Source: Gellertiella hungarica (GTDB lineage: Bacteria; Pseudomonadota; Alphaproteobacteria; Rhizobiales; Rhizobiaceae). From it: a DNA stretch of 64,000 nt. The stretch lies in assembly GCF_014197145.1 (NCBI RefSeq), contig NZ_JACIEZ010000004.1, positions 186,001 through 250,000 of the forward strand. The letters are read 5' to 3'. Positions 1 through 64,000 of this stretch are shown in pieces (position 1 is the stretch's first letter; each line of letters starts with the position of its first letter). The notes beneath the pieces were generated by a model. That model was not told the origin of the DNA, did no database searches, and saw only the letters and a program-made list of their open reading frames with translations. The position numbers and the translations under genes were made by a program.

Positions 1-322
1 CGTTCAGCACCGCCTGCGGCGTATAAACGTTGGATCGCCCCAGCCCGGCGGCGTAGTCGTATTGCCGCCGCGTGTTCTCGGGCGTGCTCAGGGTGTCATC
101 CCACCCCAGATAATTCCAGTAGTCGACATGGTAGGACAGGGCGATGACTTCTGGATCGCGGGCGATCTTCTCGAATGCGGCATCGGCCTTCGGACAGGAG
201 GAGCAGCCTTGGGATGTGAACAGTTCCACGACACCCTTCGGCAGCTGCCGCTCCGCACCCGACACGGCGGATGCGAGTTGCAAAGCCAGGCTCAGGACTG
301 TTACCAGGATGCTTTTCTTCAT
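1..322 (-). CDS. DUF1223 family exported thioredoxin-fold protein (3' end beyond window)
   Basis: The minus strand is open from an ATG at 320-322 to the window edge (107 codons visible). The protein starts with a typical Sec signal peptide (KK, hydrophobic stretch, ASA) and then shows VELFTSQGCSSCPKAD, with a CxxC pair at residues 40 and 43. This block is diagnostic of the DUF1223 family of secreted rhizobial proteins with a thioredoxin-like fold. The family's biochemical role is not established; a redox function in the periplasm is inferred from the CxxC. It lies downstream of acnA on the same strand, separated by the acnA terminator, so it probably has its own promoter. The C-terminal part cannot be judged here. 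Confidence 0.85.
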   Translation of the reverse strand, partial: MKKSILVTVLSLALQLASAVSGAERQLPKGVVELFTSQGCSSCPKADAAFEKIARDPEVIALSYHVDYWNYLGWDDTLSTPENTRRQYDYAAGLGRSNVYTPQAVLN

Positions 323-461
323 ATCCCTTTTCCGCGGCACCGGTCGTGACCGGGCGCATGATTGACATTCTGCTGGAAAACGGAAGACAGGTCCGCCCCA
401 AGGTACATACAGTCTCGGACCCCGAGCGTGAAGTCACTTTCGGGTGAGGCTCTTGCACAAA

Positions 462-486
462 GGGGCCGGAGCGCTGCTCCGACCCC
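462..486 (-). terminator. Stem-loop downstream of acnA
   Basis: Inverted repeat GGGGcCGGAGC (462-472) / GCTCCGaCCCC (476-486) with a 3-nt loop and one mismatch. It lies 29 bases past the acnA stop. On the minus strand it is followed by only three Ts, so it is a plausible but not textbook intrinsic terminator. Confidence 0.6.
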
Positions 487-514
487 CTCGTTTCTTCTTT
501 CCCTGAAACCCGTG

Positions 515-3205
515 TCAGGCAGCGAGATCGCGCAGAACCGTCTGGAGAATGCCGCCATTGTTGACGTAGGTGACTTCGTCCAGGGTGTCGATGCGGCAGA
601 GGATCGGAACCTCCTTCACCGTACCGTCGCCATAGGTGATCTTGGCGATCTTCTTCTCGCGCGGCTTGATGTTCTCCAGACCTTCGATGGTCACGAGTTC
701 ATCGCCCTTGAGATTGAGGCTCTGCCAGGTCGTGCCTTCCTCGAAGCAGAAGGGGATGACGCCCATGCCGACGAGGTTGGACCGGTGGATGCGCTCGAAG
801 GACTGCGAGATCACGGCGCGGACGCCGAGCAGGTTGGTGCCCTTCGCCGCCCAGTCGCGCGAGGAGCCGTTGCCATATTCCACACCGGCGAAGATGACGA
901 GCGGAACGCCCTCAGCCTTGTACTTCATGGCCGCATCGTAGATCGACATCTCTTCCTTCGACGGATAGTGGATGGTGTAGCCACCTTCCTTGCCGTTCGG
1001 GCCGAGCATGTGGTTGCGGATGCGGATATTGGCGAAGGTGCCGCGCATCATCACTTCATGGTTGCCGCGGCGCGTGCCGTACTGGTTGAAGTCGGCAACG
1101 CCAACACCATGGCCGAGCAGATAGGCACCTGCCGGCGACTGTGCCTTGATCGAACCGGCCGGGGAGATGTGGTCGGTGGTGATCTTGTCGCCGAAGAGGC
1201 CGAGCACCCGTGCACCCTTGATGTCGGTGACGCCGGCGCCGGTCTTGCCCATGCCGACGAAGTAGGGCGGGTTCTGGACGTAGGTCGAGCTGTCTTCCCA
1301 GGCATAGGTCTGGCCAGCGGGCACATTCACCGCCTGCCAGTTCGCATCACCCTTGAAGACGTCGGCATACTTGGTCTCGTAGAGCTCACGGGTCACATAC
1401 TTCATGATGAACTCCTGGATCTCGTGCGAGGTGGGCCAGATGTCCTTCAGATAGACCGGGTTGCCATTCTGGTCTTCACCGATCGGCTCCCGGGTCAGGT
1501 CCTTCTGCACCGTGCCGGCCAGTGCATAGGCAACCACGAGCGGCGGCGAGGCCAGATAGTTCGCCTGCACATCAGGCGACACACGGCCTTCGAAGTTGCG
1601 GTTACCGGAGAGAACGCCGGCTGCAATCAGGCCCTTGTCGTTGATGGTCTTGGAAACCGGCGCCGGCAGCGGGCCGGAATTGCCGATGCAGGTCGTGCAG
1701 CCGAAGCCCACCAGGTTGAAGCCCAGCGCATCCAGATCCTTCTGCAGGCCGGACTTCTCCAGATACTCGCCGACCACCTGGGATCCCGGTGCCAGCGAGG
1801 TCTTGACCCAGGGCTTGGACTTCAGGCCCTTCGCCACCGCATTGCGGGCGAGAAGGCCGGCAGCGATGAGAACCGAGGGGTTGGAGGTGTTGGTGCAGGA
1901 GGTGATGGCGGCAATGGTGACGTCGCCATGGCCGAGATCGAAATCCGTGCCTTCGACCGGGTAACGGTTGGAAAGCTGGCCGGGCTTCTTGTAGTCGTTT
2001 TCGAGCGCGGTGGCGAAACCGGCTGCGATGTTCTCGAGCGCGACGCGGCCTTCCGGGCGCTTCGGGCCGGCCATGGCCGGAACGACATCGCCGAGGTCGA
2101 GTTCGAGGGTGTCGGTGAAGACGAGGTCGGAACCGTCACCTTCACGCCACATGCCCTGCGCCTTCGAATAGGCTTCGACGAGCGCGATGCGATCCTTCTT
2201 GCGGCCGGACATGGTGAGATAGTTGATCGTTTCGCCATCGACGGGGAAGAAGCCGCAGGTCGCGCCATATTCCGGACCCATGTTGCCGATGGTCGCACGG
2301 TCGGCGAGCGACATGTGATCGAGGCCGGGGCCGAAGAATTCGACGAACTTGGAGACGACGCCCTTCTTGCGGAGCATCTGCACGACCATCAGTACCAGGT
2401 CGGTCGCCGTGACGCCTTCCTTGAGCTTGCCGGTGAGGCGGAAGCCGATGACTTCAGGCAGCAGCATGGAAACCGGCTGGCCGAGCATGGCAGCCTCTGC
2501 CTCGATGCCGCCCACACCCCAGCCCAGAACGCCGAGGCCATTGATCATGGTCGTGTGGCTGTCGGTGCCGACGCAGGTGTCCGGATAGGCGACGGTGACC
2601 CCGTCCTCTTCCTTGGTCCAGACCGTCTGGCCGAGATATTCGAGGTTGACCTGGTGACAGATCCCGGTGCCCGGGGGAACCACACGGAAGTTCTTGAAGG
2701 CCTGCTGGCCCCACTTCAGGAAGCGGTAGCGCTCGCCATTGCGCTGGTATTCGAGTTCCACGTTGCGGGCGAAGGCCTGCGGCGTGCCGAACTCGTCGAC
2801 GATGACCGAGTGGTCGATGACGAGATCGACGGGCACGAGCGGGTTGATCTTCTCCGGATCGCCGCCCAGCGACACCATGGCATCGCGCATGGCGGCGAGG
2901 TCGACGACGGCGGGCACGCCGGTGAAGTCCTGCATCAGCACGCGAGCCGGACGATAGGCGATTTCAGCTTCTGCCTTGCCCTTGTCGTTGAGCCAGGCGG
3001 CGACGCTCTCGATGTCGGCCTTGGTGACGGAGCGGCCGTCTTCGTTGCGCAGGAGGTTCTCCAGGAGAACCTTCATCGAATAGGGAAGCTTGGATACGCC
3101 GGCAAGACCGTTCGCCTCAGCCTTGGGCAGGCTGTAATAGACGTATTCCTTGCCATCCACGGTGAGCGTCGAACGGCAATTGAAGCTGTCGAGTGATTTG
3201 GACAC
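515..3205 (-). CDS. acnA: Aconitate hydratase A
   Basis: Full-length aconitase (896 aa), the TCA-cycle enzyme interconverting citrate and isocitrate in the cytoplasm. The three [4Fe-4S] ligands are visible: C437 in SCTNTS and C503/C506 in GFGCTTC. The N-terminal [17 protein letters not shown] and PVDLVIDHS blocks are those of bacterial AcnA/IRP-type aconitases, and the C-terminal swivel domain shows [16 protein letters not shown]. The start is a GTG at 3203-3205, giving [10 protein letters not shown]. It is transcribed divergently from the ccm operon across a 258-bp intergenic region and ends in a stem-loop at 462-486. A very long open frame on the opposite strand is a codon-bias shadow. Identification is secure. 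Confidence 0.98.
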
Positions 3206-3463
3206 GAGTGACCCCGTTTCGTCTGATAGCCAACACAGTCGTGCGAACGCCCATGCACTTTATGCACATCAGGATGCGGGTGCGACCATTTCCGCTGTCC
3301 GCACGTGAGGGAAAACCCCAAGTTCGGCGGAAGGATGAGAATCACGCCGGCCGCTGGCGTGGTTGCGTGCCTTATAAATAGTTTCGTACATAGGTGCCAG
3401 ATGAACGAAGGTCCAATCTGGACATTTTTAAAATTTCCGGTTTCCGAAAGGTGGATGCACCCC

Positions 3464-4108
3464 ATGCGGCTCCTTGCCGAAAATCTCTCCGTCCGACGCG
3501 GTGACGATCTGCTTTTCTCGAATGTTTCCTTCGCATTGACCGGTGGGGAAGCACTCGTGGTGACCGGACGGAACGGTTCCGGAAAGTCGACTCTTCTGCG
3601 CACCGTTGCCGGCCTGATCAGGCCCGAGAGCGGAAACGTCACCATCTCGGGCGACGGCATCGAATCAGGGCGCCGCGCTGGCGAGGCGTGCCATTATCTC
3701 GGGCACCGAAACGCGATGAAGCAGGAATTGACAGTTCGCGAGAATCTCTCTTTCTGGCAGGTCTGGCTTGGCAACTTCAAGGGTGGGGCCGGCATGGATC
3801 TGGAGGAGGCCGCGGAGGCCGTGGGGCTTTCTGGCATTACCCACCTGCCGTTTGGCTACCTCTCGGCTGGCCAGCAGCGGCGTTTCGCCATGGCCAAGCT
3901 CCTTGTCGCCCATCGGCCCGTCTGGATTCTCGATGAGCCCACTGCGGCACTGGACGTGGCTGCCGACCGCCTCTTCGCAACGCTTGTCACGAGGCATCTG
4001 GAGCGGGGCGGAATGGTCATCGCCGCGACCCATCAGCCGCTCGGCCTTTCGGACACCCGGACGCTGGAGATGAAGGGCTTTGCCTACGAAGAGGATTTCA
4101 CGGCATGA
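3464..4108 (+). CDS. ccmA: Cytochrome c maturation ABC transporter, ATP-binding subunit
   Basis: 214-aa ATPase of the CcmABCD complex, which releases haem-loaded CcmE during periplasmic cytochrome c assembly. Walker A GRNGSGKST is at residues 35-43, the signature LSAGQQRR starts near 133 and Walker B WILDEP is at 154-159. I chose the ATG at 3464 because AAAGGTGG lies about 9 bases upstream; an in-frame ATG at 3455 would leave that site too close. The C-terminus overlaps ccmB by 4 bases (ATGA), so it is the first gene of the ccmABCDG operon. The upstream gap contains AT-rich promoter-like DNA but no motif I can assign. Confidence 0.97.
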   Translation: MRLLAENLSVRRGDDLLFSNVSFALTGGEALVVTGRNGSGKSTLLRTVAGLIRPESGNVTISGDGIESGRRAGEACHYLGHRNAMKQELTVRENLSFWQVWLGNFKGGAGMDLEEAAEAVGLSGITHLPFGYLSAGQQRRFAMAKLLVAHRPVWILDEPTAALDVAADRLFATLVTRHLERGGMVIAATHQPLGLSDTRTLEMKGFAYEEDFTA

Positions 4109-4764
4109 TGGCGCTCTTCATCCGGGACATGAAGCTTGCCGTGCGTGCCGGAGGCGGTGCGCTGATCGGCGTATTGTTCTTTACCACCGTCGTGGCAGTG
4201 GTTCCTTTCGGGGTGGGTCCCGATCTCAATCTCCTTTCCCGGATCGGTCCGGCCATTGTCTGGATCGGAGCGCTGCTCGCATCGCTCCTCGGCCTGGACC
4301 GTCTGTTTCAGGCGGAGCGGGATGATGGCTCCCTCGACCTGATGCTCATGCAGGAGACTCCTCTTGTCCTGACAGTGCTGGTAAAGTGCCTGGCCCATTG
4401 GACGGCCACAGGGCTTCCGCTGGTCCTTGCCTCACCGCTTCTCGGCCTGTTCATGAACATGAACGAGGTGGCGATCGGCGCTGTCATGCTCACGCTGCTT
4501 GTCGGATCGCCGGCCATAACCTTCATAGGTGCCGCCGGTGCTGCGGTTGCGGTCACCCTGCCGCGCGGCGGCCTGCTCGTGTCCATCCTCATTCTTCCGC
4601 TCACCGTTCCGGTGCTGATCTTCGGCGTCAGCGCCTCCTATGCGGCAGTGGAAGACCCGGCGCCATTCCTACCGCCCTTCGCGTTCCTTGCCGCAATTAC
4701 GCTGTTCTTTGCGGTTATCGGCCCGCTGGGCGCGGCTCTTGCTCTCCGGGGCAGTTCGGATTGA
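4105..4764 (+). CDS. ccmB: Haem exporter permease CcmB
   Basis: 219-aa integral membrane subunit of the CcmAB transporter. Several hydrophobic segments are visible, with the family patterns GPAIVWIGALLASLLGLDRLFQAERDDG and LKCLAHW in the first third. Its start overlaps the ccmA stop and the stop lies 45 bases before ccmC, so co-translation with ccmA is expected. Length is normal for CcmB (about 220 aa). Confidence 0.96.
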   Translation: MMALFIRDMKLAVRAGGGALIGVLFFTTVVAVVPFGVGPDLNLLSRIGPAIVWIGALLASLLGLDRLFQAERDDGSLDLMLMQETPLVLTVLVKCLAHWTATGLPLVLASPLLGLFMNMNEVAIGAVMLTLLVGSPAITFIGAAGAAVAVTLPRGGLLVSILILPLTVPVLIFGVSASYAAVEDPAPFLPPFAFLAAITLFFAVIGPLGAALALRGSSD

Positions 4765-4809
4765 TCTTGATCAATTGCAGCGACATCGCGTTCGGGATAA
4801 GGAAAGGCC

Positions 4810-5571
4810 ATGAGCGAACCCATTCCGGCCATCAAGAAATTCAGCGACCTTGCCAATCCGACGATCTTTCTCGGCTTGACGGCCCGGATCGTGCCGTTCC
4901 TTGCCGTCGCGACAGCCCTCATGTTCGCGTTCGGGCTCTATCTGGCCTTCACCACGGAAGGTGATTACCAGCAGGGCGAAACCGTCCGCATCATGTATGT
5001 TCACGTGCCCGCCGCCTGGCTTTCGATGATGTGCTACTCGATCATGGCCGCTTCGGCACTGGGAACGCTGGTCTGGCGACATCCTCTGGCGGATGTGTCT
5101 GCAAAGGCCGCAGCTCCGCTCGGGGCCGGTTTTACGTTCCTCGCGCTTGTGACCGGCTCGCTCTGGGGCAAGCCCATGTGGGGCACCTGGTGGGAATGGG
5201 ACGCGCGGCTGACCTCCGTCTTCGTCCTCTTCCTGATGTATCTCGGGCTCATGGCCCTGACGCGGGCCCTCGACGATCCCGCCAAGTCGGCCCGGGTCGC
5301 GGCTGTTCTCATTCTCATCGGTTTCGTGAACATCCCGATCATCAAGTTTTCGGTTGAATGGTGGAATACGCTGCATCAGCCTGCTAGCGTCATGCGCATG
5401 GACGGTTCCGCAATAGACGGCGAGTTCCTGCGGCCGCTTCTCGTCATGGCGGGCGCCTTCACGCTGCTGTTCTTTACTCTGCACTTCCTTGCCATCCGCA
5501 ACGAGATCTGGCGCCGCCGCGTTTCGGCGCAGCGCCGTCTTGCCGCCCGCATGGCGAACCGGGAAAGCTGA
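4810..5571 (+). CDS. ccmC: Haem-handling protein CcmC
   Basis: 253-aa polytopic protein that delivers haem to CcmE. It has six predicted membrane segments and the tryptophan-rich periplasmic haem-binding loop WGTWWEWD at residues 124-131. Histidines in VHVPAAW (H65) and NTLHQP sit where the axial ligands of the family are found. The start is preceded by AAGG at a good distance. It is followed after 3 bases by ccmD. Confidence 0.97.
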   Translation: MSEPIPAIKKFSDLANPTIFLGLTARIVPFLAVATALMFAFGLYLAFTTEGDYQQGETVRIMYVHVPAAWLSMMCYSIMAASALGTLVWRHPLADVSAKAAAPLGAGFTFLALVTGSLWGKPMWGTWWEWDARLTSVFVLFLMYLGLMALTRALDDPAKSARVAAVLILIGFVNIPIIKFSVEWWNTLHQPASVMRMDGSAIDGEFLRPLLVMAGAFTLLFFTLHFLAIRNEIWRRRVSAQRRLAARMANRES

Positions 5572-5574
5572 TCC

Positions 5575-5751
5575 ATGACCCACGCCTTCTATGTCGCCCT
5601 GTCCTACGCCGCCTCGGGCATCGTCGTGGCCGTGCTCGTCGGCTGGACTCTCCTGGACGGGCGCGCCCAGCAGCGCGCCCTGAAGGAACTGGAAGCAGCT
5701 GGGATCCGCCGTCGTTCGGCTGCCCGTGACCAGGCGGAGAAGAAGGCATGA
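5575..5751 (+). CDS. ccmD: Haem exporter protein CcmD (58 aa)
   Basis: A small gene of 59 codons between ccmC and ccmG. The product begins MTHAFYVALSYAASG, has one membrane helix (IVVAVLVGWTLL) and a charged cytoplasmic tail rich in Arg, Gln and Glu. This is the usual architecture of CcmD, which stabilises the CcmABC complex and helps release holo-CcmE. It starts 3 bases after ccmC and its stop overlaps the ccmG start (ATGA), so it is translationally embedded in the operon. Confidence 0.92.
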   Translation: MTHAFYVALSYAASGIVVAVLVGWTLLDGRAQQRALKELEAAGIRRRSAARDQAEKKA

Positions 5752-6371
5752 CGAGCGGCACCCCCGATCCTGCCGCGCAGCAGCGCAGAGGGCGCGTTTT
5801 CCTTGCCCTTCTGCCACTGCTCGTCTTCGGCATCATCGCCGGAGGGGCAGCAAAGATGCTCTATGATCAGGACGTGAACGGGAAGGACATTTCTGAAATT
5901 CCCTCGGCCCTGATCGGGACCAAGGCACCCAGCCTGAACCTTCCGCCCCTGGAGGGATCGGGCAAGCCCGCCTTGACCGACGCTGCGGTGCGGGGGAAGC
6001 TCACGGTGGTAAACGTCTTTGCCTCATGGTGCATTCCATGCCGGCAAGAACATCCCATCCTCCTGGAGCTGGCAAAGGACGAGCGCCTGAACCTGGTGGG
6101 CATCAACTACAAGGACAAGACGGAGGGCGCCCTCGGCTTCCTGAAGGAGCTGGGGACGCCTTATGCTGCCATCGGCATAGATCCCCGAGGCGCTGCAGCC
6201 ATCGACTGGGGCGTCTATGGCATTCCCGAAACCTACCTTGTCGGTCCCGACGGGACGATCCTCTACAAGCGCGTCGGCCCCTTCGACGAAAAGAGCCTTG
6301 CGGAAGGTTTCTACCCCGCGGTCGAGGCAGCCGTCAGGAAGTACGGCCTGAAACCCGGCTCACAGAGCTGA
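5748..6371 (+). CDS. ccmG: Thiol:disulfide interchange protein CcmG/CycY
   Basis: 207-aa membrane-anchored periplasmic thioredoxin that keeps apocytochrome c haem-binding cysteines reduced. It has one N-terminal membrane helix (residues about 17-35), then the active site WCIPC with C95 and C98, and the cis-proline loop [13 protein letters not shown] typical of CcmG/DsbE. It is the last gene of the ccm operon. Its 3' end overlaps the convergent DUF2585 gene by 12 bases, leaving no room for a terminator between them. Confidence 0.96.
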
Positions 6372-6950
6372 CTGCCACATCCTGATCGCCTCTACCGGAT
6401 GGATCAGCATGATGACATTGAGCGTCAGATTGTCCCGGATGAGATAAAGGGTCAGCAACTCTGCAAAGAGCGCCAGCGCGATCGTCAGCCTGACGGGCAG
6501 GCGCGAGGCAAGCCAGAAACCGGCAGTCATCATCAGCGTGTCCATCACCGAATTCAGGATGCTGTCGCCATAGTAGTGATAGGAGATGGTGGCTGCACGA
6601 TAGCGATCGATGATCAGCGGTGTGTTCTCGAGAATTTCCCAGAAGCTCTCGAGTGCCAATGCGGCGGCAAGCCAGATCGTTTTCGGGAAACGGCTCAGCA
6701 GGAGAAAGCTGAGCCCGTAGAATATGAACCCATGTTCCACGTGGCTGGGGCTGTACCAGTCTGCGATGTGCTGCGAATTGCCTTCCGAATGCACAGAAGC
6801 TTCGAAGAGCTTGATGTCGCCGCAGGTACAGATCCATACACGGCCCATCCAGCGTTCCAGTGCTGCCTGAACCGTCAGCACGAAAAGAGGAAGGACGATG
6901 TAGACCCAGCGGATCGCGCGATCCCGGGCTGCGGGGAGCAAGGTGCTCAT
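6360..6950 (-). CDS. DUF2585 / UPF0314 family membrane protein
   Basis: 196-aa polytopic protein with an N-terminal hydrophobic helix ([16 protein letters not shown]), the conserved [36 protein letters not shown] and [15 protein letters not shown] blocks, and further helices at the C-terminus. These are hallmarks of the alphaproteobacterial UPF0314 family, whose function is unknown. The conserved His and Asp residues make a membrane enzyme possible, but that is inference. It overlaps the upstream septation protein A gene by 4 bases and converges on ccmG with a 12-base overlap. Confidence 0.9.
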
Positions 6951-7609
6951 GCGTCTTCCTTGCCCTCCAGGCTATGCCTCAGGATGAGAGGCATCTGGGA
7001 GAGCGTGAAGAGAACCGTGATCGGCATGGTGCCCCATACCTTAAACGCAACCCAGGTGTCGTCACTGAAGTTGCGCCAGACGATTTCATTGAGCGCGGCA
7101 AGAAAGAGGAAGAAAACTCCCCAGCGGAAGGTGAGTTTCTTCCAGCCTGCGTCATCCAGCTGAAAAGCCGAATTGAACACATGGCCGAGCAGCGACTTGC
7201 CGAAGAGCAGCCCGCCGAGCAAGGCAACGCCAAAAAGCGTGTTGATGATCGTGCCCTTCATCTTGAAGAAGACTTCGTTCTGCAGATAGAGCCCGAGCGC
7301 GCCGAAGACGATGACGATGGCGCCCGAGACCAGCGGCATCAGCGGCAGGTGCCGGTAGACCATCTTCGAAACGGTGAGCGAGATCAGGGTTGCCACCATG
7401 AAGGCGGCAGAGGCGACGAAAAGCGGTCCTCCCAGCTGGCCAAGCGCCGGAAAATGCTCGATCAGCCACGCACCCCTGAGGTTGGTGAAGAAGAAGACGA
7501 GCAGCGGCCCGAGCTCCAGCAGCAGCTTTGTTCCAGGCGCTTCCTTGGGCGGCGCACTGGCGGAAACGGGATCAGTGCCGTTCGGAGTTTTGTCTTGGTG
7601 CATCATCAT
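6947..7609 (-). CDS. yciB: Inner membrane-spanning septation protein A (YciB/IspZ)
   Basis: 220-aa protein with about five to six hydrophobic helices, preceded by a polar N-terminal tail ([14 protein letters not shown]). The family motifs are present: [14 protein letters not shown] near the N-terminus, the [21 protein letters not shown] region in the middle, and [23 protein letters not shown] towards the C-terminus. Homologues take part in envelope and septum maintenance. The start codon among three consecutive Met codons is uncertain. It is translationally coupled to the DUF2585 gene. In related genomes the upstream neighbour is, to my knowledge, ftsY; here copper genes lie between. Confidence 0.93.
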
Positions 7610-7689
7610 TCCTGCCAGCGCCGCGCCCTCGTGGCGCGACGCCTAGATGGCACAGATCGGCCCTCTCTCACAAGGCCGGCCTTTCGGGC

Positions 7690-9171
7690 TCAGTAGCCTT
7701 CATAGGTTACAAAAGCCATCATGCCCGAAACCATGTGATAGAGATGATGGCAATGGAAGGCCCACTTGCCGGGATTGCCGGCATCGAAGGCAATGGTCGC
7801 CGACTGCATCGGCGGCAGAAGCAGCGTATCGCGGACAGCGCCGGAGAAGCGCTGTCCGTTTATCGCAACCACCTGGAAATGATGGCCATGAAGATGCATC
7901 GGATGCGCCATCATCGACCGGTTGACGAGCGTCACCTCGATCCTGTCGCCCTTCGCCGCGACCAGCCTGTCAGCGCCCTCAAGTCCCCAGCGATAGGTCA
8001 TCATGTTGCCCACAAGGCCGACTTCATAGCTCCGGGCGGGCTCTTTGCCTGCAAGCGGCTCGGCCGCGAGAAGACCGGCTTCGAAGGAGAGATCGAGCAC
8101 CGGACCTCTGACGCTTTCGTCCTGAACCGGCAGGCGTGTTATGGCAGCGCCTGGTGTGGCGAGGATGAGCCCGGTCCTGTGACCTGTGCCTTCCCGGAGG
8201 GCCAGGATCGGAAAGCTTCCGCCCGCCGGGGGAATGGCGAGACGGATATCGGCGCGCTGCGCCATGGTGAGCGGCACCTGCCGCACCGTGCGCGGCTGCA
8301 CAGGCTGTCCGTCGACCGCGATCAGCTGTCCCTCTAGGGTTCCGAGATCGATCGTAAAGGCCGTGGACGTTGCCGCATTGATGATGCGAAGCCGAACCTG
8401 ACCACCCTTTTCCACGCCGATGATCTCCGGATCGTCAAGGGTGCGGTCATTGGCCAGATAGGCGTCATACTCGATGTCGTTCAGGTCCATCGGCATGGCC
8501 ATCTGCTCTTCCATCGACTGCATGGCGGACATGTCGCCATGGTTCATGGAGGAATGATCCATTGTGCCATGGTCCATCGCGCCGTGATCCATGCCGCCCT
8601 GCGCCATGGTTCCATGACCCGTGGATCCGTGCCCCATGCCGCTGGAAAGCTTGGCAAGCAACTCCTCGGGCGGCGTGAAGCTGAAGTCGTGGAGGAAGAG
8701 CACCACCTCCTGCTCATCCCTTTTCCGGTCTTCGGCAGACCGGATGATGAGGGGGGCAGCCAGCAGGTTCTGCTCCTGCAGCGTATGGGCATGCATCCAG
8801 TTCGTCCCGGCAGAGGCGAGCGCGAAATCGTAGAGTCGGCTTTCGCCGCTCTTGAGCATGGGCTTCGGCACATCCGGCACGCCGTCCTGATCCCAGGGAG
8901 GTGTAAGCCCATGCCAGTGAATGAGTGTTTCCTCGGAGAGACTGTTCGTGAGCTCTACCCGGAAGCCCTGCTCGCGGTCGAGCACCAGCCCCGGTCGGCC
9001 ATCGGGGCCGATAAGGCCGAAAACGGTTGCGGCCTTGCCATTGACCTCGATGGTGCGGGTGGTCGCCTTGAGCGTTGCGGGTGCAGCATCTGCCGCCAGC
9101 AGAGGCCGGACCGGCCACAGGGAGGCAAGCGAGCCGGCAAGACCGGCCTTGAGTAAGGTTCTGCGTTTCAT
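7690..9171 (-). CDS. Multicopper oxidase, CopA/CueO-like, Tat-exported
   Basis: 493-aa periplasmic multicopper oxidase, probably oxidising Cu(I) as part of copper tolerance. A twin-arginine signal begins MKRRTLLKAG. The copper ligands are visible: HWH at residues 85-87, HAH at 127-129, HPMHLHG with H423/H426/H428, and HCHHLYH at 473-479 with an axial Met at about 484. Between the first and second domains (about residues 180-230) lies a Met/His-rich stretch of MDHGxM-like repeats, as in CopA, likely to bind copper. It forms a pair with the Cys-rich exported protein 44 bases upstream. The two genes sit inside an otherwise conserved ftsY-septation block. Confidence 0.93.
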   Translation of the reverse strand: MKRRTLLKAGLAGSLASLWPVRPLLAADAAPATLKATTRTIEVNGKAATVFGLIGPDGRPGLVLDREQGFRVELTNSLSEETLIHWHGLTPPWDQDGVPDVPKPMLKSGESRLYDFALASAGTNWMHAHTLQEQNLLAAPLIIRSAEDRKRDEQEVVLFLHDFSFTPPEELLAKLSSGMGHGSTGHGTMAQGGMDHGAMDHGTMDHSSMNHGDMSAMQSMEEQMAMPMDLNDIEYDAYLANDRTLDDPEIIGVEKGGQVRLRIINAATSTAFTIDLGTLEGQLIAVDGQPVQPRTVRQVPLTMAQRADIRLAIPPAGGSFPILALREGTGHRTGLILATPGAAITRLPVQDESVRGPVLDLSFEAGLLAAEPLAGKEPARSYEVGLVGNMMTYRWGLEGADRLVAAKGDRIEVTLVNRSMMAHPMHLHGHHFQVVAINGQRFSGAVRDTLLLPPMQSATIAFDAGNPGKWAFHCHHLYHMVSGMMAFVTYEGY

Positions 9172-9215
9172 CGAATAATTCCTTGCGTAACGGGTCGATC
9201 CGCCGGTGGGCGGGT

Positions 9216-9605
9216 TCAGGTCGCAAAGAACGGGTATCGGGGAGGTCCAAGCACAGGCGGTTCGTTCCGGCCATCAAGCCGCGCCGTCTGCATCGGCAGT
9301 GCGTGAACGGTACCGGACACGAAAAGCCCGGGCGAGACAGGAAGAATGGCCATGGTGTGAGCACAACTCAGCATCCTGCACCCTCCGATCCCGGCGCAGC
9401 AATCCGGCATCAGGGCCCCATAATGCCCTGCGGGAAGCGAGGACGAGACCGTGTCCTGACTACCGTGATGCAACGGCGCGAAGACGCCGACGGTCTCGAG
9501 CCCGTGGCTCTGGCAAGGCTCTTCCGGTGCAGCAAAGGCAACAGATGCCCCGCCCCAGACAAGGGTCGCCAGAAACAGGAAGACGGTCAGAAGCCTGCTT
9601 TTCAC
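9216..9605 (-). CDS. Small exported Cys/His-containing protein, possibly CopL-like
   Basis: 129-aa product with a clear signal peptide (MKSRLLTVFLFLATLVWGGASVAFA). The mature part has CQSHG, LHHGS and a Cys cluster PDCCAGIGGCRMLSCAH, then a Pro/Gly-rich tail. I do not recognise a named domain. Its position directly upstream of the multicopper oxidase and its thiols and histidines resemble the small metal-binding proteins (CopL-like or DUF2946-like) found before copA in other proteobacteria. A role in periplasmic copper binding or regulation is therefore inferred. The start is supported by AAGGACATCC upstream of the ATG. Confidence 0.7.
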   Translation of the reverse strand: MKSRLLTVFLFLATLVWGGASVAFAAPEEPCQSHGLETVGVFAPLHHGSQDTVSSSLPAGHYGALMPDCCAGIGGCRMLSCAHTMAILPVSPGLFVSGTVHALPMQTARLDGRNEPPVLGPPRYPFFAT

Positions 9606-9680
9606 GGAAGGATGTCCTTTTCGTCCCTCAATCCTGACGGAGACACCGCCTGTTGTCCATGCGGCGAAAGGGCGTCAACG

Positions 9681-10967
9681 TCACGATTGCGCGATTCCTG
9701 CGATGGCGCGCGCGAAATCATCCGCCTCGAAGGGTTCCAGATCGTCGATCCCCTCGCCGACGCCGATGAAATAGACCGGCAGTTTGTGCTTCGCCGCAAT
9801 GGACACGAGGATGCCGCCGCGCGCCGTGCCATCGAGCTTCGTCATGATGAGGCCGCTCACCCCGGCCACGTTGCGGAAGATCTCCACCTGGTTCATGGCG
9901 TTCTGCCCGGTTGTGGCATCGAGTGTCTGGAGCACCGTGTGAGGCGCATCGGGATCGAGCTTGCCCAGCACGCGGACGATCTTTTCAAGCTCGGCCATCA
10001 GCTCTGTCTTGTTCTGCAGCCGGCCTGCCGTGTCGATGATCAGCACGTCGCTCTTCTTCGCCTTGGCCTGCTGGAAGGCATCGAAGGCAAGGCCTGCCGC
10101 GTCCGCACCCAGCTTGGTGCCGATGAAATCGGAACCCGTGCGCTCCGCCCAGATCTTCAGCTGCTCGATGGCGGCCGCGCGGAACGTATCGCCTGCGGCC
10201 AGCGTCACCTTGAGGCCGGCGCCGGAAAGCTTGGCCGCGAGCTTGCCGATGGTGGTCGTCTTGCCGGTGCCATTGACGCCGACGACGAGGATCACGTGCG
10301 GCTTGTGGGAAAGATCGAGCTTCAGCGGCTTGGCGACGGGTGCCAGCACCTTGCCGATTTCCGCCGCCATGATGCGCGTGACGTCCTCGCCCGAGACATC
10401 CTTGCCATAGCGTTCGGAAGAGAGCGCGCCGGTGATGCGCATCGCCGTTTCCACGCCGAGATCGGACTGGATGAGAAGCTCTTCCAGCTCCTCCAGCGTT
10501 TCTTCGTCGAGCTTCCGCTTGGTGAAGAGGGCTGCGATCTGTCCGGTCAGTTGCTGCGACGTGCGGGAAAGCCCTTCCCGCAGGCGCTGGAACCAGGAAA
10601 GCCTGGATTGCGGTGCCACAGGCTCGGCGGCCTTTTGCTCGACCTCTTCAAGCGCGAACCCCTTCGGCAGATGAGGCTGGGCAGGGGAGGCCTCCTCCGC
10701 AGTGGACGCCTCCAGGATTTCTGCAATTTCTTCCTGCGCTTCGGCCCGGATCTCCGACTCGATCACCTCTTCTGGCGGCTCGTCTTCAAGAGATGCGGCA
10801 TTTTCCTCAATTGCGGCTTCAGGTGCACTGGCTGTCTCTGCCTCCTCCGCCAGCGCTTCGAGATTGACGCCCTCCCCGGCGGCGGCAACCGGGAGCTCCT
10901 CTGCCGCTGCGGTGGCCGGCTCGTCCTTGCCGAAGGTGAAGATCTTCTTGATGAAACCAAGCGCCAT
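9681..10967 (-). CDS. ftsY: Signal recognition particle receptor FtsY
   Basis: 428-aa SRP receptor GTPase that docks ribosome-Ffh complexes at the membrane. The first 115 residues are a Glu/Ala-rich acidic A domain. The N domain follows from SRLSWFQRLREGLSRTSQQL, and the G domain has G1 GVNGTGKT (230-237), DTFRAAA, DTAGRL and TKLDGTARGG. The N-terminus MALGFIKKIFTFG is an amphipathic membrane-targeting segment. It lies 21 bases downstream of mtaB and is probably the last gene of a dapF-mtaB-ftsY operon. Its partner ffh lies nearby on the opposite strand. Confidence 0.98.
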   Translation of the reverse strand: MALGFIKKIFTFGKDEPATAAAEELPVAAAGEGVNLEALAEEAETASAPEAAIEENAASLEDEPPEEVIESEIRAEAQEEIAEILEASTAEEASPAQPHLPKGFALEEVEQKAAEPVAPQSRLSWFQRLREGLSRTSQQLTGQIAALFTKRKLDEETLEELEELLIQSDLGVETAMRITGALSSERYGKDVSGEDVTRIMAAEIGKVLAPVAKPLKLDLSHKPHVILVVGVNGTGKTTTIGKLAAKLSGAGLKVTLAAGDTFRAAAIEQLKIWAERTGSDFIGTKLGADAAGLAFDAFQQAKAKKSDVLIIDTAGRLQNKTELMAELEKIVRVLGKLDPDAPHTVLQTLDATTGQNAMNQVEIFRNVAGVSGLIMTKLDGTARGGILVSIAAKHKLPVYFIGVGEGIDDLEPFEADDFARAIAGIAQS

Positions 10968-10988
10968 GGAAACTGCCTGTCAGCCGCA

Positions 10989-12254
10989 TCAAGCGGCAAT
11001 GGGATCGATGATGAGATGGCGGCCATTATGGCCGGTAACGCGAACGTCAAGCAAGCGGCGCGGCTCGAGGCCCGGTGCCGCGGCCAGCGTGAAATTCTCC
11101 GCATGCGCCATGCCGTTCCGCTCGACGAGGATCGATTGCCGGGTTCCTACCATGCCGTCGAGATGGCCGATGGCAAGCGTGTCGCCCACAGCTCTGAGCC
11201 GGGCGGCGCGCTCCTTGATCAGAGCGCGGTCGAGCTGCGGCATGCGGGAGGCGGGTGTTCCCGGCCGCGGGCTGTAAGGAAAGACATGTAGCTGGGCGAT
11301 GCCGCAGGCTTCCGCATGCCGGACGGCATTGTCGAACATGTCTTCAGTCTCCGTGGGAAAACCCGCGATCATGTCCGCGCCAAAGGCGATGCCGGGCCGG
11401 AGACGCCGCGCCTGCTCGCAGAAGGAAAGCGCATCGGCCGCGGAATGCCGACGCTTCATCCGCTTCAGGATCATGTCGTCGCCATGCTGCAGCGACAGAT
11501 GCAGATGCGGCATGAAGCGCGGTTCGTCGGCAAGGAGATCGAGAAGATCCCTGTCCACCTCGATACTGTCGATGGAGGAAAGCCGCAGTCTTTCGATTTC
11601 CGGCACCTGTTTCAGCAAGGTCTTTGCCAGAAGGCCGAGCGAGGGCCTCCCCGGAAGATCCGCACCATAGCTGGTCGCATCGACGCCGGTCAGCACCACT
11701 TCGCGATAGCCTGCCTCCACGAGGCGGCGTGCCTGGTCGACAACCGCACCCATCGGCACCGAGCGGGAATTGCCTCTGCCGAAGGGAATGATGCAGAAGG
11801 TGCAGCGGTGATCGCAGCCGTTCTGCACCTGGAGGAAGGCCCGCACATGGCCGTCGATGTGATCGACCAGCTGCGGGGCCGTTTCCGTCACGCTCATGAT
11901 GTCGTTGACGCGGAGCTTTTCCTCTGCCGAAACGCCGAAATCGGGGAGCGCACCGTAGCTTTCCGCGCGGAGCTTCTCCTCGTTTCCGAGTACCAGGTCC
12001 ACTTCCGGCATGGCGGCAAAACCCTGCGCTTCCGTCTGGGCTGCACAGCCGGTCACGATGATCCGGGTGGCGGGATTTTCCCGACGGGCCCTGCGGATCG
12101 CCTGGCGTGCCTGCCGGACGGCCTCGCCGGTCACCGCGCAGGTATTCACGAGGATCGCGTCGCCGAGACCCGCCTTTTCGGCCTCCCGCCGCATCACTTC
12201 CGATTCATAGGTGTTCAGGCGGCAGCCGAAGATTATGACTTCGATGCCGCTCAC
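10989..12254 (-). CDS. mtaB: tRNA t(6)A37 methylthiotransferase MtaB
   Basis: 421-aa radical-SAM enzyme converting t6A37 to ms2t6A37 in tRNA. The N-terminal UPF0004 domain carries C11, C39 and C70 ([23 protein letters not shown]) for one [4Fe-4S] cluster. The radical-SAM cysteines are C147, C151 and C154 ([10 protein letters not shown]), and a TRAM-like C-terminus follows. I chose the GTG at 12252-12254 because the conserved domain begins right there and it overlaps the dapF stop (GTGA). Longer in-frame extensions lie inside dapF and have no family similarity. Confidence 0.95.
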
Positions 12255-13150
12255 GAGGCAAGCGTCTCCGGATCGCGCTCGAACGCGCCCGTTGCCGGAT
12301 CGAGCCGACCGGACCATTCCCATTCGGCCGGACCGGTCATGATCACGTGATCGTCGCTTTCCCTCCATTCGATCACGAGCGGCGTCTTGACCGGGCTCGT
12401 CGCCACATTGACGGTCACCTTGCGGCCGGTCTTGCCGAGCCGGGCGGCGTTCACCGCTGCCGCACAGGCTGCCGATCCGCAGGCAAGCGTTTCACCGGCC
12501 CCCCGCTCCCAGGTGCGTGTGGTGATCTCGTGATCGGAATCCACCCGCGCCAGCGTGATGTTGGCCTTTTCCGGGAAGATCGGATGGTTTTCGAGGAGCG
12601 GCCCGAAACGCGGAAGATCATAGGACATCGGATCGTCCTTGACCCAGAAGGTCGCATGCGGATTGCCCATGGAAGCCGCTGCCGGCGAATGGAGGACCGG
12701 ATTGTCGATCGGGCCGATCTGGAGCTCGATACGGCTCGTATCATGGAATTCCTCGGCGAGCGGAATCCTGTCCCAGGCAAAGACCGGCTTGCCCATGTCT
12801 ACCGAGATCATGCCATCCTCTTGCTCCCGCGCCTGGAGAATGCCGCCGCGGGTATGGAAGGTGAAGCTTTTGCGGCCGGTTTCTGCGGCCAGCGCCTGCA
12901 CCACACAGCGCGTACCGTTGCCGCAGGCCTGCGCCATGGTGCCATCGCAATTGATGATGTCGATCCAGGCATCCGTTCCTTCTGCCTTCGGATCGTGGAT
13001 TGCCATGATCTGGTCGAAGCCGGTGGCCGGATCGGCCGCAAGGGCAATGGCCGCCTCCGGTGTCACGCGGTCGGCGCGGCCGCGCATGTCCACGACCAGG
13101 ATCTTGTTTCCCAGTCCGTTCATGCGCGCGAAAGGAACCCTGTTCTCCAT
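12251..13150 (-). CDS. dapF: Diaminopimelate epimerase
   Basis: 299-aa enzyme interconverting LL- and meso-diaminopimelate for lysine and peptidoglycan synthesis. The two catalytic cysteines lie in the family blocks QACGNGTRC (C76) and [13 protein letters not shown] (C224). I used the ATG at 13148-13150 ([15 protein letters not shown]), which aligns with related DapF proteins and has AGGG about 8 bases upstream. An in-frame ATG at 13168 is a possible alternative adding six residues. It overlaps mtaB by 4 bases. Confidence 0.97.
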
Positions 13151-13227
13151 CGTCTCGACCCTGTGCATGGTGAAGCCCCGTTGCGGCCTCTATGACGGAA
13201 TTTCCCCAAGAATACCAGTCTTGCCAC

Positions 13228-14244
13228 TCAATCGATAGGCGGAACGTCAAATGTCTCGCCTGGCAGAAGCGCACGAAAACGCTCCCTTTCGACACCCGCC
13301 TCGTCCAGCGCCTTCATGAGGTCCGCCACGGGTTGGTCGATGGGTTCGTTGGTCAGTTGCACGGTGCCGAAATGATGCCCGACCGCATAGGCCGCATGGC
13401 AGAGTTTCATCCCCTCCACCGCCTCTTCCGGGTTCTGGTGCTGCCCGCGCATGAACCAGCGTGGTTCGTAAGCGCCGATCGGCAGGATCGCCAGCCGGAA
13501 ATCGCCGTATTTCCGCTGGGCGTCCCGGTAATTGATCCCCCGGTGGAAGCCGGTATCGCCGATGTGATAGATGCGGCCGGCCGGCGTCTCGAGCACGAAT
13601 GCGGCCCAGAGCGCCATGCGCCGGTCGCCGGTGCCACGCGCGGACCAGTGGTGGCAGGGTTCGGCATGGAGCGTCAGCGCCTCGCTGAATTCCAGCCGGT
13701 CGCCCCAGTCCATCACGTCTACATCGGCGTCGGGGATGGCCTTGCGGATGATGCGGTCATTGCCGAGCGGCGTGACGAAACGCGGCTTGTCGCGGCGCTG
13801 CAGGCGCTTGAGCGTTGCAATATCCAAGTGGTCGTAGTGGTTGTGGGTGACGATCACCAGATGGATGGGCGGCAGGGCCTCGAAGGGGATGCCGGGTGCC
13901 ATGACCCGCTTAGGCCCGGCGAAGGAAACCGGGCTCATGCGGTTCGACCAGACGGGATCGGTCAGGATATTGAGGCCTGCCACCTGGATCATCAGGCTGG
14001 CATGACCGATCATGGTCACCCTCAACCGACTGCCGTTCACCCTTTCCAGAGGCCGTGGATTGCGGAAGGGGCTCTCGCGCCACTTGGGCCAGCGGGCACG
14101 CCTGTCGCTGCCGAACTGCCAGCGCATCAGGTCGCGGAAGGTCCCGGGCTCGACACCGTCGGGGTTGAAGAAACGCACCCCGTCGAAGTGATCGGTGACG
14201 GGACCCGTATAATAGGGATTGCGGGCGGAGATGCGTTTCGCCAT
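13228..14244 (-). CDS. Metallo-beta-lactamase-fold hydrolase, NAPE-PLD/RomA-like
   Basis: 338-aa MBL-fold protein with the metal-binding motif THNHYDHLD (H134, H136, D138, H139), upstream TMIGHASLMIQVAGLNILTDPVWSNR, and downstream HIGDTGFHRG and VGHHFGT supplying further ligands. This block pattern matches the family of bacterial homologues of N-acyl-phosphatidylethanolamine phospholipase D (also called RomA-like outer membrane regulators). The substrate here is unknown; a phosphodiester or lipid amide substrate is inferred from the family. It stands alone between dapF and the divergent ffh operon. Confidence 0.85.
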   Translation of the reverse strand: MAKRISARNPYYTGPVTDHFDGVRFFNPDGVEPGTFRDLMRWQFGSDRRARWPKWRESPFRNPRPLERVNGSRLRVTMIGHASLMIQVAGLNILTDPVWSNRMSPVSFAGPKRVMAPGIPFEALPPIHLVIVTHNHYDHLDIATLKRLQRRDKPRFVTPLGNDRIIRKAIPDADVDVMDWGDRLEFSEALTLHAEPCHHWSARGTGDRRMALWAAFVLETPAGRIYHIGDTGFHRGINYRDAQRKYGDFRLAILPIGAYEPRWFMRGQHQNPEEAVEGMKLCHAAYAVGHHFGTVQLTNEPIDQPVADLMKALDEAGVERERFRALLPGETFDVPPID

Positions 14245-14584
14245 GGATGGTCCTTGTGCTCAAGCCATTAGCGATGAAGTGAGGCAGGCCATCGCGCATT
14301 TCAAGAAGCGCGCCGCGCCGCATTTTCGAGAAAAGCACCGGAAATCGGCACTTTTCCCGGCTGTCGCTTGACTTTTCCCGTTCCATCGTGTCTTAAGCCT
14401 CCCATTCAGCGAAGAGCAAATGCCTCCGAGCCGCCGACCGGGACCCTTCAAGGTGTAAACAGATCCCGGAGGTCAACATCCGACAGCGCGTTGCGCCCTC
14501 GGGTGTTATTCGGCTTTGCGCCTTGTTTTTGGCTGGAGGAATGCCAACGTTTCCGGTCATCCAGAAACGGCAAAGGAAGAAGTG
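14245..14584. other. Gene-free region between the MBL gene and ffh
   Basis: This 340-bp divergent intergenic stretch holds no credible gene. From left to right I see an imperfect palindrome of GAAAAG (14330-14335) and CTTTTC (14351-14356) enclosing CCG/CGG, a good promoter at 14367-14396, then a leader of about 180 bases for ffh. In the leader, GACC/GGTC (14436-14439 and 14471-14474) closes over GGGA/TCCC (14440-14443 and 14464-14467) with a 3-nt bulge. A second small hairpin, GCGC-GTT-GCGC, follows. I found no SRP RNA tetraloop signature here. Confidence 0.6.
14367..14396 (+). promoter_or_regulatory. Candidate sigma-70-type promoter of ffh
   Basis: CTTGAC (14367-14372) matches the rhizobial -35 consensus. 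TCTTAA at 14391-14396 lies 17 bases from the end of the TTGACT hexamer and can serve as -10. The predicted start near 14403 would give a structured leader of about 180 bases before ffh. Confidence 0.55.
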
Positions 14585-16147
14585 ATGTTTGAGAACCTCC
14601 AGGACCGTCTTGGTTCCATCCTGAATGGACTGACAGGCCGTGGCGCCCTTTCGGAAGCCGATGTTTCCGCCGCGCTGCGGGAGGTTCGCCGTGCGCTTCT
14701 GGAAGCGGACGTGGCGCTCGAAGTGGTCCGCTCCTTTACCGACCGGGTTCGCGAGAAGGCCGTCGGCGCAGAAATCCTGAAGAGCATCAAGCCCGGCCAG
14801 ATGGTCGTGAAGATCGTTCACGATGAGCTGATCGAGATGCTCGGCTCCGAAGGTGTCGGCATCGATCTCAACGCCCCTGCCCCCGTCGTCATCATGATGG
14901 TCGGCCTCCAGGGCTCCGGCAAGACGACCACCACGGCCAAGATCGCCAACCGCCTGGTTACCCGGGAGCGCAAGAAGGTCCTGATGGCCTCGCTCGACAC
15001 CCGCCGTCCGGCCGCGCAGGAACAGCTGCGCCAGCTCGGCGTGCAGGTCAGCATCGACACGCTTCCGGTCATCGCCGGTCAGTCGCCGGAGGACATCGCC
15101 AGCCGCGCCGTTCAGGCCGCGAAGCTTGGCGGTCATGATGTTGTGATCCTCGACACCGCGGGTCGTACTCACATCGACGAACCGCTCATGCAGGAGATGG
15201 CCGAGATCAAGCGGCGCGCCAAGCCGCATGAGATCCTGCTCGTGGCCGACAGCCTCACCGGTCAGGACGCGGTCAATCTCGCTCGCTCCTTCGACGAACG
15301 CGTCGGCATCACCGGCCTCGTGCTTACCCGCATGGACGGCGACGGCCGCGGGGGTGCCGCCCTTTCCATGCGTGCCGTCACCGGCAAGCCGGTCAAGCTC
15401 ATCGGCACCGGCGAGCGGATGGGCGAACTCGATGAATTCCATCCCCGCCGCATCGCGGATCGCATTCTGGGCATGGGCGATATCGTGTCGCTCGTCGAGA
15501 AGGCGGCCGAGAACATCGATGCCGAGAAGGCGGCCGCCATGGCCGCCAAGATGGCCAAGGGCAAATTCGACCTGAACGACCTCGCCGACCAGCTGAAGCA
15601 GATGCAGAAGATGGGCGGCATGGGCGGCATCATGGGTCTGATGCCGGGCATGTCCGGCATGAAGGACAAGATGGCTGCGGCCGGGCTGGACGACAGCCTG
15701 TTCAAGCGCCAGCTCGCCATCATTTCCTCGATGACGAAGGCAGAGCGCGCCAATCCCGATCTTCTGAAGCATTCGCGCAAGAAGCGCATTGCCGCCGGTT
15801 CGGGCACCGATGCCGCCGACATCAACAAGCTTTTGAAGATGCACCGCCAGATGGCCGACATGATGAAGCTCATGGGCAAGAACAAGGGCGGCATGATGAA
15901 GCAGATGATGGGTGGCCTGGCCAACAAGATGGGTCTCGGCGGCCTGATGGGCGGCGGCATGCCCGATCTCGCCAACATGGATCCGAAGCAGCTCGAGGCG
16001 CTGGCCAAGCAGGCGGAAGCCTCCGGTCTCATGAAGCCGGGTGCGATGCCGGGCCTGCCGGGCGGCCTGCCTGGGCTTGGCGCCCCCAAGCTTCCCGGCC
16101 TGGGCGGCGGGTTGCCGGGCCTGCCTGGCCTGCCGAAGAAAAAGTAA
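14585..16147 (+). CDS. ffh: Signal recognition particle protein Ffh
   Basis: 520-aa SRP54 GTPase that binds signal peptides and the SRP RNA. The N domain begins MFENLQDRLG, the G domain has G1 GLQGSGKT (107-114), DTRRPAA, DTAGRTHID and TRMDGDGRGGA, and the C-terminal M domain is rich in Met and Gly (MGGMGGIMGLMPGM). It ends in a low-complexity GLPGLP tail. The ATG at 14585 has AAAGGAAG just upstream; longer in-frame extensions enter the leader. It is first in the series ffh, chorismate mutase, rpsP, rimM, trmD. Confidence 0.98.
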   Translation: MFENLQDRLGSILNGLTGRGALSEADVSAALREVRRALLEADVALEVVRSFTDRVREKAVGAEILKSIKPGQMVVKIVHDELIEMLGSEGVGIDLNAPAPVVIMMVGLQGSGKTTTTAKIANRLVTRERKKVLMASLDTRRPAAQEQLRQLGVQVSIDTLPVIAGQSPEDIASRAVQAAKLGGHDVVILDTAGRTHIDEPLMQEMAEIKRRAKPHEILLVADSLTGQDAVNLARSFDERVGITGLVLTRMDGDGRGGAALSMRAVTGKPVKLIGTGERMGELDEFHPRRIADRILGMGDIVSLVEKAAENIDAEKAAAMAAKMAKGKFDLNDLADQLKQMQKMGGMGGIMGLMPGMSGMKDKMAAAGLDDSLFKRQLAIISSMTKAERANPDLLKHSRKKRIAAGSGTDAADINKLLKMHRQMADMMKLMGKNKGGMMKQMMGGLANKMGLGGLMGGGMPDLANMDPKQLEALAKQAEASGLMKPGAMPGLPGGLPGLGAPKLPGLGGGLPGLPGLPKKK

Positions 16148-16159
16148 AGGGGGAGAGCC

Positions 16160-16480
16160 ATGCCGACAGAAGACGTCAAGAAGCAGCTCGCGGGCTATCG
16201 CCAGTCCATCGACAACATTGATGCGGCGCTGGTGCACATGCTTGCGGAGCGCTTCCGCTGCACCCAGGCCGTCGGCGTGCTGAAGGCCACCCACGATCTT
16301 CCCCCGGCGGATCCCGCCCGCGAGGAATACCAGATTGCCCGCCTCCGCCGGCTTGCCAACGAGGCCAACCTGGACCCCGACTTTGCCGAGAAATTCCTGA
16401 ACTTCATCATCAGGGAAGTCATCCGGCATCATGAAGCCATTGCTGCCAATTACAGCAGCCAGACCCAACAACCCGCTTGA
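16160..16480 (+). CDS. Chorismate mutase, AroQ class
   Basis: 106-aa all-helical monofunctional chorismate mutase, converting chorismate to prephenate for Phe and Tyr synthesis. It shows the AroQ core YRQSIDNIDAALVHMLAERFRCTQAVGVLK, the segment DPAREEYQIARLRRLANEANLD and the final helix FAEKFLNFIIREVIRHH. The start is 13 bases after ffh with a GGGGGAGA ribosome site. The position between ffh and rpsP is the usual one in rhizobia. Confidence 0.93.
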   Translation: MPTEDVKKQLAGYRQSIDNIDAALVHMLAERFRCTQAVGVLKATHDLPPADPAREEYQIARLRRLANEANLDPDFAEKFLNFIIREVIRHHEAIAANYSSQTQQPA

Positions 16481-16518
16481 ACCCAGGCGGTCAGAAAAGC
16501 ACTTGAAGGAGTAATGCC

Positions 16519-16881
16519 ATGTCCCTGAAAATCCGTCTCGCCCGTGGTGGTTCGAAGAAGCGCCCCTACTACCACATCGTCGTTGCAGACGCCCGTTCGC
16601 CGCGCGATGGCCGCTTCCTCGAAAAGCTCGGCTCCTGGAACCCGATGCTCGGCAAGGACGACGAAAAGCGCGTTGAGCTGAATGCCGAGCGCGTGCAGCA
16701 CTGGATCGCCAACGGCGCTCAGCCGACCGACCGCGTCCTGCGCTTCCTCGACCAGGCTGGTCTTGCCAAGCGTGCCGCCCGCTCCAACCCGGAAAAGGCA
16801 AAGCCGGGCAAGAAGGCTCTGGAACGCGCCGCCGAGAAGAAGCAGAAGGCAGAAGATGCCGCTGCCGCCGCTGCAGAATAA
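16519..16881 (+). CDS. rpsP: 30S ribosomal protein S16
   Basis: 120-aa S16 with the canonical start [42 protein letters not shown]. The C-terminal third is a Lys/Ala/Glu-rich extension ([30 protein letters not shown]) as in many alphaproteobacterial S16 proteins. AAGGAG precedes the ATG. A stem-loop follows before rimM. Confidence 0.98.
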
Positions 16882-16904
16882 TCTGCATCGCTGGTAAGAG
16901 AGAC

Positions 16905-16928
16905 GGGCGGCATGTTATCATGCCGCCC
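16905..16928 (+). terminator. Stem-loop between rpsP and rimM
   Basis: Perfect 10-bp stem GGGCGGCATG / CATGCCGCCC with a TTAT loop, followed by TTTCTGTTTGTT. It lies in the 81-base gap between rpsP and rimM and could terminate or attenuate transcription, so that S16 is made in excess over RimM and TrmD. Confidence 0.75.
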
Positions 16929-16962
16929 TTTCTGTTTGTTGCTGCCGGAATGGAAGACATTG

Positions 16963-17532
16963 ATGGCAAAGCTTGAAAACCCCGTACTGATCGCCACCGT
17001 GGGTGCAGCCCAGGGATTGCGCGGCGAAGTGAGGGTAAAATCCTATACGGACGATCCCCTGGCCCTTGGCGACTATGGCAACCTGCATGCCACCGATGGG
17101 CGGATCTTCGAGATCCTCGACATGCGCGAGGCGAAGAACATGGTTATCGTTCGCTTCCGCGGAATCAATGACCGTACAGCGGCCGAAAGCCTGAACGGCC
17201 TCGATCTTTACATCGATCGGGCCAACCTGCCCGATGAGGAGCTCGAGGAAGACGAGTTCTACTTCGCCGATCTGGAGGGGCTGGAAGCGGTCGACGCCGA
17301 GGGGCGGTCCTGGGGACATGTAAGCGGCATCTATGATTTTGGCGCAGGCGACCTTCTGGAGCTGAAGGGGCAGGGCCGTCGACCGGCACTCATTCCCTTC
17401 TCCGAGGCCGCTGTTCTGGAAATCGATCTGGATGCGGGAAAAATGCTCGTCGATCCCGTCGCAGCCGGCCTGACGGAAGGCCCCTCCGACGGGCTTCCGC
17501 CGTCGATTTCCGGCGGGGAACCCCGCAAGTGA
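16963..17532 (+). CDS. rimM: Ribosome maturation factor RimM
   Basis: 189-aa 16S rRNA processing factor that binds S19 in the 30S head. The N-terminal domain begins [29 protein letters not shown]; the PRC-barrel domain follows [14 protein letters not shown] and [18 protein letters not shown] chose the ATG at 16963 at the domain boundary; upstream in-frame codons run through the stem-loop. A Pro/Ser/Gly-rich C-terminal tail precedes a 4-base overlap with trmD. Confidence 0.96.
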
Positions 17533-18254
17533 GCGATGCGGCGGCTTTCCGGGCGAGCATTCTCACCCTCTATCCCGACATGTTTCCCGGTCATCTCGGC
17601 CATTCTCTTGCAGGAAAAGCGCTCGAACGCGGGGACTGGTCGCTGGAAACGGTGCAGATCCGCGAATTTGCCACCGATCGCCATCGCACCGTGGACGACA
17701 CGCCGGCCGGCGGCGGTGCCGGAATGGTGCTGAAGCCGGACATTCTCGCCAAGGCCATCGACAGTCTGGGACCAGAAGATCCGCGACCACGCATTCTCAT
17801 GAGCCCGCGAGGACGCCCTCTGACCCAGAAACGCGTTCGCGAACTCGCCTGCGGCCCGGGCGTCGTCATCATCTGTGGCCGCTTCGAAGGCGTCGACCAG
17901 AGGATCATCGAGGCCCGGGACCTCGAGGAAGTCTCCATTGGCGACTATATCCTTTCGGGCGGCGAACCTGCCGCGCTGATCGTGCTCGATGCGATCGTCC
18001 GCATTCTTCCCGGCGTGATGGGCAACGAGCAATCAGGCCTGCACGAGAGCTTCGAAGGCGGTCTTCTGGAGCATCCCCACTACACCCGGCCGCAGGTCTT
18101 CGAGGGCCGCGAAATTCCGGCCGTCCTGACTTCGGGAAACCACGCGGCCATCGCCCGATGGCGCCATGAGGAGGCGGTAAAACTGACCCGGGCGCGCCGT
18201 CCCGAACTCCTGGCGGCGGCGGAACCGGCAGAGAAGGACAAAAAGCCCCGCTGA
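17529..18254 (+). CDS. trmD: tRNA (guanine-N1)-methyltransferase
   Basis: 241-aa SPOUT-family enzyme forming m1G37 in tRNA. The trefoil-knot motifs are visible: [42 protein letters not shown] and [34 protein letters not shown]. The start is a GTG that overlaps the rimM stop. A C-terminal [11 protein letters not shown] region follows. It ends 183 bases before rplS, so rplS may have an additional promoter. Confidence 0.97.
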
Positions 18255-18437
18255 CGGGGTGACAAGCCCCCTCTTTTGGTGTAGAGGCTCGCGCGGAAAT
18301 GGGGTTTGCCCCGTCTGCCACCAAACAAAGAATGGCGTACCCGCTCCTGCCCTTCAAGGGCATGGTCCCAAGGCCTTGATGCCAAAGATCAACGTGAGCG
18401 CTCTGGCTGTTTCAGAAGAAATCGAAAGGTTAGACCG

Positions 18438-18929
18438 ATGAACATCATTCAGCAGCTGGAAGCCGAACAGGCTGCCAAGATCGCCGAAAAGCGCACCCTT
18501 CCCGAATTCTCTCCGGGCGACACCGTTCGCGTCAACGTGCGCGTGACGGAAGGCAACCGTACCCGCGTTCAGGCTTACGAAGGCGTTTGCATCGCCCGTT
18601 CCGGCGGCGGCCTCAACGAGAGCTTCACCGTTCGCAAGATCTCCTACGGCGAAGGCGTCGAGCGCGTATTCCCGGTTTACTCCCCGCTGGTCGAAGGCGT
18701 TGAAGTCGTTCGCCGTGGTAAGGTCCGTCGCGCAAAGCTCTACTACCTGCGCGACCTGCGCGGCAAGGCAGCCCGCATCTCCGAAAACACCGGCACCCGC
18801 GCCCGCAAGCTCAATGATGCAGAGCGCGCCGCCGTTGCCGAGGAAAAGGCTCGCATCGAAGCCGAGAAGGTTGCAGCCGCTCAGGCACTCGCCGCTGAAA
18901 AGGCAGCAGCGGAAGCCGCTGGCGAATAA
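18438..18929 (+). CDS. rplS: 50S ribosomal protein L19
   Basis: 163-aa L19 located at the 30S-50S interface. The core runs from [11 protein letters not shown] through [31 protein letters not shown] to [18 protein letters not shown]. The remaining roughly 40 residues form an Ala/Glu/Lys-rich C-terminal extension typical of rhizobial L19 proteins, against about 115 aa in enterobacteria. A strong terminator follows. Confidence 0.98.
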
Positions 18930-18954
18930 GACTGGAAATATTTTCCATGAACAG

Positions 18955-18978
18955 GGCGGCCCTCGGGCCGCCTTTTTT
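18955..18978 (+). terminator. Rho-independent terminator of rplS
   Basis: Stem GGCGGCC (18955-18961) / GGCCGCC (18966-18972), loop CTCG, followed by six Ts and a second T-rich run. This marks the end of the S16/L19 transcript. Confidence 0.9.
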
Positions 18979-19072
18979 GTTTTTGCCGCTAAACGCGGCT
19001 GACCGCTCTTGCCAGCCCGAAGCGAACTGTGACACTTTCTGACCAAACAGTAAAAAACGGGAGAAATCAGAC

Positions 19073-19870
19073 ATGTTGTCCAGACGTACCGTCCTCGCCG
19101 CAATGGCTGTCGCCGCGCTGGCACCCCTCGCTGCAACGGCCGCCGATCTGCCGGACCTGAAGGGCCGGACAGTCACCGTCGTTACCGAGAACGCCTATCC
19201 GCCCCTGCAGTTCATCGATCCCAAGTCCGGCCAGCAGATCGGCTGGGAATATGACGCCATGAACGAGATCGCGAAGCGGCTGAACTTCAAGGTGGAGTAT
19301 CAGAACACCAGCTGGGATGCGATGATCCAGGCGGTCTCGGATAACCAGTACAATATCGGCATGACGGGCATCACCATCAAGGAAGAGCGGAAGGAGAAGG
19401 TCGACTTCTCGGACCCCTATATGTGCTCCGAGCAGTTCATGCTCGTCCGTGGGGACGAAAGCCGCTTTACCGATGCAAAGAGCTTTGCCGCGTTCAAGGA
19501 CGGCCTCGTCGGCGCACAGCCGGGTACCACGCCGTTCTACACCGCCGTTTACGAGATCCTCGACGGCAACGAACAGAACCCTCGCATCAAGCTTTTCGAG
19601 ACTTTCGGCGCGACCGTCCAGGCTCTCAAGGCCGGTGACGTGGATACGGTCCTCACCGATGGCACCGCCGGCAAGGGCTATGTGGACGCCTCCAATGGGG
19701 GGCTGAAGCTGATCGGTGGCCCGCTCGGAACGGAAGATTTCGGTTTCATCTTCCCCAAGGGATCCGACCTTGTTGCCCCGGTGAACGCGGCCATTGCCGC
19801 TCTCAAGGCCGATGGCACGCTGGATGCCCTCAACAAGAAGTGGTTCCTCGATTACAAGATGGGCCAGTGA
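19073..19870 (+). CDS. Amino-acid ABC transporter substrate-binding protein
   Basis: 265-aa periplasmic binding protein (SBP_bac_3 type). A signal peptide ends about [11 protein letters not shown]. The family blocks [53 protein letters not shown] and [15 protein letters not shown] are present. These proteins bind polar or basic amino acids; the exact ligand cannot be read from sequence. It is followed by a permease gene, but no ATP-binding subunit gene lies in the cluster. Confidence 0.93.
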
Positions 19871-19907
19871 ACGGCGCCATGCATCATCCAGACGCTGGCT
19901 TCGGCTC

Positions 19908-20729
19908 ATGAGCTTCCAGACCCTCCCAGGAAGCTCTGATCAGGGCGAACGGCCGTGGTGGCTCTTCGCCCTGATTGCAATCGGCTTGGTCCTGACGGCG
20001 GTCATCGCCCTCAACGACCTCTATGCCCAAGTGTTCTCGACCGTCATCACCGGCGTTGGCGTAACCATCTTCGTCACCATCGCCGGCTATTGCATAGCCA
20101 TTGCGGTGGGCCTTGGCATTGCCCTGCTCGGCCTGTCGCGGAGTGTTGCCCTGAGGCAGGCGGCGCGTTTTTATGTGGAGGTCATCCGGGGCATCCCGGT
20201 TCTGGTGCTTCTCTTCTACATCGCTTTCGTCGGTGCCCCGGCCTTTGTAGCGGCCTATAACTGGATTCTCTCCCCGATGATCGAGGCAGGCTATGCGCGG
20301 GCGCTGATGGTGCGGGAAGTCTCGCTCATGTGGCGGGCGATCTTTGCTCTTGGCATAGGCTACTCCCCGTTCATCGCGGAAATCTTCCGCGCGGGCATCC
20401 AGTCCGTGGACAAAGGGCAGATCGAAGCCGCAAAAGCCCTTGGCCTGAACGGACGCCAACGCTTCCGGCTGGTGGTGTTTCCTCAGGCGATCCGCGTGAT
20501 CTTTCCGCCGCTCTCCAACGACTTCGTTGCCATGACCAAGGACAGCTCGCTGGTATCGGTGCTGGGGGTGGCAGATATAACGCAGATGGGCAAGGTTTAC
20601 GCGTCGGGCTCCTTCCGTTTCTTCGAGACCTATTCCATCATAGCCTGCATTTACCTCCTGTTGACGGTGGGGCTGTCGCTCATGCTGCGAGGTTTCGAGA
20701 AGCGCATGCGCCGGAGATACCAGGAATGA
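19908..20729 (+). CDS. Amino-acid ABC transporter permease, HisM/GlnP type
   Basis: 273-aa inner membrane permease. It has about five hydrophobic helices and the ATPase-docking EAA loop IEAAKALGLNGRQRFRLVVFPQAIRVIFPPLSNDF characteristic of the polar amino-acid family (HEQM domain). I placed the start at the ATG at 19908 (MSFQTLPGSS), 37 bases after the binding-protein gene; longer frames extend into that gene. The stop overlaps the methyltransferase start (ATGAG), indicating translational coupling. Confidence 0.93.
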   Translation: MSFQTLPGSSDQGERPWWLFALIAIGLVLTAVIALNDLYAQVFSTVITGVGVTIFVTIAGYCIAIAVGLGIALLGLSRSVALRQAARFYVEVIRGIPVLVLLFYIAFVGAPAFVAAYNWILSPMIEAGYARALMVREVSLMWRAIFALGIGYSPFIAEIFRAGIQSVDKGQIEAAKALGLNGRQRFRLVVFPQAIRVIFPPLSNDFVAMTKDSSLVSVLGVADITQMGKVYASGSFRFFETYSIIACIYLLLTVGLSLMLRGFEKRMRRRYQE

Positions 20730-21364
20730 GCGGAAGGATGAGCGAAGGGCTCGAGAAGGTCTATGCAGCCAGGGCAACGGACGAACTCGCGGAAGCCTAT
20801 TCCGCCTGGGCAGACGATTACGACCGCGAGACACTTTCCCTCGGGTATTGCCTGCCCTTCGTCATCACCGCCTTCATTGCCCGCTACGTTCCAAGAAAAG
20901 ACAGTCTTCTGCTGGATGCCGGCTGCGGTACGGGCCTGACCGGCCCCTATCTGGCCGCGCTTGGTTACAGCCGTCTCGCGGGGCTCGACATGGCTCCGGA
21001 CATGCTCGCCATTGCCCGCAACCGCGGATGCTATGCCGACCTGACAGTGGGCGTGCTGGGGAACCCGCTTCCCTTTGCCGACGAGCAGTTTACCGCCGTC
21101 TTCTCGACGGGCGTCTTCACCGAAGGTCATGCGCCGGCTTCAAGCATTTCAGAGCTGGCCCGGATCGTTCGGGCGGGTGGGCATCTCATCTTCACCGTCC
21201 GGGACAGCATATTGGAGAAGAACGGCTTCGGCCGCGAAATCGAGACCCTTGTCGGCTCGCGGGACTGGACCTCGGTCGAGGAAAGCCCACTCTTCCGCGC
21301 CTTCGCGATTGCCGAGCCCGATGTGCTGGTAAAGGCTTTCGTATTTCAGCGCAGCATGGCCTGA
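20726..21364 (+). CDS. Class I SAM-dependent methyltransferase
   Basis: 212-aa methyltransferase with motif I LLLDAGCGTGLTG, then the acidic post-I residue in LAGLDMAPDMLAIAR, and the motif LARIVRAGGHLIFTVRD. The substrate is unknown; the family includes small-molecule and quinone methyltransferases. It overlaps the upstream permease by 4 bases, so it belongs to the amino-acid transporter operon. The reason for that link is not evident. Confidence 0.85.
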   Translation: MSGRMSEGLEKVYAARATDELAEAYSAWADDYDRETLSLGYCLPFVITAFIARYVPRKDSLLLDAGCGTGLTGPYLAALGYSRLAGLDMAPDMLAIARNRGCYADLTVGVLGNPLPFADEQFTAVFSTGVFTEGHAPASSISELARIVRAGGHLIFTVRDSILEKNGFGREIETLVGSRDWTSVEESPLFRAFAIAEPDVLVKAFVFQRSMA

Positions 21365-21413
21365 CACCTGAAATTTCATTGCCGAAAAGCCCAATTCTTG
21401 CTATGAGGCCCTC

Positions 21414-21536
21414 ATGGAAACGACGCCTCACGCGACCCGCTATCGGCTTGCCGCCATCATCCTGCAGGACCACAAGCGCCTGCCGGCACGCTTCTTCGCG
21501 TTCAGCGCTGGCGCGATCAACGGCCGCGCGCGCTGA
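21414..21536 (+). CDS. Short open frame (40 codons) upstream of leuC
   Basis: An ATG at 21414 opens 40 codons (METTPHATRYRLAAII... ending GAINGRAR) in the 242-bp gap before leuC. There is no convincing ribosome site and no run of Leu codons, so it is not an obvious leucine leader peptide. I do not recognise it. It could be chance coding in GC-rich DNA. Confidence 0.2.
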   Translation: METTPHATRYRLAAIILQDHKRLPARFFAFSAGAINGRAR

Positions 21537-21606
21537 CCGGTGCTGCCTGCGGAGCGGTGCTCCGCCCTCGCTTTCCCCAAATACCTCAAGAAACGGATGA
21601 CATCCC

Positions 21607-23016
21607 ATGAGCGCACCGAGCACTCTCTATGACAAGATCTGGGCCGACCACGTGGTCGACCAGCAGGAAGACGGCACCTGCCTGCTCTACATCGACCGCC
21701 ACCTGGTTCACGAAGTGACGAGCCCGCAGGCTTTCGAAGGTCTGCGCATGGCCGGCCGCAAGGTGCGCGCTCCGCAGAAGACGCTCGCCGTTGTCGACCA
21801 CAATGTTCCGACCTCACCTGACCGCCATACCGGCATCAAGAACGAGGAAAGCCGCATCCAGGTTGAGGCGCTGGCCAACAATGCCGCCGAGTTCGGCGTG
21901 GAGTATTATTCCGAGAAGGACAAGCGCCAGGGCATCGTTCACATCGTCGGGCCGGAGCAGGGCTTCACGCTGCCGGGCATGACCATCGTGTGCGGTGACA
22001 GCCACACGTCGACGCACGGGGCCTTCGGCGCACTTGCGCATGGCATCGGCACCTCGGAAGTCGAGCACGTGCTCGCCACGCAGACCCTGATCCAGAAGAA
22101 GGCGAAGAACATGCTGGTGCGTGTCGATGGCCAGCTTCCGGAAGGCGTCACGGCAAAGGACATCATTCTCGCCATCATCGGCGAAATCGGCACTGCCGGC
22201 GGCACCGGCCACGTGATCGAATTTGCGGGCGAAGCCATCCGCTCGCTGTCGATGGAAGGTCGTATGACGGTCTGCAACATGACCATCGAAGGCGGCGCCC
22301 GCGCAGGTCTGATCGCCCCTGACGAGAAGACCTTCGAATACATCAAGGACAAGCCCCGCGCGCCGAAGGGTGAGGCATGGGATCAAGCCGTTGCCTACTG
22401 GAAGACCCTGAAGACCGACGAAGGCGCGCATTTCGACCGCGTTGTCGTTCTCGACGCTGCCAACCTGCCGCCCATCGTATCCTGGGGCTCTTCTCCGGAG
22501 GACGTCGTCTCGGTCACCGGCACCGTTCCGAACCCCGACGATATCCAGGACGAAACCAAGCGCGCCTCCAAGTGGCGGGCTCTCGACTACATGGGCCTCA
22601 AGCCGGGCACCAAGATTACGGATATCGCGATCGACCGCGTCTTCATCGGCTCGTGCACCAACGGCCGCATCGAAGACCTCCGCGCAGCCGCCAAGGTTGT
22701 CGAAGGCAGGAAGGTCGCCCCGACCGTTTCCGCCATGATCGTTCCGGGCTCCGGCCTCGTGAAGGAACAGGCAGAAGCTGAAGGCCTCGACAAGATCTTC
22801 AAGGAAGCCGGCTTCGACTGGCGCGAACCGGGCTGTTCCATGTGCCTGGCGATGAACGACGACCGCCTCAAGCCCGGTGAACGTTGCGCTTCGACCTCGA
22901 ACCGCAATTTCGAAGGCCGCCAGGGCTACAAGGGCCGTACCCATCTCGTGTCGCCGGCCATGGCAGCAGCAGCAGCCATTGCAGGTCATTTCGTCGACAT
23001 CCGCGACTGGAAGTGA
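21607..23016 (+). CDS. leuC: 3-isopropylmalate dehydratase large subunit
   Basis: 469-aa aconitase-family enzyme of leucine synthesis (2-isopropylmalate to 3-isopropylmalate, with LeuD). [4Fe-4S] ligand blocks are [13 protein letters not shown] and [42 protein letters not shown] and [10 protein letters not shown] are also diagnostic. The start [17 protein letters not shown] matches the family. It is monocistronic here: a terminator follows and leuD is not adjacent within the window. Confidence 0.98.
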
Positions 23017-23041
23017 TCCGGCAGCAAGCCGCCATCCCAGA

Positions 23042-23066
23042 AAGGCCGGGTAACCCCGGCCTTTTT
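23042..23066 (+). terminator. Terminator of leuC
   Basis: Stem AAGGCCGGG (23042-23050) / CCCGGCCTT (23055-23063) with a TAAC loop and a five-T run. The convergent L,D-transpeptidase-like gene ends at 23066, so the element may serve both directions. Confidence 0.88.
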
Positions 23067-23620
23067 CATTTCATGACCCTGAGCCTCGTGCCACGCTTGA
23101 GGTGCGGCAGGAGGCGCACCATGTCGCGCCTTGCGATTGCCACGCAGCCCGCCGTCGGTTGATAGCCGGGACGGATGAGGTGGAAGAATATCGCCGATCC
23201 CCTGCCTTGCCTGCGCGAGGTGATGTTCCAGTCAAGAACAAGGGAGATATCATAGAGCTCGTCCTCACGCTGCATCACCTCATGGCTGCAGCCGAAAGGG
23301 GCCTTGACCGGCCTGTTGTAGCAGGCATGACCCGGCGCATCGCACCACAGGTCCCTGCTGCCTGTCGAGGCCAGCGGAAGCCGGCTCCGGGGTACATGCC
23401 CCCGATCCCGCCGCACATAACCGCCGAGCAGCCGCATCGTTGCAAGGGGTGTTCCTCCGTCGCCTTCCCGTTTGACGGCAACGATACCGGACCGGCCGAT
23501 GGCGGCAGGGAAGATGAGCGCCCCCACCTGCAGCACGGCGCGGTGTTTGCCCCCGGGCACGCGCCGCACCACCAGCGGCACATCTCCGGTTTTTCCTGCC
23601 TTTTGCCGAACACGCCGCAA
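23066..23620 (-). CDS. L,D-transpeptidase (YkuD)-like protein
   Basis: 184-aa protein with a YkuD-type catalytic block near the C-terminus: FFHLIRPGYQPTAGCVAI, matching the H-x(n)-S/T-x-G-C pattern with catalytic Cys. Upstream, GRSGIVAVKREGDGGTPLATMRLLGGYVRRDR resembles the N-terminal strand region of the same fold. No signal peptide is visible, unlike classical peptidoglycan cross-linking enzymes. The open frame starts at a TTG (23620); an internal GTG at 23581 is an alternative. The 3' end converges on leuC. Confidence 0.8.
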   Translation of the reverse strand: MRRVRQKAGKTGDVPLVVRRVPGGKHRAVLQVGALIFPAAIGRSGIVAVKREGDGGTPLATMRLLGGYVRRDRGHVPRSRLPLASTGSRDLWCDAPGHACYNRPVKAPFGCSHEVMQREDELYDISLVLDWNITSRRQGRGSAIFFHLIRPGYQPTAGCVAIARRDMVRLLPHLKRGTRLRVMK

Positions 23621-23733
23621 TTTCTTCTCCCCCGTGACTTAAAAGAGGACAACACGCCCCCTATCTCCTCGCCAGTCTTGCCAAAAGGTCATTTTAGCGT
23701 AGGACTTTCAAGAGGCATACGGAGACTTTGCAT

Positions 23734-24417
23734 ATGGCGCCCCGCACGATCCTGCTCGTGGATGATGATGACGATCTGCGCGAGACCCTGATGGAACAGT
23801 TGGCGCTTCATGAGGAATTTCAGGTCGCGCAGCAGGCGACTGCCCAGGGTGGCATCGAAGCGGTCAAGAGCCAGACGACGGACCTTGTGATCATGGATGT
23901 GGGCCTGCCGGACATGGACGGGCGCGAGGCCGTGCGCCAGCTTCGCAAGGATGGCTTCAAGGCTCCGATCATCATGCTGACCGGACACGATACGGATGCC
24001 GACACGATTCTCGGCCTGGAAGCCGGCGCCAATGATTACGTGGCCAAGCCGTTTCGGTTTGCGGTCCTCCTCGCGCGGATTCGCACCCAGCTGCGTCAGC
24101 ACGAGCAGAGTGAGGATGCCACCTTCACGGTAGGGCCTTACCTGTTCAAGCCCAGCCAGAAACTGCTTACGACGGAGAATGGCCAGAAAATCCGGCTGAC
24201 GGAGAAGGAAGCGGCGATCATTCGTTACCTCTACAGGGCGGGGCAGAAAGTCGTGACGCGCGACGTTCTCCTCGAAGAAGTCTGGGGGTACAATTCGGGC
24301 GTTACTACCCATACGCTCGAAACCCATGTCTATCGCCTGCGCCAGAAAATCGAGAGGGACCCGTCCAATGCCGAGATCCTCGTCACCGAAAACGGCGGCT
24401 ACAAGATAGTGCCCTGA
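23734..24417 (+). CDS. OmpR/PhoB-family response regulator
   Basis: 227-aa two-component regulator. The receiver domain (1-120) has acidic residues VDDDDD, phosphoacceptor D55 (IMDVGLPDMDG), T83 and K105. The C-terminal winged helix has LTEKEAAIIRYLYRAGQKVVTRDVLLEEVWGYN and THTLETHVYRLRQKIE. I chose the ATG at 23734, 9 bases after GGAG; an upstream TTG would leave a poor spacing. No histidine kinase gene is adjacent. The next gene encodes a cyclic-nucleotide-binding protein 9 bases downstream. Confidence 0.93.
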   Translation: MAPRTILLVDDDDDLRETLMEQLALHEEFQVAQQATAQGGIEAVKSQTTDLVIMDVGLPDMDGREAVRQLRKDGFKAPIIMLTGHDTDADTILGLEAGANDYVAKPFRFAVLLARIRTQLRQHEQSEDATFTVGPYLFKPSQKLLTTENGQKIRLTEKEAAIIRYLYRAGQKVVTRDVLLEEVWGYNSGVTTHTLETHVYRLRQKIERDPSNAEILVTENGGYKIVP

Positions 24418-24426
24418 GGAGGGACA

Positions 24427-24882
24427 ATGGCTCTTCACGACGATATCCGGCTCCTGTCGACCGTACCGCTCTTTCAGGGGCTGAACGAGGATCAGCTGAG
24501 GCTCCTGAGCTTCGGAGCCGAGCGGCGCGCGCTTCTGGCTGGCATGACCCTGTTTCGCGAGAAATCGCCAGCAGAATGCGCCTACGTGGTGGCAAGCGGC
24601 CAGATCGAACTTCTGTCGCATGCCAAGAACGGAAAGACGCGGTCCGAAGGCAAGGTCGGCCCGGGTACCCTGTTGTCCGAGTTGGCTCTGATCACACTGG
24701 TCGAGCGGAAATACACGGCACAGGCGGTGGAAGACAGCGAGGTCATCCGGATTCCCCGGCCGCTCTTCCAGCGCCTGATGGAAGAATATCCCGACGTCGC
24801 GGCCATGGTGGAAGACCGGATCCGCGACAACATTCAGGGACTGGTCAGCGAATTGACCAAGCTTCGCTCTGTTTTCGGCTGA
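24427..24882 (+). CDS. Cyclic nucleotide-binding domain protein without DNA-binding domain
   Basis: 151-aa protein made up of one Crp/Fnr-type cNMP-binding beta-barrel (PLFQGLNEDQLRLLSFGAERRALLAGMTLFREKSPAECAYVVASGQIEL, then GTLLSELALI) and a C-terminal helix. The helix-turn-helix of Crp is absent, so it is more likely a sensor or partner protein than a transcription factor. The phosphate-binding Arg of true cAMP sites is not clearly present. It is co-transcribed with the response regulator. Confidence 0.85.
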   Translation: MALHDDIRLLSTVPLFQGLNEDQLRLLSFGAERRALLAGMTLFREKSPAECAYVVASGQIELLSHAKNGKTRSEGKVGPGTLLSELALITLVERKYTAQAVEDSEVIRIPRPLFQRLMEEYPDVAAMVEDRIRDNIQGLVSELTKLRSVFG

Positions 24883-24889
24883 GCCGCGT

Positions 24890-25693
24890 TCAGAAGTCGA
24901 AGACGGCTGTAACCGGCACGTGGTCCGAGGGCCTTTCCCACCCGCGGGCTTCCTTGAGCACCTCGATCGCCTTCAGATGAGGGCCGAGATCAGGCGAGGA
25001 CCAGATATGATCCAGCCGCCGACCCCGGTCGGCAGCAGCCCAGTCCTTCGCGCGGTAGCTCCACCACGTGTAAAGCTTCTCGTGATGTGGGACATGCGCG
25101 CGCATCAGATCGAGCCAGTTGCCCTCACGCATGACCGCCAGCAGCCCTTCCGTTTCGACCGGCGTGTGGCTGACGATCTTCAGCATCTGCTTGTGCGACC
25201 AGACGTCATGTTCAAGCGGAGCGATGTTCAGGTCCCCCACCAGAATGGAGGAAACACCGTCCTCGGAGTCAGCCCGAAGCGCGCGCATCTCTTCCACAAA
25301 ATCGAGTTTGTGACCAAACTTCGGATTGACGGAACGGTCAGGCTCATCGCCTCCGGCCGGAACATAGAAATTATGGAGGCGGATGCGCTTTCCGCCGGGT
25401 GACAGAAAGACGGAGATGTGTCGCGCGTCGCCGACCGAGCAGTAATCTCTGCGGTGCCCTTCGGAGAGAGGCAGTTTCGAAATCACGGCGACGCCGTGAT
25501 ACCCCTTCTGTCCGTGGATCTCGATGTGCTCGTAGCCGAGCGCGCGGAACGGCTCGAAGGGAAACAGCTCGTTCGGGCATTTCGTTTCCTGGAGACACAG
25601 GACGTCGGGCTGCCGCTCCTTGAGCAACTGCTCGACGATCGGCATCCGCAGCCGCACGGAATTGATGTTCCAGGTGGTTATGGAAAAGGTCAT
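24890..25693 (-). CDS. xthA: Exodeoxyribonuclease III
   Basis: 267-aa AP endonuclease/3'-5' exonuclease of base-excision repair. Catalytic motifs: WNINSVRLR, LQETKC, GDLNIAPLEHDVW, and LDHIWSSPDL plus a terminal SDHVPV. Length and motifs match alphaproteobacterial XthA. Its stop faces the cyclic-nucleotide protein gene end-to-end, with 7 bases between them. Upstream lies lolA on the same strand. Confidence 0.96.
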   Translation of the reverse strand: MTFSITTWNINSVRLRMPIVEQLLKERQPDVLCLQETKCPNELFPFEPFRALGYEHIEIHGQKGYHGVAVISKLPLSEGHRRDYCSVGDARHISVFLSPGGKRIRLHNFYVPAGGDEPDRSVNPKFGHKLDFVEEMRALRADSEDGVSSILVGDLNIAPLEHDVWSHKQMLKIVSHTPVETEGLLAVMREGNWLDLMRAHVPHHEKLYTWWSYRAKDWAAADRGRRLDHIWSSPDLGPHLKAIEVLKEARGWERPSDHVPVTAVFDF

Positions 25694-25702
25694 GGCGCCC
25701 TG

Positions 25703-26386
25703 TCAGTTTCTGACGCCCGCTCCCTCGGGCAGCCGGAACACGCGGTCGTCGAACTGCACACCGGTCTGGACGTTCATGATGATCACGGAGGTTTCCTTAG
25801 CCTGCGCGTCGGTGATCGTCCACTGGCGAAGATCATAGGTCTTGGTGTCGAACATCATGGTGATCAGCGAATCGCCGAAGATGGTCTTGTTGCCGAGCAC
25901 GATGGTCGTCAGATCCGGGTCTTCCTTCACCTTTCGCACCATGTCGTTGGACAGGTCGATACGCTCGGCAAGAAGCAGCGTCAGGGGCGTTTTGGAAAGC
26001 GGATAGATGTCCCATGTCTTCAGTTTCTGATTCCCGATGACCACGTTGCGCCCATCCGCGATCACCCGCATGGGCGAGGGTTCGTCATAGTTGAAACGCA
26101 GCTTGCCGGGGCGCTGAATGAAAAACTTGCCGCCCGTTTGCTCGCCGCGGGGGCCAAACTGGACAAACTCCCCCTGCATCGTCTTCACCGAAGAGAAATG
26201 GTCGGCAATTTTCTGTGCCGTCGACGCGGACAATGCCTGCGCCGAAGCCGGGGCAGGAAGCAGGGCCGGCAGGGCGAGACCAAGTGCACCCGTCAGCACC
26301 AGCCCGGTAAAGGCCCGGCGCGTCAAACCTGCGCCCCGTGACAACTGCTCCCCATCGAATCCGGGCTTGGCTCCACACTCAGTCAT
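25703..26386 (-). CDS. lolA: LolA-like outer-membrane lipoprotein carrier
   Basis: 227-aa exported protein. An N-terminal segment with RR (GLTRRAFTGLVLTGALGLALPALLPAPASA) is a Tat- or Sec-type signal; the mature part has the LolA fold blocks KIADHFSSVKTMQGEFVQFGPRGEQTGGKFFIQRPGKLRFNYDEPSPM and LLLAERIDLSNDMVRKVKEDPD. It would carry lipoproteins from the inner to the outer membrane. The ATG at 26386 has a strong AAAGGAG site; further upstream in-frame codons have none. It lies 83 bases downstream of ftsK, the usual order ftsK-lolA-xthA. Confidence 0.92.
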   Translation of the reverse strand: MTECGAKPGFDGEQLSRGAGLTRRAFTGLVLTGALGLALPALLPAPASAQALSASTAQKIADHFSSVKTMQGEFVQFGPRGEQTGGKFFIQRPGKLRFNYDEPSPMRVIADGRNVVIGNQKLKTWDIYPLSKTPLTLLLAERIDLSNDMVRKVKEDPDLTTIVLGNKTIFGDSLITMMFDTKTYDLRQWTITDAQAKETSVIIMNVQTGVQFDDRVFRLPEGAGVRN

Positions 26387-26469
26387 GTAATTCTCCTTTG
26401 TCGGTCGACAGGTGCCGCAGAAACGGGGCGGCTTCATGGCGACCAGAAGCGCATCGGCTCTCGCAGGGC

Positions 26470-29160
26470 TCAGCGCTCGATGATGTCTGCTTCGGTCGGA
26501 ACCAGGATTTCGCGCTTTCCAGCATGGTTTGCCGGTCCGATCAGGCCTTCCTGCTCCATGCGCTCGATGAGCGACGCAGCACGGTTATAACCGATCCCGA
26601 GGCGGCGCTGGATGTAGGAGGTGGACGCCTTCCCGTCGCGCAGAACGATGGCAACGGCCTGATCGTAGGGGTCGTCGGACTCCCCGAGATTGCCCGTGCC
26701 GGCTGGGCCGGAACCACCTCCGCCCATGTCTTCCTCGTCATCGGCGGTGATTGCATCGAGATATTGGGGAGCCCCCTGGGTTTTCAAGTAGGAAACGATT
26801 TCCTCCACCTCATGATCCGACACGAACGGCCCGTGGACACGCTGTATGCGCCCGCCGCCGGCCATGTAGAGCATGTCGCCCATGCCCAGGAGCTGCTCGG
26901 CTCCCTGCTCGCCCAGGATGGTGCGGCTGTCGATCTTGGAAGTTACCTGGAAGGAAATGCGTGTCGGGAAGTTTGCCTTGATCGTACCAGTGATGACATC
27001 CACCGAGGGGCGCTGGGTCGCCATGATCACGTGGATGCCGGCCGCACGCGCCATCTGCGCGAGGCGCTGAACCGCTCCCTCGATATCCTTTCCTGCGACC
27101 ATCATCAGGTCGGCCATCTCGTCGATGATGACGACGATGTACGGAATGGGCTGGAGATCGAATTCTTCCGTCTCGTACATGGCTTCGCCGGTCTCGCGAT
27201 CGAAACCGGTCTGGACTGTACGGGTGATGGTCTCGCCCCGCGCGATGGCCTGCTCCACACGCGAATTGAAGCCGTCGATGTTGCGGACACCGATCTTCGA
27301 CATCTTCTTGTAGCGCTCTTCCATCTCGCGGACGGTCCATTTCAGCGCAACCACGGCCTTCTTGGGGTCCGTCACGACGGGCGAGAGAAGGTGCGGAATG
27401 CCGTCATAGACGGAGAGTTCGAGCATCTTCGGATCGATCATGATCAGGCGGCACTGCTCCGGCGTCATGCGGTAGAGGAGCGACAGGATCATGGTGTTGA
27501 TGGCAACGGATTTGCCGGAACCCGTCGTACCGGCAACGAGTAGGTGGGGCATCTTGGCCAGATCGGCGATGACAGGCTCCCCGCCGATCGTCTTTCCGAG
27601 AGCCATGGCAAGCTTTGCCTTCGAGCCCCCGAAATCCTTCGATCCGATCAGCTCCCGGAGGAAGACGGTTTCCCTGGTCTGGTTCGGAAGTTCGATGCCG
27701 ATGGCATTCCTGCCGGGAACAACGGCAACGCGGGCCGCAATGGCACTCATTGACCGTGCGATGTCATCGGCAAGACCGATGACCCGCGACGACTTGATGC
27801 CCGGTGCCGGTTCGAGTTCATAAAGGGTGACAACCGGGCCCGGGTGAACGTGGATGATCTCGCCCTTCACGCCGAAGTCTTCCAGCACGCCCTCCAGCAT
27901 GCGCGCGTTCTGTTCCAGCGCGTCCTCGTTGAGAGAATGGTCGCGAACGGCCGCGCGCGGCTCGGCGAGGAGGCGAATATCCGGAAGTTCGAATACGCCC
28001 GGCCGGCCCGGTCCCGGCTTGAAGGCCGGCGCGGCTGGCTGGACTTGCGCGCGCGGGACGGGCGCGCGGCTGGATGGGGTGATGCTGCGCCGGTCTGCCC
28101 TTTGCGCCATGCGTGCATCGGCCGCGAAATCCTCATCGTCGTCATCCGGGAGAATACCGGCGGGACGCGGAAGATCCATGTCGAAGGGGAGATCATCATC
28201 CTCCCCGCCATGGATGGGCGGCGGCGCAACGACACGGCGCCCGGGGCTGGAGGCACGCTCCAGATCGGGCTCGAGCGTAGGCTCCAGGCGCTCCCGGGAG
28301 GCGGCTCTAGGCACCGACTTGGGTACGGACCGTCCGCCGTTCAGCGTGGTGAATTCGTCTTCGTTGAAATCATAGGGCTCGTCGATGCCGCGGGCCGTAC
28401 GCGGTTTTCTGGCGGCGATCCCGAAGAGGCGGCGCAGGCGCGCCTGGACAGTGTACCAGGCATGGGTGGCCCAGCCGTATACGAAGGTCGCGAAACCCTC
28501 CCGCTCATCCTCGTCCAGCTCGTCTCCGACCGTCCGCGCCTTGCCAGGCATCGCCACCACGGGCTCATCCTCATCGACCGGAGAACCGTTGCCGATCAGG
28601 CCGCTGGCGAAGAGAAGCAGACCCGCAGCCGGAATGGCAAGAATGCCACCGAGGGCCATGGCGAACATCCCGGTTGGATAAGAACCGATGAAGAGCGCCG
28701 GGAAACGAAGGATCATGTCGCCGATCACACCCCCGATGCCGTTCGGGATCGGCCAGGTCTTCGGCGGGGGAAAGCACCCCATCACGGCCGCGCCGATGAT
28801 GGCGGCAACGAGCCAGGCAGCGATCCGTTGCGGCATGCGGTGAATTCTGCGTCCGGTGATCAGCGCGAGCGACCAGGACAAGACCGGCAGAAAAGCCACG
28901 ACACCCGCCAGGCCGAAGAACTGCATCACCACATCCGCAAAGGCAGCTCCCGTATATCCCATCAGATTGGTGGGCAGATTGCTTGTCGCATAGGAGGGAC
29001 TGGGATCGGAAACATTCCAGGTCGCAAGGGCAGCCACGCCGAGCGCTATCAGCCCGAAGATCGACAGGCCGAGCAGCACCTGGGTCTGGCGCCAGAGGAA
29101 GGTCGAAAGCGTGAAGCGGCTGACGCGGGGATCCGATGCACCGGTGTAGCTTCTGCTCAT
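26470..29160 (-). CDS. ftsK: DNA translocase FtsK
   Basis: 896-aa septal DNA pump that drives chromosome dimer resolution. Four to five membrane helices occupy residues about 30-195. A Pro/Asp/Arg-rich linker runs to about 400, then the alpha/beta motor domain with Walker A GTTGSGKS (544-551) and Walker [12 protein letters not shown]. The C-terminal gamma winged helix ([29 protein letters not shown]) binds KOPS sites. I chose the ATG at 29160 ([10 protein letters not shown]); an earlier in-frame start lacks a ribosome site. The protein is complete. Confidence 0.97.
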
Positions 29161-29322
29161 GTTTCTTCCCGTTCCTTGACCTGTCCCTTGGTGACGCGCA
29201 CGGATCTGCGCTCTGGGCGGATTCGCTGATTGAAACGGATGGTAAACCAAGGAGAGTTAAAGCCTTATTAACCATGCGTTGCAGGATGATGGCTGCAACC
29301 CGCAGGACAGGATCCCCGAAAC

Positions 29323-29350
29323 AAAAAAACCCGGACCTTTCGGCCCGGGT
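29323..29350 (-). terminator. Terminator downstream of amtB
   Basis: Stem ACCCGGaCC (29329-29337) / GGcCCGGGT (29342-29350), one mismatch, loop of four, followed on the minus strand by seven Ts (29329-29323). It lies 28 bases past the amtB stop. Confidence 0.85.
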
Positions 29351-29378
29351 CTGAAGATCGGTCTCAAGGATGCCGACT

Positions 29379-30794
29379 TCAGGAATGATAGGCAGCCTCG
29401 CCATGGGAGGAGAGGTCGAGACCTTCCCGCTCCGACTCGGTGCTAACACGCAGACCAACCACCAGGTCCACGATCTTGTAGAGGATGGCGGAGCCGATAC
29501 CCGACCAGAGCACGGTGACCAGCACACCCTTGGCTTGCGAGAGAACCTGGGCAGCAGTCCCGGCGTAACCGGCGGCGAAATCCGCAGTCGAATAGTCGAC
29601 GATGCCCGCGCCGCCCAGTGCCGGGTTGACGAAGACCCCGGTCAGGAGAGCACCGATGATGCCGCCCACCCCATGCACGCCGAAGACATCGGCGGTGTCG
29701 TCATAACCGAACTTGTTCTTGACCGTGGAGACGAAGAAATAGCAGACCGGCGAGACGACGAGACCCATCACGATTGCGCCCATCGGACCGGCAAAGCCTG
29801 CGGCAGGCGTGATTACCACGAGACCGGCGACCGCACCGGATACAGCACCCAGAAGCGATGCCTTGCCGCGCGCAAGCGCCTCGACGATCGTCCAGGATAC
29901 CACCGCTGCAGCCGTTGCGACGAAGGTGTTGATCATCGCCAGCGCCGCGTAGCCGTTCGATTCCAGGTTCGATCCGGCATTGAAGCCGAACCAGCCAACC
30001 CAGAGCAGGCCAGCGCCAACGAGAGTGAGCGTCAGCGAATGCGGGGCCATCATGTCGCGGCCATAGCCGACGCGCTTGCCGACCATGAGGGCGCCGACAA
30101 GACCGGCAACACCCGCATTGATATGAACCACGGTGCCGCCGGCAAAATCGATGGCGCCGAAGGAGAAGATCAGGCCTGCCGGATCAGCATAGGCGCTCGG
30201 ACCACCCCAGAACCAGACCATGTGCGCCACCGGCAGGTAGACGACGATCAGCCAGAGCGTGGAAAAGAGCAGGGCGGCAGAAAACTTGATGCGCTCTGCG
30301 AAGGCACCGATGATGAGGGCCGGCGTGATGGCCGCAAAGGTCATCTGGAAGCAGATGAAGGTGAGTTCCGGGATCACCACGCCCTTGCTAAAGGTCTCCA
30401 CGGTGGTGGAAGGATCCACACCTGCAAGGAAAGCCTTGGAGAAGCCGCCGATGAAACTGTTGAGGCTTCCGCCGGCCGTGAAGGCAAGCGAGTAGCCGAA
30501 AGCCACCCAGACGATGATCGCGATCGCGGCGATCATCATGACCTGCATGAGCACCGACAGCATGTTCTTCGCACGCACGAGACCGCCGTAGAAGAGGCCG
30601 AGGCCAGGCACAATCATGAGAAGCACCAGCACGCTGGAAATCAGCATCCATGTGGTGTCACCCTTGTCCGGTACGGGGGCTGCCGGAGCTGCGGCCGCAG
30701 CCGCATCCTATGCCCAGGCGACTGCCGGAAGTACGAGCCCGGCAGCCGTCGCCACAAGGCGAGCAACGGTCGGGGATAAACGAAAACCTGGCAT
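29379..30794 (-). pseudogene. amtB: Ammonium transporter AmtB interrupted by an in-frame TAG at the signal-peptide junction
   Basis: Ammonium channel with the family blocks TTWMLISSVLVLLMIVPGLGLFYGGLVRAKN, FQMTFAAITPALIIGAFAERIKFSAA, GGTVVHINAGVAGLVGAL and VHGVGGIIGALLTGVF. The gene should begin at ATG 30794 (GAGGAA upstream), encoding the signal peptide MPGFRLSPTVARLVATAAGL...AVAWA. Codon 29 is TAG (plus-strand cta at 30708-30710); the frame is then open for the whole mature protein. Related proteins, as I recall them, have AQD at this point, so a single CAG to TAG change would explain it. The downstream frame could still be read from Met50 (30647), giving 422 aa without the signal peptide but with a weak ribosome site. 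No frameshift is seen elsewhere. Confidence 0.8.
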
Positions 30795-30973
30795 TGATGT
30801 ATTCCTCACTGGACGCCTCCAAGCTCATTCGCGGCCCTGCCGCTGATCATCCTGCAGCCATGGATCAGCCAACAGGATGCCTTCTCCGAAACAGCATCCA
30901 GCCCGACCGTCTCGGCCGATGGCTGGATTCGGGATCACGCGTGAGAACGCGGTTTCCCCACTGGCAATAGACA

Positions 30974-30989
30974 TTCAAGTCCCGTGCCA
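30974..30989 (-). promoter_or_regulatory. Sigma-54-like promoter of amtB with altered -12 element
   Basis: Minus strand: TGGCACG (30989-30983), GGAC, TTGAA. The GG and the last dinucleotide are separated by exactly 10 bases as in -24/-12 promoters, but the usually invariant GC at -12 reads GA. It lies about 180 bases upstream of the amtB ATG and downstream of an NtrC-type dyad. Confidence 0.6.
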
Positions 30990-31035
30990 GTTTCGTTGCG
31001 GCGCATCATGAATCTGGAAAAAGCTCCAAACGAAG

Positions 31036-31068
31036 CGTGGGCGGCCCTTCTCCAGGTAACCGCCCACG
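31036..31068. terminator. Inverted repeat downstream of tesB
   Basis: CGTGGGCGG (31036-31044) / CCGCCCACG (31060-31068) with a 15-base loop. On the minus strand it is followed by CTTCGTTTGGAGCTTTTTCC, a weak T-tract, so it may terminate tesB. It lies between the NtrC-type site and the sigma-54-like element of amtB, where a bend or insulating structure is also conceivable. Confidence 0.45.
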
Positions 31069-31076
31069 GGAAAGCA

Positions 31077-31093
31077 TGCACTGTTTTTGTGCA
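31077..31093. promoter_or_regulatory. NtrC-type enhancer dyad upstream of amtB
   Basis: TGCACTGTTTTTGTGCA is a 17-bp dyad with half sites TGCAC and GTGCA separated by seven bases, the classical NtrC arrangement. Its centre is about 100 bases upstream of the -24 element, a normal enhancer distance. It predicts activation of amtB under nitrogen limitation. Confidence 0.7.
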
Positions 31094-31109
31094 AAAAGCT
31101 CAATGTGCC

Positions 31110-31991
31110 TTATTTTTGATCAAATGCCTTTTTCCGTATCAGCCCTTCCTGCGCGACAGACGCAACCAGCTGACCCGAGCGCGAAAACAGATTGCCGCGG
31201 GTCATTCCCCGCGCACCGGATGCACTGGGACTGTCCTGCGAGTAGAGCAACCAGTCGTCAAAGGGCACAGGCCGGTGAAACCACATGGCATGGTCGATAC
31301 TGGCGACCTGCAGGTTCTGGTCGAAGATCGACGTACCATGGGCGTACAGGGAGGTATCGAGAAGAGTCATATCGGAGAGATAGGCCAGCACCGCCGCCTG
31401 GAGGGCACGGTTATCCGGGACAGGTCCGGTCGTTCGGACCCATACATCCTGCATCGGCTCCAGCTTCTGGTTGGAAACGTAGTGGACCAGCGAAGTCGGG
31501 CGGATTTCCACAGGTCGCGCCCGTGTCCAGTATCGGCGAACCGATTCGGGCGCTTTGGCGAGGAACATGGCCTTCATTTCAGCCTCGCCCATCAGTTTCT
31601 CCGGCGGCACTATCGTCGGCATCGGAATCTGATGGTCGAAGCCGGGCTCGTCGATCTGGAAGGAGGCGGACATGGCAAAGATGGCCTTGCCGTGCTGTAC
31701 GGCAACAACCCGGCGCGTGGTGAAGCTGGCCCCATCCCTCAGACGCTCCACCTGGTAGAGAATGGGGATCGACGGGTCGCCGGGCCTCAGGAAATAAGCA
31801 TGCAAGGAGTGGACGAAGCGGTCCGGATCGACGGAGCGATGTGCTGCGGTCAACGCCTGTGCAATGACCTGCCCGCCGAATACCCGTTGCCACCCCGACT
31901 CGGGGCTCCGCCCCCGGTAGAGATTTTCCTCGATAAGCTCCAGGTCGAGAATATCGAGCAGCTGCTCCATTGCAGTTGGTTCACGCGACAT
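31110..31991 (-). CDS. tesB: Acyl-CoA thioesterase II
   Basis: 293-aa double hot-dog-fold thioesterase hydrolysing medium- and long-chain acyl-CoA. N-terminal blocks LLDILDLELIEENLYRGRSPESGWQRVFGGQVIAQALTAA, and FVHSLHAYFLRPGDPSIPILYQVERLRDGASFTTRRV, and C-terminal DHAMWFHRP and YSQDSPSASGARGMTRGNLFSRSGQLVASVAQEGLIR identify TesB. It is transcribed divergently from the ubiquinone hydroxylase gene, from an 86-bp shared region. Confidence 0.96.
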   Translation of the reverse strand: MSREPTAMEQLLDILDLELIEENLYRGRSPESGWQRVFGGQVIAQALTAAHRSVDPDRFVHSLHAYFLRPGDPSIPILYQVERLRDGASFTTRRVVAVQHGKAIFAMSASFQIDEPGFDHQIPMPTIVPPEKLMGEAEMKAMFLAKAPESVRRYWTRARPVEIRPTSLVHYVSNQKLEPMQDVWVRTTGPVPDNRALQAAVLAYLSDMTLLDTSLYAHGTSIFDQNLQVASIDHAMWFHRPVPFDDWLLYSQDSPSASGARGMTRGNLFSRSGQLVASVAQEGLIRKKAFDQK

Positions 31992-32077
31992 TTTGGACAG
32001 GCTCCTGCGATAGGAAGACGGACAGGCTTGTTCTATATAGAAGACATCGAGGACTTAAAGGGCAAAGGAGCGGTTCC

Positions 32078-33292
32078 ATGATCGATGTGCTGGTAATCGG
32101 CGGCGGCTATGTGGGCCTTTCCGTGGCGGTGGCAGTCAAGCAGGCAGCGCCGCATCTGTCGGTAGAAGTCTACGAGGCAGCTCCGGAAGACGCGTGGAAG
32201 CGTGACAATCGCGCCTCAGCCATCATTGCTGCCGCCTCGCGCCTGCTGACCGTTCTCGGCGCTTGGGCGGATATCGCGCCGGAAGCGGAACCAATTCGCC
32301 GGATGGTGGTAACCGATTCACGCGTCGGCGACCCGGTGCGACCGGTATTCCTGACCTTTGATGGCGACGTGCAGGAGGGCCAGCCCTTTGCGCACATGGT
32401 TCCGAACGTGGCCATGGTCGGCGCCTTGCGCAGCGTTGCCGAACGGCTTGGAGTGCCCGTGCATCACCGCATGACAGCCTCCGGCTTCGTCAACGAGGGC
32501 GCGTCGATGCGCGTGACCCGGTCAGACGGTGAAGACGTGCGGACGCGTCTTCTCGTTGCCTGCGATGGCGTACGGTCGAAACTGCGGGACATGGCCGGCA
32601 TCAAGACGGTCCGGTGGGACTATGGCCAGTCCGGCATCGTGACCACGGTGGAGCATGAACGCCCGCATGAGGGTACCGCCGAAGAGCATTTCTTGCCGGC
32701 CGGGCCCTTTGCCACCTTGCCGCTGAAGGGTAACCGCTCCTCCCTCGTCTGGACCGAGCGAACCGAAGATGCCAATCGGCTTGTTGAAAGCGACGATCTC
32801 ATTTTCGAGGACGAGCTCGAGCGCCGCTTCGGGCAGAAGCTCGGCCGGTTGAAGGTTGTAGGAGACAAGCGTGCCTTCCCGCTCGGGCTTACGCTCGCGC
32901 GGGATTTCGTTGCTCCCCGCTTTGCACTTGCCGGCGACGCGGCCCACGGCATCCACCCCATCTCCGGACAGGGCCTCAATCTTGGCTTCAAGGATGTGGC
33001 TGCGCTCGCGGAAACCATCGTGGAGGCCGACAGGCTCGGTCTCGATATCGGGGCCTTGAATGTGCTCGAGCGCTATCAGGCCTGGCGTCGTTTCGACACC
33101 TTCCGAATGGGTGTCACCACGGATGTCTTGAACCGCCTTTTCTCGAACGACATCGGACCGATCCGCATCGCACGCGACTTCGGCCTCGGTCTTGTCGAAC
33201 GGATGCCGAAGCTCAAGTCCTATTTCATCGGTGAGGCTGCAGGCGTCGCGGCCAAAGGCAATCCGCGGCTCCTGAACGGAGAATCGATCTAA
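32078..33292 (+). CDS. Ubiquinone biosynthesis FAD-dependent hydroxylase (UbiH/COQ6 family)
   Basis: 404-aa flavoprotein monooxygenase acting on the quinone ring. FAD-binding motif VIGGGYVG starts at residue 6, the DG motif is VACDGVRSKLR, and the second FAD motif FALAGDAAHGIHPISGQGLNLGFKD is diagnostic of the UbiH/UbiF/UbiL family. Which ring position it hydroxylates cannot be told. The ATG at 32078 follows AAAGGAG; upstream in-frame codons run back into the tesB promoter. Confidence 0.94.
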   Translation: MIDVLVIGGGYVGLSVAVAVKQAAPHLSVEVYEAAPEDAWKRDNRASAIIAAASRLLTVLGAWADIAPEAEPIRRMVVTDSRVGDPVRPVFLTFDGDVQEGQPFAHMVPNVAMVGALRSVAERLGVPVHHRMTASGFVNEGASMRVTRSDGEDVRTRLLVACDGVRSKLRDMAGIKTVRWDYGQSGIVTTVEHERPHEGTAEEHFLPAGPFATLPLKGNRSSLVWTERTEDANRLVESDDLIFEDELERRFGQKLGRLKVVGDKRAFPLGLTLARDFVAPRFALAGDAAHGIHPISGQGLNLGFKDVAALAETIVEADRLGLDIGALNVLERYQAWRRFDTFRMGVTTDVLNRLFSNDIGPIRIARDFGLGLVERMPKLKSYFIGEAAGVAAKGNPRLLNGESI

Positions 33293-33315
33293 CGCGCGTG
33301 CGGGAGCTCTGCTCC

Positions 33316-33504
33316 CTATTCCTCGATGCTGCGCGCTTCGGATATCAGCATGATGGGGACCCCGTCCCGAATGGGATAGGCGAGCTTGGCTGTCCTGGAA
33401 ATAAGCTCGTTCCGCTCGCGATCGTAGGTCAGCCTGCCTTTGCTCAAGGGACACACGAGCAACTCCAGCAGCTTGGGATCGACACGGGATACCTTGTCAT
33501 CCAT
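33316..33504 (-). CDS. Trm112-family (UPF0434) small protein
   Basis: 62-aa protein [62 protein letters not shown]. This is the Trm112 fold; eukaryotic members activate methyltransferases. The zinc-binding Cys pairs are mostly lost (one Cys, VCPLSKG), as in most alphaproteobacterial members. It lies 8 bases downstream of the Lon-like gene. Confidence 0.92.
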
Positions 33505-33511
33505 GACTTGC

Positions 33512-34174
33512 CTACTGCAGCATCGTATCGCTGTCGCCGAAGCCCTTGGCGAGCACGATCTCGGTAATGGCAACCAGCGTCTCTGCCCGGGTCTTCATAT
33601 CGGGTGCCTCAAGAAGGGCCTGCTTTTCGGCAGGTCCAAAAGGCGACATCATCGACAGCGACGTGACAAGCGTGATGTTGCTGGCGCGTTCGACGCTCTC
33701 CCAGTCCGCTTCCAGCTTGTTGGATTCGAGATAGGCGCGAAATGCTGCCAGCAGCGCATTTCGGTCGATCGTATCCTCTTCCGCCGCGGTCTGCAGATCG
33801 CTGAGGAATGGCGCGATCTCGAAACTGCGATATGGTTTTGTCGTCGTGACCTCGCGGATCACGCGGAAGCGGCAGATTCCGCTCAAGGTTACGATATAGC
33901 GGCCATCGCCTGTCTCGGCGATCGAGGTTATGCGGCCTGCACAACCAACCTCGCATACTCCGCCATCGGCTCCCCTGTCTCCGAAGGCAGGCTGCACCAT
34001 GCCAATCACTCGGTTCGTGGCCAGAGCGTCGTCGAACATCATCAGATAGCGCGGCTCGAAGATGTTCAGCGGCAACTGCCCCCCGGGAAGCAGAAGCGCA
34101 CCGGTCAACGGGAAGACCGGTATCACCCCGGGGATATCCTCCTGCTTGAGATAGCGCGCATTGCCCACTTGCAT
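33512..34174 (-). CDS. LON N-terminal (substrate-binding) domain protein
   Basis: 220-aa protein consisting of the Lon protease N-terminal domain without ATPase or protease parts: [33 protein letters not shown], then RVIGMVQP and [29 protein letters not shown]. Function unknown; stand-alone LAN domains are thought to bind unfolded proteins. I chose the ATG at 34174 with GAGG 8 bases upstream. Neighbours are a Trm112-like protein downstream and the thioredoxin co-chaperone YbbN upstream, the same order as in other rhizobia. Confidence 0.93.
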
Positions 34175-34340
34175 TGTTGTCCTCACCCCATTCAAAGCCT
34201 GATCCGACCAGGGCTCCCGACCGCTGGCGGAAGGAGCACATCAGCGCTCCCATCCTGCAATATCTGGTGCCGCGGCGAGGAAACTCAAGCGGCCCGGCTT
34301 CCTATTCGGATGATTCTGCCGGCGGTAGGGGAACCTTTTT

Positions 34341-35300
34341 TCAGGCGAAGAGAATCGAAGAAAGTTTGCGGCGGGCAGAAAGGGTGGCCGGATCCTTCGG
34401 CCCCCAGACTTCGAAGAAGGCAATCAGCTGCTTGCGCGCACCGTCATCTTCAAAGGACCGGTCCTTCTTCATGATGTAGAGAAGGTGATCGGCCGCCTCT
34501 TCGCGGGCGCCTTCGGCGTTTCTCACCTTTGCCAGCTTCATGCGCGCTTCATGATGATCGGGATTGAGCGCCAGCTCGTGTTCGAGCGCCGCCGGATCGC
34601 CAAACTTCCGTGCCTCCTCGATCTGATCGAGTTTCTTCGACGCAGCCTGGATCTTCGGATCCTTGCGGAGTTCTTCGGAAAGCCCTTCAAGCAACTCCCG
34701 GGCTCTCGCGAGATCGCCCATGGCGATCATGCAGTGGGCAATGCCGGCAAGTGCGCCCGGGTTTTCCGGATCTGCCTGCAGGATGGCGCCGAAAAACTGC
34801 CCGGCATCATCGATACTGCCTGCAGCGAGCAAGCCCTCGGCCTGCTCGAGCATGGCGGCGATCTCCGCGGCGTGATCGGCCCCGGCAGGTCCGGCCACCT
34901 TGTCGATGAACTGGCGGATCTGGCCCTCCGGAATAGCGCCCATGAAACCGTCCACAGGACGGCCATTGACGAAGGCTATGACCGCCGGAATCGACTGGAT
35001 GCCGAGCTGCCCCGGAATGGCCGGGTGATCGTCGATGTTCAGCTTGACAAGCTTCACGCGCCCTGCCGCCTCTTCGACGACCTTTTCGATCGCCGGAGCC
35101 AGCTGCTTGCAGGGGCCACACCAGGGTGCCCAGAAATCCACCAGAACCGGCTGGTGACGCGATTCCTCAAGAACATCCCGGGCGAAGGCGGCCGTCGTCG
35201 TATCCTTGACATGTCCGCCCCTGGCGCTGCCCCCTCCGTTGACGGAGGCGGTCATCTGATTGCCAAAGGAGGCGCTATAGGGATTATCGGAACCGTTCAT
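34341..35300 (-). CDS. ybbN: Thioredoxin-TPR co-chaperone YbbN/CnoX
   Basis: 319-aa protein: a thioredoxin domain with active site WCGPC (C61, C64) after a 30-residue polar N-terminal tail, then TPR-like helical repeats (DAGQFFGAILQADPENPGALAGIAHCMIAMGDLARARELLEGL). YbbN/CnoX links redox state and chaperones. The ATG at 35300 has GGGAGAA upstream. Here both active-site cysteines are kept, unlike the SXXC form of E. coli. Confidence 0.93.
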   Translation of the reverse strand: MNGSDNPYSASFGNQMTASVNGGGSARGGHVKDTTTAAFARDVLEESRHQPVLVDFWAPWCGPCKQLAPAIEKVVEEAAGRVKLVKLNIDDHPAIPGQLGIQSIPAVIAFVNGRPVDGFMGAIPEGQIRQFIDKVAGPAGADHAAEIAAMLEQAEGLLAAGSIDDAGQFFGAILQADPENPGALAGIAHCMIAMGDLARARELLEGLSEELRKDPKIQAASKKLDQIEEARKFGDPAALEHELALNPDHHEARMKLAKVRNAEGAREEAADHLLYIMKKDRSFEDDGARKQLIAFFEVWGPKDPATLSARRKLSSILFA

Positions 35301-35357
35301 TGCATTCTCCCGTGACGAGCGGCCTCGGCCGACCTTACCTGACGACAAGATCGTATG

Positions 35358-35867
35358 TCAGGCGGTGACTTTCAAGACAAGCGGCTTGTGCCCCGTCGCC
35401 TCAAGGAAGCGGATGAGATCGTCGCGCCGGATCGATGTTGTCGCATCGTTGGAAAGCGGATGGCAATTGATGATCTCATGCTTCATCAGATCCTCGTCGA
35501 GGATGAAGGTGACGTTGGAGCCCGTGTCGTTGATGGCCCCCAGCGCCGTGACCGATCCGGGAATGACGCCCAGATACTCCATCAGTTTTTCAGGCTTGCC
35601 GAAGGACACCTTGCTGGCCGCACCGATGACGGTATGGACGGTTTTCAGGTCCACGACGGCATTTTCCTCGACTGTCAGAAGAAAGAACTGGTCCTTCTTG
35701 TCCTTGACGAAGAGGTTCTTGGTGTGCCCGCCCGGAATGTCATGCGCGAGCGCCGCTGCTTCGGCAACGGTGAAGACGGGTGCGTGGTCACGGGTCGTGA
35801 CTTCGATGCCAAGCTCCTGCAAGAATTGAAGAAGTTCAGTGCGGCCTTTCGGGTTGCTTTCGCTCAT
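35358..35867 (-). CDS. Prolyl-tRNA deacylase (YbaK/ProX family)
   Basis: 169-aa editing-domain protein that hydrolyses mischarged Ala-tRNA(Pro) or related species. Family blocks: LLQFLQELGIEVTTRDHAPVFTVAEA, GGHTKNLFVKDKKDQFFLLTV, KVSFGKPEKLMEYLGVIPGSVTALGAIND and FILDEDLMKHEIINCHPLSNDATTSI. The ATG at 35867 is chosen as the domain boundary; longer frames read through AT-rich DNA near the tRNA gene. Confidence 0.93.
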   Translation of the reverse strand: MSESNPKGRTELLQFLQELGIEVTTRDHAPVFTVAEAAALAHDIPGGHTKNLFVKDKKDQFFLLTVEENAVVDLKTVHTVIGAASKVSFGKPEKLMEYLGVIPGSVTALGAINDTGSNVTFILDEDLMKHEIINCHPLSNDATTSIRRDDLIRFLEATGHKPLVLKVTA

Positions 35868-36147
35868 GATTCTCTCGGACGATAGGGAAAACGAGGGACT
35901 GGCCCCCTGTTCGGGGCGATTGCCAGCTGAGATACCGGTGCCAGTGTCCTTTTTCAACCGCCCCCGCGCATGCCGAATGGCCGCGTTCTCAGGCCCTTTC
36001 GCGACACGCGTCGTGCCAAGGCGAAAAAAGTTGAAAAAAATCGTTCGAACCCTGTTGCAAATGAAAATCGATTGGGTCATATAGCCCCCGTCGCCGCAAC
36101 GAACGGCGGCCAGCGATCCAGACCTTACCCCGGGATCGCGGTGACGA

Positions 36148-36222
36148 GCGGGTGTAGCTCAGGGGTAGAGCACAACCTTGCCAAGGTTGGGGTCGGGCGT
36201 TCGAATCGCCTCACCCGCTCCA
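36148..36222 (+). tRNA. tRNA-Gly (anticodon GCC)
   Basis: 75 nt including an encoded CCA end. The acceptor stem GCGGGTG (36148-36154) pairs with CACCCGC (36212-36218). The D arm (AGCTCAGGGGTAGAGC), anticodon stem CAACC/GGTTG with loop TTGCCAA (anticodon GCC at 36180-36182) and the T arm with GTTCGAATC are all present. It is a single gene with no adjacent tRNA. Confidence 0.97.
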
Positions 36223-36253
36223 GTTTTCCTTCAGAAAAACTTTATTCTGGTGC

Positions 36254-36679
36254 CTAATGCTGGTCGTCGGTTCCTGCGACGATCGCGAGCGCTTCCCGGT
36301 ACTTTGCGCCGTCCTGGCCCTTGAGCTCCACCTGAGCCAGATTGTCCAGCAGGTCATGCCTTTTGACGCGGCGCGCCAGGGGAACAGTGACTGAGCGGCG
36401 TACGAAACTGATATAGCTTTCGCCCTCGCGCCGGGTGAGCGCGTCGACAGCCGCGAGAACCCCCTCGTCAAAGCCTGCCTTGCGCAGCATGTCCATGCTC
36501 CAGCCCTCGCCCTTCTCAAGAACGTCATGGAGATAGGCAACAATCCTTTCCCGTTCCGATGGCACCTTCTGCGCCACCCGTTCGCAATGAGACAGGAAGG
36601 GGTTTCCCAGCTTGTCCTTCTGGCCGGAATGGGCGGTACGGGCGATATCCATCGCCTTGTTGAGAGAGTTGAGGGGCAA
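36254..36679 (-). CDS. Single-domain HD hydrolase related to SpoT/MESH1
   Basis: 141-aa protein with the HD-domain pattern AMDIARTAHSGQKDKLGNPFLSHCERVAQKV, then YLHDVLEKGEGWSMDMLRKAGF and DALTRREGESYISFV. It matches the (p)ppGpp-hydrolase half of RelA/SpoT proteins (like small alarmone hydrolases) but has no synthetase, TGS or ACT domain. Alarmone hydrolysis is inferred, not shown. The start is a TTG at 36679 with GGAG 7 bases upstream. It lies convergent with the tRNA-Gly gene. Confidence 0.82.
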   Translation of the reverse strand: MPLNSLNKAMDIARTAHSGQKDKLGNPFLSHCERVAQKVPSERERIVAYLHDVLEKGEGWSMDMLRKAGFDEGVLAAVDALTRREGESYISFVRRSVTVPLARRVKRHDLLDNLAQVELKGQDGAKYREALAIVAGTDDQH

Positions 36680-36787
36680 TCGGTGTCTCCGCGCTTCGAA
36701 TGCGCTCCGTCATGCGCACCCAAGCGGCAAACTCTCGGCTCCCCTGGCCGTTCCCATGCCGTGCATCCCCAAATCCGGGGGGCCTGA

Positions 36788-37804
36788 TCAGGCTTTCCGG
36801 AAAATGTAGTCGGTTTCCTGCACGAGACGCTCTCCTGGCCGCAGCACAACATTCGGGAAAGTGCTGTGGTTGATGGCATCGGGCCAGACCTGGGTTTCCA
36901 GGCATAGCCCCGCAAACGGCCCGTAAGCCTTGCCCGACAGGCCGGGAACGGAGGCCTTGATCTTCGATCCCGCGTAGAACTGAACACCGGGCTCAGTGGT
37001 CATAATATCCATCGAAACACCGGAGGCCGCACTCCTCAGGCGCCCGACCATGCGCTTTGCCACGCGCTCGCTGCTGAGGCAGAAATTGTGATCATAGGGT
37101 ATGGGCCCGCCCTCCAGTCGCGCCTCTCCGATCCGCCGCGGCGTCCGGAAGTCGAACGGGGTATCCGCGACCGGACGCTGTTCACCGGTCGGAATCGTTT
37201 CGTCATCGACGGGAAGATAATGCTGGGCAGCCAGCATCAGATCATGATTCAGGATGTCGCTGCTTCCATCGAGGTTGAAATAGGAATGCTGACACAGATT
37301 GACGGGGGTCGGAGCATCGGTCTCGGCCTCGTAGCGAACGGAGAGGACGCCAGCGGCCAACAGGCGGTAGGTTGCGGTGATCCTGCAATTGCCGGGGTAG
37401 CCGGCGCGTCCGGCGGGATCGAGGATCTCCAGCGTGACGTGATCCGTGCCCAGATCGGCGATGGTCCAGTTGCGGACGGCAATGCCGTCGCTCCCGCCAT
37501 GAAGATGGCCAATCCCCTTTTCGTTGCGTTCCAGTTCGACGGGCTTTCCATCGACAAGGCAACGTCCCCTTGCAATACGGTTGGCGCAGCGGCCAGGCGT
37601 AGCACCAAAGTACGGCGAGTGCTCGAAATAGTCCTCCAGGCTGTGGAAGCCCAGAACCAGCGGCGGCTGATGGCCAGCAAGCCGCAGATCCCGGATAACC
37701 GATCCGTAGGTCAGCACCTGCGCGGTAAGGCCTCCGCCCTGCAGCACCACTTCCTCTACCATTTCGCCCGATGGCATCGTCCCGAATGTGCGGCGTTCGG
37801 CCAT
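36788..37804 (-). CDS. galM: Aldose 1-epimerase (mutarotase)
   Basis: 338-aa GalM-type enzyme interconverting alpha and beta anomers of aldoses. Family blocks: GATPGRCANRIARGRCLVDGKPVELERNEKGIGHLHGGSDGIAVRNW, the catalytic His in NLCQHSYFNLDG, and the C-terminal PGVQFYAGS with LCLETQVWPDAINH (base Glu). The catalytic His/Glu pair is therefore present. No sugar-metabolism genes are adjacent. It is followed upstream by the vWA gene after 9 bases. Confidence 0.95.
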   Translation of the reverse strand: MAERRTFGTMPSGEMVEEVVLQGGGLTAQVLTYGSVIRDLRLAGHQPPLVLGFHSLEDYFEHSPYFGATPGRCANRIARGRCLVDGKPVELERNEKGIGHLHGGSDGIAVRNWTIADLGTDHVTLEILDPAGRAGYPGNCRITATYRLLAAGVLSVRYEAETDAPTPVNLCQHSYFNLDGSSDILNHDLMLAAQHYLPVDDETIPTGEQRPVADTPFDFRTPRRIGEARLEGGPIPYDHNFCLSSERVAKRMVGRLRSAASGVSMDIMTTEPGVQFYAGSKIKASVPGLSGKAYGPFAGLCLETQVWPDAINHSTFPNVVLRPGERLVQETDYIFRKA

Positions 37805-37813
37805 TTTACCCCC

Positions 37814-38998
37814 TCAGCGTGATAATTCGCGGGCGACCCTTTCGAGGCCCCCCAGTGTCAGCGGAAACATGCGGCCCTGCATGAGCTGGTTTACCAGCCC
37901 GATGGAATGCGTCATGCGCCAATGGCCTTCTGGCACGGGATTGAGCCAGGCCGTCTTTCGAAAATGCGCGGTGAGGCGCTGCAGCCAGACCGCACCCGCC
38001 TCCTTGTTCCAATGCTCCACCGAGCCGCCGGCATGGGTAATCTCGTAGGGGCTCATGGACGCATCGCCAACGAAGATGATCCGGTAATCGGACCCGTATG
38101 TCCGGATGAGATCCTCGGTCGGCAGGACGTCCGTCCGGCGGCGGCGGTTGTCCTTCCATACGCCTTCATAGATGCAGTTGTGGAAGTAGAAATAGTCCAT
38201 TCGCTTGAACTCGGCCCGTGCAGCGGAAAAGAGCTCCTCGACGGTGCGGATGTGATCGTCCATGGAACCGCCGACATCGAAGAACATCAGCAGTTTCACG
38301 GCGTTGCGCCGTTCCGGCCTGGTCTTCACGTCGAGATAGCCATGCTCTGCCGTCGCCTGGATCGTGCCACCGAGATCAAGCTCCTCGTCCGCGCCCTCCC
38401 GGACCCAGCGCCGCAACCGCTTGAGAGCGACCTTGATGTTGCGCGTTCCAAGCTCCACCGTGTCGTCGAGATTGCGGAATTCCCGACGGTCCCACACCTT
38501 CACGGCACGACGGTGGCGGGAGCGGTCCTGCCCGATCCGCACGCCTTCGGGATTGTATCCGTAGGCCCCGAAGGGAGAGGTGCCGGCAGTGCCGATCCAC
38601 TTGTTTCCACCCTGGTGGCGGCCTTTCTGTTCCTCGAGCCGCTGCTTCAGCGTTTCCATCAACCGCTCGAAGCCGCCGAGTGCCTCCACCAGTCTCTTGT
38701 CTTCCTCGGAGAGATACTTCTCCGCCAGCTTTCGCAGCCATTCATCCGGCAGGGCACGCGTCTCCGCCTGGGTGTCGCCTGCCACCGCTTCCACACCACG
38801 GAAATAATGGGCGAAGACACGGTCGAACCGATCGATATGGGCCTCGTCCTTGATCATGGCGGTCCGCGCCAGATAGTAGAAGGCCTCGATGTCGAATTCG
38901 GCGAGACCCGCCTCAAGCCCTGCCAGGAGATCCAGGTACTCCCTCAGCGTAACCGGTACGCCGGCAGCCTTGAGCTCGAGGAAGAAGGGCACGAACAT
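37814..38998 (-). CDS. von Willebrand factor A domain protein, CoxE-like
   Basis: 394-aa cytoplasmic protein. The N-terminal helical part (FFLELKAAGVPVTLREYLDLLAGLEAGLAEF, FYYLARTAMIKDEAHIDRFDRVFAHYFRGV) and the C-terminal vWA domain with the MIDAS-like LLMFFDVGGSMDDHIR and VGDASMSPYEI are typical of CoxE-like partners of MoxR AAA ATPases. Such pairs act as chaperones for cofactor insertion or complex maturation. Its MoxR partner is encoded 2.3 kb away at 40448-41287, beyond metAA and a GNAT gene. Confidence 0.92.
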   Translation of the reverse strand: MFVPFFLELKAAGVPVTLREYLDLLAGLEAGLAEFDIEAFYYLARTAMIKDEAHIDRFDRVFAHYFRGVEAVAGDTQAETRALPDEWLRKLAEKYLSEEDKRLVEALGGFERLMETLKQRLEEQKGRHQGGNKWIGTAGTSPFGAYGYNPEGVRIGQDRSRHRRAVKVWDRREFRNLDDTVELGTRNIKVALKRLRRWVREGADEELDLGGTIQATAEHGYLDVKTRPERRNAVKLLMFFDVGGSMDDHIRTVEELFSAARAEFKRMDYFYFHNCIYEGVWKDNRRRRTDVLPTEDLIRTYGSDYRIIFVGDASMSPYEITHAGGSVEHWNKEAGAVWLQRLTAHFRKTAWLNPVPEGHWRMTHSIGLVNQLMQGRMFPLTLGGLERVARELSR

Positions 38999-39006
38999 GA
39001 GAGATC

Positions 39007-39456
39007 TCAGAGGTTTTTCTGGTAGATGATGAAGGATGTCTGGCTGGCGACGCGATCATAAAGCCTGCGGGCAGTGGCATTGAACTCCTGCGTCTGCCAG
39101 TAGACCTCCTGGGCCCCCTCCTCCGCGGCGCGGCGATACACCGCTTCGATCAAGGCACGACCGACCCCTCCGCCGCGAACCTCTGGCATGGCATAGAGAT
39201 CCTGCAGATAGCAGGCGTTGGTCTCGAGCCAGCAGGAACGATGAAAGAGATAGTGGGCAAGACCGACCGGCTGGCCCGACCGGAGCGCCAGAAACCCCGC
39301 ATACTCATGGGGTAGCCCGGACATCAGGCGCGCCCAGGTCAGCGTGTAGATGCTCTCGGGCAACTCTGTCTCGTAGAAGGCCAGATAGTCCTTCCACAAA
39401 CGCCGCCACTCCTGCTCATCCGCCTCCTGCAGCGGCCTGACGATCACCTCTGTCAA
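39007..39456 (-). CDS. GNAT-family N-acetyltransferase
   Basis: 149-aa acetyltransferase with the acetyl-CoA-binding pattern YAMPEVRGGGVGRALIEAVYRRAAEEGAQEVYWQTQEFNATARRLYDRVA. The substrate is unknown. The most likely start is TTG at 39456, one base after the metAA stop and with AGAGG just upstream, which implies translational coupling to metAA. An in-frame GTG at 39447 is an alternative. Confidence 0.87.
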   Translation of the reverse strand: MTEVIVRPLQEADEQEWRRLWKDYLAFYETELPESIYTLTWARLMSGLPHEYAGFLALRSGQPVGLAHYLFHRSCWLETNACYLQDLYAMPEVRGGGVGRALIEAVYRRAAEEGAQEVYWQTQEFNATARRLYDRVASQTSFIIYQKNL

Positions 39457-39457
39457 A

Positions 39458-40384
39458 TCATCCTCTTTCCACGCCGATCTTTTCCAGCTCGTAGGGAGTG
39501 GTCTGGTAGATCTCGTTGATCCAGTTGCCGAACAGCAGGTGGGCATGGCTGCGCCACCGGTTCAGCGGTGCCTTTTCGGGATTGTCGTCCGGGAAATAGT
39601 TATGCGGCACCTTGATGGGCGTACCGTTCGAAACGTCCCGGAAATATTCCTCACCGAGTGAAGTCGAATCATATTCCACATGGTTGAACATGTAGAGGCG
39701 GTTGCCGCGGTTTTCCTGGACGAGGCAAACGCCCATTTCATCGGATTCCATCAGGATTTCCAGTTCGGGAACCCTGTCGATGTCCGCACGCCTGACCTCC
39801 GTCCAGCGAGAGACAGGAATCTGGAAGTCATCGGAAAACCCGGTGAGATAAACCGAGGACGGGTTCAGAATGCGGTGGCGGTAGACGCCGAAGGCCTTTT
39901 CCGCAAGCGGGTGCTTGGGGATGCCGTGGAAGTGATAGATCGCAGCCATCGCCCCCCAGCAGACATTCAGCGTCGAGTGGACGTTGGTCTCCGTCCAGTC
40001 GAAGATCGCCTTCATTTCCTCCCAGTAGGTGACATCCTCGTAGGGAAGGGTCTCGACCGGCGCACCGGTGATGATGAAACCGTCAAACTTGCGGTCCCGC
40101 ACTTCCTCCCAAGTCTGGTAAAAGGCGAGGAGATGCTCCTCAGACGTGTTCTTGGCCTTGTGACCGCCAACCCGCACCAGCGAGAATTCGACCTGCAGCG
40201 GGCTTGCCCCGACAAGGCGCGCCATCTGCACCTCGGTGCGGATCTTGTTAGGCATGAGGTTCAAGAGCCCGATCTGCAGCGGCCGGATATCCTGACGGAT
40301 GGCCACAGTTTCAGTCATGACGCGCACACCCTCGGAAACGAGGGTATCGAACGCGGGCAATGTATCGGGAATCTTGATAGGCAT
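39458..40384 (-). CDS. metAA: Homoserine O-acyltransferase MetA, probably acetyltransferase
   Basis: 308-aa MetA of methionine synthesis. The catalytic Cys142 lies in [29 protein letters not shown] and [11 protein letters not shown] are family blocks. Residue 111 is Glu ([11 protein letters not shown]), which in this family is reported to mark acetyl-CoA rather than succinyl-CoA use, so homoserine O-acetyltransferase is the better name. It lies 63 bases downstream of the MoxR gene. That short leader shows no SAM-II aptamer signature, although metA genes of some rhizobia carry one. Confidence 0.95.
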
Positions 40385-40447
40385 GGTTTCTTCGGCTTTC
40401 CGTAAAGAAAAAGGATAGGGTTCAACCGGCCAGCGGCCGGCGGCATG

Positions 40448-41287
40448 TCAGGTGTCGCGGCGCGCCATGAAGGCAAGCCGTTCGAACAGATGGACATCCT
40501 GTTCGTTTTTTAGAAGCGCGCCGTGCAATTTTGGCAAGATGGTTTTTTTGTCGGCGGCCAGATCGGCAGGATCGATGTCGTCAGCAACCAGAAGCCGGAT
40601 CCAGTCAAGCGCCTCCGAGGTCGACGGCTTCTTCTTGAGACCAGGTACCTCGCGAATCTCGTAGAACCTGGTCAGGACCGAGGCAACGAGCTGCGGCTTG
40701 ATGCCCGGATAATGCACCTCGACGATCCTCGCGAGAGTCTCGGCATCGGGAAATCGGATGTAATGGAAAAAACACCGGCGCAGAAACGCGTCCGGAAGCT
40801 CCTTCTCATTGTTCGACGTGATGATCACGATCGGCCGATGCAGTGCCTTCACCGTCTCGCCCGTTTCGTAGACATGGAACTCCATGCGATCGAGTTCCTG
40901 CAGCAGGTCGTTCGGAAATTCGATGTCCGCCTTGTCTATTTCGTCGATCAGAAGTACCACGCGCTGCGGGGCCTCGAATGCCTGCCACAGCTTGCCCTTG
41001 CGCAGATAGTTGCGCACATCGTTGACCCGCTCGTCGCCCAGCTGGCTGTCGCGCAGGCGGGAAACGGCATCATACTCGTAAAGGCCCTGCTGCGCCTTGG
41101 TGGTGGATTTCACGTTCCACTCGATCAAGGGCATGCCGAGGGCCGCGGCAACCTGCCGGGCCAGTTCCGTCTTGCCGGTGCCCGGCTCTCCCTTCACGAG
41201 AAGCGGCCGCTCCAGCCGGATCGCCGCGTTCACGGCGATCATCAGGTCCTTGTCTGCAATGTAATCGGCTGTTCCTTGAAACTGCAT
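40448..41287 (-). CDS. MoxR-family AAA+ ATPase
   Basis: 279-aa AAA+ protein: Walker A VKGEPGTGKTELARQ, Walker B VVLLIDEIDKADIEFPNDLLQELDRMEF, sensor 1 VIITSNNEKELPDAFLRRC. The TADYIADKDLMIAVNAAIRLERPLLVKGEP start matches CoxD/MoxR-type ATPases that pair with a vWA protein (37814-38998). I chose the ATG at 41287; upstream in-frame codons reach into the MCP terminator region. Confidence 0.94.
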   Translation of the reverse strand: MQFQGTADYIADKDLMIAVNAAIRLERPLLVKGEPGTGKTELARQVAAALGMPLIEWNVKSTTKAQQGLYEYDAVSRLRDSQLGDERVNDVRNYLRKGKLWQAFEAPQRVVLLIDEIDKADIEFPNDLLQELDRMEFHVYETGETVKALHRPIVIITSNNEKELPDAFLRRCFFHYIRFPDAETLARIVEVHYPGIKPQLVASVLTRFYEIREVPGLKKKPSTSEALDWIRLLVADDIDPADLAADKKTILPKLHGALLKNEQDVHLFERLAFMARRDT

Positions 41288-41408
41288 CACTATTCCCGTC
41301 ATCGCATCATCAAGAGCGGGCCTTCGAAGGCCCATATTGCGTCCGTGCATCCCGCATAGCGCATCGGGGGCAAAACAGGAACAGGATTTACCACTGGCCC
41401 AAGCGAAG

Positions 41409-41436
41409 AAGCCCGGCGGTGTGGGCCGCCGGGCTT
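41409..41436 (-). terminator. Terminator downstream of the chemoreceptor gene
   Basis: Perfect 11-bp stem AAGCCCGGCGG (41409-41419) / CCGCCGGGCTT (41426-41436) with a six-base loop. It lies 34 bases past the MCP stop. The T-tract is short (CTTCGCTT) on the minus strand. Confidence 0.75.
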
Positions 41437-41469
41437 CGTTCCAACAGTGCGCTGGGAAGGCGCGGTGGA

Positions 41470-43851
41470 TCAGAACTCCTCCCAATCCTGCTGGTCATTC
41501 GTGGGTGCGACTGCAGCTGCCGTGCGCGCGCCGAAGGCAGACGCGATCCGGTTGCCGAGTGCCCGTGCAGGCGAGGCAACGGTGCGGCTGGAGTGATCCG
41601 CAGGCGCGGGCTTGGAAACGGGCGGCGCAACGGGCGCACGCGCTGCCGGGGCGGCGGCCGGAGCCGTACGGACTGCTACGCGGCCTTCTCCGAAGCGGAA
41701 CTGCGCCAGCAGATGGTTCAGTTCGGCTGCCTCGGATGCGAGGGCATGGCTGGCCGCGGTCGACTCTTCCACCATCGCCGCATTCTTCTGCGTGCCCTGA
41801 TCGATCGTGTTGACGGCGGAGCTGATCTCGTTGAGCGCGGTCGACTGTTCCCGCGTCGACTGGACGATGGAAGAGACGTGCTTGTTGATATCCTGAACCT
41901 GAGCCACGATTTCGGTCAGCGCCTCACCGGTTTCGCCAACCAGAGCCACACCCGTCTGCACCTGCTGTCCGGAATTGGTGATCAGTGCCTTGATTTCCTT
42001 TGCAGCATTGGCGGAGCGCTGCGCAAGTTCGCGAACCTCCTGGGCGACGACTGCAAACCCCTTGCCTGCTTCGCCGGCGCGGGCAGCCTCGACGCCCGCA
42101 TTCAGCGCCAGCAGATTGGTCTGGAAGGCGATCTCGTCGATGACGCCGATGATGTTGGAGATCTCACGCGAGGAGTTCTCGATGCCGCTCATCGCGACAA
42201 CGGCCTTCTTGACGACTTCCCCCGAGCGCTCGGCGCCAAGGCGGGTGCGGTCGACAAGCTCGCCGGCATCTTCCGCCCTGCGGCTCGCGTCCCGGATGGA
42301 CGAGGTGATCTGCTCCAGTGCAGCAGCCGTTTCTTCCACCGAGGCGGCCTGCTGCTCGGTACGCTTTGCAAGCTCGTCGGAAGACGACCTGATTTCGGCC
42401 GAGCCGGACTGGATCGCGGCAGCATTGATCTGCACGGTCTGCAGTGCAGCCTCGAGCTTCGCCATCGACGCGTTGAAGTCCTGGCGGATGGCTTCCAGAG
42501 AACTATGGAAGGCGCTGTTGAGGCGGTAGGTCATATCCCCTTCCGCAAGCTTCTCGAGGCCCTTTGCAAGTTCGGCCATGGCGAACTGGACCTGCTGATC
42601 CCGTTCTGCAGCCTCTGCCTGACGCTGACGGCGCTCCTGGTCGGTCTGCGCGCGGGTTTCCTCTGCCTCGCTTTCGAGGCGGAGCTTTGCCAGGGTGGCG
42701 TCACGCAGGACGGCAAGCGAACGGTTGAGCTCGCCGATCTCGTCCGGCCGCTCGACCTCGTCCAGCGCCACGTTGGTGTTGCCGTTGGCAATCTGCGTGG
42801 TGGCGGAGATTACCTTGTTGAGGCGATTGCGGAACCGGGCGGCAAGAACGGTACCGACGAGAACCATCACCACGGCGCCGAACACGATCAGGCCGGCGCA
42901 AAGCCAGGCAAGACTGGTCAGCTTGGCGAACACGGCAGCCTTGGGCACGGAAACGACGGTGTACCATTTGATGCCTTCGATGACATGCACGGGCATGGCG
43001 ATGCTGATGTTCGTCGAACCATCGGCCTCGGTGGTTTCAAAAGCCTCGCCGGGATTGTCGATGACCTTCTGGAAACCGACGGCATCGAGGCCGGATTCCT
43101 TCAGTCCCTTGCCCAGGCTCTTCTTGTCCGGGTGGCTGACGACCGCGCCCTTCTCGCTGAACAGCGCCACGTAGCCGGCATCCAGCGGCTTGATCTTGGA
43201 GAGGTCATCGGCAAGAACCGAGAGGCTCGAGTCCACACCGGCCACGCCAACGAACTTTCCGTCGATCTTCAGCGGCACCATGACGGATGTCATGAGCACG
43301 TCCTGGCCGTTGATCGGATAGATGTAGGGCTCGGTCAGGAGGTCTTTGCCGGTCGATTTCGGGATCTGATAGTAATCACCCGGGCCAGGCTTGTCGTAGT
43401 CCTTCAGCGGTTCATGCACGATATCGCTTCCGGAACGGGCGAAATAGGGAATGTACCGGCCGGTCGCGTCATGACCTTCCTTGTTCACAAAGTCGGCATC
43501 CTTGCCGTCGAAGGCATTGGGTTCCCAGCCGGTGCTGATCCCCAGTGCCAGATCGTTGTCCCTGAGAAAAACCTTGAGCAGCGTATCGGCCTCGCTGCGC
43601 GAGGGATTGCCCATGGCGTAGAGCGAATAGAGGACTGAGCGAAGATTGTTCGCAAGCGCCTTGGCCTGGGTGAAACGGGTCTCCACCTTGGCGGCGCTGG
43701 AGTCCGCGATCTCGGCCATTTCGGACACGCTGCGGGTCTTGATCTCCGAATAGGAGAGCCAGAACAGCATTCCTGCGGTCGCCACCGAGATCGCCACACC
43801 TGTCGATATGATGGCGAACATGTTACGCGCTGTCGCAGACTTCAGGATCAT
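41470..43851 (-). CDS. Methyl-accepting chemotaxis protein with dCACHE sensor and CheR-tether tail
   Basis: 793-aa chemoreceptor. A first membrane helix (residues about 10-35) and a second (about 295-320) flank a periplasmic dCACHE domain with [53 protein letters not shown] domain and coiled coil follow, then the signalling hairpin [44 protein letters not shown]. The protein ends in DWEEF, the xWxxF-type pentapeptide that binds CheR/CheB. I chose the ATG at 43851 because GGAGG lies 6 bases upstream. The ligand is unknown. No other chemotaxis genes are adjacent. Confidence 0.95.
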
Positions 43852-44077
43852 CGGAAACCTCCGCATGCCAGCTGCAGCGGTTTATCGCGCAGCCGGTCCG
43901 ATTGATGAATTCTCTTGGAGAAGCGGCCCTAGCCAGCAGGCACGGCAACGGCGGTTGCCGATCAGCATCATGTGATCGACACAAAAGTATGTGGTTGAAC
44001 GTTTATAAAGAATAAAATTTTATGCGTGCACCTGACGATTCAGCCCCTGAAAATCGGGGTGGCGCCAGAGATTCTGC

Positions 44078-45901
44078 CTAGCCTTCGAGCTCTTCCCGCA
44101 AAAGTTCCAGCTCGAGCCACTCATTTTCCATCTTTGATTGCAGCTCTTGAAGCTTTCCTAACTCCGCGGCCAATTTGTTGAACTGGGCGGGGTCCTTTGC
44201 GAACAGGGAGGGATCGGCCATTTTCGCCTCACAGGCGGCGATGGCAGCTTCGTTGCGGGCAATCTCCTTCGGCAGATTCTCGAGGGCGAATTTCTGCTTG
44301 TAAGAAAGCTTGCCCTTCCCCTTCGCAGGTTCGGAGGTGGTCTCCTGGGGCGCGGATCTCTCGCGCTCGGCCTTCTCGGCCTTCCGCTTCTCGTCCTGCA
44401 TGCCCTTGCGCTGCGCCAGCATGTCCGAATAGCCGCCCGCATACTCGACCCAGCGCCCGTCCGGCGCTTCCGGATTGGCAGGGGCAAGCGTCGAGGTCAC
44501 CGTGCGGTCGAGGAAGTCGCGGTCGTGGCTGACGAGGATGACTGTTCCGGGGAAGCCCGCCACGATTTCCTGGAGGAGGTCGAGCGTCTCGATGTCGAGG
44601 TCGTTGGTGGGCTCGTCGAGGATGAGCAGGTTGGTGGGGCGGGCAAGGATGCGGGCCAGCATGAGGCGTGCACGTTCGCCGCCGGAAAGCTCCCGAATGG
44701 GCGTCCGGGCTTGTTCGGGCTGAAACAGAAAGTCCTTCATGTAGCCGGTCACATGGCGCTGCTCGCCATTGACGATCAGGTTTTCCCCGCGACCGTCCGT
44801 CAGATAGTTCGCCAGCGTATCGTTCAGGTCGAGATCTTCGCGGCGCTGATCGAGCGTTGCGATCTCGAGGTTGGTGCCAAGCTTGATCGTGCCGCTGTCG
44901 GGCTCGAGCTGTCCCGTCAGCATCTTCAGAAGCGTGGTCTTCCCGGCGCCGTTCGGCCCGACAAGGCCGATGCGGTCGCCTCGGTGAACCCGCAGGGAGA
45001 ACGGCAGAACGATCGGCCGGTCGTTATACGACTTCGTGATCTTTTCCGCCTCGATCACGAGCTTGCCGGACTCTTTCGCGTCTCCGAGACTCGCCTGCAC
45101 CGAGCCCTGCGGCCCCTTGTGCCCCCTGTGACGGGCGCGCATGTCCTGCAGCTCGCCGAGCCGGCGCATGTTGCGTTTCCGGCGGGCGGTGACCCCATAG
45201 CGGAGCCAGTGCTCTTCGCGCTCGATGGCTTTGCCAAGCTTGTGCTGCTCCAGCTCCTCCTCGTCCAGAACCTGATCACGCCAGGCCTCGAAATGGCCGA
45301 AGCCGCGGTCAAGCCGGCGGGATTGGCCGCGGTCGAGCCACAGCGTGGCGGTCGAAACCTTTTCCAGGAAGCGCCTGTCGTGGGAAATCAGCACGAGTGC
45401 GCTGCGCGTCTTCTGCAGCTCGCCTTCCAGCCATTCGATGGTGGGGAGATCCAGATGGTTTGTCGGTTCGTCCAGAAGCAGGATGTCCGGTTCGGGCGCA
45501 AGCACCCGCGCGAGCGCCGCCCGGCGCGCTTCGCCGCCAGAAAGATTGACCGGATTCTCTTCGCCGGTCAGGCCGAGATGTTCCAGAAGATAGGCCACCC
45601 GATAAGGGTCATCACCCGGCCCCAGTCCCGCCTCCGCATAGGCCTGAACCGTTTCGAAGCCTTCGAAATCGGGCGCCTGATGGAGGTAGCGAATGGTGGC
45701 CGAGGGGTGTCGGAAAACCTCTCCCGACTGCGCCTCGACCAGGCCCGCCGCGATTTTCATCAGCGTCGACTTTCCAGAGCCGTTGCGCCCGACCAGGCAC
45801 AGGCGGTCGCCGGCTTCGAGCTGGAAACCGGCACCATTGAGCAATGGCGTGCCGCCGAAGCTCAGAAAGATGTTGTCAAGTTTGAGGATTGGCGGCGCCA
45901 T
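44078..45901 (-). CDS. ABC-F family ATPase, Uup-like
   Basis: 607-aa soluble protein with two ABC domains (Walker A GRNGSGKST near residue 39 and GPNGAGKTT near 320; signatures NLSGGEARRAALARVL and ELSGGERARLMLARIL) and no membrane segment. A charged C-terminal coiled coil (ENLPKEIARNEAAIAACEAKMADPS...LELELLREELEG) follows, as in Uup. ABC-F proteins act on stalled ribosomes. It lies 3 bases downstream of thiN on the same strand, an association seen only from position. Confidence 0.93.
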   Translation of the reverse strand: MAPPILKLDNIFLSFGGTPLLNGAGFQLEAGDRLCLVGRNGSGKSTLMKIAAGLVEAQSGEVFRHPSATIRYLHQAPDFEGFETVQAYAEAGLGPGDDPYRVAYLLEHLGLTGEENPVNLSGGEARRAALARVLAPEPDILLLDEPTNHLDLPTIEWLEGELQKTRSALVLISHDRRFLEKVSTATLWLDRGQSRRLDRGFGHFEAWRDQVLDEEELEQHKLGKAIEREEHWLRYGVTARRKRNMRRLGELQDMRARHRGHKGPQGSVQASLGDAKESGKLVIEAEKITKSYNDRPIVLPFSLRVHRGDRIGLVGPNGAGKTTLLKMLTGQLEPDSGTIKLGTNLEIATLDQRREDLDLNDTLANYLTDGRGENLIVNGEQRHVTGYMKDFLFQPEQARTPIRELSGGERARLMLARILARPTNLLILDEPTNDLDIETLDLLQEIVAGFPGTVILVSHDRDFLDRTVTSTLAPANPEAPDGRWVEYAGGYSDMLAQRKGMQDEKRKAEKAERERSAPQETTSEPAKGKGKLSYKQKFALENLPKEIARNEAAIAACEAKMADPSLFAKDPAQFNKLAAELGKLQELQSKMENEWLELELLREELEG

Positions 45902-45904
45902 GGG

Positions 45905-46555
45905 TCAGGCTCCCGTAAGATCATATGGCCGGGCAAGAAGCATGCCCTGCCCGGAACGCAGCGTCAGCCGCACCGGGCCTTCTGCAACATTGGAAATGGT
46001 TCGGGAGGACCCGAAGGGAAGGTTGAAGTCTCGAAGGGGATAGCGTGCGCCATCGATCGAAAGCCCCGCCAGCTCGGTCAAACCGACAACCGAGAAAAGG
46101 GAGCCGCTCGGCAGATCGAGATCGAGACGACCCGGCAGCAGAGGCCATGCCTCTTCCGCCCCGGACGAAAGATGGGTTTCTATGCCTGCTCCCGCCAATT
46201 GTACCGCCTGCATGAAATGCTGTAGCGCATGGTCGGAGCGTTCGCCCCCAAGGGCGCCCAGCAGCCTCAACCCTCTGGCTCCCCGCTCCAGCGCCACGCT
46301 GACGGCAATTTCTCCATCGGTTGCGGCTTTCTGCGGCGGGTAGGGTTGCCTCTCGACCTTTCGCCAGTGTTCCAGAAGACCGGATGCCGAGGAATCGAAA
46401 TCCCCGACCCAGAGCTCGGGGATCACACCCAGCGCTTCGGCATGCCGCATGCCGCCGTCAGCGGCGATCACGCGGGTTCCCTTCACCGCCTGCCTCACGC
46501 GGTCGGTCATGGTAAGGCTTCCGCCGAGAAGCAGGGTAAAGGTCGGTTCTTTCAT
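45905..46555 (-). CDS. thiN: Thiamine pyrophosphokinase
   Basis: 216-aa TPK that converts thiamine to TPP. Family blocks: LLLGGSLTMTDRVRQ, VIAADGGMRHAEALGVIPELWVGDFDSS, PPQKAATDGEIAVSVALERGARGLRLLGALGGERSDHALQHF. The ATG at 46555 starts at the conserved domain. It is divergent from the TPP riboswitch and thiBPQ, so uptake and activation of thiamine are encoded back to back. No riboswitch is seen on its own leader. Confidence 0.93.
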   Translation of the reverse strand: MKEPTFTLLLGGSLTMTDRVRQAVKGTRVIAADGGMRHAEALGVIPELWVGDFDSSASGLLEHWRKVERQPYPPQKAATDGEIAVSVALERGARGLRLLGALGGERSDHALQHFMQAVQLAGAGIETHLSSGAEEAWPLLPGRLDLDLPSGSLFSVVGLTELAGLSIDGARYPLRDFNLPFGSSRTISNVAEGPVRLTLRSGQGMLLARPYDLTGA

Positions 46556-46682
46556 GGCGCTACGAGATAGACAAGTTTGCGCCAAAGGGAAAGGGTGGAA
46601 CGCCAGGCGCGAAGCGCCATCAGACGCTGCGTGCAGCGAGCCTCTTGCCAGAACAATCTGCCGGGACTACATCTTCGAACGC

Positions 46683-46782
46683 TCTAACGGGGTGCCTGAA
46701 TTCCGCACGGAATGACAGGCTGAGAGGCTGAAAATGCCAACCCGCGGAACCTGATCCGGTTAGCACCGGCGGAGGGATTAGA
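46683..46782 (+). promoter_or_regulatory. TPP riboswitch (THI element)
   Basis: The conserved aptamer is present: P1 TCTAA (46683-46687) pairs with TTAGA (46778-46782). The diagnostic ACGGGGTGCC, GGCTGAGA, GAACCTGATCCGGTTAGCACC and GGAGGGA segments follow in order. The thiB ribosome site (GAGAGGAG) is about 45 bases downstream. No terminator hairpin with a T-run is seen, so translational control is more likely. It should repress thiBPQ when TPP is abundant. Confidence 0.96.
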
Positions 46783-46839
46783 CGTTGCCATCATCGGCAC
46801 CCTTATTCCCCCCAGTCCCATGATCGAGAGGAGAGGCCG

Positions 46840-47865
46840 ATGACGGCTCGAACGAAGACATTGCTTGCCCGCCTGTCAGCTGCAGCGCTGACGGCAGCGT
46901 CCCTTGCCCTGCCGGCTTTCGCGGCAGACAAGCAGCTTACCATCTACACCTACGAGAGCTTCACGTCCGAATGGGGACCCGGCCCCAAGGTGAAGGAAGC
47001 ATTCGAAAAGACCTGCAACTGCACGGTAAACTATGTCGCCGTGGCCGATGGCGTCGCGCTTCTGTCGCGACTGAAGCTCGAAGGCAGCAGCAGCAAGGCC
47101 GACATCGTGCTGGGCCTCGACACCAATCTCACGGATGAAGCAAAGGCAACCGGTCTTTTCGAAGCGAGTGGTGTGGATACGGCCGCCCTGAAGGTTCCCG
47201 GCGACTTCAGGGACGATACCTTCGTGCCCTATGATTACGGCCACTTTGCCGTGATCTACGATACGCAAACCATCAAGAATCCCCCGCAGAGCCTGAAGGA
47301 CTTGGTGGAGGGCGATCCCGCCCAGAAGATCGCCATCCAGGACCCGCGCACATCGACTCCCGGCCTCGGCCTCCTGCTGTGGGTCAAATCGGTCTATGGC
47401 GACAAGGCGCCCGAAGCATGGGCCAAGCTCAAGAACCGCGTGCTGACAGTGACGCCAGGGTGGTCCGAGGCCTATGGCCTGTTCACCAAGGGCGAGGCAC
47501 CGATGGTCCTGTCCTACGTGACCTCGCCGGCCTATCACATGGTTGAAGAGAAGACCGACCGATATCAGGCTGCGGCCTTTTCCGAAGGCCATTACATCCA
47601 GATCGAAGTCGCGGGCATGCTGAAGAATGCCCATGACAAGGACCTTGCACGGTCGTTCCTGAGCTTCATGGTCAGCCCCGGCTTCCAGGACATCATCCCG
47701 ACGACGAACTGGATGATGCCGGTCGCGGATACGTCCAGCCCGCTTCCGGATGCGTTCGGCAAGCTTGTAAAGCCGACCAAGACATTCCTGATGAGCCCGG
47801 AAGAGGTGGCAAAGAACCGCAAGGCATGGGTGGACGAGTGGCTGGCCGCCATGAGTCTCAACTAA
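46840..47865 (+). CDS. thiB: Thiamine ABC transporter substrate-binding protein
   Basis: 341-aa periplasmic protein. A signal peptide ends about [12 protein letters not shown]; the mature part starts [34 protein letters not shown], typical of ThiB/TbpA, and later has [27 protein letters not shown]. It binds thiamine, TMP and TPP. It is first in the thiBPQ operon under the TPP riboswitch. Confidence 0.96.
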
Positions 47866-49488
47866 GTGCTCACGGCGCGGGAAAAGCGTCTGTCGATTGC
47901 CGGCGGGAGCATTGCTCTCGCCGGGATCGTTCTGTTTGCGGCGATTGCAAGCGTCGCTCTTCTGGAGGCAGGCTGGCCCTCGGAGAACACCGGGATCTTC
48001 GACGCTTACATGCGCCGGGTGCTCGCCTTCACGCTCGTTCAGGCCGTTCTTTCCGCAGCCATTTCCGTGGCACTCGCCATACCCTTTGCACGGGCGCTCG
48101 CGCGGCAGCCCGCATTTCCCGGTCGTATCTGGCTCGTCCGGCTGCTGGCTTTGCCCCTTGGGCTGCCGGTCATCACGGGTGCCCTCGGCATCCTCACGGT
48201 CTGGGGGAGGAATGGCTGGGCAAACGAAATCCTGCGGATGCTCGGCCTGTCGGAGCCAATCAGCATATACGGTCTCTCCGGCATTCTGCTTGCCCACGTC
48301 TTTTTCAATTTCCCGCTGGCCGCGCGTCTCATGCTCGCCGGCCTTGAGCGGCTGCCCGGCGAATACTGGCTTCTTGCCAGCAACCTGGGACTCGGGCCGA
48401 TCAGCATTTTCCGTCATATCGAGTGGCCGGAGATCAGGCGTCAGATACCGGGTATCGCCGGATTGATCCTGATGCTGGCCGCCACCAGCTTCACGCTGGT
48501 CCTGCTCCTTGGCGGAGGACCGGCCGCAACCACGCTGGAGGTGGCGATCTATCAGGCGCTTCGCTTCGATTTCGATCCCCAGCGGGCGGTTTCGCTGGCT
48601 ATCGTGCAGATCCTGCTGACCGCGTTGCTTCTAATGCTTCTCTCGTGGACCAGGGGGAAGGATCCGGAGGGCTTCAGTCTGCACACCACCTCCATGAGGC
48701 CGGACGGGAAGACGACGGCAAAGCGGTGTCTGGATGGGGCGCTCCTCCTGTCAGGCACTGTCTTCATCCTTCTTCCTCTATCCGCCATCGTCGTGAGCGG
48801 GTTGGAGGCGGATTATCTCAAGCTGCTGTCCGATGGCCTGTTCTGGCGTGCAGCGGCCACGAGCCTTGCCATCGCACTGCCGGCGGGTGCACTCGCAGTC
48901 CTCATCGCGGGGATGATCATCTCGGGACGGCTTGCCATCCTGGCCGATCCCAAGGCATCCGCCCCCCTTCTGGCCGGCGCCCGTCTTGCACCGGCGACCG
49001 CATCCCTCATCCTGCTTTTCCCGCCGACGGTATTGGGCACGGGCTGGTTCCTGATTGCCGGTCCGGCGAATGTGGACAGCGTTGCGCCGGTACTGATCAT
49101 GCTCATCAATGGCCTGATGGCGTTCCCTTTCGTCTTGCGCATCCTTGAGCCCGCCATGACAACGCATCGCCACCGCACCGGGCGCCTGGCGGCGAGCCTC
49201 GGCATCACCGGGTGGGACAGGTGGAGACTGATCGATTGGCCGGGTCTGCGAAAGCCCTTTGCAATGGCCTTGTCCTTTGCCACCGCCCTTTCGATAGGGG
49301 ATTTGGGCGTGGTAGCGCTTTTTGGTTCGGACAGTCTCGTTACCCTGCCCTGGCTTCTTTACAGCCGCATGGGAAGCTATCGGACAGCGGATGCCGCCGG
49401 CATTGCCCTTATCCTGGCAATCCTCTGCCTGCTGCTTACCGTGGCGGGCGCCAAAGGTGACACGGAAAGGCATCGGCATGTCGGATGA
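47866..49488 (+). CDS. thiP: Thiamine ABC transporter permease
   Basis: 540-aa polytopic permease with two halves, each carrying an EAA-type loop (ASNLGLGPISIFRHIEWPEIRRQIPGI and AASLGITGWDRWRLIDWPGLRKPF), as in ThiP. About twelve hydrophobic helices can be picked out. The start is a GTG immediately after the thiB stop, without an obvious ribosome site, suggesting coupling. Its 3' end overlaps thiQ by 11 bases. Confidence 0.95.
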   Translation: MLTAREKRLSIAGGSIALAGIVLFAAIASVALLEAGWPSENTGIFDAYMRRVLAFTLVQAVLSAAISVALAIPFARALARQPAFPGRIWLVRLLALPLGLPVITGALGILTVWGRNGWANEILRMLGLSEPISIYGLSGILLAHVFFNFPLAARLMLAGLERLPGEYWLLASNLGLGPISIFRHIEWPEIRRQIPGIAGLILMLAATSFTLVLLLGGGPAATTLEVAIYQALRFDFDPQRAVSLAIVQILLTALLLMLLSWTRGKDPEGFSLHTTSMRPDGKTTAKRCLDGALLLSGTVFILLPLSAIVVSGLEADYLKLLSDGLFWRAAATSLAIALPAGALAVLIAGMIISGRLAILADPKASAPLLAGARLAPATASLILLFPPTVLGTGWFLIAGPANVDSVAPVLIMLINGLMAFPFVLRILEPAMTTHRHRTGRLAASLGITGWDRWRLIDWPGLRKPFAMALSFATALSIGDLGVVALFGSDSLVTLPWLLYSRMGSYRTADAAGIALILAILCLLLTVAGAKGDTERHRHVG

Positions 49489-50188
49489 CAAACCGCATAT
49501 ACACATGGACAATGTAAGGCTGGATCGCGGAGGCCAGACTTTTCACATCGACGTCCGGATGTCGGGCTCCATCACGGCGGTTGCGGGCGCATCCGGATCC
49601 GGCAAGACCACGTTCCTGCATCTGATCGCGGGCTTCGAAACGCCGCGGTCTGGCCGCATTCTGCTCACAGGGAAAGATGTGACAGATCTTCATCCTGCAG
49701 ACCGACCGGTCTCGCTGGTCTTCCAGGACAACAATCTTTTCGCGCACCTGGACATCGCGCGGAATGTTGGCCTGGGCATCAATCCTTCTCTTCGACTGAC
49801 TGCGGAGGACGAGAGGAGGATTGACGAGGCGCTGGCCCGTACCGGCCTTGCCGGATATGGCGGACGCCTTCCCGGTACGCTCTCCGGCGGCGAACGGCAG
49901 AGGGCCGCCTTCGCCCGCGCTCTTGTGAGAAAAAGACCCTACCTGCTTCTCGACGAGCCGTTTGCCGCGCTTGATCCCGGCCTTCGTCTGGCCATGGGAG
50001 ACCTTCTCCGCGAATTGCAGGCGGAAACCGGTGTCATGGTGGTCATGGTGACGCATCTGCCGGACGAGGTGGAACGCTTGGCCGAACGGGTTGTTTTCCT
50101 TGCACGCGGTACCGTGGTTGCATCCGGCCCGACGGACGAAATCCTCCGCAGGGGCATGTTGCCCGAGATCGATGCTTTCATGGGATGA
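49478..50188 (+). CDS. thiQ: Thiamine ABC transporter ATP-binding protein
   Basis: 236-aa ATPase: Walker A GASGSGKT (37-44), Q-loop VFQDNNLFAHLDIARNVGLG, signature LSGGERQRAAFARAL, Walker B LLLDEPFAALDP. The VFQDNNLFAHL stretch is typical of ThiQ. The ATG at 49478 overlaps thiP. It completes the thiBPQ importer. Confidence 0.95.
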   Translation: MSDDKPHIHMDNVRLDRGGQTFHIDVRMSGSITAVAGASGSGKTTFLHLIAGFETPRSGRILLTGKDVTDLHPADRPVSLVFQDNNLFAHLDIARNVGLGINPSLRLTAEDERRIDEALARTGLAGYGGRLPGTLSGGERQRAAFARALVRKRPYLLLDEPFAALDPGLRLAMGDLLRELQAETGVMVVMVTHLPDEVERLAERVVFLARGTVVASGPTDEILRRGMLPEIDAFMG

Positions 50189-50331
50189 ATGCCAATCCGC
50201 CGGGCAGCCTTATTTCGACCGAACACTGCGGGAACTATGGGCGAACTGCATGACAGGAATACGTCCGGTGGAGCTATGCAAAGGGGGCGGAAATCGGTTA
50301 GAGCAGGGGATGCGTCTTGCAGGCTAACGGC

Positions 50332-51903
50332 ATGTCAACTCCGGGCCGCGCCGCGAGGAAAATGTTGAAGCTGATGACGATGACGGTAGCCGGCATGGCC
50401 AATCTGACCGCACGCGAGATCCGCCCCGGTGTGCTGGCGCGGCGGCTCATTCCGATCATAATGGCCCTGCTTTCCGGGGTGTCGCTTGCTGGTTGCCAGT
50501 CTATTCTCAGCCAGACCTACGAGCCGACCGTATCGCCCTCCTCCAACCCGCAGATCGTCGACGAGGTTCAGAAGAACGATCCGAACGCTCAGGTCGGCGC
50601 CCGGGAGCATCCCCGGATTGTTGCCAGTTACGGCGGAGAATATCGCGATGCCCGCACGGAGCGGCTGGTCGCCCGCATCGTCGGCGCTCTCACGGCCGTC
50701 TCGGAAAATCCCACGCAGTCCTACAAGATCACCATTCTGGACTCACCCGCCATCAATGCCTTTGCCTTGCCAGGTGGCTACCTCTATGTGACCCGCGGCC
50801 TGCTTGCTCTGGCAAATGATGCGTCGGAGGTTGCTGCCGTGCTCTCCCACGAAATGGCCCACGTCACGGCCAATCACGGCGTGGAACGCCAGAAGCGGGA
50901 GGAAGCGGAGGTCATTGCAAGCCAGGTGGTGGCAGAAGTGCTTTCCAGCGATATCGCCGGAAAACAGGCCTTGGCGCGTGGAAAGATGCGCCTTGCAGCC
51001 TTCTCCCGGAATCAGGAACTGCAGGCGGACGTGATTGGCGTGCGCATGCTGGGGGAGGCTGGATATGACCCCTATGCGGCCGCACGTTTCCTGGACTCGA
51101 TGGCGCGCTATAGCCGTTTCATGTCGGCGACGGCCGATAACGACCAGAGCCTCGATTTCTTGTCCAGCCACCCGAACACGCCGCAACGCATCGAGCTCGC
51201 GCGGTCCCATGCCCGCAACTTCGGCATGGAAGGCACGGTGGGTGACAAGGGGCGAGACTACTATCTCAGCGGCATCGAGGGACTGCTCTATGGCGACAGC
51301 CCGCAGGAGGGCTATGTCCGTGGCCAGACCTTCCTCCATGGCGGCCTGGGGATCCGCTTCGACGTGCCAGACGGGTTCCAGATCGACAACAAGGTTGAGG
51401 CCGTGCTGGCCACGGGTCCCGGCGAGGCAGCCATTCGCTTCGACGGGGTGTCGGACACGAGCAATGGCAGCCTGACCAACTACATCGCCTCCGGCTGGGT
51501 AACCGGCCTGAAGCCGGAAACCATCAGGCCGCTGATGCTGAACGGGCTGGAGGGTGCGACCGCCAGAGCCGCAGCTGACCGCTGGGATTTCGATGTCACT
51601 GTCATCCGGACAGGCGCACAGATTTTCCGCTTCCTGACTGCCGTACCGAAGGGAAGCGGCTCGCTCGATTCGATAGCAAACGTGTTGCGCTCGAGCTTCC
51701 GGAAGATGTCTCCTCAGGAAGCAGCTGCTCTGAAGCCGCTGCGCATCCGGGTGGTCACGGTGCAGCCCGGCGAGACCATGGGAACGCTGGCAAACCGCAT
51801 GATGGGAACCAACCGCAAGCTTGAACTTTTCCAGCTCATCAATGCGCTGAACCCGACGTCGGTGCTGACGCCGGGCTCGAAGGTAAAGCTGATAGCGGAG
51901 TAG
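50332..51903 (+). CDS. M48-family zinc metallopeptidase lipoprotein with C-terminal LysM-like domain
   Basis: 523-aa lipoprotein peptidase. The lipobox LAGC places Cys55 as the lipid site after a hydrophobic helix. The M48 zinc motif is HEMAH at 173-177, with the third ligand in NQELQADVIG. The C-terminal 50 residues (RVVTVQPGETMGTLANRMMGTNRKLELFQLINALN) form a LysM-like peptidoglycan-binding module. Related YfgC/BepA-like enzymes take part in outer-membrane quality control; that role is inferred. The start among several Met codons is uncertain; I chose 50332, the first ATG of the frame. Confidence 0.9.
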   Translation: MSTPGRAARKMLKLMTMTVAGMANLTAREIRPGVLARRLIPIIMALLSGVSLAGCQSILSQTYEPTVSPSSNPQIVDEVQKNDPNAQVGAREHPRIVASYGGEYRDARTERLVARIVGALTAVSENPTQSYKITILDSPAINAFALPGGYLYVTRGLLALANDASEVAAVLSHEMAHVTANHGVERQKREEAEVIASQVVAEVLSSDIAGKQALARGKMRLAAFSRNQELQADVIGVRMLGEAGYDPYAAARFLDSMARYSRFMSATADNDQSLDFLSSHPNTPQRIELARSHARNFGMEGTVGDKGRDYYLSGIEGLLYGDSPQEGYVRGQTFLHGGLGIRFDVPDGFQIDNKVEAVLATGPGEAAIRFDGVSDTSNGSLTNYIASGWVTGLKPETIRPLMLNGLEGATARAAADRWDFDVTVIRTGAQIFRFLTAVPKGSGSLDSIANVLRSSFRKMSPQEAAALKPLRIRVVTVQPGETMGTLANRMMGTNRKLELFQLINALNPTSVLTPGSKVKLIAE

Positions 51904-51918
51904 GAGAGATCGCGACTC

Positions 51919-52782
51919 CTACAGGAAAGCGCGCCGCTCCCTGCCGTTCGGCCCCTGCGTCAGTGCCAGCTTGAGCTTTTCGAGCGCCCGGCTTTCGATC
52001 TGACGCACACGCTCCTTGGAGATGCCGAGCTTGGCACCCAGTGCCTCGAGGGTTTCGCTTTCGTCGCTCAGGCGGCGGGCGTGAATGATCTCCAGTTCGC
52101 GTCCATTCAGATGCTTCAGGGCCGAGCGCAGCCAGGCTGCGCGCCGCTCGCCGTCGATCAGCGATTCGGCCTGTTCGTCCGGAAGAGGATCTTCACTGCG
52201 CAGCACATCGGAAAGGCTCTGCCCGTCGCCGGAACCGAGAGGGGTTTCGAACGGAACATCGCCACCCGACAGACGAGCGTCCATGCGCTGCACATCCGCG
52301 AGCCCGACGCCGAGGGCGTTGGCAATCTCCTGATGAGCCGCCTCTGCCGTCAACTGGACGTCGCCGCGCGCAAGCTTTGCTCTCAAGCGGCGCAGATTGA
52401 AGAAGAGAGCCTTCTGACCGGAGCTGGTTCCGCCTCTGACGATAGACCAGTTGCGCAGGATGTAATCCTGCATCGAGGCCTTGATCCACCAGGAGGCGTA
52501 GGTGGAGAAGCGGAAACCCCTCTCGGGGTCGAAACGCGCTGCGGCCTCCAGCAAGCCGGCATAGCCTTCCTGGGTAAGGTCTGCCGCAGGCAGTCCGAAG
52601 TTACGGAACTTGCCTGCCATGGAAATCACCAGACGCATATGCGCGACGACGATCTGGTTAAGGGCATTCTGGTCATCGGAACCGCGCCAGCGGCTTCCCA
52701 GACGGGCCTCTTCCTCCCTGCTCAGGTAGGGCGCCGACATGGCGTGCCTGATCATGGTACGATCTGCCGCATTACTGGTCAT
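51919..52782 (-). CDS. RNA polymerase sigma factor of the RpoH (sigma-32) family
   Basis: 287-aa sigma-70-class factor. Region 2 has HMRLVISMAGKFRNFGLPAADLTQEGYAGLLEAAARFDPERGFRFSTYASWWIKASMQDYILRNWS, followed by the RpoH box QKALFFNLRR. Region 4 has LGISKERVRQIESRALEKLKLAL. Rhizobia usually have two RpoH proteins; this one resembles the RpoH2 type. The ATG at 52782 is preferred because AGGAG lies 7 bases upstream. The stop faces the M48 gene end-to-end. Confidence 0.93.
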   Translation of the reverse strand: MTSNAADRTMIRHAMSAPYLSREEEARLGSRWRGSDDQNALNQIVVAHMRLVISMAGKFRNFGLPAADLTQEGYAGLLEAAARFDPERGFRFSTYASWWIKASMQDYILRNWSIVRGGTSSGQKALFFNLRRLRAKLARGDVQLTAEAAHQEIANALGVGLADVQRMDARLSGGDVPFETPLGSGDGQSLSDVLRSEDPLPDEQAESLIDGERRAAWLRSALKHLNGRELEIIHARRLSDESETLEALGAKLGISKERVRQIESRALEKLKLALTQGPNGRERRAFL

Positions 52783-52882
52783 CATCCATCTCCTGGCATT
52801 TGAGGCAATCCGGCAGACGGGCTGTCGCCGGGGAACTCTTGGGGTCAGGCCTGTAACGAACGACGCGGAAAAAAGTTTCATA

Positions 52883-52910
52883 AAAAAACCCGGCTTTCGC
52901 CGGGTTTTTT
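52883..52910. terminator. Bidirectional terminator between carD and the sigma factor gene
   Basis: AAAAAACCCGGC (52883-52894) / GCCGGGTTTTTT (52899-52910), loop TTTC, with A/T runs on both sides. It lies 21 bases past the carD stop on the minus strand and upstream of the sigma gene. Confidence 0.93.
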
Positions 52911-52931
52911 GGGTTTGTGAAAGCAAAAGGC

Positions 52932-53501
52932 TCAGGCTGCTTCTTCCTGGCTTTCGTCCTCATCGACTGCCTTGCCGCGCTTGGGGCCCTTGGCGAGATG
53001 AGTCTCGACAAGACGAACGGCTTCAGTCTCGGACATCTTGTTCACGGCCGCGATCTCACGAGCCATCCGGTCCAGTGCGGCTTCGTAGAGCTGGCGCTCG
53101 GAATAAGACTGCTCCGGCTGGTTTTCGGCGCGGTAGAGGTCGCGAACGACTTCCGCAATCGAGATCAGATCGCCCGAATTGATCTTGGCATCATATTCCT
53201 GGGCGCGGCGCGACCACATGGTGCGCTTGACCCGGGCCTTGCCCTGGACGACCTTGAGTGCACGATCAACGAAATCAGTTTCGGACAGCTTGCGCATGCC
53301 GATGCTCACGGCCTTGGCAACCGGAACCTTGAGGCGCATCTTGTCCTTCTCAAAATCAATAACAAAAAGCTCGAGCTTCATACCCGCCACTTCCTGCTCT
53401 TCGATGGCGGTGATCGTACCCACGCCATGAGCGGGATAGACGATCGATTCACCGGTCTTGAAGCCCTGGCGCGTCGAAGATTTTTTCTGCTGGGTCGTCA
53501 T
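52932..53501 (-). CDS. carD: CarD-family transcriptional regulator
   Basis: 189-aa RNA polymerase-binding protein. The N-terminal Tudor-like RNAP-interacting domain is KTGESIVYPAHGVGTITAIEEQEVAGMKLELFVIDFEKDKMRLKVPVAKA; the helical DNA-binding part has WSRRAQEYDAKINSGDLISIAEVVRDLYR with the conserved Trp. CarD proteins stabilise open promoter complexes, notably of rRNA and stress genes. The ATG at 53501 is used; GGGAG is 12 bases upstream, a loose spacing. A TTG at 53510 is an alternative. Confidence 0.95.
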   Translation of the reverse strand: MTTQQKKSSTRQGFKTGESIVYPAHGVGTITAIEEQEVAGMKLELFVIDFEKDKMRLKVPVAKAVSIGMRKLSETDFVDRALKVVQGKARVKRTMWSRRAQEYDAKINSGDLISIAEVVRDLYRAENQPEQSYSERQLYEAALDRMAREIAAVNKMSETEAVRLVETHLAKGPKRGKAVDEDESQEEAA

Positions 53502-53870
53502 TCGATTCAAAAACTCCCTGTTACGCTCCCGGTCTGCCCGGGGCCGGGTCAGTCAGGCCCGGATTAGGCGGCGGCACCGCCGGGTGACTCCAGTTTCTGT
53601 TCCAGCATCAGCCCACGAATTGAACGTCCCGAAAACAAAAAACCCCTGCCCTCAGGCACACGCCTGCGTCATGGCTTCTTTTCGGATTCTTTCGTTTGCT
53701 TTCGTGATGGTTGCGGGCAGCGAATGCCCCGAAGTGGATCAGTATCAGGACCCTATCACAAAAATATGCGGAAATCAATAATTTGCTTTGCCTGTGCCTT
53801 GCCAGCCACGAGGCAGACGTCGAGAAAGGACGTTTTGTGATTCGGCGCCAAAACGGCGCTGCCAAGAAGA
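53502..53870. other. Gene-free region upstream of carD with a candidate small transcript
   Basis: No coding potential is convincing. On the minus strand, TTGATT (53778-53773), 17 bases, TAGGGT (53755-53750) form a promoter-like pair with a predicted start near 53743. About 100 bases downstream there is a hairpin CAGGC-GTGT-GCCTG (53666-53653) and then a run of six Ts (53642-53637). This could be the carD promoter with an attenuator, or a separate RNA of about 105 nt. The hairpin is short and the T-run is 10 bases beyond it. Confidence 0.35.
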
Positions 53871-53895
53871 AAAGGAGCCGCCTGGCAGCTCCTTT
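53871..53895 (-). terminator. Terminator of fdxA
   Basis: Stem AAAGGAGC (53871-53878) / GCTCCTTT (53888-53895) with a nine-base loop; on the minus strand a TTTTCTTCTT tract follows. It starts 7 bases after the fdxA stop. Confidence 0.8.
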
Positions 53896-53901
53896 TTCCC
53901 G

Positions 53902-54243
53902 TCACGCGTCGCCGCTGCCCGGGTTGGGCGAGAAGAACTTCTCGAATTTGCCCTCGACACCGTCCATCTCCTTTGCCTCCGGCAGAGGGTCCCGCTTCTG
54001 GGTGATGTTCGGCCAGATCAGGGCATATTCCGCATTGACCTTGAGCCACTTGTCGAGACCCGATTCCGTATCGGGCTTGATGGCTTCGGCAGGGCATTCC
54101 GGCTCGCAGACGCCGCAATCGATGCACTCGTCGGGGTGGATTACCAGAAAGTTCTCACCTTCGTAGAAGCAATCTACGGGGCACACCTCGACGCAATCCG
54201 TATATTTGCAACGAACGCAGTTGTCAGTCACGACATAGGTCAT
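53902..54243 (-). CDS. fdxA: Seven-iron ferredoxin FdxA
   Basis: 113-aa ferredoxin binding a [3Fe-4S] and a [4Fe-4S] cluster. Cysteines lie at 9, 12, 17, 21, 25, 40, 43, 46 and 50 ([15 protein letters not shown] and [12 protein letters not shown]). The C-terminal [17 protein letters not shown] tail is typical of alphaproteobacterial FdxA. The ATG at 54243 begins [10 protein letters not shown], the normal start; longer frames upstream are not conserved. Confidence 0.97.
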
Positions 54244-54553
54244 GTTGAACTCCAGAGTCGTCCCGCGGAGTGGCGTTATAACGCCTTGTGCCAAGCGGGT
54301 CAGGGAAGCGAAGGCGCGCCGCGCTGTCATAGGGGCGCGGCATGTTCGGAACGGTGAGGTATCGGCTTTATCACGCTGTTGCAAGGCTTTCCGTTCCGAA
54401 ATTCGGCGCTGAAGCGGGAGGAAATTCCAAGCCTTCGGCCTTATGCCCGCGCGTGAGGCATTTTGTCCCGCCCCTTTCGGCAGCAAGCGATCCTGAAGCC
54501 GCCCTTGCCTTGTCCGTCCTGCGGGTGGATAGAAAGGGGACAGGAGAAGACGC
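54244..54553. other. Divergent intergenic region fdxA / mogA
   Basis: 310 bp with no convincing gene. Near the fdxA start lies the perfect palindrome at 54272-54285. A CTGACC hexamer 16 bases upstream of TTATAA on the minus strand could form the fdxA promoter. Towards mogA I see only a purine-rich ribosome site (GACAGGAGAAG). Several G/C-rich stretches carry no recognisable signal. Confidence 0.4.
54272..54285. promoter_or_regulatory. 14-bp palindrome overlapping a likely -10 of fdxA
   Basis: GGCGTTATAACGCC is a perfect palindrome 29 bases upstream of the fdxA ATG. It contains TTATAA, which could be the -10 hexamer, so a dimeric repressor bound here would block fdxA transcription. No known regulator motif was recognised. 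Confidence 0.4.
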
Positions 54554-55075
54554 ATGAAGATAGCAATACTGACCGTTTCCGACCGCGCGAGCGAAGGCGT
54601 GTATGAGGATATCAGCGGACCCGCCATCGAAAGCTGGCTCGCACGCGCTGTGGTTTCGCCATACCTGGTCATCAAGCGGGTAATCCCTGACGGCGTGGAG
54701 AGCGTGTCATCTGCGCTCATCGACCTCTGCGACAATGTCGGAGCGGACCTTATTCTGACAACCGGGGGTACCGGCCCTTCGCCCCGAGACCAGACGCCGG
54801 AGGCGATGGCCCTGATCCTTGAAAAGGAGCTTCCCGGTTTTGGCGAGTTGCTGCGGCGCAGGAGTCTCGAACAGGTTCCGACGGCAATCCTGTCCCGCCA
54901 GACGGCGGGCACGCGGGGTCGGTCGCTGATCATCAATCTCCCCGGCAGGCCCCGTTCCATCGAAATGAGCCTGGATGCAGTCTTTGCCGCTGTCCCCTAT
55001 TGTCTCGACCTGATCGGTGCTGGCCGGATCGAGACGGACCCGGCGGTCATCGAGAGCTTTCGTCCGGAAAAATGA
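54554..55075 (+). CDS. mogA: Molybdopterin adenylyltransferase
   Basis: 173-aa MogA that activates molybdopterin with ATP before molybdenum insertion. Motifs: [45 protein letters not shown] and [26 protein letters not shown]. No other molybdenum cofactor gene is adjacent. It stands as a single plus-strand gene between two minus-strand groups (fdxA/carD and S4/helicase). Confidence 0.93.
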
Positions 55076-55082
55076 GCAGAAC

Positions 55083-55397
55083 TCACTCTGGCTGGTGCCG
55101 GCGCCCCTGATCGTCATACAGGCGGCGCGCTTCTTCATAAGGCCCCCTGCGGTCGCCGGGCCCGAGCACGACGACCGTATGCACAGTAAGCTGGATCCCC
55201 CGCCATGCAAGCAGTTCCACTTTGTCCCCGCTCTTCAGGACATGACTGGGCTGCAGCCCATCCCGGCCATTGACGCGCACGAGGTTCTCGGCAATCCACT
55301 TCTGCGCCAACGCACGGGATTTGGCCAGACGAGCAAAGAACAGCCACTTGTCGAGGCGCTGACGCCCTTCCGACTGTGGCTGCTCGTGTTCGTCCAT
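55083..55397 (-). CDS. S4-domain RNA-binding protein (Hsp15/HslR-like)
   Basis: 104-aa protein with an S4 motif RQRLDKWLFFARLAKSRALAQKWIAENLVRVNGRDGLQPSHVLKSGDKVELL and a basic C-terminal tail. E. coli Hsp15 of this family recognises stalled 50S subunits with nascent chain. It is 3 bases downstream of the helicase gene; the two form an operon conserved in rhizobia. Confidence 0.92.
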   Translation of the reverse strand: MDEHEQPQSEGRQRLDKWLFFARLAKSRALAQKWIAENLVRVNGRDGLQPSHVLKSGDKVELLAWRGIQLTVHTVVVLGPGDRRGPYEEARRLYDDQGRRHQPE

Positions 55398-55400
55398 CGC

Positions 55401-58400
55401 CTACTTCTTCATCTGTTCCTTGAGGGCAGCCAGTTTTGCGAAGGGCGAGTCCGGATCGACCGGCTTTTCCTTTCGGGGCGGCCTTGCCTCGAAACGCTGC
55501 TGCTGGGCAGGGCGTTCGTTGCGGTCCGGACGCGACTTGCGGTCGCCTTCGGGACGCTCATGGCGCTTGCCCTGGTTCTGCTCGGCGCGGCCCTGATCAG
55601 CCCTCGCCTGCGGACGATCACGGCCACCGCGATTGCCTTCGCCGCGACGGTTGTCGCCCTGTCGGGAACCCCGCTCTCCGCGCCCTTCGCCTTCACCGCC
55701 GCGATTCCCGCCCTGCGGGCGGCGGTTGCCTGCCTGATGGTTTCGCTGGTTGTCCTGCCGCCCGGCCGGACGCCAAAGCAGCACGGGCTTGACCTCGAGG
55801 GGCGCTTCCGGTGCGGTGTCGGTTGTGCCCGCTTCGATCGGCTGCTCGGCAGCGGGCGCTGCATCGGCAGTATCGGAAGCAACCGCCTCCCCAGCCTGCG
55901 TGGCAGCAGGCTCGGACGTGGCTTCCTCACCCTCGGACGATGCCGGTTCGGCAGCGGCCTGCGCCGGTTCAATCGAAGCAAGGTAGGCGGCCGCCTCTTC
56001 GGGCTTTACCGCATCGGCGCGGTACCCGAGACCCTTCAGGATCTCTTCCATATCGTCGGGCGTGGCCCCGAGGATGGAGAGCATGGCGGGCGTGCTGGTA
56101 AAGCGGCGGCCGTCATAGGCACCTTCGGGACGGGGTGTCGTGCCCGGCTTCCACTGCAGAAGCGGGCGAATGATATCCGCGAGCCGTTCGAGAATGTCGA
56201 TACGCACCGCACGCTTGCCCAGGAAGCGGAAACCCGCGAGCTTGTAGAAGGTCCGCTCGAAGCCGGGATCGGTGACCACCGAGGTACGGCCGGCGGCAAG
56301 CGCGGGGATAAGCTCACCATAGCCGGGCTTGTCCATGCCGTCGTTCTTCAGCGCCCAAAGCAGCGTGATCAGCTCTGCCGGTGCAGGCTTCAGCAGGGCG
56401 GGCATGAAGATATGGTAGGCGCCGAAACGAACGCCGTAGCGGCGCATCGAGGCTCGGGCATCCTGATCCAGCGACTTGACGTCCTCGGTCACGTCGCGGC
56501 GGAAAAGCACGCCGAGATTCTCGACCAGCTGGAACGCAAGCCCCTTCGCCAGTCCCTGCAGGTCTTCCGCACGGGAAATATCGTCGAGCGGCTTCAGAAC
56601 GGTGGAGATGTGATGGTTCACGAAGCGCTCGATTCGCGCGGCGACGTGTTCGCGCGCGGGTCCCGTCAGCTGTTCATCGGCAAGAACGATGACGCGGGGA
56701 CGCATGACGTGATCGTTGGCGGCAAGCCGCGCAACCGGCTCGCCGAGCCACCGCACATAACCGTCGGCGCCAAGGGCGAGGTCGCCATTGCCGGAAGCGT
56801 GAAGGCGGGCAGCCCGCGCCTCGAATTCGAGCGCAAGAGCCTTTTGCGCGGCAGTCTGGACTGCCTTCGCCTCCGGGCCGTCGGACACGGCGATTGGGGA
56901 GAACCGGAAACCGGCCAACTGCCCGACATGATGTCCCTCGACGAAGACATCTCCATTCACACTGATTTCAGCTTCCAGCATCGCATTCTCTCTCAGGCGC
57001 TTCATGAGCACAGATGTCCTGCGATCAACAAAGCGTTTCGTCAACCTCTCATGTAACGCGTCAGACAACCGATCCTCGATTTCCCGCGTCTTTTCTTGCC
57101 AGTGTGTCGGATCGGCAAGCCATCCCGGACGGTTGGACACATAGGTCCACGTCCTTATCTGCGCAATTCGGGCCGATAATGTGTCAATCTCGCCCTCTGT
57201 GCGGTCGGCACGGTAAACCTGCTCGGCCATGTAGTCCTCGTTGACAGCACCATGCCGGACAAGATCCGAATAGAGGGTGGCAATGAGTTCGGCATGCTGG
57301 GCAGGGGTAATGCGCCGATAATCGGGAAGCGCGCATGCCTCCCAAAGCTTTTCTACCCTTTCGGGTGTGGTCGCAATATCCTGAATCTCCGGGTAGCGTG
57401 CAAGCAGTTCCAGCGCCTGTTGATCGACGGCAGGCAATGCGCGCGTCAACCCCTGTACCGGAGGTGCCGCTTCGAGGCTTGCGCGCAGCGCCTTTATCGA
57501 AGCGAAATCCAGCTCCTTCGTCCGCCACTGAAGCACGCGCACCGGGTCGAAATGATGGGTTTCGATCCGCTCCACAAGTTCGGGGTCGAAGGGATCGACT
57601 CGTCCCGTCACCCCGAAGGTGCCGTCGCGGACATGGCGCCCTGCGCGTCCCGCGATCTGGCCGATTTCGCCGGGGTTCAGATCCCTGAACTGATAACCGT
57701 CAAACTTTCTATCCTGGGCAAAGGCAACGTGATCGACGTCGAGATTGAGACCCATCCCGATCGCGTCCGTCGCGACGAGGTACTCCACGTCGCCTTCCTG
57801 GTAGAGCCCTACCTGCGCATTGCGCGTGCGGGGGCTGAGCGCACCGAGGACGACGGCAGCGCCGCCGCGCTGACGGCGGATCAGTTCGGCGATGGCGTAC
57901 ACTTCTTCTGCAGAAAAGGCGACGATTGCGCTGCGCTTGGGCAAGCGCGTGATCTTTTTCGAGCCGGCATAGGACAGCTGTGAAAGCCTGGGGCGCTCGA
58001 CAACCGTGATGCCGGGCAGCAATTGCTCGAGGATGGTGCGCATGGTGCCCGCACCCAGGAGGAGCGTTTCATCGCGCCCGCGCAAATGCAGCAATCGGTC
58101 CGTGAAGATGTGGCCGCGCTCGAGGTCGCCCGCAAGCTGCACTTCGTCGATGGCGACGAAAGCGGCGCGCGTTTCGCGCGGCATGGCCTCCACGGTGCAG
58201 ACCTGGAAACGGGCAGAAGGCGGAACGATCTTCTCCTCGCCCGTCACCAGAGCGACATGGGCAGCACCGACCCGCTCGACCACACGGGTATAGACTTCCC
58301 GCGCCAGGAGACGCAGCGGCAGCCCGATCACGCCCGAACCGTGCGCAACCATGCGCTCGATCGCGTAATGGGTCTTGCCCGTATTGGTCGGGCCGAGGAC

Positions 58401-58430
58401 CGCGGTGACGCCGCGACCGCTCAGGATCAT
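55401..58430 (-). CDS. Suv3-like DEAD/DExH-box RNA helicase
   Basis: 1009-aa helicase. Walker A GPTNTGKT begins at residue 13, motif II is AIDEVQLAGD, and VVLGALSPRTRNAQVGLYQEGDVEYLVATDAIGMGLNLDVDHVAFAQ with IGQIAGRAGRHVRDGTFG are typical of mitochondrial SUV3 and its bacterial relatives. The last 200 residues are low-complexity: Ala/Glu-rich, then Arg/Gly/Asn-rich RNA-binding repeats (NRGGEGEGRGERGSRQGDN). I used the ATG at 58430, where family similarity starts; the ATG at 58505 is an alternative and neither has a strong ribosome site. RNA processing or degradation is the likely role. Confidence 0.9.
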   Translation of the reverse strand: MILSGRGVTAVLGPTNTGKTHYAIERMVAHGSGVIGLPLRLLAREVYTRVVERVGAAHVALVTGEEKIVPPSARFQVCTVEAMPRETRAAFVAIDEVQLAGDLERGHIFTDRLLHLRGRDETLLLGAGTMRTILEQLLPGITVVERPRLSQLSYAGSKKITRLPKRSAIVAFSAEEVYAIAELIRRQRGGAAVVLGALSPRTRNAQVGLYQEGDVEYLVATDAIGMGLNLDVDHVAFAQDRKFDGYQFRDLNPGEIGQIAGRAGRHVRDGTFGVTGRVDPFDPELVERIETHHFDPVRVLQWRTKELDFASIKALRASLEAAPPVQGLTRALPAVDQQALELLARYPEIQDIATTPERVEKLWEACALPDYRRITPAQHAELIATLYSDLVRHGAVNEDYMAEQVYRADRTEGEIDTLSARIAQIRTWTYVSNRPGWLADPTHWQEKTREIEDRLSDALHERLTKRFVDRRTSVLMKRLRENAMLEAEISVNGDVFVEGHHVGQLAGFRFSPIAVSDGPEAKAVQTAAQKALALEFEARAARLHASGNGDLALGADGYVRWLGEPVARLAANDHVMRPRVIVLADEQLTGPAREHVAARIERFVNHHISTVLKPLDDISRAEDLQGLAKGLAFQLVENLGVLFRRDVTEDVKSLDQDARASMRRYGVRFGAYHIFMPALLKPAPAELITLLWALKNDGMDKPGYGELIPALAAGRTSVVTDPGFERTFYKLAGFRFLGKRAVRIDILERLADIIRPLLQWKPGTTPRPEGAYDGRRFTSTPAMLSILGATPDDMEEILKGLGYRADAVKPEEAAAYLASIEPAQAAAEPASSEGEEATSEPAATQAGEAVASDTADAAPAAEQPIEAGTTDTAPEAPLEVKPVLLWRPAGRQDNQRNHQAGNRRPQGGNRGGEGEGRGERGSRQGDNRRGEGNRGGRDRPQARADQGRAEQNQGKRHERPEGDRKSRPDRNERPAQQQRFEARPPRKEKPVDPDSPFAKLAALKEQMKK

Positions 58431-58607
58431 CGGTTGCTTGATCAAAATGTCGTTCCACAAAAACCGTCCAGCTTCCACGAAGTCCGCCGGAGACCTCGCA
58501 CACATGGCGTTCCCGGAGACCAAAGACAAGTGCTTAAATTGACCTTCTGGAAAAGAACCGCCGCCCTGGCGGACAGGATGTCGCAAAGTCCGGAACACGC
58601 CATCGGG

Positions 58608-58677
58608 TTAACGAATGGAACAGCGACGGAACGAATCGCTGACGAATCGCTCACCAGGGCATTTTCCCGATTTGTTC
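58608..58677 (+). repeat. Repeat module R1
   Basis: TTAA at 58608, GAAC-N7-GAAC at 58618-58632, GAATC at 58633 and 58644 (11 bp apart), and GATTTGTTC ending at 58677. It shares with R2 and R3 an identical 25-bp distance from TTAA to the first GAATC and 44 bp from that GAATC to the final C of TTGTTC. This copy is closest to the helicase gene. Confidence 0.9.
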
Positions 58678-58694
58678 CCCACTACATCTAGATT

Positions 58695-58750
58695 GTCTGG
58701 GCCTCGTCCGTGCCATATCAAGACAGCCTGCGGAAGAGGCAAGCCCAGAC
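58695..58750. other. Stem-loop between repeat modules R1 and R2
   Basis: GTCTGGGC (58695-58702) pairs with GCCCAGAC (58743-58750); CTC/GAG extends it inward after a bulge. There is no T-run, so it is not a terminator. It may be part of an RNA leader of the helicase or a DNA-level structure. Confidence 0.5.
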
Positions 58751-58794
58751 ATCGCGGGCGCCGTTAACTCTTTCGCGAGAAGCGGCGAGGCGGA

Positions 58795-58809
58795 TTAACC
58801 GTTTGTTAA
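58795..58809. promoter_or_regulatory. CtrA-type site TTAA-N7-TTAA
   Basis: TTAACCGTTTGTTAA matches the full CtrA consensus with seven bases between the TTAA halves. It lies between repeats R1 and R2, upstream of the helicase gene. CtrA binding is inferred from the motif only. Confidence 0.5.
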
Positions 58810-58850
58810 GCTTGCCCTTCCGGCTCTTGCTCCTTCGGGGCGGAGGCTCG

Positions 58851-58920
58851 TTAACAAACTGTCCAAAAACGGAACGAATCACAGACGAATCACCGACGTC
58901 GTGATTTTCTTCTTTTGTTC
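58851..58920 (+). repeat. Repeat module R2
   Basis: TTAA at 58851, degenerate GTCC-N7-GAAC at 58861-58875, GAATC at 58876 and 58887, TTTTGTTC ending at 58920. Beyond the module, similarity to R3 continues for about 30 bp (a second TTGTTCACCATA-like element near 58943). Confidence 0.9.
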
Positions 58921-59111
58921 GCATCAACATGTAGTATCTCAATTGTTCACCATATACGATTTCGGGATCTCTGTTTCCCTCAACTCGCTCTCCGGCGTCG
59001 TGCAAAGGTTAATGCCCGTGAAGCGGGGTCATTTGCCTTCGCGGGATAGTCGGCGGTCTCGCTGAACTCAGTGGCGGACTAATGTAGGCCAGTCTTGTGC
59101 CAAGACGGGAA

Positions 59112-59181
59112 TTAACCTTCAGAACAGGGCTGGAACGAATCGCAGACGAATCGCTGACGTGGCTCGTTTCCCGATTTGTTC
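59112..59181 (+). repeat. Repeat module R3
   Basis: TTAA at 59112, GAAC-N7-GAAC at 59122-59136, GAATC at 59137 and 59148, GATTTGTTC ending at 59181. Downstream, a TTTGTTAACCATA element (near 59208) matches the R2 extension. Confidence 0.9.
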
Positions 59182-59225
59182 ACCGCAGTATATTGTGTAA
59201 TATCAATTTGTTAACCATAGAAATC

Positions 59226-59234
59226 GGTGGATAA
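59226..59234 (-). promoter_or_regulatory. DnaA-box-like 9-mer
   Basis: Minus strand TTATCCACC, one mismatch from the DnaA box TTATCCACA. It is a single copy, so its significance is uncertain, but it lies beside AT-rich DNA and repeat R3. Confidence 0.35.
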
Positions 59235-59296
59235 GCACCTTCGGAAGGCTGCAGGGACAACGCGCCCGTTAACTTTTTTCCTGCTGCGCTTTGCAA

Positions 59297-59322
59297 AAAA
59301 GGCGGCTTTGCAGCCGCCTTTT
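59297..59322 (-). terminator. Terminator of phaB
   Basis: Perfect stem AAAAGGCGGCT (59297-59307) / AGCCGCCTTTT (59312-59322), loop TTGC; on the minus strand the stem is followed by TTGC after a run of Ts that includes the stem end (59300-59295). It begins 22 bases after the phaB stop. Confidence 0.9.
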
Positions 59323-59344
59323 AAACCTTGCGTTAAGGGATGCC

Positions 59345-60070
59345 TCACACGAAGAACTGGCCGCCATTGGCGGAGATGGTCGAACCCGTGATGAACCCCG
59401 CGTCCTCGGACGCGAGAAAGACCACGCAACGGGCAATTTCCTCCGGCTCGCCAAGCCGGCCCACGGGTATCTGCGGGATGATGCGCTCGTTCAGCACCTT
59501 TTCGGGAATGGCCCGCACCATCTCAGTCCCGATATAGCCGGGGCAGATGGCATTGACCGTAATGCCTTTTGCCGCCCCTTCCTGGGCAAGAGCCTTAGTG
59601 AAACCGAGGTCGCCGGCCTTGGCTGCGGAGTAGTTGGCCTGCCCCATCTGGCCTTTCTGCCCGTTGATCGAGGAAATGTTGATCACGCGTCCGAAGTTTC
59701 GCTCGCGCATGCCGTTCCAGATCGGATGCGTCATGTTGAAAAGGCCGGTCAGGTTGGTCCCGATGACCTCACCCCATTGCTCCGGCGTCATCTTGTGGAA
59801 CATGGCATCGCGCGTGATGCCCGCGTTGTTGACCAGGATGTCCACCGGACCAAGATCGGCCTCCACCCTGGCAATTCCCTCGGCGCAGGCCTGATAACTG
59901 GAAACATCCCACTTGTAGACCGGGATGCCGGTTTCGCCCTCGAAGGCCCTGGCCTTTTCTTCATTGCCGGCAAAATTCGCCGCAACCCTGTAACCCGCAT
60001 TCTTCAGTGCCACCGATATGGCCGCCCCTATGCCACGCGTCCCACCCGTGACCAATGCTACTCGCGTCAT
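59345..60070 (-). CDS. phaB: Acetoacetyl-CoA reductase
   Basis: 241-aa short-chain dehydrogenase reducing acetoacetyl-CoA with NADPH to (R)-3-hydroxybutyryl-CoA for PHB. Motifs: ALVTGGTRGIGAAI, NNAGITRDAMFHKMTPEQW, and the Ser-Tyr-Lys set NISSINGQKGQMGQANYSAAKAG; the GRLGEPEEIARCVVFLASEDAGFITGSTISANGGQF ending is typical of PhaB. It lies 83 bases downstream of phaA, so the two form an operon. The synthase phaC is not in the window. Confidence 0.97.
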   Translation of the reverse strand: MTRVALVTGGTRGIGAAISVALKNAGYRVAANFAGNEEKARAFEGETGIPVYKWDVSSYQACAEGIARVEADLGPVDILVNNAGITRDAMFHKMTPEQWGEVIGTNLTGLFNMTHPIWNGMRERNFGRVINISSINGQKGQMGQANYSAAKAGDLGFTKALAQEGAAKGITVNAICPGYIGTEMVRAIPEKVLNERIIPQIPVGRLGEPEEIARCVVFLASEDAGFITGSTISANGGQFFV

Positions 60071-60153
60071 GCCATTCCCCCCTTTATGATTATGTCAGGT
60101 TTGCAAGCGCGGCCCGGATGCTGGTCATCCGGGCCAAATTTCCGACAAGCCGC

Positions 60154-61335
60154 TCAAAGCGCCTCGAAGCACATGGCGACGCCCATGCCGCCGCCGATGC
60201 AGAGCGTGGCGAGACCCTTGCGGGCGCCGCGACGCTTCATCTCGAAAAGCAGCGTGTTGAGCACGCGCGCACCGGAGGCACCGATCGGATGGCCGATGGC
60301 GATGGCGCCGCCATTGACGTTGACGATATCGGGATTCCAGCCCAGATCCTTGTTGACGGCGCAGGCCTGTGCGGCGAAGGCTTCATTGGCTTCCACAAGA
60401 TCCAGATCGTTGATCGACCAACCTGCCTTTTCCAGCGCCTTTCGCGAGGCAGGGATAGGACCGGTGCCCATGATGCTGGGATCGACGCCTGCAGTTGCCC
60501 AGGACACGATGCGTGCCAGCGGCTGGATACCGCGGCGCGAGGCTTCGGCCTCGGTCATCAGCAGGGCGGCGGCGGCACCGTCATTGATGCCGGACGCATT
60601 GCCCGCCGTTACGCTGCCTTCCTTGTCGAAAGCCGGGCGCAGCTTGGCCATGCTGTCGATCGTGGCGCCATGCCGGATATACTCATCCTGATCGACGACG
60701 ACGTCACCCTTGCGGCCCTTGATGACGAAGGGGACGATTTCATCCTTGAAGCGGCCGGCCTTCTGGGCAGCTTCAGCCTTGTTCTGGGAGGCGAGCGCGA
60801 ACTGATCCTGCTCGTCGCGGGTGAGCTGGAACTGGCGCGCCACGTTTTCGGCCGTGATGCCCATATGGTAGCCGTGGAACGCGTCGGTCAGGCCGTCCTT
60901 GATCATGGTATCGATCATTTTCATGTCGCCCATCTTCGTGCCCGATCGCAAATGGGCGCAATGGGGAGCCATGGACATGGATTCCTGACCACCGGCGACA
61001 ATGATGGATGCATCCCCGGTGGCAATCTGCTGCATGCCGAGCGCGACCGCGCGCAGGCCGGAGCCGCAGAGCTGGTTGATGCCCCAGGCCGTCGCTTCCT
61101 GCGGCACGCCCGCCTTCATGGCCGCCTGGCGAGCCGGGTTCTGGCCCTCCCCGGCAGGAAGAACCTGGCCGAGGATAACCTCGTTGACCTCTTTCGGGTC
61201 CACGCCCGCGCGCTCCAGGACGGCCTGGACCACGGCGGTGCCGAGTTCATGCGCCGGTACCGAGCCGAACGCGCCATTGAAGGAGCCGACTGCGGTGCGG
61301 GCAGCGCTCGCAATGACGATGGATGGATTGCTCAT
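60154..61335 (-). CDS. phaA: Acetyl-CoA acetyltransferase (beta-ketothiolase)
   Basis: 393-aa thiolase condensing two acetyl-CoA. The nucleophile Cys90 lies in [11 protein letters not shown]; later [19 protein letters not shown] supplies the catalytic His and the C-terminal [13 protein letters not shown] the second Cys. The ATG at 61335 has GGAG upstream. It is first in the phaAB operon and divergent from the regulator phaR across 238 bp. Confidence 0.97.
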
Positions 61336-61573
61336 GGGATCTCCTCGCTTTCGATGGGTCGTTGTCCGAAAACTGACAAAGCTTGGGTTGCAAGTCAAAC
61401 GGCTTAAGGCACCGTGCCCTTTCTGCCCAGAACGGCTTTGGTCGCAGATTTGCTATTGATCAAAAGCATTTCCCGCATCGCACAAAGTGATTGTCATGCC
61501 CATTTCTTGCGCATAAAGTCTGAGACGGGAGACAGTCTTGGCCGGATGCACGCCGGTGGGCAGGGAGATCATA

Positions 61574-62149
61574 ATGGCGAAAAACAACGGGCAAATTACA
61601 ATCAAGAAATATGCCAACCGCCGACTCTACAACACCGGAACCAGCACTTACGTAACGCTCGACGATCTCGCCGTCATGGTGAAGAAGGGGGAAGACTTCG
61701 TCGTCCAGGACGCCAAGACCGGCGAAGACATCACGCATTCCGTGCTGACGCAGATCATTTTCGAACAGGAATCGAAGACGGGGAACACGCTTTTGCCGAT
61801 CTCGTTCCTCCGCCAGCTGATCTCCTATTACGGAGACCAGATGCAGATGGTGGTGCCGAGCTTCCTCGAGCACTCCATGAAGGCCTTCAACGAACAGCAG
61901 GTGCAGATAAGGGAGCAGATGACCCGTGCTTTCGGAGACAGCCCGCTGACCAAGAACCTTCAGGCGCCGATGCAGATGATGGAAGAACAGGTGAAGCGCA
62001 ACACCGAGATGTTCCATCAGGCGATGCAGATGTTCTCACCCTTCATGACACCGCCGCAGCCCAAGGAGGCCAAGAAGGCCGACCCGAAGGACATCGACGA
62101 GCTCAAGGAGCAGCTGCGCGCCCTTCAGACCAAGCTTGACACTCTCTGA
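61574..62149 (+). CDS. phaR: PHB synthesis repressor PhaR
   Basis: 191-aa regulator that binds PHB and DNA. The N-terminal DNA-binding block ITIKKYANRRLYNTGTSTYVTLDDLAVMVKKGEDFVVQDAKTGEDITHSVLTQIIFEQE is diagnostic of PhaR, followed by the PHB-accumulation domain (LLPISFLRQLISYYGDQMQMVVPSFLEHSM) and a Met/Gln-rich C-terminus. The ATG at 61574 follows GGGAG. It probably controls the divergent phaAB operon or phasin genes. Confidence 0.97.
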   Translation: MAKNNGQITIKKYANRRLYNTGTSTYVTLDDLAVMVKKGEDFVVQDAKTGEDITHSVLTQIIFEQESKTGNTLLPISFLRQLISYYGDQMQMVVPSFLEHSMKAFNEQQVQIREQMTRAFGDSPLTKNLQAPMQMMEEQVKRNTEMFHQAMQMFSPFMTPPQPKEAKKADPKDIDELKEQLRALQTKLDTL

Positions 62150-62176
62150 AAAGGATCCATCGCTTAGACCTGACCG

Positions 62177-62198
62177 GGGGCCCGCAAGGCCCCTTTTT
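62177..62198 (+). terminator. Terminator of phaR
   Basis: GGGGCC (62177-62182) / GGCCCC (62188-62193), loop CGCAA, five Ts. It ends where the convergent membrane protein gene stops. Confidence 0.88.
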
Positions 62199-62608
62199 CA
62201 CAGGCCGATGGAAACGTCCCGGCTGGCACTTCTGACAGAAACGGCAAAACCGCCGATGACGTCGATGAAGGCGATGACCATCAGGATGAAGAAAACCTGG
62301 GTTGCGGCGTCCCGCACCGCCAGGAACTCCACGAGGAATGCCACGAAGACCAGAAGTGACAGCATGTGGTTCATCAGCGAGCCCGACGAGTTGCGCGTGG
62401 ACTTCAGCAGTTCGAGAAAGAAGAAGACAAGTCCTATCAGGATGAAGAGGTCCCCGAGGGAGAGCGACCACACCGCTCCGGACAGCATGGAAACCTGCAG
62501 AAGGACCGTCTGCAGAGAGGCGACCCCGCCCCCGCCGAACAGGCCGATCATGGCAAGGTTGTAAAGCGCGAACGGTACGATCATCAGCGGAAGCGCAACA
62601 AGCATCAT
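62198..62608 (-). CDS. Small four-helix membrane protein, unknown function
   Basis: 136-aa hydrophobic protein with about four membrane helices (MMLVALPLMIVPFALYNLAMIGLF, SLSLGDLFILIGLVFFFLELLKS, HMLSLLVFVAFLVEFLAV, VFFILMVIAFIDVIGGFAVSV). I recognise the general type as a conserved rhizobial hypothetical protein but can name no function. The ATG at 62608 has AAGGA upstream. It lies between phaR and rpmF, convergent with phaR. Confidence 0.8.
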   Translation of the reverse strand: MMLVALPLMIVPFALYNLAMIGLFGGGGVASLQTVLLQVSMLSGAVWSLSLGDLFILIGLVFFFLELLKSTRNSSGSLMNHMLSLLVFVAFLVEFLAVRDAATQVFFILMVIAFIDVIGGFAVSVRSASRDVSIGL

Positions 62609-62707
62609 GACATTCCTTTTCCTTCCGGCACAAACGCGCTGCACCGGCTCACGGGTTTCAGGAAAAGAGCATTCCGCGAATAAAAATGGAAGCTGGAGCC
62701 CAAACAA

Positions 62708-62732
62708 AAAGACCGGCCAGGGGCCGGTCTTT
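62708..62732 (-). terminator. Terminator of rpmF
   Basis: Perfect stem AAAGACCGGCC (62708-62718) / GGCCGGTCTTT (62722-62732) with a 3-nt loop; on the minus strand followed by TTTTTGTTTGG. It lies 47 bases past the rpmF stop. Confidence 0.88.
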
Positions 62733-62749
62733 CCGATCAGTATGTCGCA

Positions 62750-62767
62750 CCGGCCGAATTCGGCCGG
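62750..62767. repeat. 18-bp perfect palindrome after rpmF
   Basis: CCGGCCGAATTCGGCCGG lies between the rpmF stop (62780) and its terminator. It may form a second hairpin in the mRNA tail. No known binding motif. Confidence 0.7.
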
Positions 62768-62779
62768 CCCGGAGAAAAA

Positions 62780-62965
62780 TCAGGCGCTTTCCTTCGGGGT
62801 CAGAACCTGGCGACCGCGGTACATGCCGGTCTTCAGGTCGATGTGGTGCGGGCGGCGCAGTTCGCCGGAGTTCTTGTCTTCGACGTAGGTCGGGTTCTTC
62901 AGCGCGTCAGCAGAACGGCGCATACCGCGCTTCGACGGGCTTGTTTTTCTTTTCGGTACAGCCAT
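62780..62965 (-). CDS. rpmF: 50S ribosomal protein L32
   Basis: 61-aa L32: [55 protein letters not shown]. The alphaproteobacterial form lacks the zinc cysteines. It lies between a GST gene upstream and the palindrome/terminator downstream. The rpmF-mtgA neighbourhood is conserved in rhizobia, here with GST between. Confidence 0.98.
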
Positions 62966-63135
62966 TTGAGTACTCCACTTGACGGGGCAAAACCGCTCTC
63001 CTCAGCCAGATACGGCTGCCGGGATCACGGTTCAATCTCGGAAATTGGGCGGCTTATACATGCTCGTTTCCCGTTTGACCAGCCCTTTTAGCAATTTTTG
63101 CCGATTCTGCAGGGCACCGGTCCCAAGGGCTCCGG

Positions 63136-63783
63136 TCAAACCTCGTCTTTTTCCACGTACCAGGTTTCCGCAAGGGCTGCATGCTGCCACTCCACCCAGG
63201 CAGGATGTTGCTTGACCGCGGTCATGTAGGCAAGCGTCTCAGGGTCGGAAACCAGCTCATAGACCTCGAAGCGGTTCACGGCGGGCGCAAACATCGCATC
63301 TGCAGCCGAGAAGGCGCCGAACAGGAAAGGCCCCCCTGACTTCTGGCGGCAATCCTTCCAGATGGCCTCTATGCGCCGCACATTGGCCCGCACGTCCTCA
63401 CCGACGGGGATCGCTGCCGGCTGGCGGCGGATGTTCATCGGGCAGGCGGAGCGCAAGGCGCCAAATCCGGAGAGCATTTCCATCGAAATAGAGCGGGCGA
63501 GCGCCCGCTCGCCCTGGGCCTTGGGCCATAATCCTGCCTCGGGGAAGAGCTCGGCCACATATTCGATGATGGCAAGGGATTCCCATATCCTGATCTCGTC
63601 GTGATGCAGCACCGGCACCCGCCCCACGGGGGAAAGTGTACGGAACTTCGGGTTCCCTGCCTTCATATCGAAGGGGATGAGCACTTCGCTGAAGGGAATG
63701 CCGCACGCCTTCATGGCGATCCAGGGGCGCAGGGACCAGGAGGAGTAGTTCTTGTTTCCGATGTAGAGGGTCAGTTCGGCCAT
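63136..63783 (-). CDS. Glutathione S-transferase family protein
   Basis: 215-aa GST. The N-terminal thioredoxin fold has ELTLYIGNKNYSSWSLRPWIAMKACGIPFSEVLIPFD and the cis-Pro GRVPVLHHDEIRIWESLAIIEYVAE; the C-terminal helical domain has PFLFGAFSAADAMFAPAVNRFEVY. The catalytic Ser lies in NYSSWS. The substrate is unknown. The ATG at 63783 is the domain start; the upstream frame adds eight residues without support. Confidence 0.92.
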   Translation of the reverse strand: MAELTLYIGNKNYSSWSLRPWIAMKACGIPFSEVLIPFDMKAGNPKFRTLSPVGRVPVLHHDEIRIWESLAIIEYVAELFPEAGLWPKAQGERALARSISMEMLSGFGALRSACPMNIRRQPAAIPVGEDVRANVRRIEAIWKDCRQKSGGPFLFGAFSAADAMFAPAVNRFEVYELVSDPETLAYMTAVKQHPAWVEWQHAALAETWYVEKDEV

Positions 63784-63858
63784 GATGTTGCTGCTCCGCG
63801 TTGTCATGACCGCACGCTAGTCGGCTATCGGACGGAGCACCAACGAAATCCGGTGAAG

Positions 63859-64000
63859 TCAGTCATAAAGGCATTTGATGTAATCGCCGGAACCGGCAGC
63901 GCGGCGCTCGATGACGGAGGCGAGCTGTCGCAGACCCCGCCCCGGTTTGCTGGCGATCCGCGTATAGGGATTGGGCAGGGAAACGGCGAGCAGTGCCGCC
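63859..64000 (-). CDS. mtgA: Monofunctional peptidoglycan transglycosylase, C-terminal end
   Basis: Only the last 46 codons are in the window (stop at 63859-63861). The visible [34 protein letters not shown] matches the C-terminal LPNP..R.A.KPG.G.R.LA pattern of MtgA glycosyltransferases. The position near rpmF also fits. The rest cannot be judged. Confidence 0.75.

Follow-up and report, generated by a model that had tools for sequence, protein, structure and literature searches.

The LexA box of Alphaproteobacteria is GAAC-N7-GAAC, the full CtrA box is TTAA-N7-TTAA, and the EcfG motif is GGAAC-N16-CGTT. CcrM accepts any base at the N of its GANTC site, and hemE is the usual neighbor of oriC. 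According to passages of the respective papers, the extended GcrA motif reads YGAKTCK (PMC8725594), and NrdR needs two boxes whose centers are a whole number of helical turns apart (PMC12051234); topA of Pseudomonas aeruginosa is a single-box target, which NrdR activates (PMC4409342). The locus described here, upstream of a helicase gene, carries three copies of a larger unit, in which NrdR-like boxes stand next to a conserved dyad that contains a GcrA-like site.

Three modules between phaB and mgpS

The window (the whole stretch of DNA that was analyzed, 64 kb) contains a 746-bp intergenic stretch between phaB and mgpS with three same-strand modules, R1, R2, and R3. The name mgpS, given to S. 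meliloti SMc03877 in a passage of PMC4941405, was transferred to the present helicase gene, and the start codon at 58505 is a choice made in this analysis. Relatives of phaB are annotated as acetoacetyl-CoA reductase. The features, in window positions, are as follows:

55401–58505, minus strand: mgpS, Suv3-like helicase of 1034 aa with domains PF22527 and PF00271; presumed target
58608–58722, plus strand: R1, helicase-proximal type, with TTAA, GAAC-N7-GAAC, GAACGAATC, GACGAATC, TTC, TTTGTTC, NrdR-like box 1, and a weak box 2
58629–58677, unstranded: dyad of R1, arms GAACGAA (58629–58635) and TTTGTTC (58671–58677)
58633–58648, plus strand: CcrM (GANTC) sites of R1, site 1 at 58633 and site 2 at 58644
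58682–58722, unstranded: NrdR-like boxes of R1, CTACATCTAG (58682–58691, 8/8) and CCATATCAAG (58713–58722, 6/8), 31 bp apart
58851–58934, plus strand: R2, middle type, with GTCC at −11, core as in R1, and NrdR-like box 1
58872–58920, unstranded: dyad of R2, arms 58872–58878 and 58914–58920
58876–58891, plus strand: CcrM sites of R2, site 1 at 58876 and site 2 at 58887
58925–58934, unstranded: NrdR-like box of R2, CAACATGTAG (8/8)
59112–59219, plus strand: R3, phaB-proximal type, with core as in R1, NrdR-like box 1, then TTAACCATA at 59211
59133–59181, unstranded: dyad of R3, arms 59133–59139 and 59175–59181
59137–59152, plus strand: CcrM sites of R3, site 1 at 59137 and site 2 at 59148
59186–59195, unstranded: NrdR-like box of R3, CAGTATATTG (7/8)
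59187–59214, minus (helicase) strand: promoter-like pair TTAACA-16-TATACT from a consensus scan only, overlapping the R3 box
59345–60070, minus strand: phaB, short-chain dehydrogenase (PF13561), ending before the array

A repeat finder reported one direct family with 63-nt units at 58618, 58861, and 59122 (identity to R1, 67% and 81%). This reproduced the common orientation and the steps of 243 and 261 that the initial annotation had described. Its fixed inner distances were re-measured and were identical across the three modules: 25 from TTAA to the first GAATC, 11 between the two GAATC, 44 (as a difference; 45 bases inclusive) from the first GAATC to where TTGTTC ends, and 70 from TTAA to the end of the module motif. 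The parts of that layout were thus correct, but the layout was too small. With position 0 set at the first GAAC, the module runs further to the right, with a palindrome at +53 and, in R1, a partner at +84; on its left, 11 bp away, there is a G-N-N-C repeat. No second NrdR-like box was present at offset 31 in R2.

The pattern GAACGAATCnnnGACGAATC occurs exactly three times in the 4.77-Mb genome, always within the array, with two further matches elsewhere at 2 mismatches. Its reversed-pattern control gave 0 matches in the same genome, and the array therefore exceeds chance. A sequence-only model (95 positions, 56 copies; its E-values are rough) found the three modules at E 1.1e-17 or better, and its next match in this genome was at 0.035.

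The intergenic stretch contains six GANTC, precisely the six module sites. This is the window maximum per 746 bp, tied by one other stretch (starts 53317–53446); 53317–54191 is the sole other region of the window holding 746-bp stretches with six GANTC. The consensus scan found 2 promoter-like pairs in the 1-kb region, compared to 0.4 in shuffles. By eye, a GGCGGC-TTTGCA-GCCGCC hairpin between A and T runs was seen at 59301–59318, likely a two-way terminator separating phaB and the array. Directly 5′ of the mgpS start (58500–58535), and also in relatives, a conserved leader reads, on the helicase strand and by eye, approximately CTTGCnTTTGCC and then GCCATGTG; it is distinct from R1–R3. A full, CtrA-like TTAA-N7-TTAA lies between R1 and R2 (58795–58809). 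Such a full box is retained in few relatives (5/56 intergenic regions, first 1200 bp, compared to a mean of 0.4 in shuffles). An EcfG site was not counted, as the −10 part is absent by eye.

Conservation, spacing, and orientation of the module before mgpS

The sequence model matched 94 of the 131 Rhizobiaceae genomes, 147/199 genomes drawn from the order (38 families among the matches listed), and 27/289 drawn from the class, three of the 27 belonging to the order; all these counts include the genome under study and others from its own family or order. A pattern search found the element in 18/41 genomes (the genome under study included) and in 0/16 genomes from other families of the order. The latter result reflects a limit of the pattern, since the model finds the element there. 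Judged by these matches, conservation of the element reaches well past Rhizobiaceae. Among the 67 loci caught by a stricter pattern, the number of copies was one to five. Order genomes carried one to five copies, and nine loci outside the order one copy each.

At least one module was present in the 5′ flank of mgpS in 78/80 named Rhizobiaceae loci that were retrieved via the helicase, many of them from close relatives. Conservation upstream of the Suv3-like helicase, which had been put forward as a check, was thus borne out in this family. In L094, L095, and L100 the sole full module copy lies at the phaB end, and in L046 and L116 mgpS is present and no module was found. In the wider samples, a module precedes mgpS in 14/20 order loci (20 regions from 15 genomes, picked partly since five genomes had two loci) and in 9/9 loci outside the order, and it is antiparallel to mgpS in all 23 of these. 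The gene on the other side varies by lineage (phaB, acyl-CoA dehydrogenase, monooxygenase, and others, named from reading translations), which makes mgpS the constant partner.

Six order loci (L156, L164, L160, L162, L157, L158) carry modules with no mgpS within the ~10-kb stretch. Those of family f26 (L156, L164) are three-module arrays, and those of family f34 (L160, L162) are single copies. The f26 arrays adjoin cysNC-like, DUF3108-like, and rpmB-like genes (names from reading translations), and the same two genomes also have one module at mgpS (L155, L163). In the Rhizobiaceae locus L141, a module at the phaB 3′ end (2005–2084) and another at mgpS (17305–17389) are separated by 15 kb and point in opposite directions. 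A pair of small genes (annotated as DUF3309 and glycine-zipper protein) lies between mgpS and phaB in L040 (3234–3677) and was seen in some Rhizobiaceae loci. By eye, a similar small gene stands close to mgpS in L046, L094, L095, and L116, and the module there is missing.

The conserved unit consists of GAACGAA, an invariant CGAATC, TTC, TTTGTTC, and then the palindrome C-N-A-N-AT-N-T-N-G. The first copy collections were seeded with the GAATC core, which inflates their conservation at positions 0–19, and the model was built from Rhizobiaceae copies. Because of this seeding, sites 1 and 2 were judged from the model-found copies outside Rhizobiaceae. These were aligned as 40 rows (37 distinct copies, 30 loci), omitting the weak loci away from mgpS (L156, L157, L158, L164), whose copies keep CGAATC and have a poorer TTTGTTC. 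In this alignment, G−11, C14, each base of GAATC at 15–19, and GTTC at 45–48 were found in 37/37 copies. GAAC at 0–3 was kept in 34, 36, 36, and 37 of 37, A5 in 36/36, TTC at 35–37 in 30, 32, and 36 of 37, and the palindrome positions C53, A55, A57, T58, T60, and G62 in 33 to 35 of 35 or 36.

Relatives of the present genome retain the spacing: the distance from GAAC to GTTC was 45 bp in 41/42 copies of the first comparison set. Information content along the unit has a period of 11.2 bp in the copies outside Rhizobiaceae (permutation p 0.0035). In the Rhizobiaceae alignment, which retains 163 distinct sequences out of 172 copies and is restricted to those whose GTTC is at 45, column covariation mainly sorts module types. 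The constant distance and the helical period, together with the lack of any compensatory stem pair within Rhizobiaceae, support the earlier suggestion that fixed spacing with free filler reflects protein binding.

Copies at the same position of the array were more alike across loci (first-first 0.72, last-last 0.70, values inflated by many close relatives among the loci) than copies within one locus (0.59), so that the copies are old and have been kept. First copies are marked by GAAC-N7-GAAC (first 39/53, middle 0/40, last 2/41), and last copies by TTAACCATA (last 37/41, first 1/53, middle 2/40). As far as these comparisons go, the copies are old and specialized by position. A passive or mobile repeat would account for three similar copies whose number varies from 1 to 5 between loci, but it is practically untenable given this pattern of similarity, the restriction of the copies to the array in the genome under study, and the class-wide conservation before one gene. 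A scattered repeat family, which the initial annotation had named as the sign of such an origin, was not seen in that genome, although a second locus is present in some other lineages.

The two GAATC sites differ in their conservation. Outside Rhizobiaceae, site 1 is GAATC in only 15/37 copies (GACTC in one more), and site 2 in 37/37, so the GAATC pair did not hold as the defining feature. The middle base of site 2 is A in 37/37 copies, its flanks are C14 and A or G at position 20 in 37/37, and on the helicase strand it reads YGAKTCK. Methylation alone fails to explain this site, since CcrM is indifferent to N and N is nevertheless always A. Of the CcrM-linked binding proposed earlier, what stands is a possible role for the single site 2 in the extended GcrA form; the paired sites are not core.

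The right part of the module looks like NrdR boxes. Scored against the NrdR consensus, the 16-mer at 59183 in R3 had the top score in the 64-kb window (13/16). The core C-W-A-N-AT-N-T-W-G was found with at least 7/8 at exactly +53 in 48/52 first, 29/40 middle, and 27/31 last copies, with 8 more palindromes at +52 in middle copies (background 0.0006 per position). Outside Rhizobiaceae, the W positions are weak (23/34 and 14/35) and the left flank of the box differs from the ACA of the consensus.

A second box was sought at other offsets in the 67 of 80 loci caught by the stricter pattern and in 28 of the 40 outside rows. Offset 31 was the best of 78 offsets in both the helicase-proximal and the outside-Rhizobiaceae sets. 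In helicase-proximal copies, 55/67 scored at least 6/8 there (mean 5.69, compared to 2.47 over all offsets), and outside Rhizobiaceae 12/28 scored at least 6 (mean 4.54, compared to 2.37). In distal copies only 14/67 reached 6, and the mean of 4.00 was second to that of offset 83 (4.06). The nrdJ promoter of the same genome carries ACACTATATTTAGTGT and CCACAATATAGAGTGC, 32 bp apart, and three NrdR-like boxes (L177 490, 759, and 791) lie upstream of its class II ribonucleotide reductase gene. An NrdR gene was present in 10/10 tested genomes above the TIGR00244 cut-off. Palindrome and spacing match those of NrdR box pairs, and the boxes look like putative NrdR sites.

On balance, R1–R3 are probably copies of an old, multi-input cis-regulatory unit of mgpS, with NrdR boxes, one CcrM/GcrA-type site, and a dyad for another protein. 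Against this reading stand the distal copies, which are mostly without a second box (14/67 at 6 or more) although high-affinity binding of NrdR needs two, the weak W positions and the non-ACA left flank outside Rhizobiaceae, the modules away from mgpS (L156, L164, L160, L162, L157, L158), and L046 and L116, which keep mgpS with no module found. A two-sided change of one dyad stem pair in 6/37 copies, which RNA would also predict, is a further point against it.

Alternative readings of the array

The array could be a nucleoprotein site of the chromosome that works on its own, such as a complex that depends on CcrM/GcrA or is linked to replication, with mgpS merely as its neighbor. The f26 arrays (L156, L164) and f34 single copies (L160, L162) without mgpS in the 10-kb stretch would fit such a site, as would the dense GANTC, tied for the window maximum. 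We consider it unlikely, because 23 of the 29 loci, from across the class, have the module before and antiparallel to mgpS, and because hemE, the usual oriC neighbor, is far from the array. In the four genomes with both on one contig, the distance was ~209 kb (G001), 249 kb (G017), 264 kb (G003), and 482 kb (G019), which led us to reject an oriC reading; in G000 and G004, hemE and the array are on different contigs.

That the left part of the module is an SOS (LexA) operator is rather improbable. GAAC-N7-GAAC is perfect in R1 and R3 and is present in 39/53 helicase-proximal copies, and the lexA promoter of the same genome carries GGAACACAACTGGAAC. However, the motif is found in 0/40 middle and 2/41 last copies, and it leaves the better conserved GAACGAA, CGAATC, and TTTGTTC unexplained. 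Both halves are present in only 57/163 Rhizobiaceae copies and in 20/37 outside, and on these counts LexA was rejected as a general binder of the modules. A LexA input at R1 and R3 is possible.

Each module could also encode a small RNA or act as an RNA leader. One stem of 7 pairs (GAACGAA/TTYGTTC) is predicted, 91.8% of the cells outside Rhizobiaceae are paired when the module strand is read, and tandem small RNAs such as sra41 are known in rhizobia (from a passage of PMC2245857). On the module strand outside Rhizobiaceae, the fifth pair of the stem is seen as G-C, G-U, and A-U, and in 6/37 copies it is altered on both sides (G-C to A-U), a count reached in 19/500 shuffles. These two-sided changes led us to rate the RNA reading slightly higher and the cis-regulatory reading slightly lower; a symmetric protein site would also allow them.

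Most of the evidence on folding points away from RNA. Two other stem pairs fail to form in 11 and 5, respectively, of the 37 copies outside Rhizobiaceae, and RNAalifold found 0 compensatory pairs in the Rhizobiaceae alignment. On the mgpS strand, the fifth pair is an A-C mismatch in 129/163 Rhizobiaceae copies; it is intact in 25/37 copies outside the family. Fold z-scores were 0.27, −0.86, 0.21, and −0.62, with the energies of R1 and R3 equal to those of shuffles. No Rfam family reached its gathering score in the region, and when four loci were scanned up to E 1, the four Rfam hits were all far below theirs. Terms for the flanking genes were not found in the main texts, as far as accessible, of four rhizobial small-RNA surveys. 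An RNA element is thus quite improbable. With a stem that lacks family covariation and has the mgpS-strand mismatch, shuffle-like folds, and no Rfam family, DNA binding appears to be the better reading, though not a proven one.

Putative function and comparison with known systems

Under the preferred reading of a multi-input cis-regulatory unit of mgpS, the anatomy of the unit, its conservation, its fixed spacing, and its linkage and orientation to mgpS are observed; we infer which proteins bind, where the promoter lies, and in which direction control would run. Read on the helicase strand, the unit starts with an NrdR-like palindromic box; in the helicase-proximal copy, another box lies 31 bp upstream of it. 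Next comes the 49-bp dyad GAACRAA ... TTCGTTC, within which a single CcrM site of extended GcrA form is invariant, and mgpS follows. Short G-N-N-C repeats at an 11-bp period lie on one helix face. In its dATP-loaded form, NrdR would occupy the box pair near the promoter and thereby tie helicase expression to the dNTP pool and the dATP/ATP balance. The methylation state of the invariant GAATC may provide a replication-linked, cell-cycle or damage input, and a separate dyad-binding protein may likewise provide a cell-cycle or damage input. Tandem duplication in Hyphomicrobiales would then have multiplied the unit, with copies specialized by position.

A bolder reading, which we regard as tentative, is that the modules belong to an undescribed class-wide nucleoprotein element. 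NrdR, CcrM methylation, and a further dyad-binding protein would act on one face of ~120 bp to set helicase expression, and the array copies of Hyphomicrobiales would have taken different inputs and could outlive the link to the gene.

It is rare for an intergenic element to precede one and the same gene in Rhizobiaceae and in other orders of the class, with a core that is invariant and no owner found. If NrdR binds the boxes, the right part of the module would represent a known type of site at a new target. The NrdR regulon would then reach past deoxynucleotide synthesis to include a helicase, and one promoter would combine dNTP sensing with CcrM methylation. The dyad offers a ready bait for a probably conserved DNA-binding protein. 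The element and NrdR control of the helicase were not found in the literature searched; RegPrecise and the 2005 NrdR regulon study were outside its scope and may list the helicase. Nor was the dyad part found described in the partial listings and passages to which the search was limited. The initial annotation knew of no described element with such a layout, which agrees with this result for the dyad part and not for the right part, which resembles NrdR boxes.

The left part of the module shares with the LexA box an identical half-site and 11-bp period in Rhizobiaceae helicase-proximal copies (39/53). It differs in that the box is missing from nearly all middle and last copies (2/81 have it) and from 17/37 copies outside Rhizobiaceae. 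The CcrM/GcrA-controlled promoters of Alphaproteobacteria resemble the module in its invariant GANTC of YGAKTCK form (the motif as given in PMC8725594 passages). In contrast to these promoters, the N of the module site is fixed as A and the site lies inside a larger invariant block. The topA gene of Pseudomonas aeruginosa is similar in being a non-reductase gene of DNA metabolism with one box. The module is far larger, and the sign of its putative control may differ from the activation by NrdR at topA (both points on topA from a passage of PMC4409342).

Another likeness in form is to the NrdR box pair of ribonucleotide reductase promoters, with the core CWANATNTWG and a spacing of 31 bp in the module compared to 32 bp in nrdJ. 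Unlike the boxes of the nrdJ promoter in the same genome, where no dyad was seen by eye, the module boxes are joined to a conserved dyad. In addition, and in contrast to the box pairs of reductase promoters, the module has a helicase gene as its target and carries a good pair only in the helicase-proximal copy.
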